Of a DNA stretch of 64,000 nucleotides, positions 1-64,000 are shown piece after piece. Below the pieces are notes generated by a model, which was given only the letters and a program-made list of their open reading frames with translations, was not told where the DNA came from and did not search any database. Source of the stretch: Moritella marina ATCC 15381 (GTDB lineage: Bacteria; Pseudomonadota; Gammaproteobacteria; Enterobacterales; Moritellaceae); assembly GCF_008931805.1 (NCBI RefSeq), contig NZ_CP044399.1:2294001-2358000 (forward strand), given 5' to 3'. A program made the position numbers and the translations under genes. Position 1 is the first letter of the stretch; each line of letters starts with the position of its first letter.

Positions 1-1
1 C

Positions 2-964
2 CTAGCAATGCGTGCAGCGTTTAACTGGGACGATGTAGAGATAGTACAAATCAATGATCCAGCAGGGAATGCCGAAACATTAGCGCACCTACTGAATTTT
101 GATTCTATTCATGGCCGTTGGCAGCATCAAGCGGATTTTTTAGGGGATCGCATGATCATTGCCGATCACTTTATCCCGTGCACACGTAATACAGCGGTTG
201 CTGATACCGATTGGTCAGGCTGTGATGTGGTACTGGAAGCATCTGGTAAAATTAAAACCTCAGCGCTATTACAAGCTTATCTAGACCAAGGTGTTAAACG
301 CGTTGTTGTTACAGCGCCAGTAAAAGAGGAAGGCGTGTTAAACGTCGTCATGGGTGTTAACGACAATTTATATAACAAAGACCTGCACCCAATTGTGACA
401 GCAGCATCATGCACAACTAACTGCCTTGCCCCTGTGGTTAAAGTGTTAAAAGAAAAGCTCGGTATTAAACACGGTTCAATGACGACTATTCACAACATCA
501 CTAATACCCAGACCATTCTTGATGCACCCCACGCTGACTTACGCCGAGCACGTGCTTGTGGCACATCATTAATACCAACAACAACCGGTTCTGCAACAGC
601 GATAACCAATATTTTCCCTGAACTCACAGGTAAATTAAACGGTCATGCTATCCGCGTACCGCTAGCCAATGCTTCATTGACTGACTGTGTGTTTGAAGTG
701 GAGCGTGAAACGACAGCAGAAGAAGTGAATAGTTACTTCAAAGAGGCTGCAAAAGCAGAATTAAAAGATATTCTCGGTTATGAAGAACGCCCGTTAGTAT
801 CAATTGATTATAAAACCGATCCTCGTTCAAGTATTATTGATGCACTCTCAACGATGGTGGTTAATGGCACGCAAGTGAAAATTTATGCCTGGTATGACAA
901 CGAATGGGGCTATGCAAACCGCGCAGCTGAACTTGCTCGCATGGTAGGTCGTTCAGACAAATGA
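2..964 (+). CDS. ArsJ-associated glyceraldehyde-3-phosphate dehydrogenase (5' end outside window)
   Basis: GAPDH-family enzyme that in ArsJ operons converts glyceraldehyde-3-phosphate and arsenate to 1-arseno-3-phosphoglycerate, the substrate exported by ArsJ. The catalytic motif [10 protein letters not shown] is visible (Cys135 counted from the first in-window Met). The frame is open to the window edge (Leu-Ala before that Met) and the usual N-terminal NAD-binding residues are missing, so the true start lies upstream. The region after the active site (HNITNTQ, then RRARACGTS) differs from glycolytic GAPDH and fits the arsenic-linked branch. Its stop overlaps the ATG of the next gene by 4 bases (ATGA), which implies translational coupling. 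Function rests on family knowledge and on the arsJ neighbour; any ArsR regulator would lie outside the window. Confidence 0.9.
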
Positions 965-2193
965 TAAAAGCGTTAGCGGGTATGTCCCCACAAATAAAAC
1001 AGTATCTTATCATTACCGGTAATTACTGGGCGTTCACCTTAACTGACGGCGCATTGCGCATGTTGGTGGTGCTGTATTTCCACCAGCTGGGTTACAGCCC
1101 GATAAATATCGCCATGTTATTTGTGTTTTATGAAGTGTTCGGCGTCATCACTAATTTAATTGGTGGCTGGTTAGGGGCACGTTTAGGCCTGAATAAAACG
1201 ATGAACATTGGTTTGGCGATGCAAATTGTCGCCTTAATGATGTTAACCGTACCCGCTGATATGCTGACTGTTGTTTATGTGATGATCGCACAAGCTTTAT
1301 CTGGTATTGCCAAAGACTTAAATAAAATGAGCGCCAAAAGTGCCATTAAATTGTTAGTACCAAAAAGCAATAATGGCAGCGCTACTAATAACAATAGTAG
1401 TGACAGTGATAACAAACTTTATCACTGGGTAGCTGTCTTAACAGGCTCTAAAAATGCACTTAAAGGCGTCGGTTTTTTCTTAGGTGGCGTACTACTAACG
1501 GCGCTTGGTTTTAAACACGCTATTCTGCTCATGGCGGCGATGTTATTGCTTGTTTGGATCTGGAGCTTAACCAGTTTAAAAGCCGAATTAGGCAAAGCCA
1601 AAAACAAGCCTAAGTTTACCGAGATATTTTCTAAAAGCCGCTCAATAAACCTATTATCAGCAGCGCGGTTATTTTTATTCGGTGCTCGTGATGTGTGGTT
1701 TGTAGTTGCCCTTCCGGTATTCTTGGCAACGACCTTTAATTGGGATCATTGGTGGGTTGGCGGCTTTATGGCTAGTTGGGTTATCGGTTATGGTATGGTG
1801 CAATCAATCGCGCCACGCTTTACTGGCAACGTACCTGAGCCACAAGCTGCAGCACGCTGGGCTGGTTACTTAGCGGTGATACCGGTATTGATCGCCATTG
1901 CCCTACACTATCAATTCTACGTGCAATTTTCCATTGTCTTTGGTTTATTGGTTTTCGGCGGCTTGTTCGCGATTAATTCATCATTACACAGTTACTTAAT
2001 CGTCAGCCTAGCTGACAGTGATGGTGTATCGATGGATGTTGGCTTTTACTACATGGCTAACGCGATGGGTCGCTTGATTGGCACGCTGTTATCAGGCTGG
2101 GTATTTCAAGTTTACGGGTTAGAAATGTGCTTGTGGATATCGGCAGTGTTTATCGCCATTTCAGCTGTGATAGCCTTGAAGTTAGAAGATTAA
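961..2193 (+). CDS. arsJ: Organoarsenical efflux MFS transporter ArsJ
   Basis: 410-residue major-facilitator permease with about 12 hydrophobic segments. It fits ArsJ, which exports 1-arseno-3-phosphoglycerate across the inner membrane; that ester then breaks down and releases arsenate outside. The N-terminus ([20 protein letters not shown]) and the conserved stretch around [16 protein letters not shown] are characteristic. A polar Asn/Ser-rich loop at about residues 138-150 probably lies in the cytoplasm. The start ATG overlaps the preceding GAPDH stop, and the two-gene arrangement is itself diagnostic of this arsenate-resistance pathway. A short hairpin follows the stop codon. Confidence 0.92.
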
Positions 2194-2222
2194 ACAGCGA
2201 CTCTAACATTAAAATAGTACCA

Positions 2223-2240
2223 GGCCAGTTTATACTGGCC
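2223..2240 (+). terminator. Hairpin after arsJ, possible terminator
   Basis: Perfect 7-bp stem GGCCAGT/ACTGGCC with loop TTAT, 30 bases after the arsJ stop, followed by ATTAAATT. The T-tract is weak, so this is only a probable Rho-independent terminator. Confidence 0.45.
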
Positions 2241-2323
2241 ATTAAATTAAGTTCAAACCTAATTGTTTATTCTAAAATATAACTCTATCTTCATGTGTAT
2301 CCCCTACAACTTGAGTTAGCGAC

Positions 2324-3613
2324 ATGATAATTGATTTTGGATTAAAAAATTTAGTACGCGCAAACAGGTATCTGCGCCTTGGTAATACCATCCACCTGCC
2401 AAAATCACTCGCCACCGTGACCACCATTAATCGACACGAAGAAGTAGAGCCTTTGTCTGTTGATATGACCCGTGATGGTGTCGATGCCATCTGGCAGTCT
2501 GTTGAAGAGATCTATAAAACCGCGACGCATCCCGCTATCTCATTGTGTTTTCGTCGCCAGGGTAAGATTATTTTAAGTCGCTCGATCGGTTATGCTAACG
2601 GCCATAAACCCAATGAAAAAGCAGATATGGATGCCCGATTAATGCAACCTGAAACGCCTCTTTGTTATTTCTCGGGATCAAAGGCGGTGACGGCATTTTT
2701 AATCCATTTGCTCAATGAAGATAAGCTCATCAATTTAGACGATGCTGTAAGTACTCATCTGCCTGAATTTGGTCGACACGGTAAACAAGACATCACAATC
2801 CATCAAGTTTTATCACATCGTAGCGGTATGTCAGCGATGCCAAGTTCACTGGGTATTAATGCGCTTGCAGATAACGACGAAATTTGGCGACAGCTGTGCG
2901 CCAAGTCACTACCGAGCTCTGAAGTGGGAAAACTTAATTATCACGCGGTCAGTGGCGGCTATATTTTAGAACGAATCATTACACAAGTCAGCGGTATGAG
3001 CATACAAGCATTTCTTGATTTAAGAGTCCGAAAACCAATGCAAATGAAATACTTTCACTACGGGCTAGATAAAACGCAAGGCAGCGAGTTAGCAGATAAC
3101 TACGCCACAGGCATCAAGGCCATGTACCCTATTTCATTCTTTATTAAGCGCGTATTAGGTGGTTCATTTGAGCATGTGGCTGAAGTCAGTAATACCGCCA
3201 TTTTTCAACAAGCGGTGATACCATCTGCAAACTTGATGGGGACAGCAGAAGAAATGGGCCGTTTCTATCAAATGCTATTAAATCATGGTGTCTGGGAAGG
3301 CAAACAGATCTGCCAGCCGATAACGGTGCAAGGTTTAATCCAAGAAACGGGATCATTAGAATTTGATCGTACGCTGATGGCACCAATGCGTTATAGCGCA
3401 GGCATGATGCTAGGCGCAAGTCCTATCGGTTTGTGGGGCATTAATAGTGCACAAGCATTTGGCCATATTGGTTTGATTAATAAACTGTTATGGGCAGACC
3501 CTGAGCGTGATATTTCGGTGTCGTTAGTTAATACCGGGCTACCGCTTGTGGCGAATCATATGCCATCCTTAATCAATTTTATGACCAGTATCAATAAGCA
3601 TTGCTCGCGCTAA
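2324..3613 (+). CDS. Serine hydrolase of the beta-lactamase (class C-like / EstB) fold
   Basis: 429-residue protein of the beta-lactamase/D-Ala-D-Ala peptidase-like fold. The nucleophile motif SxxK is visible as SGSK (Ser117-Lys120), followed by family-typical stretches LNEDKLINLDDAV and TIHQVLSHRSGM. The second catalytic motif, usually YxN, appears as YHA near residue 209, a variant seen in esterase-like members. No signal peptide is evident, so it is probably cytoplasmic and more likely an esterase or peptidase than a resistance enzyme. The ATG at 2324 has a poor Shine-Dalgarno sequence, so the first residues are uncertain. It faces the convergent yheT-like gene. Substrate unknown. Confidence 0.8.
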   Translation: MIIDFGLKNLVRANRYLRLGNTIHLPKSLATVTTINRHEEVEPLSVDMTRDGVDAIWQSVEEIYKTATHPAISLCFRRQGKIILSRSIGYANGHKPNEKADMDARLMQPETPLCYFSGSKAVTAFLIHLLNEDKLINLDDAVSTHLPEFGRHGKQDITIHQVLSHRSGMSAMPSSLGINALADNDEIWRQLCAKSLPSSEVGKLNYHAVSGGYILERIITQVSGMSIQAFLDLRVRKPMQMKYFHYGLDKTQGSELADNYATGIKAMYPISFFIKRVLGGSFEHVAEVSNTAIFQQAVIPSANLMGTAEEMGRFYQMLLNHGVWEGKQICQPITVQGLIQETGSLEFDRTLMAPMRYSAGMMLGASPIGLWGINSAQAFGHIGLINKLLWADPERDISVSLVNTGLPLVANHMPSLINFMTSINKHCSR

Positions 3614-3634
3614 ACGCTACTATTCACTATTCAC

Positions 3635-4606
3635 TTATTCGACAAGCTGGGCAATACGTTCACTGGCCCAGCTTTCAAACTTCCAGTTTTTAATAAATGC
3701 ACAGTGCCCGCCTTTCGCTTGCAGGTCTATATTCAGCCATTGCGATTGATGTAACTTCGCTAGGTGACCAGGTGGGATCATAGGATCGTCTTCAGACGTA
3801 ATGATCGTGGTAGGTATTGCCAATTGGCTCAACCCTGCATCAATAATCGAGTAAGCCTCGAAGTATGCATCACGACTGCTAAAATTAGTATAACGGTCAA
3901 CAAAAAAAAAGTTCATTTCATCGAGTGTTTTTAATTTTTTCAATGCGTTGCCATAACCTAACTGTGGATAATAGCGTAATTTTTTGACTAACGAACGTTT
4001 CCACTTAGCGACAAAATACTGTTCATACAATGGAAAACCAGCACTTAATTCGGCCATCGTCGTGGGTGGATGTAACACAGGGCAGATCGCAATCGCTTGA
4101 TGTAATTCAATCCCCGCAGACTTGGCGATATTGGCTACGCGTAAACAGAAATTACCACCGAGTGAATAACCGCATAACACATTATGTTTACCACCAAATT
4201 GATGACAAATGTATTTAACTGCTTCAGCGACTTCTTCTAAGCGTGACGAGTTAAATAGTTCCGCGTTTAAATGGTGGGTCTCGCCGTGATCGCGAAAGTT
4301 AAGCCGAAACACATCGTAACCCGCATCAAGCAGCTTTTGGCCACTAGATAATACATACAACGAATCAGCACAGCCTTCCCAACCATGCAAGATAACAGCA
4401 AGTCCTTTCGATGGCGTTGTAGTGTTATTTTTGCTAAGAAAACCTTCTAATCTAACCCCTTGTGGCGTAGTGATAATATGCTGCTTTGCCAAACAGAGTA
4501 ATTGGTTCGCACGTCGTTTCTCGAAATATTTTCTAGGACCAGAGCTAGACAACATCGATTGCAGGTGGTTATTACTCAGACCTAGTGCCGGTTTAAATTT
4601 AGTCAT
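3635..4606 (-). CDS. yheT: YheT-family alpha/beta hydrolase
   Basis: 323-residue alpha/beta hydrolase of the YheT/EMB8 (AB_hydrolase_4) family. Visible are the oxyanion-region motif HGWEGCADS, the dipeptide FRDHGETHH typical of the family, the nucleophile elbow GYSLGGN, and the C-terminal acid and base regions TSEDDPMIP and GGHCAF. Length matches E. coli YheT. The protein is predicted to be a cytoplasmic esterase of unknown substrate. In many gammaproteobacteria yheT sits beside yheU and prkB; here it stands alone between a serine hydrolase and the ynj operon. Its tail faces the preceding gene, 21 bases away. Confidence 0.87.
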   Translation of the reverse strand: MTKFKPALGLSNNHLQSMLSSSGPRKYFEKRRANQLLCLAKQHIITTPQGVRLEGFLSKNNTTTPSKGLAVILHGWEGCADSLYVLSSGQKLLDAGYDVFRLNFRDHGETHHLNAELFNSSRLEEVAEAVKYICHQFGGKHNVLCGYSLGGNFCLRVANIAKSAGIELHQAIAICPVLHPPTTMAELSAGFPLYEQYFVAKWKRSLVKKLRYYPQLGYGNALKKLKTLDEMNFFFVDRYTNFSSRDAYFEAYSIIDAGLSQLAIPTTIITSEDDPMIPPGHLAKLHQSQWLNIDLQAKGGHCAFIKNWKFESWASERIAQLVE

Positions 4607-4852
4607 GCTTGTCGCTACTACGCTCTTAACCCAAAATGAAGCCTAACTGTACAGTATAATTCACTTCAGGTAATTCACTTCTGTCATATCCATGCCCGAG
4701 CTAGTCACACTTCTAACATCTTGATGTAATTTAACTACCTACTACTAATATGAGTATATGAATATGATTACAATGCGTTATAATTCATTTTATAAACATA
4801 GCAGGCAATAATTTTAGCTCAGCTATTAGCTCAATTTGAAAAAGGATATTTC

Positions 4853-6010
4853 ATGCTCAAACTCATACATAAGCTATTCGTTGGTTTTAGCTTATTGCTA
4901 ATCACTACATTTAGCCAAGCGAACGACCTAGATTGGCCAGCTGTAGAGCAAAAAGCCAAAGGACAAACCGTTTATTTTTATGCTTGGGGTGGCAGTCCTG
5001 AAATCAATAACTACTTACGTTGGGCGGATAAACGGTTAAACAGTGAATACGGCGTGCGTCTCAAGCACGTTAAGGTCGGTGATATTGCCGAAGCCATCAC
5101 CCGCTTAGCCGCAGAAAAAACCGCCAAAAAGAACACCAACGGCAGCGTTGATATGGTGTGGGTGAACGGTGAAAACTTCAAATCAATGAAGCGTTATGAT
5201 CTGATCACTGATTCGTTTGCAACACAACTACCCAACTGGCGCTATGTTGATAAGACCTTACCGGTCGACAGTGATTTTTCAGAGCCCACTCTCGGATTAG
5301 AAGCACCTTGGGGTGTCGGCCAGCTCGTGTTTATTTATGACACTGAAAACTTAGATAACCCACCAACAAGCTTTAACGAATTGCTTGCTTACGCAATTGA
5401 GCACCCAAATAAAATTAGTTACCCAAAACCACCCTCATTTCACGGCACCAGCTTTTTGAAAGCAGCCTTGTTAGAGTTGGCCAGTGATAATACACCATTA
5501 TACAAACCCGTAGATACTCAGTCTTTCGCGGCAATATCAGCACCGTTATGGAATTATCTCGACAAGTTAAATCTCGTCGCTTGGCATCAAGGTAAGCAAT
5601 TTCCAGGCAGCGCATCTGAAACAATTCAGCTTCTCGATGATGGCGAACTCGATATTGCCATTTCGTTTAATCCCAATGAAGCGACCACATCACAGCAAAG
5701 TGGCAAGCTCAGCGACACCACGGTGGCTTATGCAATGAAAGCCGGTGCACTATCGAACATTCATTTTCTCTCAATTCCATGGAACGCAGCAGCGAAAGAA
5801 GGCGCATTAGTGGCGATTAACTTCTTATTAAGCCCTGAGGCACAGTCTCGTAAAGGGGACCTAGCGATTTGGGGCGATCCGACGGTATTAGCGCCGCGGC
5901 ACATCACAGGTTCAGCACAAAAAACCAAATTGTTTAAATCAATCCCAGAACCACACCCAAGTTGGCAAGCAGCACTTGAAGCTGAATGGCAAAAACGCTA
6001 CGGACACTAG
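4853..6010 (+). CDS. ynjB: ABC transporter substrate-binding protein YnjB
   Basis: 385-residue periplasmic solute-binding protein with an N-terminal signal peptide (hydrophobic stretch ending SQAND, residues 1-24). It belongs to the YnjB family, recognised by the YFYAWGGSPEINNYLRWA opening and the DMVWVNGENF segment. It starts an operon with a permease (13 bases downstream), an ATPase and a CDP-alcohol phosphatidyltransferase, the same order as in E. coli apart from a missing ynjE. The ligand of YnjBCD is not established. The ATG is preceded by AAAAAGGATATTTC, giving a good ribosome-binding site. The 246-base upstream region probably holds the operon promoter. Confidence 0.9.
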   Translation: MLKLIHKLFVGFSLLLITTFSQANDLDWPAVEQKAKGQTVYFYAWGGSPEINNYLRWADKRLNSEYGVRLKHVKVGDIAEAITRLAAEKTAKKNTNGSVDMVWVNGENFKSMKRYDLITDSFATQLPNWRYVDKTLPVDSDFSEPTLGLEAPWGVGQLVFIYDTENLDNPPTSFNELLAYAIEHPNKISYPKPPSFHGTSFLKAALLELASDNTPLYKPVDTQSFAAISAPLWNYLDKLNLVAWHQGKQFPGSASETIQLLDDGELDIAISFNPNEATTSQQSGKLSDTTVAYAMKAGALSNIHFLSIPWNAAAKEGALVAINFLLSPEAQSRKGDLAIWGDPTVLAPRHITGSAQKTKLFKSIPEPHPSWQAALEAEWQKRYGH

Positions 6011-6023
6011 CTACGGACCTTAA

Positions 6024-7805
6024 TTGAACGCTTTATTAAAATCAGTAAACAGCCAGTCAATCGCATCAATCACCTTTAAAGTGGTTGTGCTATTGACGGT
6101 TATTATCAGTTTTTTACCTTTATTTCCTGGGCTGGTTGGATTAATTTTTGCCGCCTTTGGTTATATCCCTGCGATTGATCAATACACATTTTCATTTACT
6201 GGTTTTAATGCCCTGCTTGCTTGGCCGGGGTTAAACCAATCAATCATGCTGACTTTATTTGTTAGTATTACCAGTACGTTATTATCCGCTGTATGTTGCT
6301 TCGCTATTTTACAGTCCTGCTGGCATAGCCGATGGTGGAAACAAATAGAAACCCTGCTAGCGCCTATCATGGCGCTGCCACACGTTGCATTTGCGGTTGG
6401 CTTTGCCTTCTTGTTTACACCAAGTGGCTTTATTGCCCGGGTATTTGGTGAACAAATAGACTGGCAGTTAATTCATGACCAATATGGTATTGGTCTCATT
6501 CTTGCGCTAACACTGAAAGAAATACCCTTTCTACTGTTCATGAGTATTCCCCTGCTCAAGCAACTAAACATCAATACCACACTGATCACGGCGCAGAGTT
6601 TAGGTTATAACAATGCCCAAGCATGGCAAAAAATTATCTTGCCGCAATGGCTACCTAAGATCCGCTTCTCTTTGTTTGCTGTGATGGCTTATAGTATTTC
6701 AGTGGTGGATGTCGCCCTAATCATAGGCCCAACCCAACCACCGACATTGGCTGTACTGGTATGGCAATGGCTCAATGACGCCGATTTAGCGACCTTACCT
6801 AAAGCCTCTGCTGGCGCGTTAGTATTATTATTACTGTGTTTAGTCACCCTGTTTAGTATCCGTTTAGCGGAGTGGTTAATAACGGTAAAATGTAAAACTT
6901 GGCAGTCAAATGGGCGCTATTCGCTACCAATTGGTGGTAAAAGTATAATTACCATCACTTATCTCATCGCCCTTATCACTTTGCCTATGTTATTAATTTG
7001 GTCGTTTGCACAGCGCTGGCGATTCCCAGATATAACACCGTCAAAATGGTCACTACGGTTTTGGCAACAAGAATGGCATTATCTACTCGATATCATCGCT
7101 AATAGCATGATGATCGCGTTAATTAGCGCCACGATTGCCTTAATATTCGCAATTATTGTGCATGAGCATAGCGTCAAAGCAGCGGCCAATAAGCAATGGC
7201 TAAAAGTACCAAGATTGTTAATTGCGATCCCGATGTTGGCCCCGCAATTGTCTTTATTATTTGGTATGCAAGTGGCAACATTATACATAGCACATCAGTA
7301 CTATTATTTGTGGGTTATCTGGGCACATACTTTCTTTGCTTTCCCTTATATTTTCCTTGCACTAGATGGGCCATGGCGCAGTTATGATCAACGTTTAGAT
7401 AATGTCGCGCTGAGTTTGGGCATGTCGCCGTTTAAAACCTGGTGGCAGATCAAACGGCCATTATTACTCCCGGCTATTTGGATAGCTTGGGCGGTGGGCA
7501 TCAGTGTCAGTCTGGCGCAATATCTACCGACATTAATGCTCGGTTCTGGGCGTATCTCCACCTTAACTACCGAGGCGGTGGCGCTATCGAGTGGACAAGA
7601 TCGGCGAATTAGCGCTATTTATGCGTTATTGCAATCCATTACCCCGTTCATATTTTATATTATCGCGATAGTGGCAAGCCGTAAAACAGGCTCACTCGAA
7701 CAACAAGATGCAGGCTCTAATCATCATACTCATGCGACGACTTCAGCGCCTCCATCAACATCAACCAATAGAGTAACCACACGCAATGTCTCTATCAGTA
7801 AATAA
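6024..7805 (+). CDS. ynjC: ABC transporter permease YnjC (double-length)
   Basis: 593-residue inner-membrane permease with two tandem binding-protein-dependent transport domains in one chain, each containing an EAA-type cytoplasmic loop (AQSLGYNNAQAWQKIILP and ALSLGMSPFKTWWQIKRP). This two-domain layout matches YnjC, which runs about 510 residues in E. coli. The extra length includes a polar His/Thr/Ser-rich tail of about 40 residues that overlaps the start of the ATPase gene by 20 bases. Initiation appears to be at TTG (6024), 13 bases after the ynjB stop, since no nearby in-frame ATG exists. Translational coupling to ynjB is likely. Confidence 0.88.
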   Translation: MNALLKSVNSQSIASITFKVVVLLTVIISFLPLFPGLVGLIFAAFGYIPAIDQYTFSFTGFNALLAWPGLNQSIMLTLFVSITSTLLSAVCCFAILQSCWHSRWWKQIETLLAPIMALPHVAFAVGFAFLFTPSGFIARVFGEQIDWQLIHDQYGIGLILALTLKEIPFLLFMSIPLLKQLNINTTLITAQSLGYNNAQAWQKIILPQWLPKIRFSLFAVMAYSISVVDVALIIGPTQPPTLAVLVWQWLNDADLATLPKASAGALVLLLLCLVTLFSIRLAEWLITVKCKTWQSNGRYSLPIGGKSIITITYLIALITLPMLLIWSFAQRWRFPDITPSKWSLRFWQQEWHYLLDIIANSMMIALISATIALIFAIIVHEHSVKAAANKQWLKVPRLLIAIPMLAPQLSLLFGMQVATLYIAHQYYYLWVIWAHTFFAFPYIFLALDGPWRSYDQRLDNVALSLGMSPFKTWWQIKRPLLLPAIWIAWAVGISVSLAQYLPTLMLGSGRISTLTTEAVALSSGQDRRISAIYALLQSITPFIFYIIAIVASRKTGSLEQQDAGSNHHTHATTSAPPSTSTNRVTTRNVSISK

Positions 7806-8439
7806 TCTGAGTATTCTTGATAATGACAAACAGCCTTTGTTTGCCCCGATCTCGTTTTCTGTTCAGCCCGGTGAAATATTAACGTTAATGGGCCCGAGCG
7901 GCTGCGGTAAATCGAGCTTATTAAGTGCTATCGCCGGGCATAAGTCCGCTGATTTTAGCTATCAAGGTGAATGTTATTATCAACAACTATTATTAAATGA
8001 ACTGCCTGCCGATAAACGCAACATAGGCATCTTATTTCAAGATGATTTATTATTCCCGCATTTAAATATTTGGCAAAATTTGGCGATCGCATTGCCCAAT
8101 CAAGTCAAAAAAGCACAACGTAAAACGTTGGCATTAAAAACGTTAGCAGAACTCAATTTAGTCGAACTTGCCGATAAGTCACCTATGCAGATATCTGGCG
8201 GCCAACGTGCGCGTATTAGTATGATGCGCATGTTACTTGCCGAGCCTGCAGTGGTATTGCTCGATGAACCCTTTAGTAAGTTAGATAAGTCATTACGCAG
8301 TGAATTTAGAAATTGGGTGTTTGCCCAAACAGTCAGCAGAAAACTGCCTGTATTAATGGTGACGCACGACGCTGACGATGTCCCAATAGGAAGTAGATGC
8401 CTACGCTGGCCTTGGAATAAGGAGATTCAAGATGCTTGA
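7786..8439 (+). CDS. ynjD: ABC transporter ATP-binding protein YnjD
   Basis: 217-residue ABC ATPase, the same length as E. coli YnjD. Walker A is GPSGCGKSS (about residue 36), the Q-loop is FQDDLLFP, the signature is ISGGQRARISM instead of LSGGQ, Walker B is VVLLDEPFSKLD, and the switch His lies in VTHDADD. It begins inside the last 20 bases of the permease gene and its end overlaps the start of the phosphatidyltransferase gene by 8 bases, so the four genes form one tightly coupled unit. It should energise import of the YnjB ligand. Confidence 0.92.
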   Translation: MSLSVNNLSILDNDKQPLFAPISFSVQPGEILTLMGPSGCGKSSLLSAIAGHKSADFSYQGECYYQQLLLNELPADKRNIGILFQDDLLFPHLNIWQNLAIALPNQVKKAQRKTLALKTLAELNLVELADKSPMQISGGQRARISMMRMLLAEPAVVLLDEPFSKLDKSLRSEFRNWVFAQTVSRKLPVLMVTHDADDVPIGSRCLRWPWNKEIQDA

Positions 8440-9058
8440 TCGTTATGCGATTAAAATTATCCGCTGGCCGATCAATACAGCGGCTAAAATAGTACATAAA
8501 ACCGGTATAAAAGCCGATCAAGTCACCTTGTTAGGCTTTGTGCTTGGATTGATGTGTTTCCCAGCATTAGCACTGCAAGAATACAATATCGCTTTGGTAT
8601 TCATCGCTTTAAATCGCATACTTGACGCGGTAGACGGCGCTGTTGCTCGTATACAGGGGATCACTGATAGCGGTGGTTTCTTAGATATTACCTTAGACTT
8701 TCTATTTTACTCATTGGTGCCGTTTGGCTTTGTGGTAGCCGACACTAGCGCTAACGCAGTCGCTGGTGCGTTTTTGATTTTCGCGTTTATTGGCACTGGC
8801 ACCAGCTTTTTAGCCTTTGCTATCATGGCGAGTAAACAAAGCATCGAAAATCCAGTGTATAAAAATAAATCTATGTACTACATCGGTGGACTAACTGAGG
8901 GCACTGAAACAATATTTTGCTTTATTTTAGTGTGTTTATTGCCACAGTACTTTGCCGCCATAGCCTACACATTCGCAGCGCTATGCTGGATCACGACAGC
9001 GACACGTATTTGGGCTGGATATCACACTTTAAAAACAGCCGATAGAACCCGCCCTTAG
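8432..9058 (+). CDS. ynjF: CDP-alcohol phosphatidyltransferase family protein YnjF
   Basis: 208-residue integral membrane enzyme of the CDP-alcohol phosphatidyltransferase superfamily. The signature D..DG..AR...G...D...D is present (from about residue 67: DAVDGAVAR, then GGFLDITLD). The spacing between AR and the next conserved Gly is 7 rather than the usual 8, as I recall for YnjF itself. Such enzymes transfer a phosphatidyl group to an alcohol; the acceptor for YnjF is unknown. Translational overlap with the ABC ATPase suggests that the imported solute, or a product made from it, could be the acceptor, but that is only inference. Confidence 0.88.
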   Translation: MLDRYAIKIIRWPINTAAKIVHKTGIKADQVTLLGFVLGLMCFPALALQEYNIALVFIALNRILDAVDGAVARIQGITDSGGFLDITLDFLFYSLVPFGFVVADTSANAVAGAFLIFAFIGTGTSFLAFAIMASKQSIENPVYKNKSMYYIGGLTEGTETIFCFILVCLLPQYFAAIAYTFAALCWITTATRIWAGYHTLKTADRTRP

Positions 9059-9085
9059 CGGAAAAAGGCGACTGAAAACGCTAAA

Positions 9086-10819
9086 TCACAGGGACTTGCT
9101 TATCTGCTTGCCCCAATGATTTAGCATTTTTTTCAAGTCTTTTAATTGATAGGGTTTATTGACAATATCATCCATGCCACAAGCCAAACATTCTTCCCGT
9201 TCAATATTCGTTGTGCCCGCAGTTAATGCAATAATAGGCTTAGTATATCCTTGTTGGCGTAAAATTCTTGTCGCCTCGAAACCGTCCATGATAGGCATGC
9301 GGCAATCCATTAAAACAATATCGACAGTATGCTCTTCCAGATACCTAAGCGCTTCTTTTCCGTTATTGTAGATATCACAATTCAAGCCTAATTTTTTCAA
9401 CATCATTTCAATGACAACTTGATTCATTTTGATATCTTCAACCACAAGTAATGTTAATTCATGAATAGGATAATCCATCTCTTCTTCAACTTGCGTCGTG
9501 TGCATATTTTGCGCTGATATTGCCAAAGGCAAGCTTACTTTGAATTCAGAGCCCTTATCTAACGCACTCGTCAGTATCAATTCGCCCTGCATTTCTTTAA
9601 TTAAATGCAAACAAATTGACAGTCCTAATCCCGTTCCTTCATGTTTTCGATTACTGGAATTATCAACCTGTACAAAGGGTTCAAATAAATTACTTTGTTT
9701 GTCGAGTGGAATGCCACAGCCAGTATCGACGATATTAAATACCAGTTGTTCATTTTCCCATAAAAAATACACGGAGACTTTACCTTCACTGGTAAACTTC
9801 ATCGCATTGCCAATCAAATTAACTAATATTTGCTTTATACGCTCTGCATCACCGAGCAATTCTAGCGGGATCTGTTTGGAAAAAAATAGCTCAAACGCTA
9901 AGCCTTTCTCTTCTGCACGAACCGAAAATATATCGTCGATAACACGACTAATACAGACCACGTCAAAAGGCTTGATCTGTAGTTCCAACATGCCGGCACT
10001 CATTTTGCTAAAGTCTAACAAGTCATTAATAATAACCCGTAATAACTCACCCGATTGATGGATAGTCGTCAGTAGTCTTGCTTGCTGCTTATCAATTTTA
10101 GTATCATCCATTAAGTCCGCAGAGCCAAGTAAGCCATTTAACGGTGTGCGTAATTCATGATTAATCATGGCGACAAAATCACGGGTCGATTTTTCTGAAT
10201 TCTCTGCGCGATGCATTTCTAAAATAGTTCGGTCGAGCAAGTATTTACGCTGGTAGGCAACACTGATCATGTCTGAAAATAATGACAATTGTTTTTCAAT
10301 CGTTTGCTGCCATTCCAGCTTAGTGTCAAGCGCAACAGATAGCACACCCAGTTGCGAATCTTCACCATTAATCATAATGTGTAAATGCCGATGATCAGCA
10401 CTCCAATAACAGGATGCACTATGTTCGATTGGTTCTTGCCATTGCGTCCGCACTCCGGCATGTAATACCGCGATGCTATCAACTGCATCGATAGATTGGA
10501 TATTTAATTGCACAGCAGTGATGGTATCAATATGAGAAAGATTGTTTAACAGTCGTTGTAATAGCGTCGCTGACACTGAATTCTTAAGGAATAACTGACT
10601 GAAGTCGAGAAGAATAGAGTCCAAGTAAGTTTTAAAGGTCAACAGTGCCATATCTTGTTCGGCTTGTTGCTGCACGTGGACTAATGTGTCCTCGACCATT
10701 TTTTTAGCCAAAAACAGTTCATTACTTTTATCTTCAAGTAATTGCTCTGCCGATTTTCGGCAGGCTTTTTCACGCGCAACTTTCTTCTTTAATAAAACAA
10801 TTTGTTGCTCTAAATCCAT
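9086..10819 (-). CDS. Hybrid sensor histidine kinase/response regulator paired with H-NOX (HnoK/HahK type)
   Basis: 577-residue soluble hybrid kinase. It has an N-terminal coiled coil (about residues 1-60), a poorly conserved sensor region, a HisKA dimerisation domain with phosphoacceptor His221 in MINHELRTPLN, a HATPase_c domain (N box LVNLIGNAMKF, G boxes DTGCGIP and GTGLGLS), and a C-terminal receiver with phospho-Asp in VLMDCRMPIMDG and conserved Lys in VNKPYQ. There is no membrane segment. It starts 45 bases after the H-NOX stop codon on the same strand, so the two are co-transcribed. In relatives NO-bound H-NOX controls the kinase; downstream targets often include c-di-GMP phosphodiesterases. 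Its 3' end faces ynjF. Confidence 0.88.
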   Translation of the reverse strand: MDLEQQIVLLKKKVAREKACRKSAEQLLEDKSNELFLAKKMVEDTLVHVQQQAEQDMALLTFKTYLDSILLDFSQLFLKNSVSATLLQRLLNNLSHIDTITAVQLNIQSIDAVDSIAVLHAGVRTQWQEPIEHSASCYWSADHRHLHIMINGEDSQLGVLSVALDTKLEWQQTIEKQLSLFSDMISVAYQRKYLLDRTILEMHRAENSEKSTRDFVAMINHELRTPLNGLLGSADLMDDTKIDKQQARLLTTIHQSGELLRVIINDLLDFSKMSAGMLELQIKPFDVVCISRVIDDIFSVRAEEKGLAFELFFSKQIPLELLGDAERIKQILVNLIGNAMKFTSEGKVSVYFLWENEQLVFNIVDTGCGIPLDKQSNLFEPFVQVDNSSNRKHEGTGLGLSICLHLIKEMQGELILTSALDKGSEFKVSLPLAISAQNMHTTQVEEEMDYPIHELTLLVVEDIKMNQVVIEMMLKKLGLNCDIYNNGKEALRYLEEHTVDIVLMDCRMPIMDGFEATRILRQQGYTKPIIALTAGTTNIEREECLACGMDDIVNKPYQLKDLKKMLNHWGKQISKSL

Positions 10820-10864
10820 TTGTTAACTCCGACCATCAACATACCCATTGGTAGGCGGTGTAAA

Positions 10865-11398
10865 TTACACATAGCGTAATGTGAATCGCACTTCTGATTG
10901 ATCTTGTTTCAATGGTTCCATTCTAATATCAACTTGTTGATTAAAATGTTGGCTACAGCCTTTAATTAAACCGAAACAGACGTGTGACATACAGCGGGCT
11001 GAAATGTAATCCATAACCATTTCCATTTCAGTCACGGAAATGAATTTAAACATCGGCGGGTTAGAATCGGGATACAATATTTTCACTTCGATGTGAATGT
11101 AATCTTCCACCTTTTTGATAAAATCAAAAGTTGATACCGCTTTCCCTTCTAACCCAGGCATACTGTTATAGAGGGTCTTAAACACGGATTCACCGTACAC
11201 AGCTTGTAAGTCTTCAGGCGAAATACCAGTCAACTTACTTAATGTCATGATCAGTTTGATTAACGCTTTGTGGTCATAAGTGCCAACCGTCGTATAAACG
11301 CCTTCGTCATGGCTTTCATCTAGCATTTTCTGACAAACGTCTAGACCAAACTTATCTTCCACTAGCTCTAAAAATTCAGAAAAGATTATCCCTTTCAT
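10865..11398 (-). CDS. hnoX: H-NOX haem nitric-oxide/oxygen-binding sensor
   Basis: 177-residue H-NOX domain protein. The proximal haem ligand His102 lies in VEDYIHIEVK, the haem-bending proline region is NPP (residues 113-115), and the propionate-binding YxSxR motif is intact at Tyr131-Ser133-Arg135. Length matches stand-alone bacterial H-NOX proteins of facultative anaerobes, which bind NO and discriminate against O2. It is the first gene of a two-gene unit with the hybrid kinase downstream. The start ATG is preceded by AGTAACAGAA, a modest ribosome-binding site. About 240 bases upstream are non-coding and hold an inverted repeat and the end of a small lipoprotein gene. Confidence 0.93.
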   Translation of the reverse strand: MKGIIFSEFLELVEDKFGLDVCQKMLDESHDEGVYTTVGTYDHKALIKLIMTLSKLTGISPEDLQAVYGESVFKTLYNSMPGLEGKAVSTFDFIKKVEDYIHIEVKILYPDSNPPMFKFISVTEMEMVMDYISARCMSHVCFGLIKGCSQHFNQQVDIRMEPLKQDQSEVRFTLRYV

Positions 11399-11571
11399 TT
11401 CTGTTACTCACTTATTTATAAGGTACCTTAAATATAGTGATCTTTTGGTTAAAGCGCTAAAAATGAAAGTAAAGTTGTGAGCTGAAGATATTGAATAAAT
11501 CGGGTGAGATACGTTTAAAGGGTAATAGTAAAAAAAGTGCAACTAGATAATGTGGCAATAACCGGATCTAT

Positions 11572-11627
11572 ACGTCTTGAAATGATATGGCGATTTCTAT
11601 AGATAATAGCTGAGCACTTCAAGACGT
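11572..11627. repeat. 10-bp perfect inverted repeat with 36-base spacer
   Basis: ACGTCTTGAA at 11572-11581 is matched exactly by TTCAAGACGT at 11618-11627. It lies immediately downstream of the small lipoprotein gene (same strand as hnoX). It could be a terminator-like hairpin without a T-tract or a protein-binding site. Confidence 0.6.
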
Positions 11628-11636
11628 CGTTTTACT

Positions 11637-11813
11637 CTAGTTTTTAATTTCGTGACTGACGTCTTTAGCAATATCACGCGAGGCGTGACCAATTGATGTT
11701 GTCACGTCTTTTGTCGCATGACCAATATCACGACCAACTGTTTTTAATTCTGCACAAGCCGTTAATCCAAACGTGAAAGTTAACGCAGTTATCGTTACAG
11801 CTAATTTTTTCAT
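11637..11813 (-). CDS. Entericidin-like small lipoprotein
   Basis: 58-residue protein, MKKLAVTITALTFTFGLTAC followed by AELKTVGRDIGHATKDV. It has a short lipoprotein signal with lipobox LTAC (Cys20), then a polar tail in which the unit GRDIGHATKDV/ GHASRDIAKDV is repeated. This is the layout of entericidin A/B-type lipoproteins (EcnA/EcnB), where such repeats form an amphipathic helix. An in-frame stop TAG and an upstream AATATATGGATTTACTTTA region bound the gene; the ribosome-binding site is weak. It is monocistronic, and no partner entericidin gene lies beside it. The entericidin toxin role is not demonstrated for such orphan copies. Confidence 0.75.
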   Translation of the reverse strand: MKKLAVTITALTFTFGLTACAELKTVGRDIGHATKDVTTSIGHASRDIAKDVSHEIKN

Positions 11814-11890
11814 TAAAGTAAATCCATATATCAGTTAATATTAAATTAAGATGCTAAATATATCCTGTTAACCAGCATAATGTAAACTTA

Positions 11891-12325
11891 TTATCCCAAT
11901 AAATAAGGGCTAATAAACTCACTGACTTCTCGTTGGCAAACGCCAATTTCCACATCAATACCTGCATCTGTTAACACTGTAATGCCCTTACCGCTGTTAC
12001 GAGGATCAGGATCGAGTGTTGCGACTACAACACGCTTAATATTAAGCCCAGCAAGTGTATGCGCGCAAGATGGCGTACGCCCTACAAACGAGCAAGGTTC
12101 TAACGTCACGTAAGCTGTCACATCTTCTAACGTGTGGCCATAGCTTGCGACAGCTTGTGCTTCGGCATGATGTTGGCCTGGCGCTTGGGTAAAGCCTTCA
12201 CTAACAATTTGGTTATTTTTGACTAACACACAACCCACGGGTGGATTCGGTCGACAATTTGGTAGTGCCAATTTTGAAAGTGCTAATGCGCGAAGCATAA
12301 ACTGCTCATCATTTATTAAATCCAA
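11891..12325 (-). CDS. Stand-alone RibD-type deaminase domain protein
   Basis: 144-residue zinc-dependent deaminase of the RibD N-terminal type. Zinc and catalytic motifs HAEAQAV (His and Glu) and PCSFVGRTPSC (two Cys) are intact, and the N-terminus MLRALALSKLALPNCRPNPPVGCVLV is typical of riboflavin deaminases (diaminohydroxyphosphoribosylaminopyrimidine deaminase). Full RibD is about 370 residues with a C-terminal reductase; that half is absent and the stop is clean, so this is a stand-alone domain. It is isolated from other riboflavin genes and may be a paralogue acting on a different pyrimidine or a helper to RibD elsewhere. Confidence 0.82.
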   Translation of the reverse strand: MDLINDEQFMLRALALSKLALPNCRPNPPVGCVLVKNNQIVSEGFTQAPGQHHAEAQAVASYGHTLEDVTAYVTLEPCSFVGRTPSCAHTLAGLNIKRVVVATLDPDPRNSGKGITVLTDAGIDVEIGVCQREVSEFISPYLLG

Positions 12326-12505
12326 AACTTATCCTTTTACCTGATATTCATGTCATGCCGTAGGATACATATTACAAGTAACCACACAGCAGCCGCTACA
12401 CATCATCATATCCAACTACAGACTAATTCATAATGGTAATCGTTTTATCAGCAAAGATCGAACTGTGTACAAAATTACAGCAGATACATGAGGATAAGCC
12501 TGTCA

Positions 12506-13444
12506 CTATTTTTTATAACGAATACCCTTATTTTTATTATCAGGCATGGTTTTAAAGCGGCGATGTAACCACATCCATTGATCGAGCCCACGCAGGATCA
12601 CTTGCTCTAATGCGCTGTTCATCACCCGCGCAGCGCCCTCGGGATCACGGCGTGGAAACTGACGGCTAATATCAGGATCTATTTCGAGTGTGTAAGTATC
12701 GTTTTGACGAAAACTTGATGCGGTGATCACGGCACATTTACTGGCATCAACCAGTACACTCGTTCCTGATGTGGTCGCCGCTTCTTCGACAGCAAAAAAT
12801 GGGACAAACACAGCATGCTCAAAGCCATAATCTTGATCTGGTAGATACCACAAACGACCGCCATTTCTGAGTACGCGCAACATGCCTTTGACATCTTTTC
12901 TATCCACCATTTTGTTACCATGATGGGTGCGCCCCCAATGCTGAATAAAGTTATACGCCGGGTTACTGTGCTGACGATACACACCATAACCCGGTGCAAA
13001 CAGCGCAAACGCTCGCGCTGTTATTTCTAAATTTAAAGCATGAACGGCGACAACTAATACGCCCTTTCCCTGCTGATCTAGCGCTAATACTTCTTCTACG
13101 TTATTTACAATCAGGTGTTTTTTAAATCGCCACGTAGGCCAAAACCAAGCAATGCCCATTTCAATAATCGCTAAACCAGTATTTTTGATATTTTCTTCAC
13201 TGAGATTTTTACGTTCAGTAGCCGTCATATCAGGAAAAGCCAACTCCAAATTACGTTGTACGATTGCCACTCGACTTTTTGCTAGTTTGATAACAACATA
13301 ACCAAGGCCGCGACCAAGACGTAATAACAAACTATAAGGTAATAGTAAAACCGTCAATGCCAATAAACCGACAAAGAACCAAACAGGCCAATACTTGGGA
13401 TGCAGTAATGCGAACTTAAAGGTTGGAGCTTGAAATTTTGACAT
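12506..13444 (-). CDS. lpxL: Lipid A late acyltransferase (LpxL/LpxP family)
   Basis: 312-residue inner-membrane acyltransferase of the HtrB/MsbB family, which adds a secondary acyl chain to Kdo2-lipid IVA. It has one N-terminal membrane segment (about residues 16-40), and the HX4E catalytic motif appears as HALNLE near residue 136. The opening FQAPTFKFALLHPKYWPVWF is characteristic of LpxL/LpxP rather than LpxM. A cold-adapted marine bacterium may use it for an unsaturated chain (LpxP-like), but substrate choice cannot be read from sequence by eye. The gene is monocistronic, with about 190 bases separating it from the peptidase gene upstream. Confidence 0.88.
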   Translation of the reverse strand: MSKFQAPTFKFALLHPKYWPVWFFVGLLALTVLLLPYSLLLRLGRGLGYVVIKLAKSRVAIVQRNLELAFPDMTATERKNLSEENIKNTGLAIIEMGIAWFWPTWRFKKHLIVNNVEEVLALDQQGKGVLVVAVHALNLEITARAFALFAPGYGVYRQHSNPAYNFIQHWGRTHHGNKMVDRKDVKGMLRVLRNGGRLWYLPDQDYGFEHAVFVPFFAVEEAATTSGTSVLVDASKCAVITASSFRQNDTYTLEIDPDISRQFPRRDPEGAARVMNSALEQVILRGLDQWMWLHRRFKTMPDNKNKGIRYKK

Positions 13445-13573
13445 AATACTTTCTAATATGAGGTGATTTATCGCATCCTACAAAACAAAATGTGGAATTT
13501 ATGTTGAATGGATACGATGAAACAGAATAAAAGAAATTATTATAATGTATTCAATAATTTTTTTAAGGGGTTC

Positions 13574-13618
13574 TGACAAACGCTTACAGCTTAACCACTG
13601 TAAACGTTGAGTTTGTCA
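13574..13618 (-). terminator. Bulged hairpin between M14 peptidase and lpxL
   Basis: TGACAAAC at 13574 pairs with GTTTGTCA ending at 13618, and the inner TTACAG/CTGTAA extends the stem after an internal loop. It lies just after the peptidase stop. The run that follows on the minus strand is not T-rich, so termination is uncertain. Confidence 0.35.
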
Positions 13619-13633
13619 TTCTAATTGAGGACG

Positions 13634-14557
13634 TTATTTATTGTACTGAAGTAAAAAATCAAGGCCACTAGTGATCGCGATAACCTGTGCTTGAATACAA
13701 TTTTCATCATCAACTAGCGGGCTATCAGGATACACTTCTGTCGTCGTGCCATAAGTGCAATCACTGAAACCTGAGCATAAGCCAAGAGCTTTAGTGGCAT
13801 AATTAATCACGCCAAATTGCGCCAGTTTGGCACCAATAATACGACCGCTATCATCTGCAGGGGCAATATGCGTTACTTTGCTGACCGCATTAATAATATG
13901 CGTTTGGAATTCAGTGTTCGGGTTAAGCGTATCACCGACTAAATAAAATCCGTCAGGGATATTCCAGTTATCATGCACAACCGCATCACGGGCTGCTAAT
14001 GCTGGTCTAAATTCGCTATTATCGGTATCTGTCGTTTCGTGTAAATCGATATGTGCAGTGATCTTAACGCTTAGTTTCTTAACACATTGCATTAATGCAG
14101 CGGATTCTTCGGCGGGGCTATTTTCAACAAAAGAGCGGTTTGGATCGACCGCGTTTGGATTCCAGCGGTTAATCGTTTCATAACCCCAAGGACTAACACA
14201 AGGCGCGACAATAATATTAAACTGCGCACTATAATTCAGCGCTTGTGTCTCGATAAAACGGATGGCACCTTGTACACCACTGGTTTCATAACCATGTACG
14301 CCACCAGTGACTAATATGGTCGGTTTCGCATTATCCCAATCACGGGTTTTAACAACATAAAGGGGGAATCGAGCGGGATCATAAGATAATTCACCGTACT
14401 GTTCGATGTCAAAATCTTGCTGTAGTGGTGCTAATTTTTCTAGTACTTCTTTTTTGTAACTACGAACTACCTGTTGCTTCGCTAGCCATTCGGCTTTATC
14501 TTCCGTTGTCCATTTTTGACCTGGTGTACCAATCTTATATACTTGTTCGTGAGCCAT
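13634..14557 (-). CDS. M14-family zinc metallocarboxypeptidase
   Basis: 307-residue peptidase of the M14 (zinc carboxypeptidase/succinylglutamate desuccinylase-like) group. Zinc ligands are visible as HxxE in GGVHGYETSG (about residue 89) and the third His in HIDLHETTD (about residue 166); substrate-site residues appear as NRWNPNAVDPNRSF. There is no signal peptide, so the enzyme is probably cytoplasmic. It may cleave a peptide or an acyl-amino acid; the sequence does not settle which. The gene is alone on its strand, followed by a structured intergenic region and then lpxL. Confidence 0.82.
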   Translation of the reverse strand: MAHEQVYKIGTPGQKWTTEDKAEWLAKQQVVRSYKKEVLEKLAPLQQDFDIEQYGELSYDPARFPLYVVKTRDWDNAKPTILVTGGVHGYETSGVQGAIRFIETQALNYSAQFNIIVAPCVSPWGYETINRWNPNAVDPNRSFVENSPAEESAALMQCVKKLSVKITAHIDLHETTDTDNSEFRPALAARDAVVHDNWNIPDGFYLVGDTLNPNTEFQTHIINAVSKVTHIAPADDSGRIIGAKLAQFGVINYATKALGLCSGFSDCTYGTTTEVYPDSPLVDDENCIQAQVIAITSGLDFLLQYNK

Positions 14558-14681
14558 CTAATAGTCTTCCTTAGGATCATAATGTTTATATTCACATTAG
14601 TATAATGCGCTAATAGGAAGGGTGTTAACAAGAGAAAGTTTTATACTTAAGCAAATCAATGGAAGAAGATAAGAACCAAGG

Positions 14682-14718
14682 TCAATAAAAATGCCCACCA
14701 GCGAAACTGATGGGCATT
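14682..14718 (-). terminator. Rho-independent terminator of the large lipoprotein gene
   Basis: A 12-bp stem with one mismatch (AATGCCCACCAG at 14690-14701, CTGATGGGCATT at 14707-14718), loop CGAAA, followed on the minus strand by TTTTATTGAC. Confidence 0.8.
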
Positions 14719-14768
14719 GCGACTTTTGATTTACTTCTTATCTATTTTAACTTACTTCTTATGCGCCT

Positions 14769-16628
14769 TTATTCAATATTATCAGCGTTAAAAACATCAC
14801 TCCATAAGTCACCAAGGTCTGTATCACCAATTCCTTTCCATTCAGTACTACGACTAAATATTTTCATACTGAAATCGATACCATTGGTTTCAACAATGGC
14901 AAGAAAATCATGCGCCGTTTGCGGATTACTATCACTATCCGTATAAGCTATCGTAACTTTAAGAATACCTTCTTCGTGGACAGTCCAATTCATTGGTAGA
15001 CTGACGTCACCAACGCCTTCGTTAGAAGTAAACACACCGGTACCATCTTTATTAAATTGATATGATTCGACATCATCAGCAGGACTTAGCGCGTCACTAG
15101 TGGTCAAAATAATACCCTGGTCAATAAAACCAGCACTTAAATCAGCAACAAGTTTACCTTCCTGACAAGATGTCACAGTTTGTTTAAACTGCTCGTAGCT
15201 ACGGTAATTTTGCGGTTCATCAGTAGCATCGTTCCACCCAGAGCTAAGATCTTCACATGCGAGAACGTCAACGGAAACATCAATATCTTGGTAGGTAGTA
15301 GTCCAGACTGATTGCTTATCGCTATCGTACACTGCAAATTTCAAGTCTTCTGTTGAATCGTCAATGAGGTGCAGAAGATAATTAAGCGTTTGTCCATCAC
15401 CATAATAAAGCGCTAAATTACCATTTTCATCAATGTTCCATACACGATTGTACTTGATACCATTACGATAGAAATCAGCCGTGTTATCCATATTAAATAC
15501 ATAAGCACGTGGTTGTATTGAACCAGTAAGACGTATCAATGCATTACCAGCTAAATCCATTTCAGGTAAGCCTTCACAGGCTGCGACAGACGTATTGAAA
15601 GCATCGATTGTGACACCTTCTGGCATATATTTAATGACACATTCAGCATATTCACTCACATCCGGATCAAGTGGAGCGACATCAATACTGTCTTCTACAC
15701 CATCATCATCATCATCGGGATCGGCGTTATTACCAATGGTATCTTTATCAGTATCTAACCACTCATTCACATCGGCAGGGAATGCATCAAGTCCATCAGG
15801 AACACCATCCGTATCCGTGTCGGTATCTAAATCACCACTCGTAAATAGAGCCCCTTCCGCCGCAAGATCATCTTCCGCGACAACAATAACAACATCTTTA
15901 ATCAAATCGCCAACTACCGCGACCTGTTTATTAAATGTTGAGGTATCAGCAGCATCGCTAATAGCGGCGGAAAACTCACTTTCATCTTCGGGAAGTATTT
16001 TCGAATTGACGATATTCTTTGCTACATATGTAGAACTACCACTGCCACTGGCAATATAGTCACTTAAAACGTCGGATTCTTGAATACCAAAGTTTTTTGC
16101 CACTTCGGCTATTGCCTCAGTCTTAACGATTTCAAGTGCTTCAGGCGTTTCAGAACCATCTGTATTTTGCTCTATGGTAATATGAACCAAGGTCGAAAGA
16201 GGTGTAACTTCAGTATCACCTGGAGGCGCAGACATCATATAATCGCTTACGATAGCATCACCATCTTCATCTTCTGTTTGACCGACAATAATTTTTGCAT
16301 AAATAGCATATTGTTGTGGGTTTACGATGTCGGTAACATCTAATGCAGCAACACCACCATCTCCTGAAAGTGTTGAAGGTTCACTGCTATCGAGCTGTTT
16401 ATCGCCATTAATATCGAGCCAAACGTCTGCATTTTTTAAATAACCATCAATTACTTTTGCATTATAAAAAACGGGGGTTGATTCAGGAGAATCAGCTGCC
16501 GAACCTGCACCTGCAGCCGATCCTACACCTGCTGCCGAGCCAGAACTATCATCACTTCCACCTCCACAACCACCTAAAATAATAGAACTCGATAGACCAA
16601 GGGCTACGACTAATAGTTTTTTCTTCAT
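14769..16628 (-). CDS. Large surface lipoprotein with calcium-binding thrombospondin-3-like repeats
   Basis: 619-residue predicted lipoprotein. The signal ends in lipobox LGGC (Cys20), followed by a low-complexity Gly/Ser/Ala linker. Residues around 60-80 hold DGYLKNADVWLDINGDKQLD, an EF-hand-like motif common in cadherin- and surface-associated marine proteins. A central Asp-rich block (about residues 268-320: DTDTDTDGVPDGLDAFP and DPDDDDDGVEDSID) matches thrombospondin type 3 repeats that bind calcium. The C-terminal third has Cys-spaced repeats of unknown fold. It is likely an outer-membrane or surface adhesion or structural protein; exact function is unknown. The gene is monocistronic with a strong terminator, and a CRP-like site lies 200 bases upstream. 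Confidence 0.78.
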   Translation of the reverse strand: MKKKLLVVALGLSSSIILGGCGGGSDDSSGSAAGVGSAAGAGSAADSPESTPVFYNAKVIDGYLKNADVWLDINGDKQLDSSEPSTLSGDGGVAALDVTDIVNPQQYAIYAKIIVGQTEDEDGDAIVSDYMMSAPPGDTEVTPLSTLVHITIEQNTDGSETPEALEIVKTEAIAEVAKNFGIQESDVLSDYIASGSGSSTYVAKNIVNSKILPEDESEFSAAISDAADTSTFNKQVAVVGDLIKDVVIVVAEDDLAAEGALFTSGDLDTDTDTDGVPDGLDAFPADVNEWLDTDKDTIGNNADPDDDDDGVEDSIDVAPLDPDVSEYAECVIKYMPEGVTIDAFNTSVAACEGLPEMDLAGNALIRLTGSIQPRAYVFNMDNTADFYRNGIKYNRVWNIDENGNLALYYGDGQTLNYLLHLIDDSTEDLKFAVYDSDKQSVWTTTYQDIDVSVDVLACEDLSSGWNDATDEPQNYRSYEQFKQTVTSCQEGKLVADLSAGFIDQGIILTTSDALSPADDVESYQFNKDGTGVFTSNEGVGDVSLPMNWTVHEEGILKVTIAYTDSDSNPQTAHDFLAIVETNGIDFSMKIFSRSTEWKGIGDTDLGDLWSDVFNADNIE

Positions 16629-16830
16629 GTTTTCATCCTTAACACTTCAATAACAAGAGTCAAATACAAACAAGAAAATGGTAAATACATATAAGATTAA
16701 AGGAACGTACCATCAACATACCTAACTATACTAGACACCGATACAGCACATCGCACAAGATAAAGTAACACCAACAAGTCAATATAAAGTGTTTAATGTT
16801 AATTTAGGGGTTAAAAACAAGTTAATGAAG

Positions 16831-16846
16831 TGTGATCTTTGTCAAA
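16831..16846 (-). promoter_or_regulatory. CRP-like site
   Basis: TGTGATCTTTGTCAAA matches the CRP consensus TGTGA-N6-TCACA at 9 of 10 core positions. It lies about 200 bases upstream of the large lipoprotein gene; position and match allow, but do not prove, cAMP-CRP control. Confidence 0.35.
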
Positions 16847-16914
16847 TTTGTTATATTTAACAACATCAAATTTTAAGGTAAGTATGTACAACGTGGATAA
16901 TTAAATGAGCTAAA

Positions 16915-16944
16915 AAAAATTAAAAAAAACCGCTACAGGAGCGG
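16915..16944 (-). terminator. Rho-independent terminator
   Basis: A short stem CCGCT/AGCGG with loop ACAGG (16930-16944), followed on the minus strand by eight T residues and more A/T. It would end transcription coming from the DUF411 gene or the ackA relic. Confidence 0.65.
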
Positions 16945-16976
16945 AGATTCATATCACGATTTTATAAAATCATCAT

Positions 16977-17018
16977 TTACAGCAGCTCTAGCGACTGTTG
17001 AGTAATCACAGAAATATC
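16977..17018 (-). pseudogene. Possible relic of an acetate kinase 3' end
   Basis: Read on the minus strand, the last codons give ISVITQQSLELL and a TAA stop. The intact ackA at 18266 ends FVIAQQSVELL and TAA. Over the last 33 bases 25 are identical by eye, and both copies have the same orientation. No longer ackA match is visible upstream of the fragment. It could be an old duplication or recombination scar; the short length leaves chance as an alternative. Confidence 0.45.
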
Positions 17019-17079
17019 AAACAAAGCCCTGTGCCGAATATAGGTAGGGCTCACTTGTAGCCCTCCCCCCATTATGACC

Positions 17080-17520
17080 TTAATACTTTGAATATAAACT
17101 CAGGCTTCCATTTTCATCAAAAGCAATAACGTTAAAATCTTTGTACTTTTGACCTGGTGCAGCCATACCAGGTGAGTGTTGAGGCATACCTGGCGCACTA
17201 AGACCTGATATATCGCTCGGACGTTCACGCAGTAAACGCGCTATATCCTTTTCTGGCACATGTCCTTCAACCATATAACCGTCGACAACCGCTGTATGAC
17301 AAGAGTTTAATTGACTTGGCATACCGAATTTTTTATTCACTGCACTCCAATCACGTTGGTGATTTACATTCACTTTATAACCTTTTTCTTCCATGATATC
17401 AGCCCATTCAACGCAGCAACCACATGCTGGTGACTTGTATAATTCAATCGTCGGTTTGGCGAATGCAACTGAAGTAAACGCGATCGATAATATGGCAATT
17501 AATTTTGTAACTGTTGTCAT
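17080..17520 (-). CDS. DUF411 family periplasmic metal-binding protein
   Basis: 146-residue exported protein. The signal peptide (MTTVTKLIAILSIAFTSVAFAKP) is followed by the family motif SPACGCCVEWADIMEEKGYKV, whose CxCC cysteines are likely copper ligands, and by conserved HTAVVDGYMVEGHVP and IARLLRERPSDI. DUF411 proteins are commonly encoded with copper-resistance genes. The start chosen is the ATG at 17520, preceded by AAGGAAT; the frame extends 24 codons further up, but those codons give no signal sequence. A Cys-rich exported protein is encoded upstream on the same strand. Metal specificity is inferred from the family only. Confidence 0.87.
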   Translation of the reverse strand: MTTVTKLIAILSIAFTSVAFAKPTIELYKSPACGCCVEWADIMEEKGYKVNVNHQRDWSAVNKKFGMPSQLNSCHTAVVDGYMVEGHVPEKDIARLLRERPSDISGLSAPGMPQHSPGMAAPGQKYKDFNVIAFDENGSLSLYSKY

Positions 17521-17711
17521 TATAAATTCCTTAAACTTGGAGTCATTACTTAATTTAAATAACTTAAACACCTTGCATATAGACGAGTTCAATCGTTCTC
17601 TCTTTATCTAAAGCAGTGTTAAATTTGTCTATCCTTTTTCCTCTAACGCAGGCGCCAACATTACCTTCGCCTTGGGCGAAAATATCGTGGCATATCGAGA
17701 TGTCGTTAACG

Positions 17712-17747
17712 AAAAATAGAAATACCCAACTCTATTGGGAGTTTGGG
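17712..17747 (-). terminator. Terminator after the Cys-rich protein gene
   Basis: CCCAACTC at 17725-17732 pairs with GAGTTTGGG at 17739-17747 (one bulged T), followed on the minus strand by TATTTCTATTTTTCG. It separates the Cys-rich gene from the DUF411 gene. Confidence 0.6.
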
Positions 17748-17765
17748 TGTGAATATCAGGCAATA

Positions 17766-18137
17766 TTAAGCAATAGGAGGTCGATACAAGCTATCTGGAA
17801 TAGCGAAACTAACTTGAGGGCAGTCTCGATGAATAAGACTTAGCGTAAAAGGCTGGTGAGCATTCAAAGCGGACATCGAAATAATGGCATGACTTGTCGT
17901 AGCATTTGGGAAACAACACTGATTTTCAATATTACTTTCCAAAGATTCACAGCAGCTCCCTACTAATGGGGTTTCCATCATACACGCCGCATCACAATGC
18001 ATTTCATGTTCGATAGCTTCAGCTTTATATGGCAAGTTATGAGCAGAAAGAGGAGCATAGATAACCATGCTTGAGAGTACAATACTCACGAGCAACAAAC
18101 TGATCATCTTGATTAAATGCGTTGGTATTAGCATCAT
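17766..18137 (-). CDS. Small Cys-rich exported protein, probably metal-related
   Basis: 123-residue protein that I do not recognise as a named family. It has one N-terminal hydrophobic segment (residues 9-30, likely signal peptide), then a region with seven cysteines (MHCDAACMM, GSCCES, NQCCFP, HRDCP) and several His and Met residues, and ends in SLYRPPIA, an ending I associate with small proteins found next to copper-resistance genes. Two ATGs (18137, 18134) follow AAGAAGAG; either could be used. A near-consensus sigma-70 promoter lies immediately upstream. The DUF411 gene follows on the same strand after a terminator, so a joint copper or silver role is plausible. Confidence 0.7.
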   Translation of the reverse strand: MMLIPTHLIKMISLLLVSIVLSSMVIYAPLSAHNLPYKAEAIEHEMHCDAACMMETPLVGSCCESLESNIENQCCFPNATTSHAIISMSALNAHQPFTLSLIHRDCPQVSFAIPDSLYRPPIA

Positions 18138-18163
18138 AAACTCTTCTTATTACATTACGATAA

Positions 18164-18192
18164 ATTATCTATAAGACTGGCTATATTGTCAA
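18164..18192 (-). promoter_or_regulatory. Sigma-70 promoter of the Cys-rich protein gene
   Basis: On the minus strand TTGACA (18192-18187), a 17-base spacer and GATAAT (18169-18164) form a near-consensus promoter about 27 bases upstream of the start codon. The spacer is 17 bases, not the 19-20 typical of MerR/CueR-controlled promoters. Confidence 0.72.
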
Positions 18193-18214
18193 TATGCTAA
18201 GCATTAATAAGAAC

Positions 18215-18252
18215 TCAAAAAAATACCCTCAATCTACACGAAAGAGGGTATT
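18215..18252 (-). terminator. Rho-independent terminator of ackA
   Basis: Stem AATACCCTC (18222-18230)/GAGGGTATT (18244-18252), with the minus strand continuing TTTTTTTGAG, 14 bases after the ackA stop. Confidence 0.82.
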
Positions 18253-18265
18253 GTTTAATTATACC

Positions 18266-19453
18266 TTACAGTAGTTCAACCGACTGCTGCGCAATAACAA
18301 ATTCTTCGTTGGTTGGGATAACCATAACAGCAGGAGTACCCGCTTCAGTAATCAATCCACCATTACCGAATCGTGCAGATTCATTGGCTTTTTCATCTTC
18401 TTTATAACCGAAGATCTTCAAGTAAGCTAATACTTCACGGCGAATTGGTAGTGCGTTTTCACCAATGCCACCAGTAAAGATAATCCCGTCAAGCGATTCA
18501 AGCGCTACCATGTATGACGCTATATATTTCGCTACGCGATAAGTAAATACTTGGAATGCCAATGTAGCACCTTTGTGGCCCTGCTCCATTGCTTCCACGA
18601 TACCGCGGCAGTCGCTTGTTAAACCCGACACACCCATAAAGCCTGAATTAGTATTCAACTCTTTATAAACTTCGTCTTGTGTCCAACCTTTTTTAAGTAA
18701 GAACTCAATGATGCCTGGATCTAAGTCACCACAACGTGTGCCCATCATTAGGCCTGCTAATGGTGTAAAGCCCATACTTGTATCCACACTTTGGCCATCT
18801 CGGATTGCGCAAACAGATGCGCCATTACCTAGGTGAACAGAGATAAAGCTACTTTCTTCGATAGGTTTGTTAATCATTTTCGCTGCTTCACGACTCACGA
18901 AATAATGACTCGTGCCGTGGAAACCATAACGGCGAATACCATAGTCTTGGTAAAGCTTATGAGAAATAGCGCCAGTGAATGCTTTTTCAGGCATAGTCTG
19001 GTGGAATGCGGTATCAAATACAGCGAACTGTGGTAATGCAGGGAAAGCAACCATTGCCGCTTCAATACCTTTCGCACCTGCAGGGTTATGCAACGGTGCT
19101 AAATCTGACAGGTTACGAATTTCGTTTAATACCGTCTCATCAATACGTACTGTACTAGTAAACTTCTCGCCGCCATGCACGATACGATGGCCAACAGCAA
19201 CAATTTGTGACGTTAGGCCTAAACTATCAATTAGAGTAACGATGCGATTAATTGCAAGCTCATGGTGATCGCCTGCAGCGGTAATAGCTTCTTCAGATTT
19301 TTGCCCTTCATACTTCCAGCTAACAGCCGCTTCAGGAAGGCCAAAACACTCTCCTAATCCATTAAGAACAGCATCTCCGGTATTTGAGTCGATAAGTGCG
19401 AATTTTAACGATGAGCTACCAGAGTTGATCACGAGTACAAATGAGTTAGACAT
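18266..19453 (-). CDS. ackA: Acetate kinase
   Basis: 395-residue acetate kinase, which interconverts acetyl phosphate plus ADP and acetate plus ATP. Family motifs are clear: N-terminal VLVINSGSSSLKFALID (phosphate 1 region), GHRIVHGGEKF, FDTAFHQTMP, RRYGFHGTSHYF with catalytic Arg and His, and the adenosine region TGGIGENALPIRREV. Length is normal (about 400). In most gammaproteobacteria pta follows ackA in one operon; here a terminator follows directly and no pta is in the window, so this copy stands alone and a second ackA-pta locus may exist. The upstream region holds three palindromes. Confidence 0.96.
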   Translation of the reverse strand: MSNSFVLVINSGSSSLKFALIDSNTGDAVLNGLGECFGLPEAAVSWKYEGQKSEEAITAAGDHHELAINRIVTLIDSLGLTSQIVAVGHRIVHGGEKFTSTVRIDETVLNEIRNLSDLAPLHNPAGAKGIEAAMVAFPALPQFAVFDTAFHQTMPEKAFTGAISHKLYQDYGIRRYGFHGTSHYFVSREAAKMINKPIEESSFISVHLGNGASVCAIRDGQSVDTSMGFTPLAGLMMGTRCGDLDPGIIEFLLKKGWTQDEVYKELNTNSGFMGVSGLTSDCRGIVEAMEQGHKGATLAFQVFTYRVAKYIASYMVALESLDGIIFTGGIGENALPIRREVLAYLKIFGYKEDEKANESARFGNGGLITEAGTPAVMVIPTNEEFVIAQQSVELL

Positions 19454-19933
19454 GTGAGTACGATTCCTGTTTCAGACTATTGTTGTGACTTAGGTCACTT
19501 ATAATGTGCCCCTATTATTCAACATTTTTTGAATAATTCAACTTAATTTTTCACCAAGTTGATTAACAGCCAACATTTCGTTGATCTGAGACAGTTATAC
19601 TCAAGTAAGTTACTCATTATGAGGTGGTAACTTATAATAAGGGATCGATAACACAAGCTGCTTATCCATCTACATCGAAATTTGATGATAAAGCACTCGC
19701 AATGGTAATGCATACAGCAAACGCGACTGTTCATACTTAGTCATTTGTTGAAACTCATTCGCGTTTATATGCCCAAAAGTAATATCTAATGAATTTTAAT
19801 TCTTTTTGGTAACGTAATCACTAGTGTAATCTGCTGAAATAAATCCAACCCATTGTAATTAAATAGCTTAAAAACACTGCACAAGGTAGTGCTATCCGGT
19901 TGTTTAAGCTAAAACCACTCACAGGAATTGATC
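19454..19933. promoter_or_regulatory. Divergent intergenic region between ackA and tcyP with palindromes
   Basis: No credible gene. Three inverted repeats are visible: GTGAC-TTAG-GTCAC (19485-19498), ATTATTCAA-N6-TTGAATAAT (19514-19537) and TAAGTTAC-N13-GTAACTTA (19606-19634). The first two lie within 90 bases of the ackA start and are likely operator or promoter elements for it. Which proteins bind is unknown. Confidence 0.55.
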
Positions 19934-21313
19934 ATGTCATTAGTAGTTACTGCTAACTTAGCAGTATTTGGTATTCTCCTTTATTTATTAAATACCCAAC
20001 AACGTAAAGGTCACACCCTTTCACGCTTGGTTTTATTAGGCCTTGTTTCAGGTAGTGTATTTGGTTTGCTATTGCAAGTTGGCTATGGCGAAGGCAGCAG
20101 TGTCATTAAAGAAACCTTAGATTGGGTTAATATCGTTGGTAAAGGTTACGTCGGCTTACTGAAAATGGTGATCATGCCATTAGTATTAGTATCGATGATC
20201 TCTGCGGTTGTTAAATTAGAGCGCTCAGGTTCACTGGGTAAAATTAGTGGTTTAACCATCGGCGTATTATTGTTTACGACAATGCTGTCAGCGCTTATTG
20301 GTATCGGTATCGCACAATTATTTGGTTTATCTGCTGAAGGTCTAACTGAAGGTTCGCGCGAAATAGCCCGTGTCGCTGTGATTGAATCACGCGCAGGACA
20401 AGTAAGCGATTTAAGTATTCCACAAATGTTAGTTAGCTTTATCCCTACGAACCCATTTGCTGATTTAACAGGTGCACGTTCAACGTCAATTATTGCCGTG
20501 GTTATCTTTGGTATTCTAGTCGGTATTGCAGCGCTTAAAGTCAGCGCAGAAAACGCAGAATTAGCAAAACCGATCAATACTTTTGTTGATGTATCACAAG
20601 CTATCGTAATGCGTTTAGTGAAGATGATCATGGCGATCACACCTTACGGTATCTTAGCGCTAATGATGAAGGTTGTGGCAACATCAAGTGCTGGTGATAT
20701 TCTTAACTTACTTGGTTTCATTGTAGCATCTTATGTGGCTATTTTACTGATGTTTGTTGTGCACGGCATTTTGGTTTCATTTGTTGGCGTGAAACCAACA
20801 GAGTTCTTCAAAAAAATCTGGCCAGTACTGACCTTTGCTTTTAGTTCTCGCAGTAGCGCAGCAACAATCCCATTAAATGTAGAAGCGCAAATTAACGAGC
20901 TAAACGTGCCACCAGCAATTGCCAACCTATCAGCATCATTTGGGGCGACGATTGGTCAAAATGGTTGTGCGGGTATCTACCCTGCGATGCTAGCGGTCAT
21001 GGTTGCGCCAAGTGTCGGTATCGACCCGATGGACTTTAGTTTCATCTTATCACTTGTCGCTATTATCATGGTGAGTTCGTTTGGTATTGCTGGCGTAGGT
21101 GGCGGTGCAACATTCGCAGCACTTATCGTGTTACCTGCAATGGGTTTACCTATCGCCATTGCAGCACTGCTTATTTCGATTGAACCATTAATTGATATGG
21201 CGCGTACAGCACTGAATGTCAGTGGTTCAATGACCGCCGGGACTATCACCAGTCGCTTGTTAAAATCAAAAGATGAATCAATAGACAGCCAAGCAGAACA
21301 AACAATGGCTTAA
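19934..21313 (+). CDS. tcyP: L-cystine:cation symporter TcyP (YdjN family)
   Basis: 459-residue inner-membrane transporter of the dicarboxylate/amino acid:cation symporter (DAACS) family, closest in character to TcyP/YdjN, the L-cystine importer. Markers are the N-terminal [24 protein letters not shown], the segment [18 protein letters not shown], the hairpin-loop serine-rich motif [31 protein letters not shown] and the final [16 protein letters not shown]. The ATG at 19934 is chosen because AGGA precedes it by 7 bases; a TTG two codons upstream is also open. The gene is monocistronic with a strong terminator. It pairs logically with the cysteine desulfidase gene at 27156. Confidence 0.93.
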
Positions 21314-21331
21314 TCTATACCTTTATAAATA

Positions 21332-21384
21332 AAAAATGCCGATTAATAAGTGATAGTAACTCATCACTGTTAATCGGCATTTTT
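21332..21384. terminator. Bidirectional Rho-independent terminator
   Basis: AAAAATGCCGATTAA (21332-21346) pairs exactly with TTAATCGGCATTTTT (21370-21384), with a further inner stem GTGAT/ATCAC. T-runs on both strands fit convergent termination of tcyP and the GGDEF-EAL gene. Confidence 0.92.
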
Positions 21385-21449
21385 GTATTCTAAGCTTTTA
21401 GTTATGCATGTATTTATATACGTACTTATACATGCTCTTATACATTCTC

Positions 21450-23360
21450 TTATAAAATGTATTGACGCGTAAAGTCATCGACATTTACCGGTCGACCAAA
21501 ATGATAACCTTGGTAAATATGCCCACCCGCGTTTTCAATAAAGTTGGCTTGGATTTTATCTTCAATACCTTCAGCAACCACTTTTAAATCAAACGCATTA
21601 GCCATTGATATAATCGCCGTAACCAAATGCTGATTAACCGACGATGTTTCAAGATTAGCAATAAAACTACGGTCAATTTTCACCGTACTAAACGGGAAAC
21701 GATGAATGTAGCTCAACGAAGAATAACCCGTACCAAAATCATCTAAGGCAATTCTGATCCCCAATGCATCAATGCGTCTTAATACTTGTAAGACACCATC
21801 TTGATTACCTAAAAATACATTTTCAGTAATTTCTATTTCCAGCGATGTCGCTTTGACGTTATGGGTCTCTAATAAGGCTTCAATCGTATCCACGAGTATT
21901 GGATCGGCAAGTTGTAATGGTGAGATATTCACAGCTACAAAGAAGTCATCGTTACCAGATACCTGCCAACTAGCAAGTTGTTTTATCGCACTGCGCAACA
22001 CAAAATAACCGATTTCAATCATCATCCCCGACTCTTCGGCAACTGGAATAAATTGATCCGGCCCGACAAAGCCTAACAGTGGATTATGCCAGCGTAATAA
22101 TGCTTCAGCGCCAATTAACTTTTCATTCGCCACATCAAACAATGGCTGATAGTGCAGGCTTAATTCCTTGTTAGGTAATGCATGCATTAGCTGTGATTCA
22201 AGTTGAAATCGGTCCATCAGTTCGGCTTTTAACGAGGCGTCATAGACCTGATAATCACGGTTATGCAATTGACATTCAGAAGCTGAAACGCTGGTATTGT
22301 GCATCAATTCTAAGAAATTTGTACCATGTTCCGGATAAAGCGAGATCCCCATGCAGCGTGTGATTTTCACTTTCTGCCCAGCAAAAGAAACTGCTTCGTT
22401 AAGCCCTGAAATTAAATTATTAATGATAACCATTAATTCATTACTGAGATCATCGTTACCTTGTTGGTAAACAATGGCAAAATCATCATCGGACAACAAA
22501 GCCAAATAAGTATCCACGGGACATAATTGTCTTAATTTATCAGCGATATAGCAGGTTATATGTTGCGAGTACTCTAGCCCTAAATTATTACGGATTTGGG
22601 TTAAGTTAGTAATACGTAAATGAACTAACGCCGCGGGTTTATCACTGGCAATAATATTAGCGTTAAACTGCTTTTCTAATTCATGGATATTAGGGAAACC
22701 AGTAAGGTCGTGACTGTATTTTTGCTGTTCTATGATTTGTTCTGCGGCCGCGTATTTATCTAACGCTTTAGTTAATTGTAAATTAACTTGTTCAAGCTCT
22801 GCGGTTCTTTTTTTAACTTTCTCTTCTAAAACATATTGCTGGTATAAGATCGTAAGACTATTTTCGACCATGTTCTTAAATAAAATTAACAGTTGGCGTT
22901 CTGAATCTGTATAACCATTTTCTTTGTTATCAAGCATACAGATAGTGCCAAACGCTTTACCCGTCGGCCAATTAATAGGTAAGCCACAATAAGAAATCAG
23001 CCCCAGTTTAGCATCCGGATTATCACACCAAAGTTGAGATTTTAACGCATTATCGACAATGAGCATTTTTTGCGAATCAATCACTGTTTTACACATTAAG
23101 TTGCCGTTTAACGATTCAGCATCACCAACGTGAAGAGGATTTTTGGGGTGCCTATTAGTGACACAGACATCAATGGTTTCAGGCTGTAAGCGCATAATAA
23201 GTGATGTCGGTATCGAGGCAACATTAGCAATATGTTCAATCAGTCCTTGCCAGTTTTCTAGCATTTCAATAGGGATATCAAGATCGCTATAATTCTCACT
23301 TTCCATGTTCACGTAGACTCTTTCAATATTATTAAAACACAACACACTATTACATTTCAT
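21450..23360 (-). CDS. GAF-GGDEF(degenerate)-EAL protein, probable c-di-GMP phosphodiesterase
   Basis: 636-residue cytoplasmic signalling protein. An N-terminal GAF domain (about residues 25-175) is followed by a coiled coil (about 175-215), a GGDEF domain whose active motif is degenerate (SDDDF in LALLSDDDFAIVY), and a C-terminal EAL domain with all main motifs: GAEALLRW, VAVNISPLQL, EITENVFL, DDFGTGYSSL, KIDRSFI, AEGIE. It should hydrolyse c-di-GMP and not make it; the degenerate domain may bind GTP as a regulator. The longest frame starts at 23360 without a clear ribosome-binding site; the ATG at 23306 (MESENYSD) is a reasonable alternative. It converges with tcyP. Confidence 0.9.
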   Translation of the reverse strand: MKCNSVLCFNNIERVYVNMESENYSDLDIPIEMLENWQGLIEHIANVASIPTSLIMRLQPETIDVCVTNRHPKNPLHVGDAESLNGNLMCKTVIDSQKMLIVDNALKSQLWCDNPDAKLGLISYCGLPINWPTGKAFGTICMLDNKENGYTDSERQLLILFKNMVENSLTILYQQYVLEEKVKKRTAELEQVNLQLTKALDKYAAAEQIIEQQKYSHDLTGFPNIHELEKQFNANIIASDKPAALVHLRITNLTQIRNNLGLEYSQHITCYIADKLRQLCPVDTYLALLSDDDFAIVYQQGNDDLSNELMVIINNLISGLNEAVSFAGQKVKITRCMGISLYPEHGTNFLELMHNTSVSASECQLHNRDYQVYDASLKAELMDRFQLESQLMHALPNKELSLHYQPLFDVANEKLIGAEALLRWHNPLLGFVGPDQFIPVAEESGMMIEIGYFVLRSAIKQLASWQVSGNDDFFVAVNISPLQLADPILVDTIEALLETHNVKATSLEIEITENVFLGNQDGVLQVLRRIDALGIRIALDDFGTGYSSLSYIHRFPFSTVKIDRSFIANLETSSVNQHLVTAIISMANAFDLKVVAEGIEDKIQANFIENAGGHIYQGYHFGRPVNVDDFTRQYIL

Positions 23361-23585
23361 TTTACTATCTAATTAACTACTAAATCAAAGTATTACACTA
23401 ATTTAATAGTAATAAGTAGACATAGTTTCCAGTATGATTAAAAAAGAAAACGAATTAATATTCACCTTTATAATACTTTAGAGTTTCATACTGACGGTAC
23501 ATATCGCCTACATGTTGTCTGTATAGCGACGAAAATTTGATAAATATACCATACTGTAATTAACAGCATAAAATGGAGGAATACG

Positions 23586-25373
23586 ATGAAAAGGATTTTA
23601 ATTGCAGGCGCGCTAGTGGCGGTTGCGGCAACTGCCGGTTACCTCGTCACACAGAGTTCGACTGAAAGTACAGCAGAGAATGCAGGTGACAATTCAGATA
23701 ACAATGTAGTAAATAGTGCTGTATTAAATTATATACCGGAAAATACACCTATATTTTCAGGTCAACTAACCCCCTTCCCGATCAAAGATTACATCAACTC
23801 AATAGCAGATACCTACAGTGCATCACCTGATGAGATCATGAGTTCTATATACGCCAGTGAGAGCTATGATCCAAGCAACAGTAAAGCAAATTTTTTCTTA
23901 GCCTTGATCCAGCGCTATCTAAGCACAATGCAAGATGCCGATGCATTTATGACAACGTTTGGTCTTGCAGAAGAACTACAAGCTTACTTTTACACCCTCG
24001 GCATGATCCCAGTCTTCAAAATCGATGTGATCAACCCAGATGCAATATGGGTGTTACTAGATGAAGCTGAAGCTAAGAGTAGCTTCACGCATGAACAGCG
24101 GCAAATAAAACAACGAGATTATCGTGCCTATCAACTTACTGACACAACAGAGACTACACAACTCGAGCTGATTATTAGCCAACATGATAATATTTTGACA
24201 ATTACTTTTAATAGCGGATTAAATGATCCCATATTATTAGAAAATGCATTAGGACTAACCCCTGTAGAACGATCTTTAGCTGATGCAAACACACTCAACG
24301 ACCTCATCAAAAAACATCAGTTTACTGAACAATCAATCGGCTACCTAAACCATCAAGCAATGATCCAAGCGATTACCAGTCCTGATGAGAGTTTACTTGG
24401 CCAGCATATTGCTAAACTGATGTCCTCACAAAGTGAAGACCCTTTGTTGATATACCAACAGCCCGACTGTAAAGCAGAACTAACAGGTATAGCAAGTAAC
24501 TGGCCACGTACCGCATTCGGATTTAATCAATTTGATATAAACAACGATAACACCACATTTGATATGTCGATGGTGGTCGAAAGTAACAATCAGACCATAC
24601 TAACCGCACTCACCCAGATGACAGGTTTCATACCCGCATACGTCAGCGATTTAAATAATACCGTTTTAGCCCTGGGTATTGGACTTGATGTGGGCAGCTT
24701 ATCTCCGGCTATTAATAATATTTGGAATGAACTGCAACAACCAAGTTATACCTGTCCACCGTTACAACAAATGCAAGCTGCCATACAACAAAATAACCCA
24801 GCAATGCTTGGCGTTATGACGGCAATGGCCAATGAGGTTAAAGGTGTTTCTGGTGCAGTCATAGATTACAGCTTAGATGAAAGTCAAAGTGAGCTGACGA
24901 TTAAGAGCTTAGATGCGATCATCAGCTTATCGGCCGATGATCCAAGAGCACTCTATAATATTATTGCAACGTTTAGGCCTGAGCTCGCCAATGTTAAATT
25001 ACCAGCCAACGGTAACGTGGTCGAACTATCCTCCTTAATCCCGATCACGCCAATGCCAGGTATTAACCCCAAGTTGATCATGCATAAAGAACATATGGTT
25101 ATTTTCAATGGTGATAACGCCGAAAAAATAGCTATTAATCAGGGTGATGAGCCCATCACTGCGACAGGTATTTACAGTCTATCAATCGATTACAGTAAAG
25201 CGTTTACCCCCTTGGTTACCGCTGCAGAGCTCAGTGGCCAAGAAGTACCACAGGAATTACTGGACTTAAAAGACTATAATCTGCGCTTAAATACTGGCTT
25301 ACAGATAAATGAACAGGGCATTGAGGCAAGGTCATACATAAATTTGAAGTCTAATTCCGCCACAAAGCCTTAA
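23586..25373 (+). CDS. Uncharacterised exported or membrane-anchored protein
   Basis: 595-residue protein not recognised as a named family. A short Lys/Arg start and one hydrophobic segment (residues 5-24) without a clear cleavage site suggest a signal anchor, followed by a Ser/Asn/Asp-rich linker and a large extracytoplasmic domain with no further membrane segment. The composition is acidic with many Gln and Asn residues. The few cysteines (in QPDCKAEL and SYTCPPLQQ) could form a disulfide. The ATG is preceded by AAAATGGAGGAATACG, an excellent ribosome-binding site, so the start is firm. It is monocistronic with its own terminator. Function unknown. Confidence 0.75.
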   Translation: MKRILIAGALVAVAATAGYLVTQSSTESTAENAGDNSDNNVVNSAVLNYIPENTPIFSGQLTPFPIKDYINSIADTYSASPDEIMSSIYASESYDPSNSKANFFLALIQRYLSTMQDADAFMTTFGLAEELQAYFYTLGMIPVFKIDVINPDAIWVLLDEAEAKSSFTHEQRQIKQRDYRAYQLTDTTETTQLELIISQHDNILTITFNSGLNDPILLENALGLTPVERSLADANTLNDLIKKHQFTEQSIGYLNHQAMIQAITSPDESLLGQHIAKLMSSQSEDPLLIYQQPDCKAELTGIASNWPRTAFGFNQFDINNDNTTFDMSMVVESNNQTILTALTQMTGFIPAYVSDLNNTVLALGIGLDVGSLSPAINNIWNELQQPSYTCPPLQQMQAAIQQNNPAMLGVMTAMANEVKGVSGAVIDYSLDESQSELTIKSLDAIISLSADDPRALYNIIATFRPELANVKLPANGNVVELSSLIPITPMPGINPKLIMHKEHMVIFNGDNAEKIAINQGDEPITATGIYSLSIDYSKAFTPLVTAAELSGQEVPQELLDLKDYNLRLNTGLQINEQGIEARSYINLKSNSATKP

Positions 25374-25403
25374 CAGCCACTCCCATTGATGTTTAAAACA
25401 TAA

Positions 25404-25437
25404 ACCTACTTTTACAATGAATAAAAGTAGGTTTTTT
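25404..25437 (+). terminator. Rho-independent terminator
   Basis: An 11-bp stem ACCTACTTTTA (25404-25414)/TAAAAGTAGGT (25422-25432) followed by TTTTTG, 30 bases after the stop of the uncharacterised exported protein gene. Confidence 0.88.
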
Positions 25438-25558
25438 GTAAGCAATAGTAAGAGAAACATATTTCCCCTTGCAACTATGCTACCTTCCGCGCGTATATTT
25501 TTATTATACAAAACACGTTAATAACAAACATGCATAATAACAATAATGGAAGTTGAAA

Positions 25559-25816
25559 ATGATTGTATTCACGATAGCCTCGGCTCGTGTGGTCTGTGGG
25601 TTATTTAAAAATACCCCTAAAACTCAAATAACGGACGTATTTTTTGATGATGGCACTCTGCATCACAAAATAATTGAACTTGCCCCTGTAGAACAATGCT
25701 TTGAAGTGAATGGTATGTACCAAACACACACTGTCGGATATACGATTTATTTAGCGAATGGAAGTGCGATAAAACTCGATATTAACGGGGAGTTACTGAG
25801 TACACAGCCGGTATAA
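25559..25816 (+). CDS. Small hypothetical protein
   Basis: 85-residue protein, not recognised. It begins MIVFTIASARVVCGLFKN and has alternating hydrophobic residues through IYLANGSAIKLDINGELL that suggest a small beta-rich fold; there is no signal peptide or membrane segment. The ATG at 25559 is chosen because GGAAG lies 6 bases upstream; a TTG two codons earlier is in frame but has worse spacing. A stem GGGGCTA/TAGCCCC follows the stop. The good ribosome-binding site and terminator support a real gene. Confidence 0.6.
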   Translation: MIVFTIASARVVCGLFKNTPKTQITDVFFDDGTLHHKIIELAPVEQCFEVNGMYQTHTVGYTIYLANGSAIKLDINGELLSTQPV

Positions 25817-25842
25817 AAGCGTATTTAGGCTATCTGGACAGA

Positions 25843-25869
25843 GGGGCTATCTAAGTAGCCCCTTAATTT
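25843..25869 (+). terminator. Hairpin terminator after the small gene
   Basis: Stem GGGGCTA (25843-25849)/TAGCCCC (25856-25862), loop TCTAAG, followed by TTAATTT. It lies 27 bases after the stop codon. Confidence 0.6.
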
Positions 25870-25922
25870 CCCATGGCACTCGCGAAAATGCTAGCAAAGC
25901 TATCAAAACCACCACGCCAAGT

Positions 25923-26762
25923 TTAACTCATACAAGCGACTATCGTTTGGCTTGCTGAAAATACCGCATAATATTCCCCGCCAACAACAAGCTTTAATTT
26001 ATTCGCTAATTTCGTATCAATAGACGCATATATAAGTTGTGGGGTACTGTTATTATCTTCCAAGCTGTTATCGATAAGCTTCAAACTCACTTCAGTCGTC
26101 TTGCTATTACTGTGAATTTCATGCACAACACCACGCAGTTTATTTTCAGAACTATCTGATTTCTGCTCTCGCGTAATACTCACCGCCGGCGCTTTAAATA
26201 AAACTAAGATCGGTTTACCTACAACGAGTGATAAACGCGCACAACTGCTTTGCGTGACACAGGCATTGAGCCGTAAGCCATTAGTCAGCTCAACTTGCAA
26301 ACGTACATTCAAATCATCATGATTAGAATCTGCATTCGTTAGGCTATTGTCTAATGATAAGATGGTGCCTGATAATTGATTACGCGCACTGGTTTTCAAT
26401 GACAGGTGGGCCATTACATCCAATAGATTATTCATCGGAATAGTTTGGTCTTGTAAAGCAGCTAATACCATATCTTGCATTTGGTCAGTCAATGCATACA
26501 TTTGTAATAAGCGCTCCCCAAAAGCAGTCAGCTTAGCGCCACCACCACCTTTGCCGCCTTTTTCACTGTGCACAACAGGCTCAGACAATCGGACATTCAT
26601 GTCTTTCACCGAATCCCATGCCGTTTTGTAGCTCATACCAGCGAGTTTTGCGCCCTGACTAATCGAACCACAGACTTGTATCTGCTGTAACAATGCAATT
26701 CGTTTGGGGTTGGCAATTACTTTATCTGCAACAGAGATTGTCAATAATGCTTGTAAATCCAC
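25923..26762 (-). CDS. modE: Molybdate-responsive transcriptional regulator ModE
   Basis: 279-residue ModE. It has an N-terminal LysR-type winged helix-turn-helix (about residues 18-85, with ISQGAKLAGMSYKTAWDSV and the Gly-rich KGGKGGGGAKLT wing), followed by two Mop (molybdate-binding) domains. The first Mop domain is recognisable by SARNQLSGTILSL. E. coli ModE has 262 residues. On binding molybdate ModE represses modABC and activates molybdoenzyme genes. It is not adjacent to modABC here; three genes on the opposite strand lie between, but a ModE box stands in front of modA at 31159. No ModE box was found at its own promoter. Confidence 0.93.
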   Translation of the reverse strand: MDLQALLTISVADKVIANPKRIALLQQIQVCGSISQGAKLAGMSYKTAWDSVKDMNVRLSEPVVHSEKGGKGGGGAKLTAFGERLLQMYALTDQMQDMVLAALQDQTIPMNNLLDVMAHLSLKTSARNQLSGTILSLDNSLTNADSNHDDLNVRLQVELTNGLRLNACVTQSSCARLSLVVGKPILVLFKAPAVSITREQKSDSSENKLRGVVHEIHSNSKTTEVSLKLIDNSLEDNNSTPQLIYASIDTKLANKLKLVVGGEYYAVFSASQTIVACMS

Positions 26763-27155
26763 GCGATATCATCACCTTAAAAATGAAGTGTCTATTGTGC
26801 GTTATCACTAAAGTAATAACAACTGGACCGCACATGATAATCAAAAAATGGGCAATGCGTACGATTCCCAGTTCACAACCTACAATTTTAAACCCGCTAT
26901 ATTTACTTTAGATAATACCTAACGAAGAAAAAACACCATAAATAAGTGTGATCAACACCGCAAATGATAGCCTGTTGGTTAATTATAAGAAATATTATTC
27001 TCTTTATTCTTAAATATTCATTCAGATAAGAAAAAATATTCTCCACATACAAGCGTACAGTAACCTTATCAACGTAAAGAAGCGTCAACCAACGTCTATT
27101 AACGTCAAATTACCTGTTGCTGCAGTTATTTGTCAGCACCGATGAGGGATAGCGA
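26763..27155. promoter_or_regulatory. Divergent intergenic region between modE and cyuA
   Basis: No credible gene. The right half is very AT-rich with three AATATT(C) motifs (near 26990-27040), and the last 90 bases hold a phased 10-base repeat listed separately. It presumably contains both promoters. Confidence 0.5.
27071..27110 (+). repeat. Four 10-base phased AACGTC-type repeats upstream of cyuA
   Basis: AACGTA, AGCGTC, AACGTC and AACGTC start at 27071, 27081, 27091 and 27101, exactly one helical turn apart, ending 46 bases before the cyuA start. This is the pattern of a cooperative regulator site on one face of the helix. Confidence 0.6.
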
Positions 27156-28430
27156 ATGAATAACCAATGGCAACAATATAAGCAACTACTTAATACGTTT
27201 GTAAAACCTGCGTTAGGTTGTACCGAACCGATCTCGGCCGCGTATGCATCCGCTGTTGCGGCGAATATGCTACCTGCAACGCCAGAAAAAATTACCGTTC
27301 ACGTTTCTGATAACCTATATAAAAATTCAATGGGCGTGTTTGTACCCGGGACCGGGAAGATTGGTTTAGCTATTGCAGCAGCAGTAGGGGCGATTGCAGG
27401 TGTTCCAGAGGCTGGTTTAGAAGTATTAGCGCAAATAACACCACAGCAAGTAACTCAAGCACAAGCCTTGATCGATACCGGTAATGTTATTGTTAAGCGT
27501 ACCGATTCAAAAGAGTTTATTTATTGCCATGTCGAAGCACAATGTCGAGATTATATTGCCGTCGTCGAAATCAGTGGTGGTCATACGCAAATAACGAAGA
27601 CAACATTAAACGGTAAACTGGTATTCAGTAATAACAGCTGCTCAGCCCAAAGCGCTAGCAATATCACGGATAACCTCGATATCAGCATTCAAGGTATTTA
27701 TGATTATGCAATGGGCGCTGAATTTGCCGATATCGCCTTTATTCTAGAAGCAGCGACATTAAATTCAAATTTAGCAGATGAAGGCCTCGCGCATGCTTAC
27801 GGGCTACAGGTCGGTCGCACCATAGATAAAAATATCCAGAACGGTTTTATGACTGCCGATCTCAACAATACCATTATTATGCGTACTGCAGCGGCATCAG
27901 ACGCGCGTATGGGTGGTGCAATATTACCAGCTATGAGTAATTATGGCAGCGGTAATCAAGGTATTGCAGCAACCGTGCCAGTCGAAATGATTGCCAAGCA
28001 TTATAAAGCCAGTGACGAACAACTCGCCCGTGCGCTTATTTTGAGTCATCTCGGTGCTATTTATATTAAACAACACTACCCACCGCTATCCGCTTTCTGT
28101 GGTAATACAGTAACCAGTGCTTCAGCAGCAATGGCAATGGTTTACCTTGCGGGCGGACATTATGAACAGTCATGTTATGCCATCCAAAACGTATTAAGCG
28201 ATTGCTCAGGCATGGTATGTGATGGCGCAAAATCGACTTGTGCGATGAAAGTAAAAACTTCAACGAGCAGTGCCGTTACCGCCTTTATGCTTGCAATGAA
28301 TGATACCCAGGCATTTGACCAAGGGATTATTGCACAGGACATCGAAAGCAGTATTCGTAATATAGGCATGCTAGTGACCGATGGCATGATAAATACAGAT
28401 GCTACTATTATTAACATTATGTCAGCTTAG
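27156..28430 (+). CDS. cyuA: L-cysteine desulfidase CyuA (YhaM/UPF0597 family)
   Basis: 424-residue protein of the L-serine dehydratase alpha / UPF0597 family, known in enterics as CyuA, an oxygen-sensitive iron-sulfur enzyme that breaks L-cysteine into pyruvate, ammonia and sulfide. Motifs include [39 protein letters not shown] and [17 protein letters not shown], whose cysteines are likely cluster ligands. Length matches E. coli CyuA (about 436). The usual partner transporter gene cyuP is absent; the cystine importer gene tcyP lies 7 kb upstream. An unusual phased repeat stands in front of the gene. Confidence 0.9.
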
Positions 28431-28459
28431 TACTGATTTTTAACGTAATAGTTATCACC

Positions 28460-28514
28460 TTAGTTGTACACACCGTACAGCTAACTACGTCGTATTAAGT
28501 TACCGCTAACTTAA
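28460..28514 (+). terminator. Two hairpins downstream of cyuA
   Basis: TTAGTTGTAC (28460)/GTACAGCTAA (ending 28484) with one mismatch, and TTAAGTTA-CCGC-TAACTTAA (28495-28514), perfect. Neither has a T-tract, so they may protect the transcript end or act as operators rather than terminate. Confidence 0.4.
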
Positions 28515-28646
28515 GTGTTATAATTGCCAATATTTATAAAAAAAGCGCGCTTGTCAGCATATAAACCTATATAATTCGGGCGACTCCCAGCGTCACAATA
28601 TCAAAATAACTTTTTATTTCATTAGAATGTTTTATTAGGAATGGCA

Positions 28647-29810
28647 ATGCACAACCTCTCTCCAAGATCGTACCGACTCCCTCTCCAAAATAAGTTGGTA
28701 GGCCTGTCAGTCATGATCATCATTGGGATCGTTGCCTTCGTATTGTTTTTTTATCACTCCTTTTCGACCAGTTTGGAAGAAGAAAAAAAAGCGCAATCTA
28801 AAAATTTCATTGAATCTGCTCTTGGTATTATTCAACATTTTCATCAATTAGAATTATCTCATAAATTAACCACAACCGATGCTCAGAAAATGGCGATGCG
28901 CACGCTTGAGTCTGCAACCTACGGTGACGATGGTTATTTTTGGATCAATGATAGCCAAGGCAAGATCCTAGTGCAGCCTTACATGCCAAACCTCGTCGGC
29001 CTTAACATGACAAACTGGGCAGACAGCACTGGTAAGTATATTTTTAAAGAGTTTGCTCGAGAAGCTAAAAATGGTGGTGGTTGGGTGTCTTATACCTGGC
29101 CTAAACACAATTCTGCCACTGAATATCCGAAAATGTCGTATGTCGCCCACTACCCTGCCTGGGATTGGTTCATTGGCACAGGCTTATATTTAGATGATAT
29201 GAAAACAAACATCTTCTGGGCAGTATTCAGAACCACTGGCGTATTACTGTTTGGCTTCCTTATTTTCATTTTTACGACATTTATCATTGTTAACTATTTT
29301 GTGCATCAATTAAGTGAACTGTCAGTACGCGACGCGCTCACCAATTTATATACCAAACGATTTTTAAAAGAAATATCACCAGCGCTGCTTAATCACAACA
29401 AGCTAACGGATCATCATTTAACCGTCATATTTATCGACCTTGATCACTTCAAATCAATCAACGATATCCATGGTCATGACAACGGTGATAAAGTCATTAA
29501 ACAAGTAGCAAATGTGATGGTTCACAATGCGAAAAAAAGTGATTACTGTATGCGCTACGGCGGTGAAGAGTTTGTTTTAATTGGTTTTTTCAAAAATGAA
29601 ATTGACGCTATCGATATGGCTGAAATGATCCGCCATCAAGTATCTGAAATATCTTTTAAAAATGACGAATATGAGTTTAATGTCACATTAAGTGCTGGTA
29701 TTGCACTACATAATAATCAATCCGATGATAGTTTTGAAAAAACATTAAAACGAGCAGACGTAAAACTGTACGAAGCTAAAATTGCAGGTCGAGATCGCGT
29801 CGTACTTTAA
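28647..29810 (+). CDS. sCache-GGDEF diguanylate cyclase (first of tandem pair)
   Basis: 387-residue membrane-bound cyclase. It has an N-terminal membrane segment (about residues 18-40), a periplasmic single-Cache (sCache_2) domain with GDDGYFWINDSQGKILVQPY and YPAWDWFIGTGLY, a second membrane segment (about 190-215), and a GGDEF domain with RYGGEEF. The product-inhibition site just upstream reads KKSD instead of RxxD. The ATG at 28647 is chosen over that at 28641 because AGGA is 6 bases before it. The domain probably senses a small organic acid or similar ligand and makes c-di-GMP. A paralogue follows directly, separated by 124 bases. Confidence 0.92.
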   Translation: MHNLSPRSYRLPLQNKLVGLSVMIIIGIVAFVLFFYHSFSTSLEEEKKAQSKNFIESALGIIQHFHQLELSHKLTTTDAQKMAMRTLESATYGDDGYFWINDSQGKILVQPYMPNLVGLNMTNWADSTGKYIFKEFAREAKNGGGWVSYTWPKHNSATEYPKMSYVAHYPAWDWFIGTGLYLDDMKTNIFWAVFRTTGVLLFGFLIFIFTTFIIVNYFVHQLSELSVRDALTNLYTKRFLKEISPALLNHNKLTDHHLTVIFIDLDHFKSINDIHGHDNGDKVIKQVANVMVHNAKKSDYCMRYGGEEFVLIGFFKNEIDAIDMAEMIRHQVSEISFKNDEYEFNVTLSAGIALHNNQSDDSFEKTLKRADVKLYEAKIAGRDRVVL

Positions 29811-29934
29811 TTATGCAACACATTAAATCTATACCTAGATATATCGTTTGCGGTATTTTTTCTCTAAATGATATATTCATCATCTGTTAGCATGAATATG
29901 ATGTCTCTCATCTAAATGACAACACGGTGTCCTG

Positions 29935-31095
29935 ATGGCGAATATTACAACTCAACCATACCGCCTACCGCTCCAAAATAAATTGTTTGGCTTGTCTGCA
30001 GTTATTTTTGCAGGGCTCATTGCTTTTTTACTGTTCTTTTACATGTCTTTTTCTAACAGTTTAGAAAAAGAAAAAAAAGCACAATCAAAGCACCTTACTG
30101 AATCAGCATCTGGGATGGTCAGCTATTTTCATGAGCTGAGTTTAACAGGTCAACTCTCTGATGACGTCGCCAAAAAATACGCTATGGAAGCACTTAAAGA
30201 GTCGACCTACAGCAATAATGGCTACTTTTGGATCAGTACGCTCGACGGTAAAATACTGTTACAACCCTATAAACCGGAACTGGTTGGGATGAGCTTATTA
30301 GATTGGCAATACACTGATGGCAGCTACCCTTTTCGTGATATAGAGCGAGATGAACGTAAAAATGGTGGTTGGGTTAACTACCTTTGGTCTAAGAATGATT
30401 CATTAGAACAGTTCCCTAAAATCGGCTATGTACTCTACTTTGAACCTTGGGATTGGCTTGTGGGTACTGGTATTTATATTGATGATATGGAAAAGAATGT
30501 ATTTTGGACGGTAGCAAAAGCGTCCGGTATGTTACTTTTTGGTTTTGTGTTGTTTATTAGCTCGGCAATTATCACGATCAACTATTTTGTCAATCAACTA
30601 TCAGAACAATCTGTACGTGACTCACTCACAAAGCTCTATACCAAGCGTTTTCTAGAAGAAGTCATTCCTGGTATGTTAGAGAACGAGAAACGTCATAACA
30701 GAGCACTCGCTGTGATATTTTTAGATATCGACCATTTTAAGAAAATCAATGATACTTATGGCCATCATTGTGGTGACAAAGTGCTGCAAAAAATCGCCAA
30801 CGTCATGATGGAATGTACTCGTACTGGCGATTACTGCATCCGCTACGGTGGTGAAGAGTTTGTCATTATCGGTCCTTGTGATGATAATAAAAATGTTATC
30901 GCTGTCGCTGAACGTATCAGAAAGAGCGTTGCTAATTTAGCTTTTAACCATGATGGCATTGAATTTACGGTCACGTTAAGTGCTGGTATTGCGCTGCATG
31001 AGCATCACAACACTTCATTTGATGAAACACTCATCAATGCCGACATGAAGTTATATTACGCCAAAGAAAACGGTAGAAACAGAGTGGCATTTTAG
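29935..31095 (+). CDS. sCache-GGDEF diguanylate cyclase (second of tandem pair)
   Basis: 386-residue paralogue of the preceding gene with the same layout: membrane segment, sCache_2 domain (NNGYFWISTLDGKILLQPYK, FEPWDWLVGTGIY), second membrane segment and GGDEF domain (RYGGEEF). The N-termini share PYRLPLQNKL and EKKAQSK, showing a tandem duplication. Unlike its neighbour it keeps the inhibitory RxxD site (RTGD, five residues before GGEEF). The ligand-binding domains have diverged more than the cytoplasmic halves, so the two cyclases probably read different signals. Its ATG has a weak ribosome-binding site. A strong hairpin follows. Confidence 0.92.
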   Translation: MANITTQPYRLPLQNKLFGLSAVIFAGLIAFLLFFYMSFSNSLEKEKKAQSKHLTESASGMVSYFHELSLTGQLSDDVAKKYAMEALKESTYSNNGYFWISTLDGKILLQPYKPELVGMSLLDWQYTDGSYPFRDIERDERKNGGWVNYLWSKNDSLEQFPKIGYVLYFEPWDWLVGTGIYIDDMEKNVFWTVAKASGMLLFGFVLFISSAIITINYFVNQLSEQSVRDSLTKLYTKRFLEEVIPGMLENEKRHNRALAVIFLDIDHFKKINDTYGHHCGDKVLQKIANVMMECTRTGDYCIRYGGEEFVIIGPCDDNKNVIAVAERIRKSVANLAFNHDGIEFTVTLSAGIALHEHHNTSFDETLINADMKLYYAKENGRNRVAF

Positions 31096-31117
31096 CTCTC
31101 ACGTAAGATAATCATAA

Positions 31118-31153
31118 TTAGCCTTGTTAATTTACCTTAACAGGGCTAAAATT
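31118..31153 (+). terminator. Hairpin terminator after the second cyclase
   Basis: TTAGCCTTGTTAA (31118-31130)/TTAACAGGGCTAA (31137-31149) form a 13-bp stem with one mismatch, followed by AATTT. Confidence 0.65.
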
Positions 31154-31158
31154 TGCCA

Positions 31159-31186
31159 ATCGTTATGTAGTAAGCTATATAACGAT
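31159..31186 (+). promoter_or_regulatory. ModE box upstream of modA
   Basis: ATCGTTATGTA (31159-31169), a 6-base spacer GTAAGC, and TATATAACGAT (31176-31186) form an almost perfect dyad (one mismatch) that matches the known ModE operator (CGTTATATA-N-TATATAACG type). It lies 55 bases upstream of the modA ATG, consistent with molybdate-dependent repression by the ModE encoded at 25923. Confidence 0.9.
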
Positions 31187-31240
31187 AATTAATAGTCACT
31201 CCCGCATAATAACAATAGAAATAAAAAATAGAGGTTGTTA

Positions 31241-32038
31241 ATGCCACCAAGATACCGTCATAGATTCAAGCATCTCGCAACCCTCCTGTTATTCATGTTT
31301 AGCAGTTGCGTATTCGCTGGCGAACGCGTCACCGTTTTTGCCGCTGCGTCATTAACCAATGCGTTAACGGAAGTAGGCAACACGTTTAAAACGGACAACA
31401 TGGTAAATCCAACCAAGATAGACCCGGTATTTGTGTTCGCATCGTCATCAACCTTAGCAAGGCAAATAGCCCAAGGTGCGCCAGCTCAACTTTATTTATC
31501 AGCAAATCAAAAATGGATGGATTACTTGGTTGAGCAAAAATCGGTAGCCGCAAAATCGAGAGTGACTTTGTTACGCAACTCATTAGTGCTCATCGCCCCC
31601 AATACAAGTCCTATTGATAACATCGTATTAAACAAACAGTGGAATATAGCCCAAGCTGTGGGAGATAGCCGCATTGCAGTCGGCGATCCCGATCATGTCC
31701 CTGCTGGTCGTTACGCAAAACAAGCGTTAGAAAATTTAGATTTATGGCCGCAAGCAATATCGCTATTAGCACGTGCGAATAACGTGCGCGGCGCATTAGC
31801 GTTGGTAGAGCGTGGTGAGTCGCCTTTTGGTATTGTTTATGCGACGGATGCGCAAATAGCTAAAAAAGTAAAAGTCGTCTCAGCCTTTCCTAACAGCAGC
31901 CATAAGCCCATCGAATACCCATTAGTTCTGGTTGAAAGTACGCCCTCAGCTGCAACATCGGCATTTTATCAATACTTGCAATCTGACGTTGCGCAGGCAA
32001 TATTTGTTAAATACGGTTTTAAGGTTGATTCTGTTTAA
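31241..32038 (+). CDS. modA: Molybdate-binding periplasmic protein ModA
   Basis: 265-residue periplasmic molybdate/tungstate-binding protein. The signal peptide (about residues 1-26, ending FAGE) is followed by the family opening VTVFAAASLTNALTEVG, the ligand-region motif FASSSTLARQI, the AVGDPDHVPAGRYAKQAL segment and ALVERGESPFGIVYATDA. The start is placed at the ATG at 31241, with GAGG 6 bases upstream; the longer frame begins at a TTG two codons earlier. It is first in modABC and is preceded by a ModE box. The stop codon lies inside a 15-base tandem repeat. Confidence 0.94.
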   Translation: MPPRYRHRFKHLATLLLFMFSSCVFAGERVTVFAAASLTNALTEVGNTFKTDNMVNPTKIDPVFVFASSSTLARQIAQGAPAQLYLSANQKWMDYLVEQKSVAAKSRVTLLRNSLVLIAPNTSPIDNIVLNKQWNIAQAVGDSRIAVGDPDHVPAGRYAKQALENLDLWPQAISLLARANNVRGALALVERGESPFGIVYATDAQIAKKVKVVSAFPNSSHKPIEYPLVLVESTPSAATSAFYQYLQSDVAQAIFVKYGFKVDSV

Positions 32039-32090
32039 GGTCTGTCTGTTTAAGGTCTGTCTATTTAAGGACTATCCATTTAAGGTAAGT
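32031..32090 (+). repeat. 15-bp tandem repeat, four copies, at the modA-modB junction
   Basis: CTGTTTAAGGTCTGT occurs twice exactly (32031, 32046), then CTATTTAAGGACTAT (32061) and CCATTTAAGGTAAGT (32076). Each unit contains a TAA stop and TAAGG, a Shine-Dalgarno-like core; the last TAAGG is next to the modB GTG start. Confidence 0.85.
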
Positions 32091-32781
32091 GACTTTGTTA
32101 AGTGATTATGAAATTGCAGCGCTGCTGCTGAGTCTAAAAGTATCCAGTGTCGCAGTGTTATTCAGCCTGCCTTTTGGCATCGTATGCGCGTGGATATTAG
32201 CCCGTTGTGAATTTCCCGGAAAGTCGCTATTTGATAGCCTCATCCACTTACCGCTAGTCCTACCACCAGTGGTCATAGGTTACATATTATTAATATCGAT
32301 GGGGCGTCAAGGTAGTATCGGCGCGGTACTTTATGACTGGTTTGGTTGGAGTTTCAGCTTCAGTTGGCGTGGCGCTGCATTAGCCGCCGCGATAGTGTCA
32401 TTTCCACTCATGGTACGTGCTATACGCTTGTCATTTGAAAGTGTCGACATTCGCTTAGAACAAGCTGCACGTACGCTTGGTAGTAATCGCTTACGCGTCT
32501 TTTTCACCATCACCTTACCGTTGACTTTACCTGGTATTGTTTCTGGCATGGTATTAGCTTTTGCCCGTAGTTTAGGCGAGTTTGGATCAACCATCACTTT
32601 TGTGTCTAATATACCCGGTGAAACACGCACTATCCCACTCGCCATGTACTCTTTTATTCAAACCCCAGGCGCAGAGCACGAAGCCGCACGCCTGTGTGTC
32701 ATCGCTATTATCATTGCCGTATTATCCTTAACTGCATCACAGTGGTTAGCCAAAAAAGCCCAACAGCGAGTCGCGTCATAA
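32089..32781 (+). CDS. modB: Molybdate ABC transporter permease ModB
   Basis: 230-residue inner-membrane permease with five or six membrane segments. The EAA loop EQAARTLGSNRLRVFFTITLP and the conserved GMVLAFARSLGEFGSTITFVSNIPGETRTIP are diagnostic for ModB. The start is a GTG at 32089, only three bases after TAAGG; a TTG at 32095 would have better spacing. Its stop TAA overlaps the ATG of modC by one base (TAATG), indicating coupled translation. Confidence 0.94.
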   Translation: MTLLSDYEIAALLLSLKVSSVAVLFSLPFGIVCAWILARCEFPGKSLFDSLIHLPLVLPPVVIGYILLISMGRQGSIGAVLYDWFGWSFSFSWRGAALAAAIVSFPLMVRAIRLSFESVDIRLEQAARTLGSNRLRVFFTITLPLTLPGIVSGMVLAFARSLGEFGSTITFVSNIPGETRTIPLAMYSFIQTPGAEHEAARLCVIAIIIAVLSLTASQWLAKKAQQRVAS

Positions 32782-33869
32782 TGCTAACGATTGATATAAA
32801 CAAACAGCTTGGTGATTTAGACTTGCGAGTGAATGCGCAAATTCCAATGCAAGGTATCTGTGCTGTGTTTGGACGTTCTGGTGCGGGTAAAACCTCGTTA
32901 GTCAATATCCTCGGCGGCCTATCAACTCCAGATAATGGCCACCTGACGTTAGGGGATACCCACCTTTATCATCATCAACAGCGGATCAGCCTACCACCTG
33001 AACGCCGTCGTATCGGTTATGTGTTTCAAGAAGCACGGTTATTCCCTCACTACAGCGTACGCGGTAATCTCAATTACGGTAATAAAGATAAAGACCAGAT
33101 TCATTTTGATACTGTGGTGAAGTTACTTGGCTTAGATGAATTGCTAAACCGTTATCCATCAACCCTTTCTGGTGGTGAAAAACAGCGCGTTGCTATTGGC
33201 CGCGCCTTGTTAACACGACCGCAAATGTTATTGATGGATGAGCCATTAGCTGCGTTAGATCTACCGCGTAAACGTGAACTTATCCCTTATTTATTACAAC
33301 TGGCTAAGACGCTTAATTTACCGATTATTTATGTCAGTCATAGCTTAGATGAGATCTTACAACTGGCTGATACCATGCTGGTATTAGATAAAGGCAAGGT
33401 GTTGGTGAATGGTCCGTTACAAACCGTTTGGGATAGTGCAGAGATGCGCCCTTGGTTACCAGCCAAAGAACAAAGCTCGCTATTAATGGCGACCGTCACA
33501 GCGTTAAATGCAGGTTATCGCATGAGTAAGTTATCACTCACTGATGGTACTTACCTGTGGATTAATGGTGTGCCTTTGGCTGTAGACAGTAAGCTACGCG
33601 TACGAATTCATGCTAACCATGTATCTCTGTGTAAAACACGCCCGCAAGACAGCAGTATTCGTAATATTCTACCGACAATAATTACCGAGATCATACATTC
33701 GGAAGCAAATGATAATGTGCAGGTTAAATTAGCGTTTGGCGATGACCATATCTGGGCGAATATCACCCCTTGGGCCTGTGATGATTTGGCGCTACAGGTC
33801 GGCCAATCTGTCTATGCTCAGATTAAAGGTGTAAGCATGACAGAGAGTGAAGTAGCGCAATCGTTTTAG
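32781..33869 (+). CDS. modC: Molybdate ABC transporter ATP-binding protein ModC
   Basis: 362-residue ATPase. Walker A is GRSGAGKTS, the Q-loop FQEARLFPH, the signature LSGGEKQRVAIGRAL, Walker B MLLMDEPLAALD, and the switch His lies in VSHSLDE. A C-terminal Mop domain (about residues 290-360, with ARIRVHANHVSLC-like sequence) is present, as expected for ModC, which uses it to regulate transport by bound molybdate. The start at 32781 shares one base with the modB stop; the open frame extends 29 codons further upstream inside modB, but that region is out of register with ModC. Length agrees with the family (352 in E. coli). Confidence 0.94.
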   Translation: MLTIDINKQLGDLDLRVNAQIPMQGICAVFGRSGAGKTSLVNILGGLSTPDNGHLTLGDTHLYHHQQRISLPPERRRIGYVFQEARLFPHYSVRGNLNYGNKDKDQIHFDTVVKLLGLDELLNRYPSTLSGGEKQRVAIGRALLTRPQMLLMDEPLAALDLPRKRELIPYLLQLAKTLNLPIIYVSHSLDEILQLADTMLVLDKGKVLVNGPLQTVWDSAEMRPWLPAKEQSSLLMATVTALNAGYRMSKLSLTDGTYLWINGVPLAVDSKLRVRIHANHVSLCKTRPQDSSIRNILPTIITEIIHSEANDNVQVKLAFGDDHIWANITPWACDDLALQVGQSVYAQIKGVSMTESEVAQSF

Positions 33870-33889
33870 CGGCGAGATGTAAAATTAGC

Positions 33890-34840
33890 TTACAATGTTA
33901 TTTCAATTGTATTTGCCGATTCATTTAATAGTGAATTGAGCAGTCCGGTATTATCAATAAAGTAATTGGAAAAGTTATTAGCGGCATCCATCATTGCTGA
34001 TTTATATGAACCTGAACTTTGTCCTTTAAATTTAATCACTTTACTGACAAGTGCTGGTTGGCCAATATCGATTTGCATCACAACATTGGCAACTGTCTTA
34101 CCCGTGCGTTCGGTTTTAGACCTAAATCGAACCGGCGTACAGTCTTTATCATCTTTCAATACAAATTGACTCGACTGAATAGCACTTTCAATTGATGGTA
34201 AGTAAATTTTATCCGCCATACGATCATTACTTTTTTTGACATTAAAACAAGCAGATCCAATGAATGCATTTTGCTTCGTCAAAAGTACTTCAATATCGCG
34301 ATGATAATTGCTAGCTTTAGTCGATGAAGACGCAACTGAACTTGCTCGTTTAGCAGATAAATCTAACTTGCTTTTATTGGCCAGCAAGAATAAATAATCA
34401 TTCAAATCAATTTTTTGCTTACTTAATATGTGACCAAACGGTTTAAGGGCAATATTAAGGTTATCTTCATACAAAGCAATAACCTCACTTTTTGATACTT
34501 TACCTATTGCGTAAGAGACCCCTTCTTGCGTTACCATCTCTACCCAGGTGATATGAGGTAATAATACGTCCTCACTCGAAATAGCATTTGTTGACAGTGT
34601 TGTGTGTGCCCCCTCAGTGCCAGACGTCATGGCGCGAGAAGATACAGAGCTAGTTACATTCGAATTAAGCGTACGGGCAATCGATGAAATTGCCCCCTGC
34701 TTGGCTTTTGTTATATCTTCGCCTAATCCAACACCGATAATATAGCCTTCCTGACTCGGCGGGTTTTCTGCCCAATCAGGCGCTGCAAAAGCAGGTTTGT
34801 AAATGAAGGTTAATACTATAAGTAATAAATAGTGCTTCAT
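33890..34840 (-). CDS. LPP20-like periplasmic protein (envelope operon gene 7)
   Basis: 316-residue exported protein with a type I signal peptide (residues 1-19, ending AFAAP). The mature start PDWAENPPSQEGYIIGVGLG followed by KAKQGAISSIARTLNS is the LPP20-domain signature (W-x-NPP, G-x-G, Ala-rich helix). The C-terminal half (Ser-rich, then an RTGKTVANVVMQIDIG segment) is not recognised. It has no lipobox, unlike the lipoproteins of the same operon. The start ATG directly follows the stop of the lytic transglycosylase gene (TAAATG). It is the last gene of the seven-gene operon, converging with modC 20 bases away. Confidence 0.72.
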   Translation of the reverse strand: MKHYLLLIVLTFIYKPAFAAPDWAENPPSQEGYIIGVGLGEDITKAKQGAISSIARTLNSNVTSSVSSRAMTSGTEGAHTTLSTNAISSEDVLLPHITWVEMVTQEGVSYAIGKVSKSEVIALYEDNLNIALKPFGHILSKQKIDLNDYLFLLANKSKLDLSAKRASSVASSSTKASNYHRDIEVLLTKQNAFIGSACFNVKKSNDRMADKIYLPSIESAIQSSQFVLKDDKDCTPVRFRSKTERTGKTVANVVMQIDIGQPALVSKVIKFKGQSSGSYKSAMMDAANNFSNYFIDNTGLLNSLLNESANTIEITL

Positions 34841-35989
34841 TTAGATATTACTCACAGCTAGCATTTTTTTATAAAACTGTTGCTTAGCATATACTTTCTT
34901 TAAATAATTTCGTGTTTCAGCCGCTGGAAAGTCGTTAACTAGTGATAAATACACAGCTTCGGGTTCTAATGTATTCGCTTTTGTAGCTAAAGCGGATAAT
35001 GATGTTTTATCCGTGAAGTGTCTTGCTACTGCACCAATCCCACCGTTGTAAGCTGAAATAGCTAAATAAGTACGAATTTCAGGGTTTTTCACCTTACGTA
35101 AATAATGCGCTTGTAAAATATTAAGGTAGCCAGTACCAATATCAATATTGAACTCAGGGTTAAATAGCACTTCAGCCGGTAACAATTGCTCTTTGCCTAA
35201 AAATCGCTTAGTCACATCTCGACCTGCTGAGGTAGGTACGACCTGCATTAAACCATAGGCCGGAATATGCGATTGAGCCATAGGGTTAAAGTGACTCTCT
35301 GTATGCATAATAGCTAAAATAAGGTCAGGTTTAACATCCCACTTAGCTGACTTTTCCATCACCGAAGGTAAATAAACTAACCCTTTTTTTGCTACATTAT
35401 CTTTTGGGTAATTCATGCTTACCCGGGTGATCTTCAGCCCATTATTTTGCATTACCGACGATGTCGTTGCCGACTTTGTTAATGCTTCAACATTTACGTC
35501 TGGTAACATTTTATTGTTTGCGACCAATTTACTTGGTTTTTCAGTGGTCACAACTTTGTCTTTTTTATAAGCTTCTGCTGTTGTTTCAGTCTGTAATTCT
35601 GTTAATTGCTTTTGTACAACATCAGCAATATTTTTAGATGTTAAATTATCACCAACAACTTCAACGGTAATCTTACCTGTTTCAAAATTAACCGCTCTTT
35701 TAATAGTATTATCTTGGCTGTACTGCACCCAAGTACTGCGGCTTGTTAATTCTGGGGTATCCCATGTTTTAGCGAGTTCTTGTTTCACTTTATTGAACTG
35801 TGCTAAGTATTCTAGCTTTGAATTTTCGAAAGAATCGATAGAATTTTGTTTTGATTGGTTAAAAGTAGAAAGCATTGCCGCTTTACTTTCCGCAAAACTG
35901 TCTTCTGCTGCCACATTTTGAACTACAGCTAAACTTGTAAACAAGCTCATGCTTAGTACCAATGGTTTTACAAATCTAACCATAGTCAT
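34841..35989 (-). CDS. MltC-like lytic transglycosylase without lipobox (envelope operon gene 6)
   Basis: 382-residue peptidoglycan lytic transglycosylase of family 1C (MltC-like). The N-terminal half resembles the MltC accessory domain (DUF3393: RSTWVQYSQDNTIKRAVNFETGKITVEVVG). The C-terminal SLT domain has the catalytic Glu in ILAIMHTESHFNP, then AYGLMQVVP, NIDIGTGYLNIL and ISAYNGGIGAV. E. coli MltC is an outer-membrane lipoprotein; this protein has a cleavable signal (ending NVAAED) and no lipobox Cys, so it is probably soluble in the periplasm. The gap to the upstream lipoprotein gene is 6 bases. In this operon it may open peptidoglycan for assembly of the envelope structure. Confidence 0.87.
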   Translation of the reverse strand: MTMVRFVKPLVLSMSLFTSLAVVQNVAAEDSFAESKAAMLSTFNQSKQNSIDSFENSKLEYLAQFNKVKQELAKTWDTPELTSRSTWVQYSQDNTIKRAVNFETGKITVEVVGDNLTSKNIADVVQKQLTELQTETTAEAYKKDKVVTTEKPSKLVANNKMLPDVNVEALTKSATTSSVMQNNGLKITRVSMNYPKDNVAKKGLVYLPSVMEKSAKWDVKPDLILAIMHTESHFNPMAQSHIPAYGLMQVVPTSAGRDVTKRFLGKEQLLPAEVLFNPEFNIDIGTGYLNILQAHYLRKVKNPEIRTYLAISAYNGGIGAVARHFTDKTSLSALATKANTLEPEAVYLSLVNDFPAAETRNYLKKVYAKQQFYKKMLAVSNI

Positions 35990-35995
35990 TATTCC

Positions 35996-36595
35996 TTACA
36001 TCTCGCCAAGAGCTTTTGCAATATCATCTGATAATTGCTTATTTGTAGCAGGATTTGTTGTCGAGACTGTCGCAGGTGATTTTTCTTCTACTGCAGCAAT
36101 TACGTTTTCTACATTTTGTTTGAACACATCACGAGGTAGACCGACGTGAACGTAGAAGTAACTATCAGGTCCACGGAATGAGCGAATAATTTCAACGCCT
36201 TCAAGTTGCACATTAGCAATCGCTTCCATTTCAGCTGATGTAGCTGAACTTGCACCAGCAGCACCGTCAACACCTAAAGTACCGACTTTACTCTTCACTT
36301 TTGAGATTATTTCAGTTTTCACTTGGTCTGCTAATTCTTTTTTAGCTTGTAAGATTGCGAGGTTTTTCTGATGTGCAATACCACCAGCAGTGTTACCACT
36401 AAACCCAACAGCTTCGCGGATAAACTCGTCACGGTTAGCATTCGGGTTACAGATCCAGTTTGGCGCTGCCATTTCTGATTTACCGTAGTAGTAACATTCT
36501 GCCGGTTGTGGTTTAGCTTCAACAACAGCTTGTTGCGTCGTTTGACAGCCCGTAAGAGCCAGCATCACTGCTGATAGAGCGAGAATTTTTTTCAT
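35996..36595 (-). CDS. LPP20-domain lipoprotein (envelope operon gene 5)
   Basis: 199-residue lipoprotein. The signal ends in lipobox LTGC (Cys17). The mature part contains PNWICNPNANRDEFIREAVGFSGN followed by an Ala/Lys-rich helix KNLAILQAKKELADQVKTEI, the LPP20 pattern also found in FlgP. It ends IRSFRGPDSYFYVHVGLPRDVFKQNV and a polar tail. The lipid anchor, together with the absence of Asp at +2 (Gln follows Cys), predicts the outer membrane. It lies between an 83-base gap upstream and 6 bases downstream to the transglycosylase gene. Confidence 0.78.
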   Translation of the reverse strand: MKKILALSAVMLALTGCQTTQQAVVEAKPQPAECYYYGKSEMAAPNWICNPNANRDEFIREAVGFSGNTAGGIAHQKNLAILQAKKELADQVKTEIISKVKSKVGTLGVDGAAGASSATSAEMEAIANVQLEGVEIIRSFRGPDSYFYVHVGLPRDVFKQNVENVIAAVEEKSPATVSTTNPATNKQLSDDIAKALGEM

Positions 36596-36678
36596 TTTTA
36601 TTCCTTGTTATTTTTATTGTATTTTTTATAAAAAACAAACAGTATCACTGCCGATTCTGTTATTACGATTTAATGTAA

Positions 36679-38091
36679 TTAGAAGTCATCCATATCTAGC
36701 TCTAAAGTACTTTCATAAGCCCCTGAATTTTCTTCGGCTGCTTTAGTGGCTGATAAAACTTGAGCTGTATTAGTAGGTACCTTACCAGCACGAATTTGAC
36801 GAGCTGCTTTATCTGACTCAGGAGACCAAACTTTCACTTCACCTAGAATCATTTGCTGTAGGTTAGATGGGTGCATCATCATCCAAGTGTGGATAGTCTT
36901 AATACCTGCCGCATTATTAAGGTTTGCTGCCGTTTTCATCGTTTGATTAATTTCGTTAATGGTTTTCTCTAGCGTTTTTTGATCACGCTCTATTGATCCA
37001 TCAGCGTTACTTTTAACCGTTTCAAACTGAGAAGTAACAACACCTGATTTAGTCGCGTTTTTATACTGCCCATTCATGTTGTATAGCTCAGCAAAATTTG
37101 CGAAGGCATTATTAGAAGCATGTGGTTTCGCAAATTTTGCTTTACTGCGTAACTGCTTTTTCGTGCCGTAACCCTTAATCGGAAATTGACCAAAAGAAAC
37201 TAACATTGGCATGCCATTAGTGTCATACATAAGTTTGATACCCTGTTCGAAGATTAATTTATCTTCGTTTTCAACAACCCAACTATTAATGTCAATACCT
37301 TTAGCTATTTTTGCTGGATCTGCAGCAATATTACCGCGTGAATCAAGTAATGATTGAACACGATCTCGCATTTTGGGAGACACAAGCGTCAGCACAGCAA
37401 CAACCGTATTACCGTGTACATCAGTTGCTTCAAATGTACGCTTAACGGTCATACCCGAAAGATCGCCGTAAGCAGTTACTTTCGTTTTGGTTGCAATAAA
37501 ATTACGCATCATTAATTTACGTTTTTCAACTGGCGCGGCATTATATTGAGCTGGATCGACACCAAGCTCATTGAGTGCCACATCTAACTTACCATTTGCT
37601 AGTGCGACGGCTTTATCCAGCATTTCTTCAAAGGCGTTGCCAGCTTTATTTAAATCTGCTTTGGTAATTTCAGGAGCATCATCAGTATTAAATAATTTAT
37701 TCAGAGTTTCTGTTTGAATACTTACATTAATACTCGATACATAGCCCGCACGTACTTCAGACATTGCTTTAGTGTATGCAACTGCACGTGAAGCGCCCCA
37801 ATTTTGAGATGCTGTAGTATCGTTAACTTCCTGAATTGAAAGACCAACTGTCACGATATGCTTCTTACCCGCTTTAGCCAACGCCTTTTCTAGTTTATGT
37901 TTATAGCTATTCGACATGCCAACGACATGCTCATAAGCATCTTGGATCCCAGGTGTTGGAGACTCTTGTAACTGTGGTTGTTCCACGTCAGCAGGTTGGA
38001 CAACATTAGGTGTCACTACATTTGCAGAAACGGCTGTAGTTAACGCTGATAGCGTTAATATTTGTAATAATTTTTTCATCACTGTTCTCAT
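36679..38091 (-). CDS. Uncharacterised exported protein (envelope operon gene 4)
   Basis: 470-residue exported protein with a signal peptide (about residues 5-24, ending VSAN). It is not confidently assigned to a family; I have a weak memory of a DUF6844 label for such proteins. The segment HIVTVGLSIQEVNDTTASQNWGASRAVAYTKAM looks like another LPP20/FlgT-type module. The C-terminal part is helical with many Asn and Gln residues. The ATG at 38091 follows CGGAACTTTA; an internal ATG at 38079 is also possible. It sits 36 bases after the FlgT-like gene and is probably part of the same envelope complex. Confidence 0.68.
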   Translation of the reverse strand: MRTVMKKLLQILTLSALTTAVSANVVTPNVVQPADVEQPQLQESPTPGIQDAYEHVVGMSNSYKHKLEKALAKAGKKHIVTVGLSIQEVNDTTASQNWGASRAVAYTKAMSEVRAGYVSSINVSIQTETLNKLFNTDDAPEITKADLNKAGNAFEEMLDKAVALANGKLDVALNELGVDPAQYNAAPVEKRKLMMRNFIATKTKVTAYGDLSGMTVKRTFEATDVHGNTVVAVLTLVSPKMRDRVQSLLDSRGNIAADPAKIAKGIDINSWVVENEDKLIFEQGIKLMYDTNGMPMLVSFGQFPIKGYGTKKQLRSKAKFAKPHASNNAFANFAELYNMNGQYKNATKSGVVTSQFETVKSNADGSIERDQKTLEKTINEINQTMKTAANLNNAAGIKTIHTWMMMHPSNLQQMILGEVKVWSPESDKAARQIRAGKVPTNTAQVLSATKAAEENSGAYESTLELDMDDF

Positions 38092-38127
38092 TAAAGTTCC
38101 GTGGTTAAAATAGGGTAAACCGCTCGA

Positions 38128-39672
38128 TTAACTTCTTACCATATTAAAATATGCTGAACGCGGATCCTTCTTTTCCATATGTGGACGTCGGCCTTTACCC
38201 TGTGTTTTAAAAGTACGATATATCTCTTGTAAACCTTCGTCGAAAGCTTCACTAAGCGGTCCCGAAAAGCGGTAGTTCAAAGTCATCTTTTTACCTGTTT
38301 TATCCCAATCCCAAGATTCAACACTACCTGCAGTACCGTTGTTTAAAACGTGTTTAAAAATATCAACATCGGTACGTTTTGCATTTTTTAAGACTATTTG
38401 ATAAACAGTGCCTTTTTCAGCATTTTTTGCCAAAGATTGAATAACTTCGATGCCAAGTTTGCTTTGCATTTGTTTATACGCAACATGCTCTGAAACTTGT
38501 TTAGCGCGACTCATTGGCTTAACGTAGATCCGCGTCTTGATAGGTTCATTGATAACAGTTAATAAAATGTCACCGCTATTATTGTCTTTTAGCGTCACTG
38601 TTAACTCTGTTTCAATACCTTTACTGCCTTTGTGGTCTTCAACCGCACGCTGACTTTGCTTTAAAGAGAAGGAGTGAGTCGCTTTCGTTTTTCCATCATT
38701 AATAGAAAAACCAAGTCGCTCTAATTCATCAGTGATCCAGGCTGATTTTGATTTATTATCTGAGCTGACCGTAAATATTGGATTACCTAGTACATTGAGA
38801 TAAAAGTTAACATCATTTAATAATTTCCCAGAATTAACCTCAGCCATTAAAATGACGTAATAGCTACCGCGTTCAATATCTTCATCTAAGATTTCGTATT
38901 CATTGACATAGCCTTCTGTTTTCGTGGACAGCGCCAATGTCAATGCATCATTAAATGTACCAGACTTGCCTTGTAACATGACACCTTGAGCCTGTTGAAC
39001 CGCGTTACGAATGGCGTCCTGTAATGCTTGTTCTCGTGCTTTTTGTTCACCCACAGTCATTGATGCCAAACCTTTCGCTTCAACAGAAGAAGATGCGTTA
39101 TTAAAGTCAGCAATACTTTGATTACCAGCATCTGTCGATATGATGATAGTGTTACCACTGCCATTCAAATTACCGGATGTAGATTGAAGCATATTTACAT
39201 TTTTGATATCTGACTGCGCAATACTAATCGCAACAAAATAGTCACCGTCATATTTGCCTTTTTTCAACATTTTAGCCGCTGATAATTGCCCCTTAAAGCC
39301 AACATTGACAACCTCTAAAAAAGACTCTTTAGAAAAATCACTGTTATTATTACCTTCTGAAACAGTAACATGGCTCATAGAGGAGCTAGTGCTACCACTC
39401 ATCGTTACGCCATTAATCATTTCGGTTAACTGGCGCAAAGCATTTATTCTCGCTTCTTCATAACCTTTTGCTTCTGAAGAACGACTCGATGTGCCCATTG
39501 CTACAACGTAATACCCATCAAGCTTGTTGATACCAGAGCGCGTACCGCCACCACTATCAAGTAATGAAAACACGTCATCCATTGGATCGCCAGCTATCGC
39601 TGTTGAGGAAGCGAAAAGCAACGCAGTTGCTATCGCTAAGCTTGAATAGATATTACGAAGTAGTTTTTTCAT
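38128..39672 (-). CDS. FlgT/LPP20-repeat exported protein (envelope operon gene 3)
   Basis: 514-residue exported protein with a signal peptide (residues 1-27, ending AIAGD). Two LPP20/FlgT_N-like units are visible: GYYVVAMGTSSRSSEAKG with AR..AL helices (about residues 52-95), and KAREQALQDAIRNAVQQAQG (about 210-230) followed by EGYVNEYEILDEDIERGSYYV, which is close to the flagellar H-ring protein FlgT N-terminal pattern. The rest is beta-rich and unassigned. The stop of the CsgG-like gene lies 5 bases before its ATG. No other flagellar genes are in the window, so a flagellar role is doubtful. Confidence 0.75.
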   Translation of the reverse strand: MKKLLRNIYSSLAIATALLFASSTAIAGDPMDDVFSLLDSGGGTRSGINKLDGYYVVAMGTSSRSSEAKGYEEARINALRQLTEMINGVTMSGSTSSSMSHVTVSEGNNNSDFSKESFLEVVNVGFKGQLSAAKMLKKGKYDGDYFVAISIAQSDIKNVNMLQSTSGNLNGSGNTIIISTDAGNQSIADFNNASSSVEAKGLASMTVGEQKAREQALQDAIRNAVQQAQGVMLQGKSGTFNDALTLALSTKTEGYVNEYEILDEDIERGSYYVILMAEVNSGKLLNDVNFYLNVLGNPIFTVSSDNKSKSAWITDELERLGFSINDGKTKATHSFSLKQSQRAVEDHKGSKGIETELTVTLKDNNSGDILLTVINEPIKTRIYVKPMSRAKQVSEHVAYKQMQSKLGIEVIQSLAKNAEKGTVYQIVLKNAKRTDVDIFKHVLNNGTAGSVESWDWDKTGKKMTLNYRFSGPLSEAFDEGLQEIYRTFKTQGKGRRPHMEKKDPRSAYFNMVRS

Positions 39673-39677
39673 ACGTG

Positions 39678-40697
39678 TTATAACTTCCAGTTTTCTGGTG
39701 TGCCAACAGATACCGCGTAAATCTTATTACGTTTGAGGTATTCTTTACCCATCGCCTCAAGCTTTTTCTTCACTTGTTCAGCATCGGCATCATCTTCTTT
39801 CCAAATAAACATAACACCAGAACCTGAGTCGCCTTTTGGCGTCACTTCACCCGATGCGATAGGAATATCTAGGCCATCATCGCTTAGGAACAGCACAACA
39901 GGTTGCTTCACAGCAAAACCTTGATTAATACCAGCGTTGATAGCGAATCGGCCATTTCGAAAATTGGTGACTCGGCCACCTACAGGATAATAATCAATAG
40001 TGCGGTTAACTAAGACTTGAATCGCTTTTTGTGCAGCTTCTTTATAAGCTTCTTGCAGTTCGTTTTGGTCTCTATAATCAAAACCAGCTAAGAATTTACC
40101 TTCAATAGCAAAGTATCTTTTGGCAGGCATATTATGACGGATAGGTTCAAATGCATGTACGATTTCACCCGTAGTAGGGTTAACCACTTTTGTTGTTACT
40201 AAGCTGCGAAATATGATCTGATTATGATCAGACAGTTTTTTGATAACCGTACCAAGCGCGATCGAGGTTTCAAATACAAAGTCAGGATTGATTTTTTCTC
40301 CGCGCTGAATTGCTCCTTTATCTACAGTATTCTCAGCTTGAAAAGCAATTTCATAATCACATGAGCTACAGTTACGCGTTAATACGTCATAACGCTTAGT
40401 TCTTGATAATTCATTCTCTAATAATTTGGCGATTATACTATTTTCAATATTCGTCACTTCCGCATTTTTTTCGAATTTTATTCGATCAACATAAGCAGCA
40501 ATACGCATTTTGTTAAATGCTTTTACATCGTAATTACTTGGTAATTCGATATTCTCACTTTCAAACAATGCTTCTCGACTAACTGTACTAATTTGCGAAT
40601 TCGCATCAAGATCTGCTTGTGAATTAATTTTCAAATTAGTCGTTCCACAACCTGACATCAGGATTCCGGTTAATACGACTATAAGTATTTTTTTCAT
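39678..40697 (-). CDS. CsgG/HfaB-like outer-membrane lipoprotein (envelope operon gene 2)
   Basis: 339-residue lipoprotein with lipobox MSGC (Cys17). Most of the chain fits the CsgG/HfaB family (curli secretion channel and holdfast anchor), for example MRIAAYVDRIKFEKN, LLENELSRTKRYDVLTR, DFVFETSIALGTVIK and VVNPTTGEIVHAFEPIRH. The C-terminus (GGRVTNFRNGRFAINAGINQ, then QPVVLFLSDDG) resembles FlgT C-terminal or SH3-like modules. No curlin genes (csgA/B/E/F) are nearby. The start is taken at 40697: the longer frame, from 40739, would begin inside a terminator hairpin and lacks a signal sequence. If it forms a CsgG-type ring, it would be the pore of this operon. Confidence 0.8.
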   Translation of the reverse strand: MKKILIVVLTGILMSGCGTTNLKINSQADLDANSQISTVSREALFESENIELPSNYDVKAFNKMRIAAYVDRIKFEKNAEVTNIENSIIAKLLENELSRTKRYDVLTRNCSSCDYEIAFQAENTVDKGAIQRGEKINPDFVFETSIALGTVIKKLSDHNQIIFRSLVTTKVVNPTTGEIVHAFEPIRHNMPAKRYFAIEGKFLAGFDYRDQNELQEAYKEAAQKAIQVLVNRTIDYYPVGGRVTNFRNGRFAINAGINQGFAVKQPVVLFLSDDGLDIPIASGEVTPKGDSGSGVMFIWKEDDADAEQVKKKLEAMGKEYLKRNKIYAVSVGTPENWKL

Positions 40698-40716
40698 ACA
40701 TTCTCTTCTATTTACA

Positions 40717-40745
40717 CAAAAAAGCCGATGAGTAATCATCGGCTT
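40717..40745 (-). terminator. Strong internal terminator between operon genes 1 and 2
   Basis: Perfect 10-bp stem AAGCCGATGA (40722-40731)/TCATCGGCTT (40736-40745), loop GTAA, followed on the minus strand by TTTTTTG. It lies between the first lipoprotein gene and the CsgG-like gene. Confidence 0.87.
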
Positions 40746-40762
40746 ATATTACTTAATAAAAC

Positions 40763-41428
40763 TTATTCAGCATTGCTCATAGCAGAAATAACTTGATAAT
40801 TATTGTAGGCAGAAACAACAGTATCATTCATGTAGAGTAACTGGTCTGTCGTGTGGGATAGGCGATCTTTTTCTGCCATCATGTCTGAAAAATCAACGCT
40901 TGTAATTAATGCTGTAGTATCTAATTGATAAAATGTTTCAGAGTTAGCAAGCACAACTACGGCAACATCTTTTAAACCAACAAGTAATTCTTGGCTAACT
41001 GATGACGCTTTGAAATCTTCAATGATTTTTTTGTCTTCAGCTGATAGTGCAGCATTAATTACTGCTATATCTTCATCATTTTTAGCATTGCCAATTGCTG
41101 CAAAATAACTACCAACAACTGGCGTATTTATCATTTCTTCTGAAAAACGCTCATAAACAGGCTTCGCAGTTAAAAATGTGGCATTAACAACGGTTCTAAT
41201 ATTTTCTAATTCTTCGACTTTAGATTCTTGGTAACCAGTATTAACGGTATTAGTTTTTTTTGTGCCTTCCGCCGTTAAGACTTCATATGAAGTTCCCTTC
41301 ATTGCAGATTCTAAATAAAGATCTTGACCTTCTTCTTGAAGTTCAACATAAGATGCAGAACCGCCAGTAGTAATACAACCAGATAAAAGTGATGCGAAAA
41401 TAGTTACAGCCAAGATTGTTTTTTTCAT
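40763..41428 (-). CDS. Uncharacterised lipoprotein (envelope operon gene 1)
   Basis: 221-residue lipoprotein with lipobox LSGC (Cys18; Ile at +2 predicts the outer membrane). The mature protein is largely helical and acidic; no family is recognised. It includes EELENIRTVVNATFLTAKPVYERFSEEM and a C-terminal helical stretch. A good ribosome-binding site (AAGGGTTC) precedes the ATG. It heads the operon and is followed by a strong terminator, so it is probably made in larger amounts than the six downstream products, which fits a partner or plug for a CsgG-type pore. Confidence 0.72.
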   Translation of the reverse strand: MKKTILAVTIFASLLSGCITTGGSASYVELQEEGQDLYLESAMKGTSYEVLTAEGTKKTNTVNTGYQESKVEELENIRTVVNATFLTAKPVYERFSEEMINTPVVGSYFAAIGNAKNDEDIAVINAALSAEDKKIIEDFKASSVSQELLVGLKDVAVVVLANSETFYQLDTTALITSVDFSDMMAEKDRLSHTTDQLLYMNDTVVSAYNNYQVISAMSNAE

Positions 41429-41756
41429 TTTGAACCCTTAAGAGTAAATCAGCATTAAATTAATAATCAGAATGTTTAGTGGGAGACCTGCTTTAAAACC
41501 TTTCTTTTAGCTAACAAAGACTTCTAATATAGTTAAGTAGCTTATTGGTTTCTATTATTTACAATAGTTTACAGTTGTTTACAGTTACTAATCAATCAAC
41601 CTTATTAAGCAATCAATTAACATCCAAGGTTCATCACACTACCCATAAAGTAGGCATCTTATTCTAATTAAATGTAGGTAGATTATCATTTGATAGTTTT
41701 GATATGTAAAAAGACTGGTTAGCATCAATATTTAAGGGGTAACTGGCCGACCTTTA
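41429..41756 (-). promoter_or_regulatory. Upstream region of the envelope operon
   Basis: 328 bases without a credible gene, between two minus-strand genes. It holds the presumed operon promoter and a threefold 10-base repeat at 41558-41587 (listed separately). No clear terminator for the upstream gene was seen. Confidence 0.5.
41558..41587. repeat. Three 10-base phased TTTACA repeats
   Basis: TTTACAATAG, TTTACAGTTG and TTTACAGTTA follow each other at 41558, 41568 and 41578, one helical turn apart, about 130-160 bases upstream of the envelope operon start. Probably a regulator-binding array. Confidence 0.6.
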
Positions 41757-42509
41757 CTACAATTTTTTCTTACGAAAGTTTGCTAAGCAAACCACATTAT
41801 CAGGTATCACTTTCGGTTCTTGTTTATTAACTGCAATCGGTTTTGGATAAGGGCTTGGAAAGTGGCCATTAGGTGTATCTGGATAACTATCACGGGATAA
41901 ACCTTTGGCAAAACGAAATAAAGCATCTTCAAGCAGACGTTCGACCGGAACAAAACGGCTATTACGTCCTTCTTTAGCAATACGTTTATGCATTTCATTT
42001 ATGTGCATAGACAAACCATACGCTTCATCATCGCTATAAGCCGTTACATCATTATTGTCACAACTTTGACGGATCCAAGACTCGGCATCACTAACATGAC
42101 CGTTGACACTCAAGTCGGTATTTTTAAACCAGCAGAATTGCTTATCCTGCGCGGAAAAATCAGACGCGACGATGTCAGCAACAGACTCTTCAATAGCCCG
42201 GCGATCTAGCATTAAATTAACCACTTCAATAAACAGCCGTCCTAAAAACAGCTCTTCGAACTCAGCTTGAGTTAGAGGGACTAGATCTGGGATAATAATG
42301 ACATATCGGCTACGGGCTTCAACCGCAATAACAGTGCCGTTGTAATCATTGTTGTGGTTTTTTATTACATGACATTGCCAAGCAAGTGTTTCAGCGTCTG
42401 TGGTTATCGTTTGAGTACCGATACGCTTACCGTCGATACTGGGTATTCTATCTAAATCCAGTTTCATCCATTTACACAGCGCATTACTTGCCGATATTTG
42501 AATCTTCAT
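41757..42509 (-). CDS. Uncharacterised protein
   Basis: 250-residue cytoplasmic protein, not recognised. It has no signal peptide or membrane segment. The N-terminal half begins MKIQISASNALCKWMKLDLDR and is beta-rich up to about residue 90; the C-terminal half is more helical, and the tail is basic (LANFRKKKL). Two cysteines occur in CHVIKNH and FCWFKN, with no obvious catalytic motif. The ATG is preceded by a weak AGGACTTTATT. It stands alone between the envelope operon and adenosine deaminase; no context gives a function. Confidence 0.65.
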   Translation of the reverse strand: MKIQISASNALCKWMKLDLDRIPSIDGKRIGTQTITTDAETLAWQCHVIKNHNNDYNGTVIAVEARSRYVIIIPDLVPLTQAEFEELFLGRLFIEVVNLMLDRRAIEESVADIVASDFSAQDKQFCWFKNTDLSVNGHVSDAESWIRQSCDNNDVTAYSDDEAYGLSMHINEMHKRIAKEGRNSRFVPVERLLEDALFRFAKGLSRDSYPDTPNGHFPSPYPKPIAVNKQEPKVIPDNVVCLANFRKKKL

Positions 42510-42802
42510 AATAAAGTCCTATGCCTTAATTCCACACTAGCGATACTTAATTAGACACTATTTATACCTAATACCACAATAAATAGTTCTATCGTTAATC
42601 AAGGTAGTAACACCGACATTGATAACGCTAAAGGGGACGATCCACGAATTGCAGTGTTTAAACCATACTGCTAAACTACGCAGTTAAATCACTTCGTATA
42701 ATCCCAATAATATGGTTTGGGAGTTTCTACCAAGATCCTTAAACTCTTGATTATGAAGTCTGTAACTTTAAAACCTAAAATAATATATAAAGGTAGAGAC
42801 TC

Positions 42803-43798
42803 ATGAATTACTTTGACTTACCAAAGATTGACCTGCATTGCCACTTAGATGGCAGTGTTCGCCCAGAAACAATCATTGCGCTTGCAGCAGAACAAAACAT
42901 TACCCTACCAAGTAATGACATTGAAGAAATCAGAACCTTGATGATCGCACCTGAGACATGTACCGATCTTGGGGAATACCTACAACGCTTTGACTTGCCA
43001 TTATCAGTAATGCAAACAGCAGCAGGTATCGAGCGTATTTCTTTTGAATTATTTGAAGATGCGGCACAAGAAAACGTCAAATACCTGGAAGTACGTTTTG
43101 GTCCTATGCTGCATTTAGAACAAGGTTTAACCCTTGAGCAAGTATTTGATAGTGTCGTTGCAGGTATGAAACGTGCCGAAGCCATGTATGACATCAAAGG
43201 TAACTACATTTTATCTATCTTGCGTCACATGCCAAAAGATAGAATCAAAGAAGTATTGGATACGGCAGCGAAATACTTAAACGACGGTATTGTTGCCTTC
43301 GATCTAGCCGGTGGTGAAGCACCGGGATTCTGCGCTGAATTTGTGCCTTATGCAGAATATGCGATTGAAAAAGGTTACCGTGTAACCATTCATGCTGGTG
43401 AGCAAGGCGTCGGTCAAAATGTATTTGATGCAGTATCATTATTAGGTGCAGAACGTGTTGGTCACGGTATTCATATTACTGGCCATGAAGGCGCATACGA
43501 TCTAGTTAAAGCGCAAAACATTGCCTTAGAAACTTGTCCAAGCAGTAATGTGCAAACAAAAGCAGTTGAAAACTTAGCTAATCATCCAGTTAAAGCTTTC
43601 TATCAAGATGGTATTCAAATAACCATTAATACCGATAACCGTACCGTGTCAAATACTACGATGACAGATGAAGTGCGTAAGGTAATGGAAGAGTTTAACT
43701 TAAATCGTGAAGACTACTTCAACATTTACAACATCAGCATTGAACATGCATTCGCATCTGATGAAGTGAAGCAGCATTTATCGACATTTTCTGAATAG
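42803..43798 (+). CDS. add: Adenosine deaminase
   Basis: 331-residue adenosine deaminase, which converts adenosine or deoxyadenosine to inosine or deoxyinosine in purine salvage. Zinc ligands and active-site residues are visible: the N-terminal [13 protein letters not shown] (two His), VTIHAGEQG (His and catalytic Glu), RVGHGIHI and INTDNRTVS (zinc Asp in the usual ..TDDP position, here TDN). E. coli Add has 333 residues. The ATG at 42803 follows AAAGGTAGAGACTC. The 293-base region before it contains no other gene. A strong hairpin follows the stop. Confidence 0.94.
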
Positions 43799-43832
43799 CC
43801 TTGGCTATGGCTAATATCAAATAACAGTACTA

Positions 43833-43869
43833 AATAACAAGGTGAACGATTATCTCTCACCTTGTTATT
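43833..43869. terminator. Hairpin between add and the MATE gene
   Basis: AATAACAAGGTGA (43833-43845) pairs exactly with TCACCTTGTTATT (43857-43869), loop 11 bases. There is no T-tract on either side beyond TT, so termination efficiency is uncertain, but its position between convergent genes suits a shared terminator. Confidence 0.6.
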
Positions 43870-43902
43870 AGCACCTTAGCCTCGGTATTACCACCTCAAA
43901 TA

Positions 43903-45309
43903 TTAACCCAGCTCATGGGTCATATGGTTAACGACAGAAGCCTTTTCTCGTTGCTTTATATCATGCCATACCAAAGGTGCCACAATCGCAAACAGTACAA
44001 TATTAGATAAAGGCAAGGCTAACCAGATCCCGTCCACGCCTAACCATTGCGGTAAAAAGTACAGAAATGGTAATTGAATAAACATATTCCCCACAGATAT
44101 CGCCAAGGCTTTACCACCCTTACCTATCGCCATAAAATACACCGATGCTAATACAATAATACCATCCAAAAACATCGAGAATAAATGTAAGCGAATACCA
44201 TTTTTAGCCTCTGAAACCAGCTGCGGATCGTCACTGGTAAATAAACTGATCATCAGATTCGGCATGACATTTAAAATCACGATAAAACCAACGCCGGCAA
44301 TTACCGTTACTTTTATCGACAATAGCAGCATTTTTTTGATATTTTCAAACTGCTGGGCACCAAAGTAATAACTCACCGGTGGTTGCATACCTTCAGCAAT
44401 ACCTTCCGCAACCAAGTAATACAGCGTCATAATATAACCAACAATGGCAAACGCACCGACAGTCACTGACGTGCCATATTGCATGAATAAACGATTATGC
44501 AATGCAAACACAAAACTGGTATACAAATACATCACTAACGATGACGCGCCCAAGCCAATAATAGTACTCATCATCCGGGGGTTAACACGCACCAAACTAC
44601 GATCAAACTTTAAGCTTGAGTACTGTGAAAGAAAATAGCCAATACCTATGATAGCGATAGTTAACTGAGCAATGATCGTCGCTAATGCTGCACCTTCAAG
44701 TTGCCATTGCCACAAGCCAATGAGTACATAATCAAGTACAATATTTAACAGCGCGCCAAAGATCATCAATGCCGTTGCCACATTAGGGCTTTCATCATTA
44801 CGCACAAGCATAGGAATAGCCGTCGCCATAATAGTCGCAATGGTACCATAGGAAAAAATATTCACGTAATCAAAACCTAACGTGAAGATAGTACCTTCAC
44901 CACCTTGTACCCGCAGTAAATCAGCGCCCCATAGAAACAAACCCATGGCCGAAAACATTGCTAACACTAGCATTAATAAAAAACTGGCATTAAGCGCTTG
45001 CTGAGCAGAGGTTGAGTCTTGTTCACCTCGCTTCATCGATATTAAGCTGCCACCGCCCATGCCAACCATGATACCCAATCCAGACACGACAAAGGTGATC
45101 GGCCACGCCATATTAATCGCAGCAAGCCCGTCGACACCGACATAGTGACCAACAAAAATACCATCGATAATTTGATAAAGACCACTCACTAACATCGCGG
45201 TAATTGATGGGATAGCATAACGCCAAAAAGAACGTTTAATATCAGCGTCCGATGCAACGTCACGCACGTTTTTAGCTAGTGGATCTACTTGTAACTGTGA
45301 TGAACTCAC
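43903..45309 (-). CDS. MATE family multidrug/Na+ antiporter
   Basis: 468-residue transporter with 12 predicted membrane segments, typical of the MATE family. Visible features are the duplicated opening IPSITAMLVSGLYQIIDGIFVGHYVG, the PISYYFGAQ-like segment (PPVSYYFGAQQFENIKK), and NIVLDYVLIGLWQWQLEGAALATIIAQ. Substrate is unknown; relatives export drugs, dyes or metabolites against Na+ or H+. It is divergently arranged with a LysR regulator gene, and a perfect dyad with T-N11-A spacing stands between them, so it is the likely target of that regulator. Confidence 0.9.
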   Translation of the reverse strand: MSSSQLQVDPLAKNVRDVASDADIKRSFWRYAIPSITAMLVSGLYQIIDGIFVGHYVGVDGLAAINMAWPITFVVSGLGIMVGMGGGSLISMKRGEQDSTSAQQALNASFLLMLVLAMFSAMGLFLWGADLLRVQGGEGTIFTLGFDYVNIFSYGTIATIMATAIPMLVRNDESPNVATALMIFGALLNIVLDYVLIGLWQWQLEGAALATIIAQLTIAIIGIGYFLSQYSSLKFDRSLVRVNPRMMSTIIGLGASSLVMYLYTSFVFALHNRLFMQYGTSVTVGAFAIVGYIMTLYYLVAEGIAEGMQPPVSYYFGAQQFENIKKMLLLSIKVTVIAGVGFIVILNVMPNLMISLFTSDDPQLVSEAKNGIRLHLFSMFLDGIIVLASVYFMAIGKGGKALAISVGNMFIQLPFLYFLPQWLGVDGIWLALPLSNIVLFAIVAPLVWHDIKQREKASVVNHMTHELG

Positions 45310-45388
45310 AAAAACCTCTTACAACTATTGAATACATTATTATTTTAAGGATTATGCTTGTTTTTGATATTGATGAAAGTTAGCATCC

Positions 45389-45403
45389 ATCCGAATTTCG
45401 GAT
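45389..45403. promoter_or_regulatory. LysR-type T-N11-A operator between MATE and LysR genes
   Basis: ATCCGAATTTCGGAT (45389-45403), a perfect 7-bp dyad around one base, has T at 45390 and A at 45402, the T-N11-A spacing of LysR-type boxes. It lies 57 bases upstream of the LysR start and 80 from the MATE start. Confidence 0.72.
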
Positions 45404-45459
45404 AGTTAGCGAGGATAACACCCCGCCAGACAGCATTTAGAGACACTGAGAGAAATAAG

Positions 45460-46338
45460 ATGAACTGGACCGTCGATCAATTAGAAGCATTTGTTACCGC
45501 CGTAAAGCTGGGGTCTTTCTCTGCTGCAGCACGCCATTTAGGTAAAGCACAATCGCGCGTTAGCACCGCTATTGCCAATTTAGAAACCGATCTTAACATC
45601 ATTTTGTTTGACCGCAGTGCACGGCTCCCCGTACTGACACTCGCAGGCGAAGACATGTATGCCGAAGCTGAAGCGGTATTACAACAATGCCAGCGTCTAC
45701 AGTCGCGCGCGTTAACAGTGTCAGGTGGTGAAGAAATCTCGCTGACGATTGCCATGGATGAAGCATCCCCTATCACGGCATTTCAACATTTATTTACTGA
45801 TATAGCGAAGCAATTTCCGTTACTGAAAATCAATATAATTAGCGGTTCGCAAGCCGATATTGCGAAATGGGTTGATGAGAAAAAAGCCGATCTCGGGATC
45901 CTATTCCATTTAAAAACACAACTAGATTCACTCGAATTCATGTCGATTGGTAAATTTAGCCAATCCTTGATTGTGGCACCTGAACATCCGCTTGCTAAGA
46001 TCCGAGAGCCTAAAATAGAACAGTTAAACCAATTTAGAGAACTCGTTATTCGCGATCGAACCGGCACAACACAAGCCAAAGCAATTTCACCTAATCATTG
46101 GCATATAGACAGCTATTATTACATAACCGAGCTCGTCATTAGAGGAATAGGCTGGGCGTTAGTACCCGAGCATGTTGCGAATATACACTGGTATAAAGGT
46201 GCTTTAGTAGAATTATCCACTACCCACATTACTGAGCCACTATTGATTGAAATGGGCATTGTTAAGCGTCGAGATCAAGCCACAGGACCAGTCATGAACT
46301 GGATTTATCAAGCTTTAAGCCAGGGTGTTACAAAATAG
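45460..46338 (+). CDS. LysR-family transcriptional regulator
   Basis: 292-residue LysR-type regulator with an N-terminal winged helix-turn-helix (residues 3-62: QLEAFVTAVKLGSFSAAARHLGKAQSRVSTAIANLE) and a C-terminal substrate-binding effector domain. The effector is unknown. It is divergent from the MATE exporter gene, with a T-N11-A dyad between them, so it probably controls that gene and itself. The start ATG follows GAGAGAAATAAG. The downstream peptide-uptake operon is 200 bases away and has its own leader. Confidence 0.92.
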   Translation: MNWTVDQLEAFVTAVKLGSFSAAARHLGKAQSRVSTAIANLETDLNIILFDRSARLPVLTLAGEDMYAEAEAVLQQCQRLQSRALTVSGGEEISLTIAMDEASPITAFQHLFTDIAKQFPLLKINIISGSQADIAKWVDEKKADLGILFHLKTQLDSLEFMSIGKFSQSLIVAPEHPLAKIREPKIEQLNQFRELVIRDRTGTTQAKAISPNHWHIDSYYYITELVIRGIGWALVPEHVANIHWYKGALVELSTTHITEPLLIEMGIVKRRDQATGPVMNWIYQALSQGVTK

Positions 46339-46608
46339 TTAACGTATTACTTTTTAGTTGATTTAACGTAAAAAGTCTACATTTAACAGCTAAAATATTT
46401 TTGATAAATCTAAAAAAACTAGGGATAACCTGCGTTTTAGTGCAAAAAACTTACGGAATCTAGATTTTTATACCTTTTATGTTGCTTTATCGCAGTTTTT
46501 TTGTCAGATTAATACTCACGTAACATATCAGTGACATGTACTGCTGATAATGAATGGAATCAATTTTTCAGACTGGATGTAGAATCATCGAGTTATAAGG
46601 GTCTGGTA

Positions 46609-48321
46609 ATGTCTTTATTAGAAGTAAAAAATCTTCGCATCGAATATCCGTCTCGACACGGTGTTCACGCAGCAGTGAAATCATTGTCGTTTGCTATTGA
46701 ACGCGGTGAAATTGTTGGTGTAGTTGGCGAATCTGGTGCAGGTAAATCAACTGTGGGTAATGCCATTATTGATCTGTTAAGCCCACCAGGTGTGATCGCA
46801 AGCGGTGAAGTATTCCTTGAAGGTGAAAAAGTATCAGGCTTAACACCTGAAGAGATGCGTTCTGTACGTGGCTCTAAAATCGGCTTTATTTTCCAAGATC
46901 CAATGACATCGCTAAATCCACTGTTCACTATCGAACAGCAAATGGTTGAAACTATCCTTGCGAATTTAGATGTTAGCAAAGCAGAAGCTGTTAGCCGTTC
47001 ACTTAGCTTGATGGAACAAGTGGGTATTCCAGAACCTGAATTACGCATTAAACAATATCCTCACCAATTCTCAGGTGGTATGAGACAGCGTGTCGTTATC
47101 GCCATCGCTTTGTCTTGTGAGCCTGATTTAATCATTGCCGATGAACCAACAACTGCACTTGATGTATCAATTCAAGACCAAATTCTAACGCTTATTCGCG
47201 AACTGTGTATCAAGAAAAACGTCGGTTGTATGCTGGTAACTCATGATATGGGTGTTGTATCAAACGTGACCGATAAAATCGCAGTAATGTATCGCGGTGA
47301 TCTGGTAGAGTTTGGGCCAACGAAGCAAGTACTTAGTGATCCTGAACATGACTATACGCGAAGCCTAATTTCTGCCGTACCACGTTCAGATATCAAACTA
47401 GATCGTTTCCCACTGGTAAGCTATATCGAAGAAGCTGTCGAAATGAAGCAAATTGATATTAAAAACCATTGGTTAGGCCAAAGTGAAGACCAACGTGAAT
47501 TCACCGGTCCACTGTTGACTGTTGACGATGTAAGCTTGCGCTTTGTGACGAAAGATTCATTCTTTGAAAGTAAGCGTGAATACGTACAAGCATCAAATAA
47601 AGTAAGCTTCGATATTAAAGAAGGTGAAACCTTTGGCTTAGTTGGTGAGTCAGGTTCAGGTAAATCAACTATAGCCCGTATTATCGCTGGTCTGTATGCG
47701 CCAAACGAAGGTAAGATCACGTTTGAAGGCATCGATTTAACCGCGATTAAATCTGAAAAAGAACGTCGCCCAATTCGTCGTCAAATGCAAATGGTATTCC
47801 AAAATCCATACACGTCGATGAATCCAAGAATGAAAATTTTTGACATCATTTCTGAACCTATTCGTTTCCATAAACTGGCATCATCAGAAGCTGAGATTCG
47901 TCAAATTGTACATGATCTACTTGATCACGTAGGGCTAGGCAGAATGGCTGGGGTTAAATACCCACACGAATTCTCTGGTGGTCAACGTCAACGTATTTCA
48001 ATTGCCCGAGCACTGGCAACACGTCCGCGTTTATTAATTTGTGATGAACCAACATCGGCATTAGATGTATCGGTTCAAGCGCAAATTCTTAACCTGCTAA
48101 AAGATTTACAAGATGAACTCAATCTAACAATGTTGTTCATCAGCCATGATTTACCGGTTATTCGCCAAATCAGTGACCGCGTAGGTGTAATGCAAAAAGG
48201 TAAACTGCTTGAAGTCGCACCGACAGAAGAATTATTCACTAATCCACAACATGACTACAGCAAGCACCTTGTTTCTTTAATGCCTGAATTTAAAGGTTTA
48301 AGAGACAAATTAGCGAGCTAA
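46609..48321 (+). CDS. Peptide ABC transporter, fused double ATP-binding protein
   Basis: 570-residue protein with two complete oligopeptide-type ABC ATPase domains in one chain (Dpp/Opp D and F halves fused, as in YejF and GsiA). Domain 1: Walker [10 protein letters not shown], signature [15 protein letters not shown], Walker [13 protein letters not shown]. Domain 2 (from about residue 305): Walker [10 protein letters not shown], signature [15 protein letters not shown], Walker [13 protein letters not shown]. The ATG at 46609 is used because AAGG precedes it by 8 bases; 26 open codons upstream are unlike any ABC protein. It starts an operon with a binding protein and two permeases. Confidence 0.92.
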
Positions 48322-48423
48322 TCATTGTTAGTGATAGCAAAAACACGAAAAAACAACAGCTAAATAATAACAAAAAACACAACATATACGGGCGTCACGT
48401 CCCAGCATGAAGGAGTTATGCAA

Positions 48424-49977
48424 ATGAAAACCTTAAAGACCAAACTAGCCATTGCCCTAATGGCCGCAGGCCTAAGCGTTAGCGCTGCTGCAGCAGATAT
48501 CACTGTTGCTTACGATGCAGATCCAGTATCGCTTGACCCACATGAGCAACTATCTGGTGGTACACTACAGATGTCGCACATGTTGTTTGATCCGCTAGTG
48601 CGTTTTACTAAAGATTTCGATTTTGAAGGCCGTATTGCTGACAAATGGGAACGTGTTAATGACACGACGTTCCGTTTCCACTTACGTGAAGGCGTTAAAT
48701 TCCACTCTGGTAACACTCTGACTGCTGATGATGTTGTTTGGACGTTCGACCGTTTAAAATTATCAGTTGATTACAAAAATATTTTTGCACCATACGAAAA
48801 AATGACGAAGATTGATGACTACACTGTAGAAATCGTCTCTTCAGAACCGTACCCACTTGTTCTACAAACCGCTACTTACATTTTCCCAATGGACAAAAAG
48901 TTCTACTCGGGTAAATCTGAAGCAGGTAAAGACAAGTCAGCAATCGTTAAACACGGTAGTTCATACGCTTCAACAAACGTATCTGGTACAGGCCCTTTCA
49001 CTATCGCATCTCGCGAGCAAGGTGTAAAAGTTGTATTCGAACGTTTCGACGGCTACTGGGATAAGACATCACCAGGTAACGTTGACAAGCTAACACTTGT
49101 GCCAATTAAAGAAGATGCTACACGTGTTGCTGCACTACTTTCTGGTGACGTTGACATGATCCACCCAGTTGCACCAAACGATCAAAAACGTGTTAAGAAA
49201 TCTAAAGACATCGATCTAGTAACGGTATCTGGAACACGTATCATCACGTTCCAAATGAACCAAGGCAGCAACCCTGCGCTTAAAGATGTGCGCGTACGTC
49301 AAGCGATCGTACATGCAATCAATAACCAAGGTATTGTTAAGAAGATCATGAAAGGCTTCGGTACAACTGCTGGTCAACAAGGCCCTGCAGGTTACGCTGG
49401 TTATGATGCAGACCTAGTACCACGTTATGACTTGAAAAAAGCAAAACAGCTAATGAAAGATGCGGGTTATGAAAATGGCTTTAAACTTTCAATGATGGCA
49501 CCAAATAACCGTTATGTTAACGATGCTAAGATCGCACAAGCAACTGCTGCTATGCTCTCTAAAATCGGTATCAAAGTTGATCTAAAAACAATGCCAAAAG
49601 CACAATACTGGCCTGAGTTTGACCTTTGTTCAGCAGACATGATGATGATTGGTTGGCATTCAGATACTGAAGATTCAGCTAACTTCTCTGAATTCTTAAC
49701 AATGACTAAAGATGCTGAAACAGGTCGTGGTGCTTACAACTGTGGTCAATATTCAAATGCTGAAGTTGATAAATTAGTAAACAGCGCAAATGCTGAAACA
49801 GACACAGCAAAACGTGGTGTGATGTTGCAACGTGTTGAAAACATCTTGTATGACGAAGCTGCTTTCGTGCCACTACATTGGCAGGATCTAGCGTGGGGCG
49901 CAAAATCGACGCTACAAATTGAGCCGATTGTAAACGCACTAAACTTCCCGTACTTCGGTGACCTAGTAGTTAAATAA
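48424..49977 (+). CDS. Peptide ABC transporter substrate-binding protein (SBP family 5)
   Basis: 517-residue periplasmic binding protein of the oligopeptide/dipeptide family (SBP_bac_5). The signal peptide (ending SAAAADI) is followed by ITVAYDADPVSLDPHEQLSG and the family hallmark WERVNDTTFRFHLREGVKFHSG with TADDVVWTFDRL. The start at 48424 is preferred because AGGAG lies 8 bases upstream; the ATG at 48418 is too close. Codons are strongly biased (many GGT, CGT and CTA), suggesting high expression. Two stable hairpins follow its stop, as is common when the binding protein must outnumber the permeases. Confidence 0.92.
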   Translation: MKTLKTKLAIALMAAGLSVSAAAADITVAYDADPVSLDPHEQLSGGTLQMSHMLFDPLVRFTKDFDFEGRIADKWERVNDTTFRFHLREGVKFHSGNTLTADDVVWTFDRLKLSVDYKNIFAPYEKMTKIDDYTVEIVSSEPYPLVLQTATYIFPMDKKFYSGKSEAGKDKSAIVKHGSSYASTNVSGTGPFTIASREQGVKVVFERFDGYWDKTSPGNVDKLTLVPIKEDATRVAALLSGDVDMIHPVAPNDQKRVKKSKDIDLVTVSGTRIITFQMNQGSNPALKDVRVRQAIVHAINNQGIVKKIMKGFGTTAGQQGPAGYAGYDADLVPRYDLKKAKQLMKDAGYENGFKLSMMAPNNRYVNDAKIAQATAAMLSKIGIKVDLKTMPKAQYWPEFDLCSADMMMIGWHSDTEDSANFSEFLTMTKDAETGRGAYNCGQYSNAEVDKLVNSANAETDTAKRGVMLQRVENILYDEAAFVPLHWQDLAWGAKSTLQIEPIVNALNFPYFGDLVVK

Positions 49978-50004
49978 CCTAAACGTTAAATAACGACTAA
50001 ATCT

Positions 50005-50066
50005 TAACGGTATTTAATACCGTTACTATGCGGTGTTTTTATCAAGATAAACCGATAAAAACACCG
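50005..50066 (+). terminator. Tandem hairpins between binding protein and permease
   Basis: TAACGGTAT/ATACCGTTA (50005-50025) and the 13-bp stem CGGTGTTTTTATC/GATAAAAACACCG (50031-50066, loop AAGATAAACC). Neither is a clean U-tract terminator; the pair may stabilise the upstream transcript or allow partial read-through to the permease genes. Confidence 0.65.
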
Positions 50067-50120
50067 ATTATTTTAAATAAATATAATGATAAAAGTTAAT
50101 TTTACTTTGGGAGACAAGGA

Positions 50121-51095
50121 ATGTTCACATTTCTGATCAAACGCCTCTTTCAGGCCTTGGTAGTAATGTTCGTGATCAGTTTGGTAGCATTTTCCATTCA
50201 GGATAATCTAGGCGATCCGTTACGCGAATTAGTTGGTCAATCTGTATCTGAAGACGAACGACAAGCACTGCGTGACGAGCTAGGTCTAAATGATCCGTAC
50301 ATGACTAAATACAGCCGTTTTCTTGTTAATGCACTACAAGGTGACTTAGGCACCTCGTATTTCTTTAAACGACCTGCAGCAGAAGTTATTTTTGATAAGC
50401 TTCAAGCAACACTAGAACTTGTGTTTGGCGCAGCCGTCATTATTGTATTCGTGTCGATCCCATTAGGTGTCTACTCGGCGATTCATCCCAAAAGTGCGCT
50501 AACAAAAATTATCATGGCGGTAAGTAGTATTGGTATTTCTGTACCGGTATTCTTAACTGCAATCATGTTGATGTATATCTTCTCCATCGAACTAGGTTGG
50601 TTACCGTCTTATGGACGTGGCGAAACTGTTAATATCATGGGTTGGGAAACAGGTTTCCTTACGATGGATGGTTTCTTACACTTAATATTACCAAGCATCT
50701 CATTGGCTTCTATCATGTTGCCGCTTTTCATCCGCTTGGTTCGTTCTGAAATGCTGGAAGCGTTAAGCTCTGAATACGTCAAGTTTGCTAAAGCCAAAGG
50801 CCTAGCATTAAACAAAATTTACTATGTACATGCCCTTAAAAATACCATGTTACCTGTGATCACCGTTGGTGGTGTACAGATCGGTACCATGATTGCTTAT
50901 ACAATCTTGACCGAAACAGTATTCCAATGGCCAGGAACAGGTTTCCTATTTTTAGAAGCGATTAACCGTGTTGATACACCATTAATTACCGCTTATGTCA
51001 TCTTTGTAGGTTTAATCTTTGTGGTAACAAATACCCTTGTTGACCTGTTATACGGGTTCGTTAACCCAACAGTAAACATTACAGGTAAAGGATAA
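50121..51095 (+). CDS. Peptide ABC transporter permease 1 (DppB/YejB type)
   Basis: 324-residue inner-membrane permease with six membrane segments. The opening MFTFLIKRLFQALVVMFVIS is characteristic of DppB-type permeases; the EAA loop is seen as EYVKFAKAKGLALNKIYYVHALKNTMLP, followed by GTMIAYTILTETVFQWPG. It has an excellent ribosome-binding site (GGGAGACAAGGA). It is followed 5 bases later by the second permease gene and should pair with it as a heterodimer fed by the fused ATPase. Confidence 0.94.
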   Translation: MFTFLIKRLFQALVVMFVISLVAFSIQDNLGDPLRELVGQSVSEDERQALRDELGLNDPYMTKYSRFLVNALQGDLGTSYFFKRPAAEVIFDKLQATLELVFGAAVIIVFVSIPLGVYSAIHPKSALTKIIMAVSSIGISVPVFLTAIMLMYIFSIELGWLPSYGRGETVNIMGWETGFLTMDGFLHLILPSISLASIMLPLFIRLVRSEMLEALSSEYVKFAKAKGLALNKIYYVHALKNTMLPVITVGGVQIGTMIAYTILTETVFQWPGTGFLFLEAINRVDTPLITAYVIFVGLIFVVTNTLVDLLYGFVNPTVNITGKG

Positions 51096-51100
51096 TTAGT

Positions 51101-52045
51101 ATGAACACAGTGACTTCTTCTCATGTTCCTACTCGCTGGGAACGCTTTAAAAATTCAGACCTTATCTATTATTTCTTAAGAGATAAGGTGGCAATGTTCA
51201 GCTTTGCGATCTTTTTAACATTTTTGATCTCAGCATTAGCAGCGCCATTAATAGCACCAACAGACCCGTATGATATTACCAGCATTGATATCATGGACTC
51301 TGAGCTACCACCTTCATGGATGGAAGACGGAGACGAACGTTTTACCTTAGGTACTGATGATCAAGGCCGTGATATTTTATCAACCATGCTTTATGGTTCA
51401 CGTTTATCACTGACAATTGGTTTCTTAGCTGTTGGTGTACAGTTAATCTTAGGTATTGTCATTGGTCTGTCTGCAGGTTACTTCGGTGGCCGTGTTGATA
51501 GCTTCCTAATGCGTTTTGCTGATGTACAGTTATCGTTCTCGACCATGATGGTGGCGATCATCGTATCCGCTATCTTTAAAGCGAGTTTCGGTGCTGAATT
51601 CTTTAGTCAATATGCCGTCGTCATGCTCGTGGTGATCATCGGTGTAGCAGAATGGCCACAGTATGCACGTACTATTCGTGCCTCTGTATTAGCCGAGAAA
51701 CAAAAAGAATACGTTGAAGCAGCACAAGTCATGGGTCTAAAGTCGATGCGTATTATGTTTAGACACATACTGCCAAACTGCCTGTCGCCTATCCTAGTGA
51801 TTTCAACAGTACAGATTGCTAATGCGATTATGTCTGAAGCAGCGCTGTCATTCCTAGGCTTAGGTTTACCGGTTGACCAACCTTCATTAGGTGCGTTAAT
51901 CAGTACTGGCTTTAAATACATCTTCTCTGGTGCTTGGTGGATCACAGCCTTTCCTGGTGTATTACTCGTTACACTAGTTTTAGTAATCAACTTGCTTGGT
52001 GACTGGTTACGTGATGCATTTAACCCTAAGATCTATAAAGGTTAA
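51101..52045 (+). CDS. Peptide ABC transporter permease 2 (DppC type)
   Basis: 314-residue inner-membrane permease with six membrane segments and an N-terminal cytoplasmic extension typical of DppC. Signatures are TLGTDDQGRDILSTMLYGSRLSLTIG, the EAA loop EYVEAAQVMGLKSMRIMFRHILPNCLSP, and SEAALSFLGLGLPVDQPSLGALIS. It is the last gene of the peptide-uptake operon; a strong terminator follows 37 bases on. Together with the products of the preceding genes it makes a complete importer; which peptides (dipeptides, oligopeptides or antimicrobial peptides) is not shown. Confidence 0.94.
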   Translation: MNTVTSSHVPTRWERFKNSDLIYYFLRDKVAMFSFAIFLTFLISALAAPLIAPTDPYDITSIDIMDSELPPSWMEDGDERFTLGTDDQGRDILSTMLYGSRLSLTIGFLAVGVQLILGIVIGLSAGYFGGRVDSFLMRFADVQLSFSTMMVAIIVSAIFKASFGAEFFSQYAVVMLVVIIGVAEWPQYARTIRASVLAEKQKEYVEAAQVMGLKSMRIMFRHILPNCLSPILVISTVQIANAIMSEAALSFLGLGLPVDQPSLGALISTGFKYIFSGAWWITAFPGVLLVTLVLVINLLGDWLRDAFNPKIYKG

Positions 52046-52082
52046 TCGTATAAAGCTAATCGTTTAGATTATTAGAGATAAT

Positions 52083-52126
52083 AAAAGGCCGCTCCTGTAA
52101 ATAACATAAGAGCGGCCTTTTTGTAT
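52083..52126 (+). terminator. Rho-independent terminator of the peptide ABC operon
   Basis: AAAAGGCCGCTC (52083-52094) pairs with GAGCGGCCTTTTT (52110-52122), followed by TTTTTG; a clear 12-bp stem with T-tract. Confidence 0.9.
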
Positions 52127-52203
52127 TCACCAAGACTGTTTGCATGATTAACCTGTTAAAGGCGACAGTCTCGTTTTTTAAAACGACATCTTATTAACTG
52201 CTA

Positions 52204-53673
52204 TTATGCTTCAGCAGTTGTCATCCCTTCCGCTTCTTTACTCTTCTCAAGCATCTTACGAATAACAAATGACGCTAAGAAGGCGACAAATACCATCACT
52301 ACAGCTAAACCTGTTAATAGGCTAAAGTAGTCACCGTAAACTGTTTGCACGACTTCTTGCGTGATCTCTTGGCCCTTCTCCATCGCAATTGAAGTAGAGA
52401 ATACCGCGCCAACAATACCACTCATTGCCATAGCGACTGAGTATAAGCTCACTGAGAAATTCTCAATGTGTTTCGGTGCCACAGACAAGATGAATGCCAC
52501 AACCATACTGCCCACAATCACTTCAGCAAATGCTTGGAAGAAATGAATCACCATAAAGATTTCAGGACGAATAACAGCATCTTCGCCAACATTCAATACA
52601 GCCATCGTCAGGATACCAAACGCGATTGCCGTTAAGATAAATGCGAAACCGATTTTAGTTGCTGTCGTAAAGTTAATATTGCGTTTTTCAAGTGATAAGA
52701 ATACATATACGATCACTGGACCACCAACGATACACCAAAGTGAATTCATTGCCATTGCCGCTTCAGGTGCAATTGGAATGAAACCAAACAGATCACCACG
52801 CATAGTATTAATCGTTACCATCGTCATTGACGTCATCATTTGGCCGTAATACACAAAGAAAGCCGTTGTTAATACAGTCATGATAAGGATAGTCCCCATC
52901 TTTAATGCATCAGCACGTTCCGATTTAAGCATTAATGAGATGAAATAAAGGATCGCTGATGCACCAATTGCATAAATGATATTCTGGCCAATATCCATAT
53001 TTGAAAACATAAAGAATACTAAACCTATCATTGCAACAGATAACGTAGTGAATGCAATCCAGTTTTTAGTACTTACAGGTGCTTGGTCAATCTCAGCGCC
53101 TACTTTTGATAGTGGTTTACGTGAAACGACTAGAATGGCAAACGCAATGAAGGCCATCACAGCAGATAACATGAAGCTGCCATTAAAACCAATTGCAAGT
53201 ACGAACATAGGGAATAAGTATTGCCCTAAAAAGGCACCGACATTGTTTACTGAATAGTTAACTGGGTAACCATTTTCAAAATCTTCTTGGCTTGCGAATG
53301 TACGCTTGTACAGACTTGGATATGAAGGCGACATTAGACCACGGCCGTAACTGGCTAGCGCAATACCAACCAGACATAATTGTACATTACCTGCCGATGC
53401 ACCAAAGACAAGTAAGCCATAACCTATGGCAAAGGCAAGATAAGCAATCGTTAACGATCGATAAGCACCCAAAAATTTATCAGCAATGAAACCACCCGCA
53501 ATAGCAAACAACGGACCTATAGCAGAAAACGCACCAACAACCATCATGGTGTCAGCTTCGCTATACCCCAAATCTTCTAAAAAGAAGCGGGTTAAAATAA
53601 TCATTACGCCGTAGAAAGATAAGCCAAACAGCATTTGGCAACACATCATAGATTTATTCAGTCGATTCCACAT
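52204..53673 (-). CDS. POT-type (proton-coupled) di/tripeptide permease
   Basis: 489-residue permease of the POT/PTR branch of the major facilitator superfamily, with 12-14 membrane segments. The N-terminal FYGVMIILTRFFLEDLGYSEADTMMVVGAF followed by GGFIADKFLGAYRSL, and GLMSPSYPSLYKRTF with VNNVGAFLGQYLFP, fit POT motifs 1 and 2, though the classical ExxER motif of helix 1 is not present as such. It should import small peptides with protons; loss of ExxER means that proton coupling or substrate may differ. It lies next to the peptide ABC operon but converges with it. Confidence 0.8.
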   Translation of the reverse strand: MWNRLNKSMMCCQMLFGLSFYGVMIILTRFFLEDLGYSEADTMMVVGAFSAIGPLFAIAGGFIADKFLGAYRSLTIAYLAFAIGYGLLVFGASAGNVQLCLVGIALASYGRGLMSPSYPSLYKRTFASQEDFENGYPVNYSVNNVGAFLGQYLFPMFVLAIGFNGSFMLSAVMAFIAFAILVVSRKPLSKVGAEIDQAPVSTKNWIAFTTLSVAMIGLVFFMFSNMDIGQNIIYAIGASAILYFISLMLKSERADALKMGTILIMTVLTTAFFVYYGQMMTSMTMVTINTMRGDLFGFIPIAPEAAMAMNSLWCIVGGPVIVYVFLSLEKRNINFTTATKIGFAFILTAIAFGILTMAVLNVGEDAVIRPEIFMVIHFFQAFAEVIVGSMVVAFILSVAPKHIENFSVSLYSVAMAMSGIVGAVFSTSIAMEKGQEITQEVVQTVYGDYFSLLTGLAVVMVFVAFLASFVIRKMLEKSKEAEGMTTAEA

Positions 53674-54009
53674 AATTAATCTCTTTTATTATGGATAAGT
53701 AAAGAAAGGTAAACTCGACAAGATATTAACACTTAAGAAATACTCAATAAGAGGCATAGATCGCACAATGAAAACAACCTTAGGGTTTAAATCCAAATTA
53801 AACCGGCAAATGCAGAGTAAACAACAATGAAAATAACAACAAAGCAGTGTATAAAACCTTAAGTCGAGCGATAAGCAGCCTGATGACTCACCAAGGCATG
53901 AATTAGGTACGTGACCTAATTCATATCGTAGAAATGAATATACATATCATTTACCACTTACTTAATAATCGGTTAAACTTAAGGAAGGCAATAACCAAAC
54001 AGGCGCTAT
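53674..54009. promoter_or_regulatory. Intergenic region between POT permease and pilin genes
   Basis: 336 bases without a credible gene. It contains a perfect 11-bp dyad at 53898-53924 (listed separately) and should hold divergent promoters for the permease and the pilin. Confidence 0.5.
53898..53924. repeat. Perfect 11-bp inverted repeat upstream of the pilin gene
   Basis: ATGAATTAGGT and ACCTAATTCAT flank a 5-base centre ACGTG. It lies 86 bases before the pilin start and could be an operator or an RNA hairpin. Confidence 0.75.
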
Positions 54010-54591
54010 ATGTCATCTAAAGCAATAAGAACACAGGGGTTCACCCTTATTGAATTAGCTATCACCATCATCATTCTGGCGGCACTAGCGGCTATCGCGA
54101 TCCCTAAATTTGTTAATTTTCGTGAAGATGCAGAAATTAGTCGTGTTAAAGTGATTGCAGCGGCCTATCAAGAAGCGGTCAGTTTTGTTCAAATACGCTA
54201 TCAAATATTAGGACTTGGCATACACATGGCAAACATTCCAGGTTATGCAGATGGCTCTATAGATGTAAATCCAAGCGGGTACCCACTCGGTATAAATAAA
54301 GGTAATAATAAAGGTATTATCACGAATCCTAAAAATATAGGTAAAGGCAAGGAAGGTTGCGTATCACTATGGAATATTTTGTTGCTAAATCCAGCCTCTG
54401 TATCGACAAATAAAGATGCTAGCACTGATTTTACCGCTTATCGTCACAAAGCTGATGCTGGGAGCGATCAAAGCCAATGTACTTATGTTTTAAGGACACT
54501 GGGCGATACAACAAATAACCGCAAAAAAGCGAAGATATCTATAAACTACGATTCAGAAACTGGACGGGTTACAACTTTATTTCAAGATTAA
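54010..54591 (+). CDS. Type IV pilin-like protein (MSHA-like prepilin)
   Basis: 193-residue prepilin. The leader MSSKAIRTQG is cleaved before Phe in G/FTLIELAITIIILAALAAIAIP, with the conserved Glu at mature position 5. The following helix (KFVNFREDAEISRVKVIAAAYQEAV) resembles MSHA-type pilins. The globular part contains two cysteines (KEGCVSL and SQCTYVL) that may form the D-region disulfide. It is not next to any pilus assembly, peptidase or other pilin gene, so it is an orphan pilin that would rely on machinery encoded elsewhere. A strong terminator follows. Confidence 0.88.
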   Translation: MSSKAIRTQGFTLIELAITIIILAALAAIAIPKFVNFREDAEISRVKVIAAAYQEAVSFVQIRYQILGLGIHMANIPGYADGSIDVNPSGYPLGINKGNNKGIITNPKNIGKGKEGCVSLWNILLLNPASVSTNKDASTDFTAYRHKADAGSDQSQCTYVLRTLGDTTNNRKKAKISINYDSETGRVTTLFQD

Positions 54592-54647
54592 TTTAGACTT
54601 TAATTGAAGCTTAAGTCATCATTTATATTTTATATAATTCTAGAACC

Positions 54648-54678
54648 AAAAAAGCCTGCTTATATAAGCAGGCTTTTT
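54648..54678. terminator. Bidirectional terminator between pilin and tRNA-His
   Basis: The 22-base perfect palindrome at 54653-54674 (arms AGCCTGCTTAT and ATAAGCAGGCT) is flanked by A and T runs. It fits termination of the pilin gene and of tRNA-His from the other side. Confidence 0.9.
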
Positions 54679-54682
54679 AATA

Positions 54683-54759
54683 TGGGGCGACTGAAGGGGA
54701 TTGAACCCTCGACAACCGGAATCACAATCCGGGGCTCTACCAACTGAGCTACAACCGCC
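54683..54759 (-). tRNA. tRNA-His (GTG anticodon)
   Basis: The minus strand folds into a complete cloverleaf. The acceptor stem is GCGGTTG/CAGTCGC, with the extra 5' G(-1) diagnostic of tRNA-His opposite C73, and CCA is encoded. D-arm is AGCTCAGTTGGTAGAGC, anticodon arm CCGGATT-GTG-ATTCCGG and T-arm GAGGG-TTCAATC-CCCTT. The anticodon GTG reads CAC and CAU. The tRNA stands alone, with no other tRNA in the cluster. Confidence 0.96.
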
Positions 54760-55105
54760 ATTAACTATCGACCATTCCCGCTAAACAATGTTAGCCAGAC
54801 CGTCTGTTGTTTCGATGAGGTGATTATGCAGTAGTTAGTTAGCACATGCAAGTCGACTTATGCTACATGAACACTTTACAGTCCCTTAGGTTCAAAATTA
54901 AACAAAAATAACTATTTAACGACATTTTCCAGGGGGTTAACACCTATAAAATTCGTTCTTGATCACCCTTATTGCTTATATAAATAAACAAATCGAAGCA
55001 ATTAGCTATATACACCTAATTTCTTATGTTATTGCTATTACACAACGGTCATTATAAACAACACCCATATAGTAAACTGCAACAGGTTTTGAGGTAATAA
55101 ATAAC
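54760..55105. other. Non-coding region between tRNA-His and the MBL-fold gene
   Basis: 346 AT-rich bases without a credible gene. They must contain the tRNA-His promoter (minus strand) and the promoter of the plus-strand gene; no element was clear enough to mark. No attachment-site repeat of the tRNA 3' end was seen nearby. Confidence 0.5.
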
Positions 55106-55885
55106 ATGAGTGAAAAAATACTAAATATTGCGGATAACTTCTGGAATATACGCGGCGATTTTAAGATCGGGGGCATCTTAAATATAGGCACTCATGCGTC
55201 AATAGTACGCTGTCAAAATGGTAAATTTGTCCTGCTTGATGCCTATACATTAACGGGGAAACTTAAAAACCAGGTCGATGCATTAACCAATAATGGCGAA
55301 GACCTTGAAGCCATCATTAACTTGCACCCTTTCCATACCATACATGTCAAAACAGTACATGAAACCTATCCACACGCAAAGCTTTATGGCACTCAACGTC
55401 ACCTCGATAAATTCCCGAATCTACCGTGGCAATCACAACTAACAGAATCAAGTGAATTTGCTGCGCTGTTTGCTGACGATTTTGAATTCTCTGTACCCGC
55501 TGGTGTTGACTTCATCTCAACGAACGAGAACTTACATTTTGCATCGGTACTGGCCTATCACAAAGCGTCTAAAACAATTCACGTAGATGATACGCTAATG
55601 TATTTGAAGTTTCCGAGCATCATTGGTGTACTCAAAAAACCAGAAGTCACATTCCACATGACCCTGCCACAGACGCTAGAAAAAAGACCTGGTGCAGCAA
55701 CCGATTTCAGGAATTGGGTAACGCAGTTAATCACACAATGGCAAGGTGCTGAAAATCTATGCGCTGCGCATTCAGCTACGCTACTAGGTGATAAACACGC
55801 ATCACCGAGTGTCGCGGTTAAAATTGCATTAGCGTTAAAAAAAGTTGAGAGAACATTGCAAGCGCATGAGAAAAAGTTTGGCTAA
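55106..55885 (+). CDS. Metallo-beta-lactamase-fold family protein
   Basis: 259-residue cytoplasmic protein with the look of a metallo-beta-lactamase-fold protein: an N-terminal beta sandwich (FKIGGILNIGTHASIVRCQNGKFVLLDAY), the motif INLHPFHTIHV in place of the classical HxHxDH, and HVDDTLMYL later. The zinc motif is incomplete (HPFHTIH), so the protein may be an atypical or non-hydrolytic member (DUF4336-like). Substrate unknown. It begins 220 bases after the transcribed tRNA-His region, and its 3' end meets pldA at 5 bases. Confidence 0.68.
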   Translation: MSEKILNIADNFWNIRGDFKIGGILNIGTHASIVRCQNGKFVLLDAYTLTGKLKNQVDALTNNGEDLEAIINLHPFHTIHVKTVHETYPHAKLYGTQRHLDKFPNLPWQSQLTESSEFAALFADDFEFSVPAGVDFISTNENLHFASVLAYHKASKTIHVDDTLMYLKFPSIIGVLKKPEVTFHMTLPQTLEKRPGAATDFRNWVTQLITQWQGAENLCAAHSATLLGDKHASPSVAVKIALALKKVERTLQAHEKKFG

Positions 55886-55890
55886 TACGC

Positions 55891-56922
55891 TTAAAACATA
55901 TTATTAAGCGCGATACCAATACCAAATCGCGTTTGGCTGTGATTGTAATCAATCAGGCTTTCCCCATAGCCATTAAACACTGTGATATAACCTTTCAACT
56001 TACCATATAAAGGTGTTGTTAGGTTTACTTGCACCGAGCCATTATGGGTAGAAAAATTCTGTCGCATCTCAGCGCTTAATTCATATTTACCAAAAGCGTA
56101 ACCGATACCATATTCGACATTACCCATATAATCGGCGATATCCGGGTTATCATCGCCTTTAGGACTTGTTGGGTCGGTTTTCTCATTTTCAGCTAAACGA
56201 TACCAAGGTCTAACGCTCCACACTAAGTTGCCTTGCTCATAAATGAACTCAGCGTAGACTCTATTCCATGATCGAGAAAGACTACCAGAGCGTCCATTCG
56301 ATTGATGTTCAAATCCAACCATTACCCCGGTATTAGCATCATTAGGGTGCCAATCGAGTGGTGCAACATAGAACACTTCAGGACGGTAATTTGTTTCTCG
56401 GAAAGGGCTCGATATATCCTTGGCATAAACTTGCCACCATGCTTCGATCGTGAATGCAGCATAAATACGATCACCATCGACTAACAGCGAGCTATAACTC
56501 AAGGGTAACTTAAGACTCAATTGAAATTTTGATTCAACCGTCTTGTAACCTTCATCTAAGGCCTCAGCCTCTTGATAGGCTTCAGGGTTAACTTCGCTCG
56601 TGCTATAGGCAGGGAGAATATAATTCATTCGATGTGGCGTTAGCACGAATTCCGATGAATCATTTTGCCGCTCAGCAACAATACGTCTTGTTAGCACCCC
56701 TGCTTTTACTTTTTTACCACGAATAATAACGGTGCCATCTTCTTCAAGGCTGCTTTGTGCTGCGCATATCCCTCTGATTTCACCTAATGTCATTTCTGCT
56801 GGGCTGGCTGCGACTTGCTTGTCAATACACTCGCTTTGTGTTTCAGCTTGAACGTTCGAGCCTAAAAATAGCGACACTAAACCAAGTTTTGTATAATTCA
56901 ACTGTTGCAAAATTAATTCCAT
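55891..56922 (-). CDS. pldA: Outer-membrane phospholipase A1 PldA (OMPLA)
   Basis: 343-residue outer-membrane beta-barrel phospholipase. Catalytic residues sit in VGFEHQSNGRSGSLSRSWNRVY (His and Ser of HxS, and downstream Asn), the OMPLA His-Ser-Asn triad. There is a signal sequence (about residues 8-26, ending VQAE) and the C-terminus ends in Phe, as expected for Bam-dependent barrels (GIGIALNNMF). It hydrolyses phospholipids that stray into the outer leaflet, on dimerisation and Ca2+ binding. Length is longer than E. coli PldA (289) because of an N-terminal periplasmic extension of about 60 residues. Confidence 0.9.
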   Translation of the reverse strand: MELILQQLNYTKLGLVSLFLGSNVQAETQSECIDKQVAASPAEMTLGEIRGICAAQSSLEEDGTVIIRGKKVKAGVLTRRIVAERQNDSSEFVLTPHRMNYILPAYSTSEVNPEAYQEAEALDEGYKTVESKFQLSLKLPLSYSSLLVDGDRIYAAFTIEAWWQVYAKDISSPFRETNYRPEVFYVAPLDWHPNDANTGVMVGFEHQSNGRSGSLSRSWNRVYAEFIYEQGNLVWSVRPWYRLAENEKTDPTSPKGDDNPDIADYMGNVEYGIGYAFGKYELSAEMRQNFSTHNGSVQVNLTTPLYGKLKGYITVFNGYGESLIDYNHSQTRFGIGIALNNMF

Positions 56923-57032
56923 TTATTGTGAACTCTAAGATCCATAGAGAGTATGTGGTGACTTAACTATATGAATAAGATATCGACCTTATGATAGTGG
57001 GTCAAGCAAGAATTAGGTAACGGGAATACGAA

Positions 57033-57063
57033 AAAATCCGCTGAGTAAAGGTCAGCGGATTTT
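57033..57063 (-). terminator. Rho-independent terminator of the haem receptor gene
   Basis: A 12-bp stem AAAATCCGCTGA (57033-57044)/TCAGCGGATTTT (57052-57063), loop GTAAAGG, with the minus strand ending in TTTTTTCG. Confidence 0.9.
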
Positions 57064-57103
57064 CATCTACACAAATGAGTTAAAACGTAATACAAGAGAC
57101 TAA

Positions 57104-59220
57104 TTAAAAGTCATATTTAACCGTTACGCCATAGTTACGTCCCGCTTGTGATAAATCATTATCTTGTGCTGTTAAGCCTCGCACATCATTCCATGACCAG
57201 TACTGCTCATCAGTTAGGTTATACACACCAGCACGTAATGTTAAATCTTCCATCGGCTTGTAGTAAGCAGTTAAATCAACCACGGTTGAACTTGGATTCT
57301 CAATTTGATCTTTATCACCTGTGTCAGTAGTGTTTATGTCGTTAGCGCCTTTCTTGGCAGTATAAACAGTTTTCAGTGATGTGCCCCAATTAGCACTTGG
57401 GCTATCATAATTAAGACCAACAACCATGTTCCAAGGTGAGACACTGTTTAGCGCTAAACCATCTTGATCTTCACCTTCAGTGTAAGCTGCAGCTAAGCGT
57501 AAAGTCGTACCGTCAAATGCCCCTATTAAACTATCTAGCCATAAATTAGCACCTAATTCTGCACCTTTAATCGTTGCTTTTTCAAGATTATCATACGATG
57601 TAATCCCCCATTTATACTTAGGGTCATCATAACGAGTTACCGTATCAATAAAGTTATCATAGTCACTATAAAACAGCGCAAACTCATAATTACCAGCGTT
57701 AAAGTTACCGCGTAAACCTGTTTCATAAGAAATACTTGTTTCAGCTTTTAAGTTAGGGTTAGGCTCACTCTTATACGGCATAGTACCACTGCTATATGAA
57801 TAGAACAGTTCTTGGAAATCTGGAGCTCTAAAACCTTGGCTAACTTGCGCAAATACCTTCGTATCATTAGTTAAACTATACAGAGCGCCAAACTTACCAG
57901 TTACTGCAGAATCTGAATAATCTTTGTAATCAGTTGGGATATAACCACTCACGTCTTTATGCTTGTCTGTCGGTACACTATTATCAGGATTAGTACTAAA
58001 ACTATCAAAACGAACACTTGGCGTTAATACTAAATCACCGTTAAGCAAAACGATTTGATCTTGTAGATAAGCGCCCCATTTACTCTCTTTAGCAGCAGGC
58101 ATATAATAATATAACGTACTCGCGGTATCTCCCGCACCGTCCGTCTTATAAGTCACATTGATATTCTCAATATCGCGATATTCATAAGACAAACCATATG
58201 TTAAATAATGTTCCATTCCAGCTAATGCAAATGATTTATCAAATTTAGCACTGCCTTCATAACCTTCTTCACCATAAAGATAATCTTTTAATTCACTTTT
58301 TTTCGCTGTGTTACCACGCATGGTTTTTGATATTTGCTTACTTTTCTTCCAATCAATCTGTAGTGCTACTGAATCAAATAGCGCGTTATTTGCAGTTAAA
58401 ATATATTTTGCACCAATACGTTGACGTTCATGCTGATCTTTAGCATCATAGTTTTTATCCCAAGTACTATCGAGTGGTAAATCACTATCTGTATCTGAAA
58501 GCACCTGTTCACCAGTAAATTCAATGCGATGATTTTCATTGATTTGATATTGCAGTTTCACTAACACATTATTTTTTTCTGTTTCTTGTGGGTCTGGCTC
58601 GCCAAAGTTTTGCTCTTCTTCGCCAGCTCTGTGCGATTAGCCAAAGCCACTGACTGAGAAAAACTACTATCTACCGAGTGATAACCTAGTTTTACATGAC
58701 CACCGCTATTATCGCCGGTATCAATAAAATCACTTGGATCTTTGGTTTCAAATGCCACAATACCTGCAATCGCATCACTACCATATAAACTCGATGCCGC
58801 ACCTTTAACTACTTCAACTGATTTAATCATATCTGGGTCAATATCTAATCGTCCTGATTGAATGAAAGACTGTCCTGAATCAAAACGGTTGGCTTGCGAT
58901 ACACCATCAACCACAATTTTAACGCGATTGCCTTCCATTCCTCGAATATTAACACTTTGAACGCCATATCGAGGATCACTTTCTACTGTAACACCCGGTG
59001 TATAGTCAAATAATTCTCCAACATCTTTTACAAGATTAGCTTCAATATCATCAGCGGAAATGACACTTACTGACGCTGCGACATCTGTGAGTAACTGTTC
59101 CGATCGTGTAGCTGATACAACAGTCGTGGCGTCAGCCATATTGCTATTGGATTCAGCTATTGCTGGCATTGATAAAGCTAATAAAATAGATGTGGTTAAA
59201 TACTTCTTATTCCAAGACAT
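57104..59220 (-). pseudogene. hutA: TonB-dependent haem/haemoglobin receptor (HutA-like), frameshifted
   Basis: Two reading frames make one receptor. Frame 1 (59220-58561) has the signal peptide, the TonB box region (ATTVVSATR) and the plug (VNIRGMEGNRVKIVVDGV, SLYGSDAIAGIVAFETKDP). Frame 2 (58567-57104) has the barrel and ends GRNYGVTVKYDF, a proper outer-membrane C-terminus. In frame 2 the upstream codons give EEEQNFGEPDPQETEKNNVLVKLQY, fitting receptor sequence, so the frame changes at about 58620-58632, after ANRT. Some 10-13 residues expected there by my recollection of HutA are also missing, suggesting a small out-of-frame deletion. Total length (about 706) is otherwise normal. A Fur box lies upstream and a terminator downstream, so the loss may be recent, or a sequencing error. 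Confidence 0.82.
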
Positions 59221-59275
59221 CGAGAATTCCCTACAGCGTCATTTATGTTTAAGTGGCGCCAATATAACAAGATCA

Positions 59276-59300
59276 AATGAGAATTACTATCATTCTCATT
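59276..59300 (-). promoter_or_regulatory. fur box: Fur box upstream of the haem receptor
   Basis: ATGAGAAT (59277-59284), TACTATC, ATTCTCAT (59292-59299) form a dyad matching the Fur consensus of repeated NATWAT units. It is about 60 bases upstream of the receptor start, so iron should repress this gene. Confidence 0.85.
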
Positions 59301-59301
59301 A

Positions 59302-59827
59302 ATATTCGCACTATTAAACTCTGAATAAACCAAAACATGACAATCAATAATGTATTTTATACAAAATCATGTTAACCCATCGTTTAGTGTGGTTTTTTGT
59401 AGACTTTAATGGCGATTTTAGTAGTACAAATATCGTTATTTAACTATAAATAATGAATAAAAATTAAAATATGCTATATTCGGGCATTATTTTTTAATTA
59501 ACCTATCCATAATAGATAGCTAAACTGCAAATCAAGCCGTTCACAGGGTAAACGTTTGCTTATGTACTAGGTATGGCACCAACGTACTTTATGTAAATTT
59601 TATGCATATATGAAATATACATTTAACAAGTAATTTAACGCTCAGAGTAAACAATTCGGTCATCAATCATGAGGCTATGGATATCAATGGTCGAGATTTC
59701 ATCTACGACACTATTTACTCGGTATTAAATCTCAATTTTAATCACAACATCAGTTTCATGATCTGTTTATTCACATTCATTTTAAATTTGTAAAACACAT
59801 CACACTGATTAATAACCAAGAGGTAAT
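59302..59827. promoter_or_regulatory. Long intergenic region upstream of gltS
   Basis: 526 very AT-rich bases without a credible gene (only frames of under 20 codons). The region presumably carries the gltS promoter; a TATATT at 59472-59477 could be a -10 element, but no -35 is convincing. No repeat or operator stood out. Confidence 0.45.
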
Positions 59828-61051
59828 ATGAATACTATTTATTCAATTGGTGAACTAGAATCTTTTTTAATCGCTTTTTTAGTACTATTTCTAGGGCATA
59901 TCTGTAATAAGAAAATACCCGTACTGCAACGATTCAACATACCAGAACCAATAGTCGGTGGATTAATTGTCGCCGTTATTATCACCATTTTGCACTTTCA
60001 AAATATCACGCTAGAATTCTCTCTGCCCCTACAAAGCACATTAATGCTTATGTTCTTTAGTACGGTAGGCTTGGCAGCCAGCTACACTCAGCTATTAAAA
60101 GGTGGCACGAAAGTATTCCTTTTCTTAGCGGTTGCCTCACTTTACATTATCATTCAAAACGGAATTGGGATTAGCTTAGCAACCATGCTTGGGCTTGAGC
60201 CTATTTATGGTTTAATTGCAGGCTCAATCACCTTATCTGGTGGTCACGGTACAGGCGCCGCTTGGTCACAAACATTTTATGAAATGTACGGCATCAATAC
60301 CCTTGAATTAGCAATGGCTGCAGCCACTTTTGGCTTAGTCGTTGGTGGTATTATCGGTGGTCCAGTCGCCCAACGCCTTATTGCTAAAAATAACTTAGAG
60401 TCCGAGTATGGCATTGGTACTAACCATCATGAACAATTCCCTGAGTTAGTGACTTATAACGAGTTAGAAGAAGACCGTATCACAGGTAAAAGTATCATCG
60501 AGACGCTGTTTATTCTGTTAACGTGTGTGGTAGGTGCCGGTTATGTAGAACAAGCCGTATCTTTACTTAACATCACATGGTTACGTATTCCAGATTTTGT
60601 CTACGCGCTATTTTTAGGTGTGATCATCACCAATACCACCGAAGTAACCAAAAGCTATAAAGTAAATACTGAAGCTGTTGATATCCTAGGTACCGTCGCT
60701 TTATCTTTGTTTTTAGCAATGGCATTAATGAATCTTAAATTATGGAATATTTTTGATTTAGCGTTACCGCTATTGGTAATTTTATCTGTACAGGCTGTCG
60801 TACTGGCTCTTTTCTCGTATTTTGTCACTTTTAAATTAATGGGTTCAAATTACGATGCTGCTATTATTGCAGGTGGTCACTGTGGCTTTGGTCTCGGTGC
60901 AACGCCAACTGCGGTAATGAACATGGGCTCACTTGTATCACGCTATGGCCCCTCACCACAGGCGTTCATGGTAGTGCCTATTGTTGGCGCATTCTTTATT
61001 GATATTGTTAATTTAATTATTCTGCAAGGCTATCTCAGCTTTATTGGATAA
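59828..61051 (+). CDS. gltS: Sodium/glutamate symporter GltS
   Basis: 407-residue Na+/glutamate symporter of the ESS family, about 400 residues in E. coli. The two inverted repeats each carry the glycine-rich motif: SGGHGTGAAWSQTFYEMYG (about residues 137-155) and GGHCGFGLGATPTAVMNM (about 355-372). N-terminal NKKIPVLQRFNIPEPIVGGL is characteristic. The start ATG follows CAAGAGGTAAT. The gene is preceded by a long AT-rich leader and followed by a hairpin shared with the convergent small operon. It imports glutamate with sodium, as suits a marine organism. Confidence 0.95.
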   Translation: MNTIYSIGELESFLIAFLVLFLGHICNKKIPVLQRFNIPEPIVGGLIVAVIITILHFQNITLEFSLPLQSTLMLMFFSTVGLAASYTQLLKGGTKVFLFLAVASLYIIIQNGIGISLATMLGLEPIYGLIAGSITLSGGHGTGAAWSQTFYEMYGINTLELAMAAATFGLVVGGIIGGPVAQRLIAKNNLESEYGIGTNHHEQFPELVTYNELEEDRITGKSIIETLFILLTCVVGAGYVEQAVSLLNITWLRIPDFVYALFLGVIITNTTEVTKSYKVNTEAVDILGTVALSLFLAMALMNLKLWNIFDLALPLLVILSVQAVVLALFSYFVTFKLMGSNYDAAIIAGGHCGFGLGATPTAVMNMGSLVSRYGPSPQAFMVVPIVGAFFIDIVNLIILQGYLSFIG

Positions 61052-61059
61052 AAACGGTT

Positions 61060-61088
61060 AATCAGGTCTGTCATTCACAGGCCTGATT
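61060..61088. terminator. Hairpin between gltS and the small Fur-box operon
   Basis: AATCAGGTCTGT (61060-61071) pairs with ACAGGCCTGATT (61077-61088), one mismatch, loop CATTC. The minus strand continues AACCGTTTTT, so it may end both convergent transcripts. Confidence 0.6.
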
Positions 61089-61100
61089 ATGCCCTAACCA

Positions 61101-61208
61101 CTACAAACTCTCACCTTGCTGTACTGGTTTCGCTTTATTTGCCCGTCGGATACAAATAGCGATATAAAATACCGTGAGTACCACGGGTATCGTCCATAAT
61201 AAACTCAT
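61101..61208 (-). CDS. 35-residue single-span membrane protein
   Basis: Short gene on the minus strand encoding MSLLWTIPVVLTVFYIAICI followed by RRANKAKPVQQGESL. Hydrophobic residues 3-20 form one membrane segment; the basic stretch RRANKAK after it predicts an N-out, C-in topology. Three consecutive ATGs (61214, 61211, 61208) follow AAGGAG; the third has the proper spacing (6 bases). It lies 44 bases downstream of the Fur-box gene on the same strand and so is probably co-transcribed with it. I do not know a homologue; the perfect ribosome-binding site makes it convincing. Confidence 0.68.
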   Translation of the reverse strand: MSLLWTIPVVLTVFYIAICIRRANKAKPVQQGESL

Positions 61209-61252
61209 CATCATCTCCTTCATTACATTGAATATAAATTAGCGTAACCACA

Positions 61253-61681
61253 TTAATGCACTGTTGGGTGCGGCTCTTTTAACCACTCTGGCGATATTTG
61301 TAATGCATCAAAGCAAGATTCACAGATAGGATGACGGCGGCTAAAATCGAGTAGTGGCATTAGCGTGACTTTAACGGCTTGCCTAGCAAGGGTTTTGAAA
61401 GTGTCTGATACGGATTCACCACGTAGTAATGACATCATCCATTGATGGGGCATCGTTAGATATCGCAATGCGGTATAGTGCTGGTCTTGTGCTTCGTAAA
61501 TAGCAGCCAAATGATGTTGAGCTGATATCCAAGCCATTAATAACGCTTCATCTTCAGGTTTATTCTCCCACTGCAGCTTTATCTGTTCCACGGCATTCTG
61601 GTAACAAAGCTCCGCATCTAACCAGGATTTTTCACTCACACAACGATGACCATCTTCCATTAACACTTTCCAAGTTTGCAT
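61253..61681 (-). CDS. Small TPR-like protein under a Fur box
   Basis: 142-residue mostly helical protein with a tetratricopeptide-like N-terminus (WLDAELCYQNAVEQIKLQWENKPEDEALLMAWISAQHHLAAIYEAQDQHYTALRYL, by helix pattern). A C-terminal CxxC (HPICESCFDAL) could bind a metal or cluster. No family is firmly recognised. The ATG at 61681 is used because AGGGG precedes it by 7 bases; a GTG two codons upstream is also open. A promoter whose -10 lies inside a Fur box controls it, and the 35-residue membrane protein gene follows. An iron-responsive role is inferred from that only. Confidence 0.7.
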   Translation of the reverse strand: MQTWKVLMEDGHRCVSEKSWLDAELCYQNAVEQIKLQWENKPEDEALLMAWISAQHHLAAIYEAQDQHYTALRYLTMPHQWMMSLLRGESVSDTFKTLARQAVKVTLMPLLDFSRRHPICESCFDALQISPEWLKEPHPTVH

Positions 61682-61700
61682 AACCACACCCCTAAATAAT

Positions 61701-61740
61701 AATAATTCTCATTATCATTTAAAACCGGTCATCATGTAAA
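61701..61740 (-). promoter_or_regulatory. fur box: Promoter overlapped by a Fur box
   Basis: On the minus strand TTTACA (61740-61735), an 18-base spacer and GATAAT (61716-61711) form a promoter; AATGATAATGAGAATTATT (61719-61701) overlaps the -10 and matches the Fur hexamer array. Iron repression of the two small genes is expected. Confidence 0.8.
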
Positions 61741-61778
61741 GCATAATTTATATAAAAAGAGATAATATTTCATATGAG

Positions 61779-63269
61779 TCAATTAACATTACTTGATAAA
61801 ACTTGCGCCCAGCTCTGACGTTTACGATAAATAGTCGATGCGTTTATATCTAGTAATGCCGCGGCCTTAGGTATATTGCCATCACAATGTGAAATAGCAT
61901 TTTCAATAATGCGTTTTTCACTCTTCCACAATGGCTCTATCTCTTCACCGATTAGACCTCTCCCCACTTGAGCATCATCTAGAGTGCGATCAACAACGTG
62001 AGGAGACAACCTTTGTAATAACGAACTCGCATGATGCATGTTAAGGGAATCACCATGAACGAATAAATTCGACGTTATTTTCTTTGCCTTAACCCCATTT
62101 TCTTGCTGCATTTCGATTGGTAACATGCGACTTGTAATCACCTCGCCATCATTTAACACTACCATTTGGCGGATCACGTTTTGCAGCATGCGTACATTAC
62201 CTGGCCAAGCATAATGGGTGATGATTTCAATGGCTTTATTATCAAAACTTGTAAAATGTTTCCTCTCTTCTTTGCTGTAATCAATGAGTAATTGCTGGGC
62301 TATCAACAAGCTATCGTTATTACGCAGGCGCAATGGTGGTAACTCTATCGGGATAACGTGTAAACGATAGAACAGGTCTTCACGAAATCGTCCCTCTGTT
62401 ACTTCAATCCAAGGACGTCGATTTGTCGCACTAACAAAACGAACATCGACACATTCTTCTTGTGAGCAACCAACACGCTGAAATACACCGGTTTGAATGA
62501 AACGCAATAGCTTACTCTGCAGATCTAAATCCATTTCGCATATTTCATCGAGAAATAATGTCCCACCATGTGCTTGTGTTGCAGCGCCATCACGGTTAGA
62601 TATCGCCCCTGTGAATGCACCTTTTACATGCCCAAATATCTCACTTTCAATTAACTCTTTCGGGATCGCAGCACAGTTAAGCGCGATAAACGGTTTATTT
62701 TTCCGCCCCCCACTATCATGTACCGCTTGTGCGCAAACTTCTTTACCCGTACCACTTTCACCAGTAATGAAAACAGATGCTTTACTGCTAGCAACACAAT
62801 CAATCGTTTTATAAACGGCTTGCATCGCTAACGAATCACCAATAAATCCATGAAAACTTGGTTTTGGTAAACTATTTTCATAGTTTGCAACTAGGTGAAT
62901 TAATTGGCGCTGCTTAAGTGCATTACGCAGGGTTATAGATAGCCGTTTTGCATCGAAAGGTTTGACTAAAAAATCAAATGCCCCAGCACGCATGGCATCA
63001 ACAGCAAGGTCTATGGAAGCGTGTGCAGTGATCATAATAATGCTCATGTCAGGATAGCGTTGCTGCACGGTCATTAAAATATCCATCCCAGACATATCAG
63101 GTAACTGTATATCTAAAATAAGTAAGTCAGGCTGCCAACGTGCAAGCTCAATTAATGCACCAGCACCTGATTGAACATAAGTAACATTAGCGCCTTCATT
63201 ACGTAAATAAGCACTATAAATAGCCCCCATAGACGCACTGTCTTCAACTAATAACGCAGTAAACTCCAT
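61779..63269 (-). CDS. LuxO/SypG-like sigma-54-dependent response regulator
   Basis: 496-residue NtrC-family activator. Receiver domain: phospho-Asp53 in ILDIQLPDMSG and conserved Lys in VKPFDAKRL. AAA+ domain: Walker A GESGTGKEV, the sigma-54 contact GAFTGA, Walker B GGTLFLDEICEMDLDLQSKLLRF, and arginine finger FREDLFYRLHVIP. C-terminal Fis helix-turn-helix: NIPKAAALLDINASTIYRKR. Sequence flavour is closest to Vibrio LuxO and SypG. A LuxU-type partner gene is not seen. Upstream on the same strand lies a polysaccharide flippase, so a SypG-like role in polysaccharide regulation is plausible. It has a clean start (CATATAATAATCCC before ATG, weak ribosome-binding site). Confidence 0.88.
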   Translation of the reverse strand: MEFTALLVEDSASMGAIYSAYLRNEGANVTYVQSGAGALIELARWQPDLLILDIQLPDMSGMDILMTVQQRYPDMSIIMITAHASIDLAVDAMRAGAFDFLVKPFDAKRLSITLRNALKQRQLIHLVANYENSLPKPSFHGFIGDSLAMQAVYKTIDCVASSKASVFITGESGTGKEVCAQAVHDSGGRKNKPFIALNCAAIPKELIESEIFGHVKGAFTGAISNRDGAATQAHGGTLFLDEICEMDLDLQSKLLRFIQTGVFQRVGCSQEECVDVRFVSATNRRPWIEVTEGRFREDLFYRLHVIPIELPPLRLRNNDSLLIAQQLLIDYSKEERKHFTSFDNKAIEIITHYAWPGNVRMLQNVIRQMVVLNDGEVITSRMLPIEMQQENGVKAKKITSNLFVHGDSLNMHHASSLLQRLSPHVVDRTLDDAQVGRGLIGEEIEPLWKSEKRIIENAISHCDGNIPKAAALLDINASTIYRKRQSWAQVLSSNVN

Positions 63270-63325
63270 ATAATAATCCCTTTCGCCGCGAACTTAATCC
63301 TTTAACTTTAGTTCTGAATATAACA

Positions 63326-64000
63326 TTAGTGGGAAATGTATCTACGCCACGCTGAAAGTTGCAGACCTCGCCACAGATCTCGATAAAAATAAAGTAATAA
63401 CAAAGAGTTTATCACCAGCAGAATAAATTCAATGACACGATAACCCGAGATCTTACTCATATTAACGATCAATAGGATCATAAAAATCCCCCATGATGTC
63501 AGTAAATATGATTTTCGATAAGGCAAATAAACCAAACGCTGGCTGATCATATAGAAGAGTATGCCGCGAATTAAAACCGTTAACACCATAGTGCACAATA
63601 AACCAGTAAGACCATGTTCCCCGACTGCCCAATAACCAACTGCCACTAAATGCACGGCACAAACGCCATCAATAATCGATGCCCATCTCGCACTCTGTTT
63701 CAAAAAACAGCCAATATTGAGTAATTCGGAGTGAAACCGTAACGCCATGATTAAACATATCCAAGGGATCAAACTAATACTCTCACGATAGCTTTCAGGT
63801 AGCATAACGTTCATCAAAACAGGGGCGAAAAATAGCATACTACCAGCCAATATCATGCCTATTTGCACACCAAGTACAGCATACTTAGCGCCAAGTTTAG
63901 GATCTGCTTCATGGATCTTAAAACGCCTTGCATACCACCACATACGAAATGGCTCGAAAGCCACCGAAATCATTAATCCAAACTGTCCTGCAGCAAAAAA
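63326..64000 (-). CDS. Polysaccharide (Wzx-type) flippase/transporter, C-terminal part
   Basis: The frame is open to the window edge (FFAAGQFGL before the Met at 63973), so the N-terminus lies outside. The visible 224 residues have about six hydrophobic segments and EPFRMWWYARRFKI, typical of oligosaccharide flippases (Wzx/MATE-like, MVF superfamily) that move lipid-linked sugars across the inner membrane. It ends RDLWRGLQLSAWRRYISH with a basic tail. It is 56 bases upstream of the sigma-54 regulator gene on the same strand and probably belongs to a polysaccharide cluster continuing beyond the window. Confidence 0.72.
   Translation of the reverse strand, partial: FFAAGQFGLMISVAFEPFRMWWYARRFKIHEADPKLGAKYAVLGVQIGMILAGSMLFFAPVLMNVMLPESYRESISLIPWICLIMALRFHSELLNIGCFLKQSARWASIIDGVCAVHLVAVGYWAVGEHGLTGLLCTMVLTVLIRGILFYMISQRLVYLPYRKSYLLTSWGIFMILLIVNMSKISGYRVIEFILLVINSLLLLYFYRDLWRGLQLSAWRRYISH

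Follow-up and report, generated by a model that had tools for sequence, protein, structure and literature searches.

A seven-gene envelope operon of Moritella marina with putative H-ring-related proteins encoded apart from flagellar and curli loci

The operon described here lies at positions 33890–41428 of a 64,000-nt stretch of Moritella marina ATCC 15381 DNA (the window) and comprises seven minus-strand open reading frames (ORF list). Our best explanation, to which we give somewhat less than an even chance, is that it encodes an accessory periplasmic ring or disk anchored in the outer membrane. This structure would be an H-ring paralogue operating apart from the flagellum. The features are as follows:

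41558..41583, minus strand: candidate regulator site upstream of g1, made of three TGTAAA units at 10-base spacing
40763..41428, minus strand: g1, first gene, 221-aa lipoprotein (ORF; lipobox with Ile after Cys)
40722..40745, minus strand: hairpin of 10 pairs with T-run, resembling an intrinsic terminator, in the g1/g2 gap
39678..40697, minus strand: g2, 339-aa lipoprotein with a putative remote CsgG/LpoB-type domain (start in the ORF list: 40739)
38128..39672, minus strand: g3, 514-aa periplasmic protein with FlgT_N at residues 197–279
36679..38091, minus strand: g4, 470-aa DUF6844 protein with C-terminal Asp-Asp-Phe
35996..36595, minus strand: g5, 199-aa LPP20-family lipoprotein (Pfam and lipobox)
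34841..35989, minus strand: g6, 382-aa secreted lytic transglycosylase with SLT and MltC_N domains
33890..34840, minus strand: g7, 316-aa periplasmic LPP20-domain protein (domain at residues 21–90)

The intergenic gaps from g1 to g7 measure 65, 5, 36, 83, 6, and 0 bases. Export signals were read by eye on all seven products and lipoboxes, likewise by eye, on three of them (g1, g2, and g5), which bears out the seven-gene, same-strand, exported operon with three lipoproteins described in an earlier note on this DNA. For g2, a start at 40697 is more likely than one at 40739 because the lipobox comes after Met15, and the g1–g2 gap is therefore 65 bases. The immediate neighbours include a DUF6933 gene and, judging by their sequences, modABC and an adenosine-deaminase-like gene; none is flagellar or curli-related, as the same note had claimed for the surroundings.

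Pfam matches over the cut-offs provided the first functional clues. FlgT_N was found in g3 (35.2 bits; cut-off 28.8) and LPP20 (PF02169) in g5 and g7 (29.0 and 31.6 bits; cut-off 25.9), so that the suspected LPP20/FlgT_N patterns in at least three genes were recovered. The genome's own FlgP also belongs to the LPP20 family; LPP20 exceeded the cut-off in three of seven orthologues, and FlgT_N fell below it in both g3 orthologues scanned (n = 2). The predicted lytic transglycosylase was likewise confirmed as g6 (SLT, 83.9 bits, cut-off 21.3; MltC_N, 24.3 bits, cut-off 22.6). No match to FlgT_M, FlgT_C, or FlgO (Pfam) was obtained for the seven genes, nor to curlin, CsgE, or CsgF (Pfam/NCBIfam family matches). 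Within g3, profile comparison of domain 2 with FlgT_N gave P 96.1 and of domain 1 with domain 2 P 50, and a second FlgT_N copy probably precedes residues 197–279. Nothing matched domains 3 and 4, with profile P ≤ 5.2 for FlgT_M/FlgT_C. In a Foldseek search of the PDB with the low-confidence g3 model, FlgT 3w1e ranked first (E 4.5e-8), followed by the LPHT ring 8z5n (1.4e-7).

The H-ring of Vibrio and relatives (FlgO, FlgP, and FlgT) resembles the operon in FlgT_N of g3, LPP20 of g5 and g7, and lipoproteins of outer-membrane type, whereas the operon differs by its own lytic transglycosylase and DUF6844 protein and by its separate location. The genome's FlgT, FlgO, and FlgP are encoded at another locus ~208 kb away, and its curli-type CsgG lies ~58 kb from the operon, beyond the window, beside genes that we presume, from their position, to be its partners. 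The earlier idea of an H-ring-related set separate from flagella and curli is upheld as regards the separate locus and the presence of FlgT, FlgO, FlgP, and CsgG elsewhere; its CsgG secretion-ring part is weakened by the results on g2 below.

The same domains would also suit an accessory motor disk of the flagellum whose genes happen to lie away from the flagellar loci. Flagellins are present in 15 of 15 operon carriers tested, and three of these, in which the operon could take the place of FlgT, lack a FlgT_M protein over the cut-off. However, the other 12 carriers possess their own FlgT_M protein over the cut-off, the operon is patchy within the genus (just 2 of 11 Moritella genomes), and no convincing flagellar sigma site was found upstream at eight loci; we thus regard such a disk as quite improbable. 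As every carrier tested has flagellins, the independence of the proposed ring from the flagellum is something we infer. Sigma and CRP sites in general gave nothing convincing upstream of the eight loci in 48 tests, the lowest chance estimate (~0.04) belonging to one sigma-54-like site at the Enterovibrio locus, i.e., one of the 48 tests. The three TGTAAA units recur upstream of the M. dasanensis operon.

The protein g2 had been called CsgG-like, which was not borne out by Pfam: there was no match to CsgG (PF03783) up to E 1. For profile comparisons we used a CsgG set (n = 31: L014, L015, and 29 loci, L105–L133, from 39 places listed) and a FlgT set (n = 20: the genome's own FlgT and 19 of 20 weak FlgT_N loci, L054 having no ORF). 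Against the CsgG set, g2 reached P 95.6 with the leader included, and near and distant g2 sequences together reached P 91.6 over columns without the leader. The value was 83.8 for non-curli-type CsgG, 41 over 43 columns for curli-type CsgG alone, and 55 for the distant g2 group alone. Several lipoproteins reach P 40–74 against CsgG sets, mostly via the leader; since g1 (P 70.9 over 48 non-leader columns) and a TPR lipoprotein (P 49.9 over 27 columns outside the leader) score in this range outside it, values of this size are noise here. The first hairpin of g2, counted by hand, has ~19 residues and no clear transmembrane extension, compared to ~29 residues in the genome's own curli-type CsgG, and is short as in LpoB. 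At best, g2 is a remote relative of CsgG/LpoB type as judged by these profiles.

A CsgG-type outer-membrane secretion pore formed by g2, which would export g1 or another product or anchor it at the surface, is very unlikely on these data. Curli CsgG and holdfast HfaB are lipoproteins, as is g2, and the profile match is remote; CsgG chains were among the Foldseek matches of g2, and g1, the possible cargo, is first in the operon and probably over-made. On the other hand, g2 differs from both by the missing Pfam match, the short hairpin, and the absence of curli-type partners; against the curli-type set taken alone, g2 reaches just P 41, and g1 is itself a lipoprotein. A plain CsgG pore was rejected on account of the Pfam result and the hairpin.

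Near and distant g2 sequences together gave P 93.5 over 71 columns when compared with a set of LpoB sequences. This would suit another explanation, in which an LpoB-like outer-membrane lipoprotein complex and the lytic transglycosylase g6 act on peptidoglycan as a regulator of cell-wall synthesis or remodelling, with no trans-envelope ring. LpoB, an activator of penicillin-binding proteins, is a lipoprotein like g2 with a hairpin of similar hand-counted length, and a DUF6844 module elsewhere includes a true LpoB in both cases scanned (2/2). Yet g2 is larger and has no Pfam LpoB match, its sliced middle domain gave only P 12.2 against the LpoB set, and one FlgT_N and two LPP20 proteins are more in keeping with a ring than with the activator of a synthase. 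We consider this regulator unlikely.

A relation of g2 to FlgT, as the H-ring explanation would have it, was suggested by predicted structure. Foldseek matched the low-confidence g2 model to FlgT 3w1e and the LPHT ring 8z5n (E 2.2e-4), followed by CsgG chains (1.0e-2). The g2 and g3 models are poor (pLDDT 45 and 49), and their FlgT matches have TM-scores ≤ 0.23 and rmsd 13–28. By profile, g2 gave P 1.6 against FlgT and its middle domain 0.3 against FlgT_M; its C-terminal part gave 32.7 over 31 columns against FlgT_C, and 2.0 with near sequences alone.

Orthologous operons were identified in Moritella, Aliivibrio, Photobacterium, and Enterovibrio; Shewanella has shorter versions, and distant, rearranged ones occur in Pseudoalteromonas and others. 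This conservation of the gene set as one block across genera is more than expected by chance. The lytic transglycosylase is retained in five of five distant operons and in the longer near operons. Its g6 representative carries the candidate catalytic residue Glu231 and a GLMQ motif, both placed by motif; like MltC it combines MltC_N and SLT, although it lacks a lipobox and scores below the NCBIfam MltC equivalog cut-off (182.5 bits; cut-off 375). The fourth gene (DUF6844, PF20891; 94.5 bits, cut-off 27) occupies the place of two genes, X and Y, in orthologous operons, while g5 and g6 stay 96–98% identical across this exchange; the operon is a mosaic with DUF6844 in place of X+Y. Profile comparison of g4 with Y (P 96.8 over 351 columns) marks Y as a remote DUF6844 relative, and all 16 of 16 DUF6844/Y proteins end in Phe, which is a new observation. 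DUF6844 was also found in a four-gene module of eight genomes (TPR lipoprotein, LpoB, DUF6844, and a FlgT/CsgG-like protein). This module shares with the operon DUF6844 and a FlgT-like protein beside lipoproteins of outer-membrane type; it differs by LpoB and the TPR lipoprotein and, over the stretches read, by the absence of a lytic transglycosylase, and its DUF6844 proteins are 24–32% identical to g4.

Other origins of the set were rejected. A plasmid-borne set is contradicted by tblastn: of 72,556 plasmid records, one gave a match, a Pseudoalteromonas replicon of 805 kb that is typed as non-mobilizable. PADLOC found no phage-defence match for nine proteins, and PHROGs gave two weak matches among eight proteins, both to the g5 leader region.

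No meaningful Pfam match was obtained for g1, orthologues of which are present in related operons of other genera. The hairpin directly after g1 is conserved across loci (8 of 8 folded, with a T-run in 7 of 8), which is a new observation. The scan for terminators in total stayed at chance level (9 terminator-like sites versus 6.8 expected), yet the recurrence in relatives supports the terminator that the earlier note had placed in the 65-base gap. Because the hairpin sits after g1, we propose that g1 is made in excess, and it is probably the most abundant product of the operon. The gap before g5 showed no conserved hairpin (five loci), and RNA families gave just two matches, both far below the gathering score.

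For a non-flagellar H-ring paralogue we counted FlgT_N of g3, LPP20 of g5 and g7, the retained lytic transglycosylase, the separate FlgT/FlgO/FlgP locus, the conserved hairpin, the CsgG profile matches of g2, and the Foldseek matches of the g2 and g3 models to FlgT. Against it we counted the poor models, the lack of a g2–FlgT sequence match, the lack of FlgO, the unmatched g3 domains 3 and 4, the sub-threshold FlgT_N of the two g3 orthologues, and the flagellins of all 15 carriers. In such a structure, g2 and g3 would make up a FlgT-like ring, with the lipid of g2 fixing it in the outer membrane, and g5 and g7 would contribute FlgP-like rings. The lytic transglycosylase g6 would locally open the peptidoglycan, g4 (or X+Y) may be a periplasmic partner docking via its conserved C-terminal tail, and g1, over-made owing to the hairpin, could be the abundant subunit. 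A more far-reaching version, which we find possible although doubtful, is a ring machine that crosses the envelope and is dedicated to a non-flagellar role. In it, g2 and g3 would share a FlgT-like ring, g5 and g7 would supply FlgP-like disks, g6 would be the cell-wall cutter, g1 would be over-produced, and an exchangeable, specificity-setting DUF6844 or X+Y would dock by its C-terminal Phe, the whole being a mosaic cassette that spreads among marine gammaproteobacteria.

If true, the H-ring toolkit of FlgT, FlgP, and CsgG-type folds would also build a stand-alone envelope structure, beyond its role as a flagellar add-on, and the operon would offer a system for studying ring assembly under the outer membrane without a flagellum. 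It would furthermore provide the first functional setting for DUF6844, and the exchange between DUF6844 and X+Y next to near-identical g5 and g6 represents a natural experiment on interchangeable parts.

The interval 33890–41428 on the minus strand is filled by seven ORFs, named g1 to g7 in order of transcription.

Genes of the operon and their predicted export signals and Pfam families
g1, minus strand, 221 aa: lipoprotein, first gene transcribed
g2, minus strand, 339 aa counted from the likely start at 40697: lipoprotein
g3, minus strand, 514 aa: ordinary signal peptide, FlgT_N
g4, minus strand, 470 aa: ordinary signal peptide, DUF6844
g5, minus strand, 199 aa: lipoprotein, LPP20
g6, minus strand, 382 aa: ordinary signal peptide, SLT and MltC_N
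g7, minus strand, 316 aa: ordinary signal peptide, LPP20

The gaps from g1 to g7 measure 65, 5, 36, 83, 6, and 0 bases. With signal peptides of g3, g4, g6, and g7 called by eye from the sequence and lipoboxes in g1, g2, and g5, the seven same-strand exported genes of an earlier note, three of them encoding lipoproteins, were recovered. The residue following the lipoprotein Cys governs outer-membrane sorting (Lol rule); as this residue is Ile, Gly, and Gln in g1, g2, and g5, respectively, sorting of all three to the outer membrane is suggested. Upstream of g1 (41558–41583), TGTAAA occurs three times, 10 bases apart, as a possible regulator site, and a similar triple lies 5' of the M. dasanensis operon.

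The Pfam assignments bear out the LPP20/FlgT_N patterns claimed for at least three products (g3, g5, and g7) and the lytic transglycosylase (g6). Pfam gave no usable match for g1 or g2: FlgT_N and LPP20 were found as proposed, CsgG in g2 was not, and NCBIfam named none of the seven products above cut-off. LPP20 scores were 24.6–28.0 bits in g5 orthologues (two of three exceeding the cut-off) and 20.6–27.3 bits in g7 orthologues (one of four), and FlgT_N in g3 of Aliivibrio and Photobacterium stayed under the cut-off (20.4 and 21.0 bits). One annotated relative labels the genes as hypothetical, LPP20 family lipoprotein, or murein transglycosylase domain-containing protein.

About 208 kb away, the genome has a cluster encoding FlgO, FlgP, and a FlgT with all three of its domains (N, M, C) above cut-off; it also has two CsgG genes above cut-off, one curli-type about 58 kb away and the other in another lipoprotein operon. 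The window operon is therefore neither the known H-ring set nor the curli set of this genome, in line with the earlier note, which set it apart from flagella and curli; FlgT_N and LPP20 are common to it and the flagellar H-ring, whereas the FlgT/FlgO/FlgP set is separate. A second one-strand envelope operon of the same genome (L009:9609-13436, approximately C2:3567608-3571435) encodes two LPP20 proteins (173 and 332 aa), an LpoB-like lipoprotein of 200 aa, and a TPR-type lipoprotein of 530 aa. At L035:6420-8771, a second CsgG-family gene shares its operon with genes for three small exported proteins; this locus differs from the curli-type one.

The proposed CsgG-likeness of g2 was only partly sustained by profile comparison (probability P). 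A profile of eight sequences from close orthologous operons ("near") matched a 31-sequence CsgG set with P 95.6 over residues 2–185, leader included, but reached only P 41 against curli-type CsgG (83.8 against the non-curli type), and Pfam had no match. Combined with rearranged, "distant" operons (Pseudoalteromonas and others) and without the leader, P was 91.6; the distant group alone gave 55. Several lipoprotein families reached P 40–74 against the CsgG sets, mostly via the leader, and since g1 scored 70.9 across 48 non-leader columns, we regard this range as noise; g3, g4, g6, g7, X, D433, and D250 each scored below 3. By sequence profile, g2 did not match FlgT (P 1.6); its C-terminal part reached P 32.7 against FlgT_C over 31 columns, and 2.0 from near sequences alone. 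The first hairpin of g2 spans about 19 residues, versus about 29 in the genome's own curli-type CsgG and about 18 in one LpoB protein (hand-counted). For g3, domain 2 matched FlgT_N (P 96.1), and domain 1 matched domain 2 in register (P 50, 77 columns), which suggests, at the sequence level, two FlgT_N copies; domains 3 and 4 had no match in profile comparison. AlphaFold2 models from eight-sequence alignments were poor for both g2 (pLDDT 45, pTM 0.34) and g3 (pLDDT 49.5, pTM 0.26). Best PDB matches were FlgT 3w1e and the LPHT ring 8z5n in each case (g2: E 2.2e-4; g3: 4.5e-8 and 1.4e-7, respectively), with CsgG chains among further g2 matches from 1.0e-2 upward. As TM-scores to FlgT were ≤0.23, these predicted structures are supportive of a FlgT relationship, not decisive.

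Among 295 genomes of the order, g2 was found in nine (five near, 46–100% identity; four at 22–26%), and among 369 of the class in two, namely the window's own and one match with one internal stop. Matches to g3 occurred in 25 of the 295 genomes, full-length in only five; the other 20 were short (17.5–24.1 bits) and lay around the FlgT_N region. A named-genome scan yielded eight loci: Aliivibrio finisterrensis, Aliivibrio sp. EL58, an uncultured Aliivibrio (contig spanning from inside g2 to inside g6), Photobacterium aquae, Shewanella sp. UCD-KL12, Oceanospirillales XeTr1, an Enterovibrio bin, and M. dasanensis (NZ_AKXQ01000004.1). Gene order proved conserved as g1-g2-g3-X-Y-g5-g6-g7 in M. dasanensis, A. 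finisterrensis, Aliivibrio sp. EL58, and Enterovibrio, where X and Y stand in the place of g4. As variants, g7 separates g3 from X in Photobacterium, and the operon stops after Y in Shewanella (X recognized weakly, 23% over 87 residues), genome G023, and XeTr1, the last also without g1. The five distant operons (four genomes and one Pseudoalteromonas replicon) all contain g2-like and g6-like genes by blast, and g1-, g3-, and g7-like genes were assigned partly from position and length. Near and distant family profiles matched with P 100 (g6), 99.7 (g2), 99.0 (g7), 96.7 (g3), 96.4 (g1), and 94.9 (g5). In four of the five, two different genes occupy the middle, and neither X, Y, nor DUF6844 matched them firmly (best P 17.8). 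Within the genus, two of 11 genomes carry the operon (g2/g3); the site was compared in the seven of 11 with the flanking DUF6933 gene, and the five non-carriers among them lack the operon there. Same-genus g6 matches at G118:C27:73878-74609 and G144:C13:76784-77380 (35–39% identity) contain one in-frame TAA each.

The operon is a mosaic. At the same chromosomal site, window and M. dasanensis share 34% (g1), 45% (g2), 90% (g3), 98% (g5), 96% (g6), and 64% (g7) identity, with g4 occupying the place of X+Y, and the window's g2 has 80% identity to its A. finisterrensis counterpart. Y was unrecognised by Pfam in all three proteins scanned and matched the DUF6844 profile with P 96.8 over 351 columns. 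DUF6844 proper occurs in nine of 295 order genomes, window included; in the other eight (24–32% identity to g4) it belongs to a four-gene module. By blast clusters, the module comprises a TPR-type lipoprotein (8/8 loci), a FlgT/CsgG-like gene (8/8), and an LpoB-cluster gene (6/8); the first and last set it apart from the window operon. Among ten members scanned, Pfam named LpoB in 2/2 and CsgG above cut-off in 5/6. The module's FlgT-like protein matched FlgT with P 97.0 over 316 columns, its domains singly with 83.6, 3.7, and 3.7. Since g4 replaces X+Y and DUF6844 elsewhere sits in this module, the window operon seems to have taken a module-kind DUF6844 in exchange for X+Y. A. finisterrensis (G218) carries both the module (L026) and an X+Y operon (L062), on separate contigs.

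Two small features are new. The g1-g2 gap formed a hairpin in all eight loci folded (two identical), with a T-run in seven (not Shewanella); stem letters mostly differ between loci, and z-scores range from -2.1 (M. dasanensis) to -6.9 (200 mononucleotide shuffles). Pilus operons provide a precedent for first-gene excess through a hairpin after the gene, and this resemblance suggests excess production of g1. Where distant operons were inspected, the g1-like gene runs directly into the next. The second feature is the C-terminal Phe of DUF6844 and Y proteins (16/16; Asp-Phe in 14/16), which we infer to be a docking tail; the 16 tails are not independent, as the proteins are related. Another conserved C-terminal Phe, of a different family, occurs in distant operons, where a gene of about 240 aa 5' of the lytic transglycosylase (L086, L088, L095) ends in DLSSYF in three of four proteins.

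No such operon was found in the literature searched, which was mostly open-access and judged from titles and abstract openings. The parts consulted describe a shared SHS2-like fold of FlgP, Lpp20, and FlgT, with ring formation accompanying a fold insert (PMC12222027), and an H-ring function in outer-membrane penetration (PMC7990780); the holdfast comparison draws on part of PMC6707917. The operon may have a flagellar accessory role, as flagellins were present in all 15 carriers tested and FlgT_M above cut-off in 12 of 15; the genome's own H-ring genes lie in their separate cluster. Most likely, in a model whose every assembly step we infer, lipidated g2 and periplasmic g3 would form a FlgT-like ring beneath the outer membrane, g5 and g7 would contribute LPP20/FlgP-type rings, g6 would clear peptidoglycan, and g1 would be an abundant subunit.
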